From an uncultured Bacteroidota bacterium (GTDB lineage Bacteria > Bacteroidota > Bacteroidia > Chitinophagales > Chitinophagaceae): DNA of 8,745 bases. The notes below the pieces were generated by a model that saw only the letters and a list, made by a program, of their open reading frames with translations, did not search any database and was not told the origin of the DNA. This document shows, in pieces, positions 1 through 8,745 of this stretch. The translations under genes were made by a program, and so were the position numbers. How positions within the stretch are numbered: the stretch's first letter is position 1; each line of letters begins with the position of its first letter. The stretch is taken from assembly GCA_946480675.1 (NCBI GenBank), contig CAMLKS010000075.1, positions 1-8,745 of the forward strand. The letters run 5' to 3'.

Positions 1-261
1 CAGTACGCGCTCTACTTCACCACCAAAGTCAGAGTGACCCGGAGTATCGATAACGTTAATCTTAACGCCTTTATAGTTTACCGAAATGTTTTTGGCGAGG
101 ATGGTGATACCACGCTCACGTTCCAGGTCGTTGTTGTCCATTATCAGTTCACCTGTCTCCTGGTTATCACGAAAAACTTTTGTCGCGTGGATGATTTTAT
201 CAACCAGCGTCGTTTTACCGTGGTCAACGTGCGCAATAATTGCAATGTTACGAATATCCAT
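1..261 (-). CDS. typA: Translational GTPase TypA/BipA, N-terminal fragment (cut by left window edge)
   Basis: Only the first 87 codons are present; the gene continues beyond the left edge. The product is a ribosome-binding GTPase of the EF-G/LepA superfamily, known from other bacteria to act in 50S subunit assembly and stress or cold adaptation. The G-domain motifs are visible: P-loop AHVDHGKT at residues 10-17, switch I RERGITI at 48-54, and G3 DTPGH at 72-76. The stretch [15 protein letters not shown] and the start [18 protein letters not shown] are characteristic of TypA rather than LepA or EF-G. The ATG at 261 gives the family's usual N-terminus. No Shine-Dalgarno sequence precedes it, which is normal in Bacteroidota. 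A consensus promoter lies at 332-364, and a terminator-like hairpin separates it from the start codon. Family assignment is near certain from this fragment. Confidence 0.95.
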
Positions 262-275
262 ATACTTGATTGTCT

Positions 276-317
276 TAATAAAACGGCCCCTTCTTTACAA
301 CAGATAAGGAAGGGGCC
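276..317 (-). terminator. Rho-independent terminator-like hairpin after apaG, lying in the typA leader
   Basis: Read on the minus strand, arms 317-306 (GGCCCCTTCCTT) and 296-285 (AAAGAAGGGGCC) pair over 12 positions with one mismatch around a 9-nt loop. A T-rich run (GTTTTATTA, 284-276) follows. This is the expected form of an intrinsic terminator for the recX-apaG transcript. It also lies downstream of the putative typA promoter and 15 nt from the typA start codon, so typA transcripts would have to read through it. Confidence 0.8.
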
Positions 318-331
318 TCATATTTGCCGCG

Positions 332-364
332 CAAAGGTACGGAAATAAGATGTTATAACGACAA
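332..364 (-). promoter_or_regulatory. Bacteroidota-type promoter for typA
   Basis: On the minus strand, TTG (364-362) is followed after 22 nt by TACCTTTG (339-332). This matches the Bacteroidota sigma-ABfr consensus TTG-N17-23-TAnnTTTG. Transcription would start near 325-328, giving a leader of about 65 nt that contains the hairpin at 285-317. The same spacing and -7 box occur upstream of mnmG, which supports the call. Confidence 0.7.
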
Positions 365-374
365 CTTTTAATGA

Positions 375-761
375 TTAATTCATCTTAAACGGTGCTACCA
401 GCTGGAATTCAGGAATGCTTACATCAAAGGTTTTCTTATTATAAAGATTTACCATTTGATAGGTGCCGTACATTTTTCCTATATCGCTGCGCAAATTGGC
501 GGCTGATACATATTGGTAGTTTTCACCGGGCTGTATGATAGGTTGCTGGCCCACTACTCCTTCGCCTTCAACTTCTCTTTCTGTGCCATTGCTATCTACA
601 ATGTGCCAGTGGCGGCTGATGAGCTGTACGGGCATGGTGCTTAAATTCTCAATTGTAATGCGGTATGCAAACAAGAATTCAGAATTAACCGGGTTAGATT
701 GATTGGGTTGATAGAAGGTTTCAACTGTTACACTTACACCTTCTGTTACCTGTTGCACCAT
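375..761 (-). CDS. apaG: ApaG family protein (DUF525)
   Basis: This is a 128-residue protein of the ApaG family, a single fibronectin-type-III-like beta-sandwich domain of about 125 residues, so it is full length. The conserved core is visible: RHWHIVD at residues 50-56, the glycine-rich GEGVVGQQPIIQPG at 66-79, and GKMYGTYQM at 95-103. ApaG is often annotated as a Co2+/Mg2+ efflux protein from Salmonella CorD phenotypes, but its biochemical role is unsettled. The acidic-plus-beta sequence has no signal peptide or membrane segment, so it should be cytoplasmic. The start lies 40 bp after the recX stop and no strong promoter is seen between them (only a weak TATATTTA), so recX-apaG is probably one transcript. 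It ends before the hairpin at 276-317. Confidence 0.93.
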   Translation of the reverse strand: MVQQVTEGVSVTVETFYQPNQSNPVNSEFLFAYRITIENLSTMPVQLISRHWHIVDSNGTEREVEGEGVVGQQPIIQPGENYQYVSAANLRSDIGKMYGTYQMVNLYNKKTFDVSIPEFQLVAPFKMN

Positions 762-801
762 ATTGTTTTATTTACTCAATGTAAATATACCGAAATACTA
801 C

Positions 802-1266
802 CTACAGTAGTTTATTCGCATTTAAGATTTCGTTAATTGCATCATTAACCATATCTATTTCATATCCTTTCTGCACCATGTATCGAAATACTTTCTGTCT
901 TTTTACCAGCTGGCTCCTTTCGCCTTTCAGTTCCTGCCATTTCTTGTTAGTCAACCGTTTAAGCGTTATCTCATACTCATCGGGGTCTATCTCGCTTAGT
1001 CCTTTCTTTATACAATAGGCAGATACCTGCTGCATTTTCAGTTGCTGCACTATTTTATTCCTGCCCCAATGCTTCAGCCTGAATTTACCACGTGCTATAG
1101 CTTTGGCAAACTTTTCTTCATTCAGCAATCCTGTTTCTATCAGTTCAGCCAGGTATTGATCCACTTCAGGAGTGGTGCAGCCTAGTTCATACAGCTTGTT
1201 CTTTACTTCCTTATGGCAACGGGGCTGGTACAGGCAATATTTGTAAATAGCTTCTTTTACGTCCAT
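802..1266 (-). CDS. recX: Regulatory protein RecX
   Basis: This is a 154-residue, strongly basic, all-helical protein of the RecX family, which binds RecA filaments and modulates recombination and the SOS response. Family features include the N-terminal helix pair (AIYKYCLYQPRCHKEVKNKL, residues 6-25), LLNEEKFAKAIARGKFRLKHWGRNKI at 47-72 matching the RecX pattern 'L(I/L)(N/D)(D/E)..(F/Y)A......R....(W/ /K)G...I', and a C-terminal KVFRYMVQKGYEIDMVNDAI segment typical of the last three-helix repeat. Sequence identity to other RecX proteins is usually low, so the call rests on this pattern and on length. recA is not in the window. The start is 18 nt after the mnmG terminator hairpin. A TAnnTTTG-type box lies 8 nt upstream of the ATG, so the mRNA may have almost no leader. 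Confidence 0.88.
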   Translation of the reverse strand: MDVKEAIYKYCLYQPRCHKEVKNKLYELGCTTPEVDQYLAELIETGLLNEEKFAKAIARGKFRLKHWGRNKIVQQLKMQQVSAYCIKKGLSEIDPDEYEITLKRLTNKKWQELKGERSQLVKRQKVFRYMVQKGYEIDMVNDAINEILNANKLL

Positions 1267-1274
1267 TGGTTCAT

Positions 1275-1282
1275 CAAAACTA
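1275..1282 (-). promoter_or_regulatory. Possible -7 box for recX inside the terminator T-run
   Basis: TAGTTTTG on the minus strand (1282-1275) fits TAnnTTTG and ends 8 nt before the recX ATG. It overlaps the T-run of the mnmG terminator. No TTG is found at the expected -33 distance, so the promoter is only half supported; a T-rich terminator tail can produce such a box by chance. Confidence 0.35.
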
Positions 1283-1311
1283 AAAAGGCAAACGATATTT
1301 TGTTTGCCTTT
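1281..1311 (-). terminator. Rho-independent terminator after mnmG
   Basis: Minus-strand arms 1311-1302 (AAAGGCAAAC) and 1293-1284 (GTTTGCCTTT) form a perfect 10-bp stem with an 8-nt loop. The stem's 3' end merges into a T-run (TTTTTA, 1286-1281). It starts 8 nt after the mnmG stop codon, so it is well placed to end the mnmG transcript. Confidence 0.85.
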
Positions 1312-1318
1312 GTTCTTT

Positions 1319-3187
1319 TTATCTGCCCATGTAAACCATCAGTATCTGCACATCACTTGGGTTTACCCCACTTATCCTGCTGGCCTGGCCTAATGTCCTG
1401 GGTTTTATTTTTATTAGTTTCTGGCGGGCTTCCGTAGATAATGCCGAAAGTTTATCATAATTGAAACTATCCGGTATGATAAGGTCCTCCAGCGAAGCCA
1501 TTTTCTTTACCAGCTCCTTTTCTTTTTCAATATACACATCATACTTCAGTTGTATCTCCGCCTGCTCTAAAGCCAGTACATCCGTTTCATTCAGTGTTTC
1601 TTTCAGTTGCGGTAAAGCTTCCTGCATGTCTTTTAATGTTATGCCCGGACGTAGTAACAGTTTCAAAGCCCTTGCACGCTCCGTCAGCGGTGTGCTGCCT
1701 ATAGATTCCAGGTAAGTATTTACAGCAGAGGGGTCGACGGGATATTCGGCCAGTTTTTCTTTTACTTTGGCTACTTTTTCCTGCTTTTCTTTTACTAATT
1801 GCAGGCGTTCATCGCTTGCCAGGCCTATTTCGTGGCCCAGCGGTGTTAAGCGAAGGTCTGCATTATCCTGCCTTAGCAGTGTTCTGAATTCTGCACGGCT
1901 GGTAAACATGCGATATGGCTCATCGGTACCTTTATTTATCAGGTCATCTATTAATACTCCAATGTAGGCATCGCTCCTTTGCAATACTACAGGCTCTAAA
2001 TCATGTACATTTCTATGTGCATTAATGCCGGCCATTAGGCCTTGGCAAGCAGCTTCTTCATATCCTGTAGTTCCATTTATTTGCCCGGCAAAGAACAAAT
2101 TTTTTATCAGCTTGGTTTCCAAAGTAAATTGCAGCTGAGTAGGCGGGAAATAATCGTACTCTATAGCATAGCCGGGGCGGAAGAAACGACAATTTTCAAA
2201 ACCGGGTACTAATTTCAAGGCTTTATATTGTACATCTTCAGGTAAAGAAGTACTGAAGCCATTTACGTATATCTCCACTGTATTCCATCCTTCCGGTTCC
2301 ACAAAAAGCTGATGCCGCTCTCTTTCAGCAAAACGGCTTATTTTATCTTCAATACTAGGGCAATATCTTGGTCCTGAACCTTTTATACGTCCCTGGTACA
2401 TAGGTGATTTTTCAAAACCCGTCTTTAAAATCTCATGTACCGTTTCATTGGTGTAAGTTATCCAGCAATGGCGTTGACCTTTAGACTTTACTTTTTCTAT
2501 TGGCAGATAAGAAAAGCCTACTATCTCTTCATCACCTTCCTGAATTTCCATCTTACTATAGTCAAGGCTACGGCCATCTATCCTTGGTGGGGTACCTGTT
2601 TTAAGCCTTGCGCTCTCAAAACCCAATGAAACAAGCTGTTCCGTAAGCCCTGTGGCACCTTTTTCTCCCATTCTGCCACCACCAAACTGCTTTTCACCTA
2701 TATGGATAACGCCATTTAGAAAGGTTCCATTGGTTAATACTACCGCCTTTCCATATATCGTTTGACCCATGCCGGTTATTACTCCCTTAATTGTTCCACG
2801 TGAAACAATGAGTTCTTTCACCATATCCTGCCAAAAGTCAATATTAGGGGTTGCTTCCAGCATTTCCCTCCACGTAGATGCAAATAACATCCGGTCATTC
2901 TGTGTACGTGGGCTCCACATGCCCGGTCCTTTAGACTTATTGAGCATGCGGAACTGTATCATGCTCTTATCACTCACTATACCACTATACCCACCCAAGG
3001 CATCAATTTCACGTACAATCTGTCCTTTGGCTATGCCACCCATAGCCGGGTTACAACTCATTTGGGCAATGGTTTGCATATTCATAGTGATCAACATCAC
3101 TTTAGAACCCATATTTGCAGCAGCAGCAGCAGCTTCACAGCCTGCGTGGCCTGCTCCTACTACTATAACATCATATTCAGGAAACAT
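1319..3187 (-). CDS. mnmG: tRNA uridine-5-carboxymethylaminomethyl modification enzyme MnmG (GidA)
   Basis: This is a 622-residue FAD enzyme that, with MnmE, installs the (carboxymethyl)aminomethyl group on U34 of certain tRNAs using methylene-tetrahydrofolate. It is full length for the family (about 620-630). Visible features are the Rossmann dinucleotide motif VVGAGHAGCEAA (residues 9-20), SCNPAMGGIAKG with Cys45, the first family signature GPRYCPSIEDKISRF (272-286) with Cys276, and the second signature AGQINGTTGYEEAA (368-380). Cys45 and Cys276 correspond to the functional E. coli Cys47 and Cys277. The start at 3187 (MFPEYDVIVVGAGHAG) gives the normal N-terminus; an in-frame ATG at 3238 would add 17 unconserved residues and lies upstream of the promoter box. 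Codons for residues 127-132 contain a parS site. The gene ends just before its own terminator. In many bacteria mnmG lies near oriC, and the context here agrees. Confidence 0.98.
   Translation of the reverse strand: MFPEYDVIVVGAGHAGCEAAAAAANMGSKVMLITMNMQTIAQMSCNPAMGGIAKGQIVREIDALGGYSGIVSDKSMIQFRMLNKSKGPGMWSPRTQNDRMLFASTWREMLEATPNIDFWQDMVKELIVSRGTIKGVITGMGQTIYGKAVVLTNGTFLNGVIHIGEKQFGGGRMGEKGATGLTEQLVSLGFESARLKTGTPPRIDGRSLDYSKMEIQEGDEEIVGFSYLPIEKVKSKGQRHCWITYTNETVHEILKTGFEKSPMYQGRIKGSGPRYCPSIEDKISRFAERERHQLFVEPEGWNTVEIYVNGFSTSLPEDVQYKALKLVPGFENCRFFRPGYAIEYDYFPPTQLQFTLETKLIKNLFFAGQINGTTGYEEAACQGLMAGINAHRNVHDLEPVVLQRSDAYIGVLIDDLINKGTDEPYRMFTSRAEFRTLLRQDNADLRLTPLGHEIGLASDERLQLVKEKQEKVAKVKEKLAEYPVDPSAVNTYLESIGSTPLTERARALKLLLRPGITLKDMQEALPQLKETLNETDVLALEQAEIQLKYDVYIEKEKELVKKMASLEDLIIPDSFNYDKLSALSTEARQKLIKIKPRTLGQASRISGVNPSDVQILMVYMGR
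2792..2807. other. parS: parS-type ParB/Spo0J binding site inside mnmG
   Basis: TGTTCCACGTGAAACA matches the widely conserved chromosomal parS consensus TGTTnCACGTGAAACA at every position. It is a near-palindrome with one asymmetric pair. On the mnmG strand it encodes Val128-Ser-Arg-Gly-Thr132, in a loop between conserved blocks of the protein. parS sites inside coding genes near the origin are known from Bacillus and others. A chance exact match of 16 bases in this window is of order 10^-6. ParB binding itself is inferred; parB is not in the window. Confidence 0.9.
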
Positions 3188-3193
3188 AAGCTG

Positions 3194-3226
3194 CAAAGGT
3201 AAGTTACAATTCTTTACTATTATCAA
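3194..3226 (-). promoter_or_regulatory. Bacteroidota-type promoter for mnmG, abutting the start codon
   Basis: TTG (3226-3224) is followed after 22 nt by TACCTTTG (3201-3194) on the minus strand, the same boxes and spacing as upstream of typA. Only six bases separate the -7 box from the mnmG ATG at 3187. If transcription starts 4-7 nt after the box, the mRNA is leaderless or nearly so. Confidence 0.7.
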
Positions 3227-3264
3227 GTTTAATGGCAATATAGGCCAACATTATAAATATTCTA

Positions 3265-3280
3265 TGTTCCACGTGGAACA
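3265..3280. other. parS: parS-type ParB/Spo0J binding site, perfect 16-bp palindrome
   Basis: TGTTCCACGTGGAACA is a perfect palindrome and differs from TGTTCCACGTGAAACA by one base; both halves are the TGTTCCAC variant of the parS half-site. It lies in the intergenic region, one base from the terminator of the secreted-protein gene and about 39 bp upstream of the mnmG -33 element. With the copy at 2792-2807 it forms a pair 473 bp apart, which strengthens both calls. Bound ParB here could affect mnmG transcription (inference). Confidence 0.88.
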
Positions 3281-3281
3281 A

Positions 3282-3310
3282 AAAAGCCTCCCAGATCTTG
3301 GGAGGCTTTT
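3282..3310. terminator. Hairpin terminator after the secreted-protein gene
   Basis: Arms 3282-3293 (AAAAGCCTCCCA) and 3299-3310 (TGGGAGGCTTTT) form a perfect 12-bp stem with a 5-nt loop. On the minus strand the stem runs into a T-run (TTTTTT, 3286-3281) and follows the stop codon at 3328 by 17 nt. This makes it the intrinsic terminator of the secreted-protein gene. The A/T flanks also allow function on the plus strand, but no plus-strand gene ends here. Confidence 0.88.
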
Positions 3311-3327
3311 AAAATTCAGTTTAAATC

Positions 3328-5205
3328 TTATTTACCAACAACAGTAAATGGTTTTATAACCGTCGTATTGTCGTCACCAAAGAAAACAACATAATAATTA
3401 CCAGGCGCTAAAGATTTAGTACTGATTACTACCTTGTCTTGCTTTATATCATTATGTTTTACAGTTTGCATATTACGACCTACAGCATTAATAATTTTGA
3501 TATCGGCACGATGTGATATTTTTTCCAAGTTAATCGAAACTGTGATATTCTCTACAGCAGGATTTGGATACACAGACAATTCTTTAACTAAAGAAGACGG
3601 AGTGCTACCAACACTAATAGGGAATGGATCTGTAATTAAAGCTACAGCTGGAACAGAATTTCTTGTACTAAGCAGACTAGCAGAATCTATATCTACTGCT
3701 CCAGCATCAGATGCAGCACCATAAGGAATCATTCTAACATTTCCTCCTGAAGCCAGCATTGCATCGACAGTACCTAAAAAGGAAGGAGCCCAAAATTCGA
3801 TCTTAGATGGTGTAGCATTTTTAGCGGTATTACTTCTGTTATAGTAATTAATATTCCTGTTACTACCTAAGAATACGCCACTAGGCAAATCTACAGCTAC
3901 CCAATACCAACTATTATCTTCTAACGCTACACGTCCTGCAGTGCCATCTGGATTACCAATAACAGCGTTAAACATCCTATTATTAGAATCGGCAGTTGTA
4001 AAAACTTTAGAAGCAGCTCCTTTAATAGTTAACTCTGTCGTTTGTATAATACCATCCGCATTACCATCATTCCATTTCAAAAGGTAAACATCCAAATTAC
4101 CTACAGTAGTATTCAAAGAATGCTTAGTTGTGTCATCATCAGTAATAGAAAGTCTGAACACATCAGCATAGTTACCACCTTTATTAACGTAATATAAAGG
4201 TCCCCAAGTAAATGAAATAGCCTGATTTACCCTAACCGACCCGGTTATTATCGGATCACCATTTGCATCTAACGGAACCTTACAAAAAGTATTCTTAGTA
4301 ACATCTAAAGATACAGACACAGAATTATCAATTGGGTTCTCATCTGTGTTATCTGCACTAACGTTATAAGTCATTGTATAAGTACCTGTTTGGGTAGTAT
4401 TCAATGATTTTGACCTAGGGCTAAACATTTCAATAGCAGAATCCAATGAAGTAAGATTGGCTACAACTACAGAATCTTCATAAACAACGGATGCACTACC
4501 ACCTGTAGGGGTAAAAGTAAGCGTTGATTTCAATTTTACATTAGTTTGATCATTAATACCAGTATTGGCGACAAATGCACCAGTGTAAAATTTGTATGCG
4601 TCAGGGCTGCCGCTTTCCATTTGTTTCAGAGGAACAGAACCATGTCCAGGTGCCTCTGAGTTAGGCATTATCGCCAGGTCATCATTAAACCCAAAACCCC
4701 ATTTGGTTAATGAAATAGATACCTGTTCACCATTGTTTAGCGCCTGATTCATTGCATTACCGTCTACATCTGAAACCATGATAACAGGAATAGTAACAGA
4801 ACCACCCGAACTACCTGCACCCATACCAACAGGACCTCCAGGTACATTATTCACAATAATAACACCTTTAGCACCCTTATTCTGAGCATTCAATGCTTTA
4901 GCACCAAACTCGCAAGTACCACGAAAAATTAATACCCATTTATCCGTTACATTATTTGTAAGCGCACCGCATGCTAAAGAATCAATAGCTTTTACCACTG
5001 GTACATTAAGCCACGAAGAATCAAGCTCACGCCCCCATGATGGGTTCACATCAGATGAATAAGTAAAAGCTTTGGTACCTTGCTGCGCAGCAGGAGCATT
5101 CACAAAGAACCTCGGCCCCATCAAATCAATAATTTGCGCATCAGCTTTATCAGCTACTGCCAACAACGATAATCCCAGTACAGACTGAAGTAATTTTCTT
5201 CTCAT
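3328..5205 (-). CDS. Secreted PA-domain protein with type IX secretion C-terminal sorting domain
   Basis: This is a 625-residue exported protein. Residues 1-23 are a Sec signal peptide (MRRK, hydrophobic LLQSVLGLSLLAV, likely cut after ADA). Residues about 68-166 are a protease-associated (PA) domain, with the block VLIFRGTCEFGAKALNAQNKGAKGVIIVNN and a likely disulfide pair Cys79/Cys98. Residues about 205-303 resemble a CARDB/Ig-like beta domain (VANTGINDQTNVKLKSTL, then DNTDENPIDNSVSVSL). Residues 380-391 (DGNADGIIQTTE) match a canonical EF-hand calcium loop. Residues 543-625 (LSVYPNPA...APGNYYVVF...KPFTVVGK) are a type A sorting domain of the Por/type IX system, which crosses the outer membrane and then usually removes this domain. 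PA domains normally accompany subtilisin or M28 peptidases, but I see no peptidase motif, so an enzymatic role is unsupported; an adhesin or binding role is possible. It has its own terminator at 3282-3310. Confidence 0.9.
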   Translation of the reverse strand: MRRKLLQSVLGLSLLAVADKADAQIIDLMGPRFFVNAPAAQQGTKAFTYSSDVNPSWGRELDSSWLNVPVVKAIDSLACGALTNNVTDKWVLIFRGTCEFGAKALNAQNKGAKGVIIVNNVPGGPVGMGAGSSGGSVTIPVIMVSDVDGNAMNQALNNGEQVSISLTKWGFGFNDDLAIMPNSEAPGHGSVPLKQMESGSPDAYKFYTGAFVANTGINDQTNVKLKSTLTFTPTGGSASVVYEDSVVVANLTSLDSAIEMFSPRSKSLNTTQTGTYTMTYNVSADNTDENPIDNSVSVSLDVTKNTFCKVPLDANGDPIITGSVRVNQAISFTWGPLYYVNKGGNYADVFRLSITDDDTTKHSLNTTVGNLDVYLLKWNDGNADGIIQTTELTIKGAASKVFTTADSNNRMFNAVIGNPDGTAGRVALEDNSWYWVAVDLPSGVFLGSNRNINYYNRSNTAKNATPSKIEFWAPSFLGTVDAMLASGGNVRMIPYGAASDAGAVDIDSASLLSTRNSVPAVALITDPFPISVGSTPSSLVKELSVYPNPAVENITVSINLEKISHRADIKIINAVGRNMQTVKHNDIKQDKVVISTKSLAPGNYYVVFFGDDNTTVIKPFTVVGK

Positions 5206-5237
5206 AGTTTATTCTAGTTTTTATAAAAACAGACTTA

Positions 5238-5267
5238 CAAATTATGTTAAAATAAACACAAAACAAA
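5238..5267 (-). promoter_or_regulatory. Tentative promoter of the secreted-protein gene
   Basis: On the minus strand TTTG (5267-5264) is followed after 19 nt by TAATTTG (5244-5238), a shortened form of the TAnnTTTG box. A leader of about 25-30 nt would precede the ATG at 5205. The -7 box is imperfect and the region is very AT-rich, so the match may be coincidental. No hairpin terminator for nadA was found between 5206 and 5294. Confidence 0.35.
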
Positions 5268-5294
5268 AAATGAACTATAAAAGTTAAAACAAAT

Positions 5295-6305
5295 CTATAT
5301 TATACCCAGCTGTTTACTCATCTCCAGCATTCTATCAATAGGCTTTTTGGCTGCAAGACGAACATCATCAGGCATTAATATCTCTGGCAATTCGTATTTA
5401 ATACATAAATACAATTTTTCAAGTGTATTTAATTTCATATGTGGGCAGTCGTTGCATGCACATGCATTATCGGGCGGGGCTGCAATAAAAATTTTATCCG
5501 GCGATTTTTGCATCATCTGATGCAGAATACCCGCCTCCGTAGCGACGATAAAACTCTTCGAATCGCTCTCCTGCGTATATTTCAGCAATTGAGTAGTAGA
5601 ACCTATAAAATCTGCAATCCTTAATACAGGCTCTTCACACTCTGGATGTGCTATCAGTTTTGCTTCGGGGTGCCTTTCTTTGAGCCTGGTGATTTTTTCA
5701 AGAGAGAATATTTCGTGCACCATGCATGCACCGTTCCACAATACCATATTGCGTCCTGTTGTCTTATTGATATAAGCACCCAGGTTCTTATCAGGAGCAA
5801 ATATTATCTTCTGCTCTTTAGGCAAACTATCTACAATGGTCTTAGCATTAGATGATGTACATATGATATCACTCAAGGCTTTTATCCCGGCAGAACAGTT
5901 GATATAGGATATAACTATATGATCGGGATGTTTTTCCTTGAATAGTTTGAATAATGAAGGGGGGCAGCTATCACTTAAAGAACAACCCGCATTCAGGTCT
6001 GACAACAACACCTTCTTACCGGGATTCAGGATCTTTGCTGTTTCAGCCATAAAATGTACACCGGCAAAGACAATCATATCAGCATCTGTCTTTTCGGCCA
6101 TTTGTGCCAGGCCCAGGCTATCGCCAATATAATCTGCAATATCCTGTATATCGGGCTCCTGGTAATAATGCGCGAGTATAATGGCATTCTTCTCTTTCTT
6201 CAGCCTTTCTATCTCAGCAAAAATATCCATCGACGGATCGATCTCAATATCCAGGAAACCTCTTTCAATCAATTTTTCTTTGGCAACATCTAAATTCACA
6301 TCCAT
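5295..6305 (-). CDS. nadA: Quinolinate synthase NadA
   Basis: This is a 336-residue cytoplasmic [4Fe-4S] enzyme that condenses iminoaspartate with dihydroxyacetone phosphate to quinolinate, in de novo NAD synthesis. The motifs are clear (numbering from the ATG at 6305): ILAHYYQ near residues 43-49, [10 protein letters not shown] at 58-67, [14 protein letters not shown] at 80-93, GCSLSDSC at 107-114, WNGACMVHE at 190-198, and [17 protein letters not shown] at 284-300. Cys108, Cys194 and Cys287 are the likely cluster ligands by family position. An in-frame ATG at 6347 would add 14 residues ([14 protein letters not shown]) that look like translated AT-rich upstream DNA. The ATG at 6305 is preferred, though this is a judgement. 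nadB and nadC are not in the window. No confident promoter was found; its upstream region is the proposed origin. Confidence 0.97.
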
Positions 6306-6354
6306 AGTAGTAGTAAAATAATTTTTTAAAAAAAGGATTATTATCAATTAGGAG

Positions 6355-6363
6355 TGTGGATAT
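6355..6363 (-). promoter_or_regulatory. DnaA box, one mismatch
   Basis: ATATCCACA on the minus strand differs from TTATCCACA at the first base. It is the leftmost box of the cluster and lies about 50 bp upstream of the nadA start, so DnaA binding might also affect nadA transcription (inference). Confidence 0.55.
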
Positions 6364-6431
6364 GGGGAAACAAAATTGTTATTCCTATTGCAAATTAACC
6401 GTTTTTATTTAGTTAACTGTTTATTAGTTCA

Positions 6432-6440
6432 TTATCAACA
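6432..6440 (+). promoter_or_regulatory. DnaA box, one mismatch
   Basis: TTATCAACA differs from TTATCCACA at position 6. This variant is a common functional form of the box in other bacteria. Confidence 0.55.
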
Positions 6441-6485
6441 CTTATAAACCGCTACAATAAGGGATACCCACATAAAATGAGCATT

Positions 6486-6494
6486 TGTGGATTA
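6486..6494 (-). promoter_or_regulatory. DnaA box, one mismatch
   Basis: TAATCCACA on the minus strand differs from TTATCCACA at position 2, keeping the full CCACA half that DnaA domain IV contacts. Confidence 0.5.
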
Positions 6495-6583
6495 CTGAGG
6501 TACTTGATAAATAACCGGATGGGAATATCGTAGAACGATGTTGAAAATCGAGTTGATTACAGGAACAAAAAATATCATTTCAC

Positions 6584-6592
6584 TTATCCACA
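6584..6592 (+). promoter_or_regulatory. Consensus DnaA box
   Basis: TTATCCACA, the exact high-affinity DnaA box. I see no other exact copy on either strand of this window. It lies 47 bp before the single-mismatch box at 6639 in the same orientation. Confidence 0.8.
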
Positions 6593-6638
6593 ACCATAGT
6601 AAGGGATAAACTGACATTTTTAAATCTGCTTTTCACAA

Positions 6639-6647
6639 CTATCCACA
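6639..6647 (+). promoter_or_regulatory. DnaA box, one mismatch
   Basis: CTATCCACA differs from TTATCCACA at the first base only. It borders the most AT-rich stretch of the region, a position typical of the box next to the unwinding element. Confidence 0.6.
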
Positions 6648-6792
6648 AAGCTGGTCTAATAACATTAATTTATTAATAGGTCGGTTTTACTTTTCAGTTA
6701 AATAAACTTAAATGCAATAAGTAAAATTGTAATATCACGCATTATAGCTGCATTAAATTCGTATCAACACTACATAATCTCATTTTTTCGTA

Positions 6793-6800
6793 TAAATTTG
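6793..6800 (+). promoter_or_regulatory. -7 promoter box of the ppiD-like gene
   Basis: TAAATTTG matches TAnnTTTG exactly and ends 28 nt before the ATG at 6829, giving an expected leader of about 22-25 nt. No TTG lies at the usual -33 spacing, so only half of the consensus is present. Confidence 0.55.
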
Positions 6801-6828
6801 CCGTCCTTGTAATAAACAGTTTTTAAAC

Positions 6829-8745
6829 ATGTCTGTAATTCAGAAAATAAGAACCAGGTACGCAAAGCTTGCCGGGTTTGTAATTGCACTATCACTGGTA
6901 GGCTTCATTTTAATGGATGCATCTAACGGTCCGTTGGGTAGTTTGTTTGGTAGAGATAACGCCGTAGCTAAAGTTAATGGTGATAAAATAGACGTTAAGG
7001 ACTATTCACAAAAAGTAAAAGACTATGAAGTAATATATGGATATACTTCAAAAGGCCGCGCACTGGATGATGCCACGCGTGCACAAATTAACCAGCAGGC
7101 ACTCAACGATCTGATTAATAATAAACTGATAGCAGAAGAATGTGAAAAACTGGGTATCACCACTACACCAGATGAAGAAAAAGAATTAATCTATGGTGCA
7201 AACGCTGATCCTATTATTCAACAATACCAGATACAAGGCCAGCCTATCTTCATGAATCAGCAGTCTGGCATGTTCGATCCGCAGATGGTGAAGGGCTTTG
7301 AACAACAGCTACCGCAGATAGACCCTACCGGTAAACTGGCTGAAGAATGGGAGACAATAAAAAACTATGTGAAAAACAGCAATGCACTAAGAAAATATAA
7401 TGCCCTGTTCACTAAAAATGTAACACTGCCTTCTTTTGTTTACAATAGGGATCAGAAAGATAAATCTGAAATGGCCAATGCACGTTTTATAAAAGTGCCT
7501 TACGCTACTATCGATGATAAATCAGTTCCGGTAAAAGATGACGAACTGATAGACTACATGAAAAAGCATGAGTCTATATATAAGATAACACAACCTATAC
7601 GCAACCTGGAATATGTAGCATTTGATGTGCTGCCTACTGCTGAAGATACAGCCCGCGCATTAGGTGCATTGAATCAACTTAAAACTGACTTCACAAATAC
7701 AACAGATGCAGAAAGCATTGTTAACAGGAATTCTGATGAGCAATACAATCCGGCTTTTGTAAATAAAAAGTCTTTCATGTCTGCTTACGCAGATACTATT
7801 TTGAGACTACCTGTTGGCACAGTATATGGTCCGTATTTTGAGAACGGTAGCTACAAAATGGTAAAAGTTATAGATAAGAAGGTATTGCCCGATTCTGTAA
7901 AAAGCCGTCACATACTTGTACGTACAGACGCTCAGGGCCAGGCGATATCTGCAGATTCTATAGCTAAGAAAAAAATAGATAGTGCCATAGCTATGGCAGC
8001 TACCGATTTTACGGGTGCCGTCACAAAATATAGCGAAGACGAGGGTAGTAAACAAACAGGTGGTGAATACACTTTCACGCTGCAACAAAAGCAAGGCTTG
8101 TCAAAAGAGTTTGGTGATTTTATATTTGATGGAAAAGCCGGAGAGAAAAAACTGGTGAAAGTAGAAAACGACAATTATGCAGGTTACCACTACATAGAAA
8201 TATTGGAACAAAGCGGTATAGAAACTGCAGCAAAATTGGCAATAATAAGCAAAACACTGGCCCCAGGTGATAATACCGAAAATGCTGTGTATGCGAAAGC
8301 TTCAGAATTTGCTGGCAAAAATGCTACACAAAAAGCCTTCGACGAAGCGATTAAAAAACAAAACCTGAATAAAAGGATAGCTGATAACATTAAAGAAAAT
8401 GATTTCAGCATACAAGGTATAGGCAATAGCAGGGAAATCATCCGTTGGGCATATGAGTCTAAAGTTGGGGATGTATCACCTGTATTTACGGTGAGCACTG
8501 CCGCAGGTACACGATATGTGGTAGCAAAACTTGCCGGTGAACAGGAAAGCGGCCTGATGAAACTGGATGCCAACACGCGTCCTTCCATTGAAATGATGGT
8601 AAGGAATGAGAAGAAAGCTAAAATGATACAGGACAAATACAAGTCTGCAACATCATTAGAGCAAATAGCTGAGATGGCTAAACAACCGATAGTGCAGAGC
8701 GATTCTTTTAATGCATCTTCTCCCTTTATCAACACAATAGGGTAC
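6829..8745 (+). CDS. ppiD: PpiD/SurA-like membrane-anchored peptidyl-prolyl cis-trans isomerase (cut by right window edge)
   Basis: The frame is open for 639 codons from the ATG at 6829 to the right edge with no stop; relatives are about 700 residues, so only the C-terminus is missing. A short positive N-terminus (MSVIQKIRTRYAKL) precedes one membrane helix at about residues 14-30. The rest should face the periplasm. Residues about 45-220 are a SurA-type N-terminal chaperone region (AVAKVNGDKIDVKDYSQKV; INQQALNDLINNKLIAEEC). Residues about 359-464 are a parvulin/PpiC domain starting SRHILV, with His361 at the family's conserved position and GGEYTF later. A second, degenerate parvulin-like part is seen near KVGDVSPVF (545-553). 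PpiD-type proteins assist folding of proteins emerging from the Sec translocon or bound for the outer membrane. Single anchor plus one canonical PpiC domain favours PpiD over SurA. It is the only right-pointing gene here. Confidence 0.92.
   Translation, partial: MSVIQKIRTRYAKLAGFVIALSLVGFILMDASNGPLGSLFGRDNAVAKVNGDKIDVKDYSQKVKDYEVIYGYTSKGRALDDATRAQINQQALNDLINNKLIAEECEKLGITTTPDEEKELIYGANADPIIQQYQIQGQPIFMNQQSGMFDPQMVKGFEQQLPQIDPTGKLAEEWETIKNYVKNSNALRKYNALFTKNVTLPSFVYNRDQKDKSEMANARFIKVPYATIDDKSVPVKDDELIDYMKKHESIYKITQPIRNLEYVAFDVLPTAEDTARALGALNQLKTDFTNTTDAESIVNRNSDEQYNPAFVNKKSFMSAYADTILRLPVGTVYGPYFENGSYKMVKVIDKKVLPDSVKSRHILVRTDAQGQAISADSIAKKKIDSAIAMAATDFTGAVTKYSEDEGSKQTGGEYTFTLQQKQGLSKEFGDFIFDGKAGEKKLVKVENDNYAGYHYIEILEQSGIETAAKLAIISKTLAPGDNTENAVYAKASEFAGKNATQKAFDEAIKKQNLNKRIADNIKENDFSIQGIGNSREIIRWAYESKVGDVSPVFTVSTAAGTRYVVAKLAGEQESGLMKLDANTRPSIEMMVRNEKKAKMIQDKYKSATSLEQIAEMAKQPIVQSDSFNASSPFINTIGY

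What the first reader, a model, noticed from the sequence alone, without database searches (positions are those of the whole stretch)
2792..3280. Pair of parS centromere sites 473 bp apart at the 5' end of mnmG
TGTTCCACGTGAAACA (2792-2807) matches the ParB/Spo0J parS consensus exactly, and TGTTCCACGTGGAACA (3265-3280) is a perfect palindrome one base different. Two such 16-mers so close together are essentially impossible by chance. With oriC about 3.5 kb to the right, this would be the nucleation point of the ParB-DNA partition complex in this organism. parA and parB are not within the window, so the centromere appears separated from its protein genes by at least several kilobases.
Basis: partly seen in the sequence, partly recalled or inferred. 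Interest (0 to 1): 0.82.

Follow-up and report, generated by a model that had tools for sequence, protein, structure and literature searches.

The report
Chromosome centromere written inside an enzyme gene
Two short DNA sites that probably anchor chromosome segregation lie at the mnmG gene of this bacterium, one of them inside the coding sequence, where relatives keep it so strictly that it appears to set the enzyme's amino acids at that spot.

Summary
Confirmed: two zero-mismatch parS 16-mers lie at 2792-2807 and 3265-3280, 473 bp apart; about 4e-5 exact matches are expected in the window. The window's own genome is not held. In the sister species G001 (MnmG 99% identical) they are the only two sites at up to one mismatch, and one canonical ParB is encoded with ParA on another contig. 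parS beside mnmG is common in Bacteroidota (121 of 156 family loci, 52 of 65 others). In 14 of 14 single-contig family genomes parB lies 0.72-3.31 Mb from mnmG.

29 of 155 family genes carry it at this codon, in MnmGs down to 58% identical. Their codons 127-131 never vary synonymously (mean over the gene 0.43), and 1 of 126 non-carriers, a decayed site, shares residues S-R. In seven relatives every intact-core site found lies inside mnmG. The centromere appears to have rewritten a patch of a tRNA-modifying enzyme. ParB binding is untested.

The parts
2792..2807 (-). Intragenic parS (TGTTTCACGTGGAACA on the mnmG strand), codons 127-132 of mnmG, encoding V-S-R-G-T at residues 128-132
3265..3280 (.). 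Intergenic parS, perfect palindrome, 78-93 nt before the mnmG ATG
1319..3187 (-). mnmG/gidA, tRNA uridine-5 carboxymethylaminomethyl modification enzyme, 622 aa
3281..3310 (-). Terminator-like GC-rich hairpin with T tract of the upstream gene, abutting the intergenic parS
   Evidence: fold of a 42-nt stretch, -19.5; not called by the consensus scan
6355..6647 (.). Candidate oriC: five DnaA-box-like 9-mers (one exact, four with one mismatch) between nadA and the SurA/PpiC-type gene; candidate only

Best explanation
The two 16-mers are the chromosomal centromere (parS) of a Chitinophagaceae bacterium. ParB, made from a distant parAB operon, loads on them as a CTP clamp and spreads over the mnmG/oriC neighbourhood; ParA then segregates the origin and SMC is loaded there (inferred from known ParABS systems). 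One of the two sites is embedded in the mnmG reading frame at a beta-hairpin turn. Selection for ParB recognition has fixed both the codons and the residues V-S-R-G-T there (codon and residue conservation are shown; the cause is inferred). The chromosome thus uses part of an enzyme gene as centromere.
For: Exact parS consensus; the pair is unique genome-wide in the closest held relative. That relative has a canonical ParB in a parA-parB operon and an SMC. Exact sites occur in 71 of 147 family genomes, the reversed control pattern in 1 of 147. Of 24 genomes scanned, 23 have exact sites, in each case on one contig within about 3 kb. Sites lie at mnmG in 121 of 156 family loci and 52 of 65 other Bacteroidota loci; 20 control palindromes hit 0.00 and 0.10 loci on average. 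In-frame site: 29 of 155 unique family mnmG at the same codon; synonymous identity 1.0 at codons 127-131 against a mean of 0.43 over 543 columns, next best among 293 columns of 4- or 6-fold residues 0.62. Residues S/P-R at 129-130: 29 of 29 carriers and 1 of 126 non-carriers, a decayed site. 33 of 34 intragenic sites share one frame. Model: strands 123-129 and 132-138, turn between.
Against: No binding, ChIP or segregation data. The window's own genome is not held; ParB and genome-wide uniqueness come from a sister species (90% DNA identity over 4758 bp). 35 of 156 family loci and 13 of 65 others show no site at up to 1 mismatch near mnmG (some loci are cut by contig ends). In G041 exact sites lie on two contigs; its mnmG contig ends inside the gene, so adjacency cannot be judged. 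One-mismatch matches also occur away from mnmG in several genomes (G004; G028, G030, G039, G105, G121, G133, G164; G097, G140), and the reversed control pattern scores 0-4 per genome at that level, so a lone one-mismatch site is weak evidence. oriC position is supported, not shown.
Confidence: 0.88

Rival explanations
1. Both 16-mers are ParB sites, but their main role is to let ParB regulate mnmG, not to act as centromere.
For: The intergenic copy lies between an upstream terminator-like hairpin and the mnmG ATG. In P. aeruginosa, parS3/4 next to promoters repress genes (PMC5521831, passages).
Against: They are the only sites at up to 1 mismatch in the closest relative's genome, so no other centromere candidate of this type is left there. 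The same paper says that the genes next to intragenic parS1/2 are not repressed at native ParB level. Upstream distance to the ATG varies from about -25 to beyond -1400 among relatives.
Confidence: 0.06
2. V-S-R-G-T is selected at the protein level in MnmG, and the parS-like DNA in the gene is a by-product.
For: The site is in one frame and at one codon in all 29 carriers.
Against: Protein selection does not fix codons: 28 of 29 carriers have GTT [TC]CA CGT G[GA]A ACA (the 29th, L002, ends ACC), though in these genes TCA is 10% of Ser and CGT 21% of Arg codons. Non-carriers mostly have K/E-D/N at 129-130. A second site in three genomes gives V-P/S-R-E-T at residues 535-539, elsewhere in the protein.
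Confidence: 0.03
3. Chance occurrence of palindromic 16-mers.
For: About 0.6 one-mismatch matches are expected per 3.3 Mb, and matches away from mnmG are seen at that level.
Against: 3.5e-5 exact matches expected in the window; conserved position over dozens of genomes.
Confidence: 0.01

Closest known systems
Chromosomal ParABS of Bacillus subtilis (Spo0J-parS)
   Same: Same 16-bp consensus (PMC7614844 passage), origin-proximal cluster, canonical ParB family
   Different: Only two sites in the closest genome, both at mnmG; in 14 of 14 single-contig family genomes parB is 0.72-3.31 Mb from mnmG. That B. subtilis parAB lie near its sites is recalled
Pseudomonas aeruginosa parS1-4
   Same: Sites close to oriC, parS1/2 intragenic and parS3/4 intergenic (PMC5521831 passages), so an intragenic parS is not new in itself
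   Different: The passages seen report no site conserved across a family at one codon or setting residues of a conserved enzyme; the rest of the paper was not read
gidA(mnmG)-gidB-parA-parB gene cluster of many bacteria (recalled)
   Same: mnmG as neighbour of the partition locus
   Different: Here parAB are elsewhere while parS is at mnmG; that the cluster is the ancestral order is recalled, not tested

Membership tests
Chromosomal ParB-parS centromere | 16-bp palindrome matching TGTTNCACGTGNAACA | tested here: met
   two sites with 0 mismatches; consensus in PMC7614844
Chromosomal ParB-parS centromere | Sites clustered, not scattered over the genome | tested here: met
   in the closest relative only: 2 of 2 sites are this pair; own genome not held
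Chromosomal ParB-parS centromere | ParB (CTP motif, HTH) and ParA encoded in the genome | tested here: met
   in relative G001; 151 of 157 family genomes have a TIGR00180 match. Own genome not testable. Motif names recalled
Chromosomal ParB-parS centromere | Located near oriC | tested here: inconclusive
   local skew minimum and box cluster, G121 switch near mnmG, G002 only a broad plateau and no box cluster near mnmG
Chromosomal ParB-parS centromere | ParB binding, CTP-dependent clamp loading, segregation phenotype | not testable with these tools
   needs bench work
MnmG/GidA | GIDA domain and C-terminal domains at full length | tested here: met
   PF01134 E 4.1e-163, PF21680, PF13932; 3cp8 E 1.8e-208

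The most novel reading that the evidence does not exclude
In part of the Chitinophagaceae the whole chromosomal centromere is carried inside the coding sequence of one tRNA-modification enzyme (both sites in G040, G090 and G096; the only intact-core site in G019, G119, G028 and the complete genome G002). ParB recognition, not enzyme function, has set the amino acids of turns and loops of MnmG, and in the family the parAB genes lie some 15-45% of a chromosome away.
Probability: 0.6. Interest if true: 0.72.

Novelty: new variant of a known kind. Interest (0 to 1): 0.6.

Why it matters
Here a cis-acting segregation element seems to have been fixed inside a reading frame over deep divergence, dictating residues of a conserved enzyme; the contest between DNA-level and protein-level selection becomes directly testable by synonymous recoding. 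It also marks mnmG as a common centromere address in Bacteroidota, with parAB acting from most of a megabase or more away in this family. The full-text searches listed no paper whose title or abstract start describes parS at mnmG or in Bacteroidota; several listings were capped (15 of 26, 12 of 172, 12 of 79) and most subscription papers, including Livny et al. 2007, are not held, so priority is not established.

Tried and rejected
Considered and set aside: chance, protein-level selection for V-S-R-G-T, a purely regulatory ParB operator (see rivals). Tried without a firm result: placing oriC by GC skew in the complete genome G002 (cumulative skew nearly flat from about 3.2 Mb to 0.2 Mb, no DnaA-box cluster near mnmG); AU test for a single origin of the carriers (not finished); consensus terminator scan (none, although folds a hairpin); Livny et al. 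2007 on parS distribution (not held; its reference was seen in a reference list); literature searches (listings only; passages only of PMC5521831, PMC7614844, PMC13342612 and PMC8357415). Number of gains: the trees need 4 and 5 changes, but long branches meet (L341 with L344, L342 with L343), so one old gain with losses and two or more gains cannot be told apart.

Rows dropped: 3 of 211 loci had mnmG codons identical to another's; of the 15 loci, L345 and L348 (taken as repeats of genes already in) were left out of the counts, and L349 (split mnmG) too from those; of 147 genomes with an mnmG match, G057, G137 and G103 (partial genes) were not fetched. For the distances I used the genomes whose mnmG contig is at least 0.98 of the rounded genome size among those fetched (14); an earlier hand list of 11 had overlooked G022, G075 and G114. 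Where one search reports two ParB matches (G149) only the best is used.

Full report
OBSERVATION. The window holds two exact matches to the parS pattern TGTTNCACGTGNAACA, at 2792-2807 and 3265-3280, and none other at up to three mismatches (at that loose level 18 of 200 shuffles also reach two matches). From base composition 3.5e-5 exact matches are expected in the window, 0.013 in a 3.3-Mb genome, and 0.59 at up to one mismatch in such a genome. The first site is identical to the B. subtilis consensus printed in PMC7614844 (passage). The genes are, on the minus strand, the start of a translational-GTPase-like ORF (by its sequence; family name recalled), an ApaG-domain protein, RecX, MnmG, a PA-domain protein with a Por-secretion tail and NadA, and on the plus strand a SurA/PpiC-type isomerase. 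The site at 3265 lies 78-93 nt upstream of the mnmG ATG (3187), right after a terminator-like hairpin. The site at 2792 lies inside mnmG, 380 nt from the ATG, codons 127-132.

WHOSE DNA. No genome is held for the window. Its MnmG is 99% identical to that of L001, a contig filed as Azovibrio restrictus XYLBin2; the next hits are mostly Chitinophagaceae/Bacteroidetes records at 87-70%, so the label looks wrong. Over 4758 bp the DNA is 90% identical, so L001's genome G001 is a sister species. In G001 (3.3 Mb) the same two sites are the only ones at up to one mismatch.

PARTNERS. G001 has one TIGR00180 ParB, preceded by a ParA ORF, on contig C65; mnmG is on C48. By sequence it is an ordinary chromosomal ParB (PDB 7bnk, E 1.5e-59; Spo0J 1vz0, E 1.7e-51). 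An SMC is present in G001, G002 and G121. In the family, 151 of 157 genomes have a TIGR00180 match, 150 over the cut-off. Fourteen genomes with mnmG and best ParB on one contig of at least 0.98 of the genome size give, on an assumed circle, 0.72 (G075, G121), 0.73 (G022), 0.74 (G030), 0.86 (G002), 0.89 (G149), 1.06 (G127), 1.27 (G093), 1.30 (G124), 1.72 (G114), 1.81 (G122), 1.84 (G026), 2.24 (G012) and 3.31 Mb (G063), i.e. 15-45% of the contig. Only G002 of these carries the in-frame site; carrier G102 has 1.05 Mb between them on a partial contig.

PHYLUM-WIDE ADDRESS. 52 of 65 non-family Bacteroidota loci and 121 of 156 family loci have at least one site at up to one mismatch within -1000..+2100 of the mnmG ATG; 20 control palindromes of the same composition hit on average 0.10 and 0.00 loci. 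Exact sites occur in 71 of 147 family genomes against 1 of 147 for the reversed pattern. Outside the family, sites are often at about -25 and -70, and in many flavobacterial loci also just downstream at about +1870. In one search, 23 of 24 genomes have exact sites, each set on one contig within about 3 kb; G041 has them on two contigs (its mnmG contig ends inside the gene). One-mismatch matches away from mnmG occur in several genomes, and the reversed control gives 0-4 per genome at that level. Loci without a near site exist (35 and 13; some cut by contig ends), among them 6 of 6 titled Saprospiraceae or Lewinellaceae (L017, L029, L033, L035, L042, L052).

THE SITE INSIDE THE ENZYME. Of 155 unique family mnmG, 29 carry a site at up to one mismatch at exactly codon 127 (26, three more; total). 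Carriers differ widely: median pairwise MnmG identity 76%, lowest 58%. Yet codons 127-131 never vary synonymously (identity 1.0; T132 0.93), against a mean of 0.43 over 543 codon columns; among 293 columns of 4- or 6-fold residues the next best is 0.62. Flanking codons 126 and 133 are ordinary (0.21, 0.38). 28 of 29 carriers have GTT [TC]CA CGT G[GA]A ACA; L002 ends ACC. The residues follow the DNA: carriers have S/P-R-G/E-T at 129-132. Of 126 non-carriers, 91 have K and 17 E at 129, 58 D and 36 N at 130; only L137, whose site has decayed to two mismatches, has S-R. 33 of 34 intragenic sites, in the family and outside, are in the same frame, V-S/P-R-G/E-T; one of them is at another place in a Cryomorphaceae gene (L077, +1475); the exception, L057, is a one-mismatch match. 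In an AlphaFold model of the window's MnmG (mean pLDDT 87, 42 sequences) strands 123-129 and 132-138 form a hairpin with the turn at 130-131. Some carriers are near-duplicates (window/G001, L011/L156, L150/L151, L144/L145), so 29 is not 29 independent cases.

GENOMES WITH NO OTHER SITE. G019 and G119 have one site at up to one mismatch in the whole assembly, the one in mnmG. G002, titled a complete genome, likewise has one, with one mismatch; two two-mismatch matches lie upstream. G028 has one exact site, in mnmG, plus a one-mismatch match with a broken CACGTG core. G040, G090 and G096 have two each, both inside mnmG: codon 127 and residues 534-539, which in the model of the window's protein fall at the junction of helices 526-532 and 537-548. 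The others appear to be draft assemblies, so missing sites cannot be excluded.

HISTORY. On MnmG trees built without the site's columns, carriers (L137 counted as one) need 4 changes (shuffled mean 25) or 5 (shuffled mean 28). A starred group of 29 rows holds 25 of them with four non-carriers. L181, L198, L335 and L341/L344 fall outside it. One old gain with losses, or a few gains at the same codon, both fit; the one-clade test did not finish.

MECHANISM. Shown: sequence, position, codon and residue conservation, presence of ParB/ParA/SMC in relatives. Inferred: ParB binds both sites, spreads, and ParA/SMC act from there. An intragenic site may be transcriptionally harmless: in P. aeruginosa native ParB represses genes at intergenic parS3/4 but not at intragenic parS1/2 (PMC5521831, passages). 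One parS can suffice: the same paper says binding to at least one of four sites is enough for segregation, and PMC7614844 heads a section with a single site being necessary and sufficient for ParA control (passages). A site inside a frame is also shielded from indels, which may explain why codon 127 stays put while upstream sites range from about -25 to beyond -1400; this last point is speculation.

ORIGIN. The candidate at 6355-6647 has five DnaA-box-like 9-mers (Poisson about 7e-8 for 300 bp, not corrected for choosing the place) and a local skew minimum. In G121 the skew turns from negative to positive between the 175-190 and 190-205 kb stretches, with mnmG at 178-180 kb. G002 is ambiguous, and only three of nine relatives scanned have a dense box cluster in the fetched locus.

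Noticed in passing
L001 (JANLJF010000048.1): Record titled Azovibrio restrictus carries a Chitinophagaceae-type mnmG region: the MAG appears mislabelled.
   Followed up: partly
L017, L029, L033, L035, L042, L052: 6 of 6 Saprospiraceae/Lewinellaceae loci show no parS-like site at up to 1 mismatch in the fetched stretch; their centromere may lie elsewhere or have another sequence.
   Followed up: no
L076, offsets -666, -550, -433, -315 from the mnmG ATG: A Flavobacterium has four TGTTCCACATGGAACA variants at 116-118 bp spacing next to canonical parS sites: an expanded, periodic array.
   Followed up: no
G092: Seven ParB-family matches in one Chitinophagaceae genome, where most have one.
   Followed up: no
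window 1-357 versus L001 7835-8191: The left end of the window matches L001 at 96%, but about 3 kb further from mnmG than collinearity predicts: an insertion/deletion of about 3 kb between the sister species.
   Followed up: no
window 3281-3310: Terminator-like hairpin whose T tract runs directly into the intergenic parS.
   Followed up: partly
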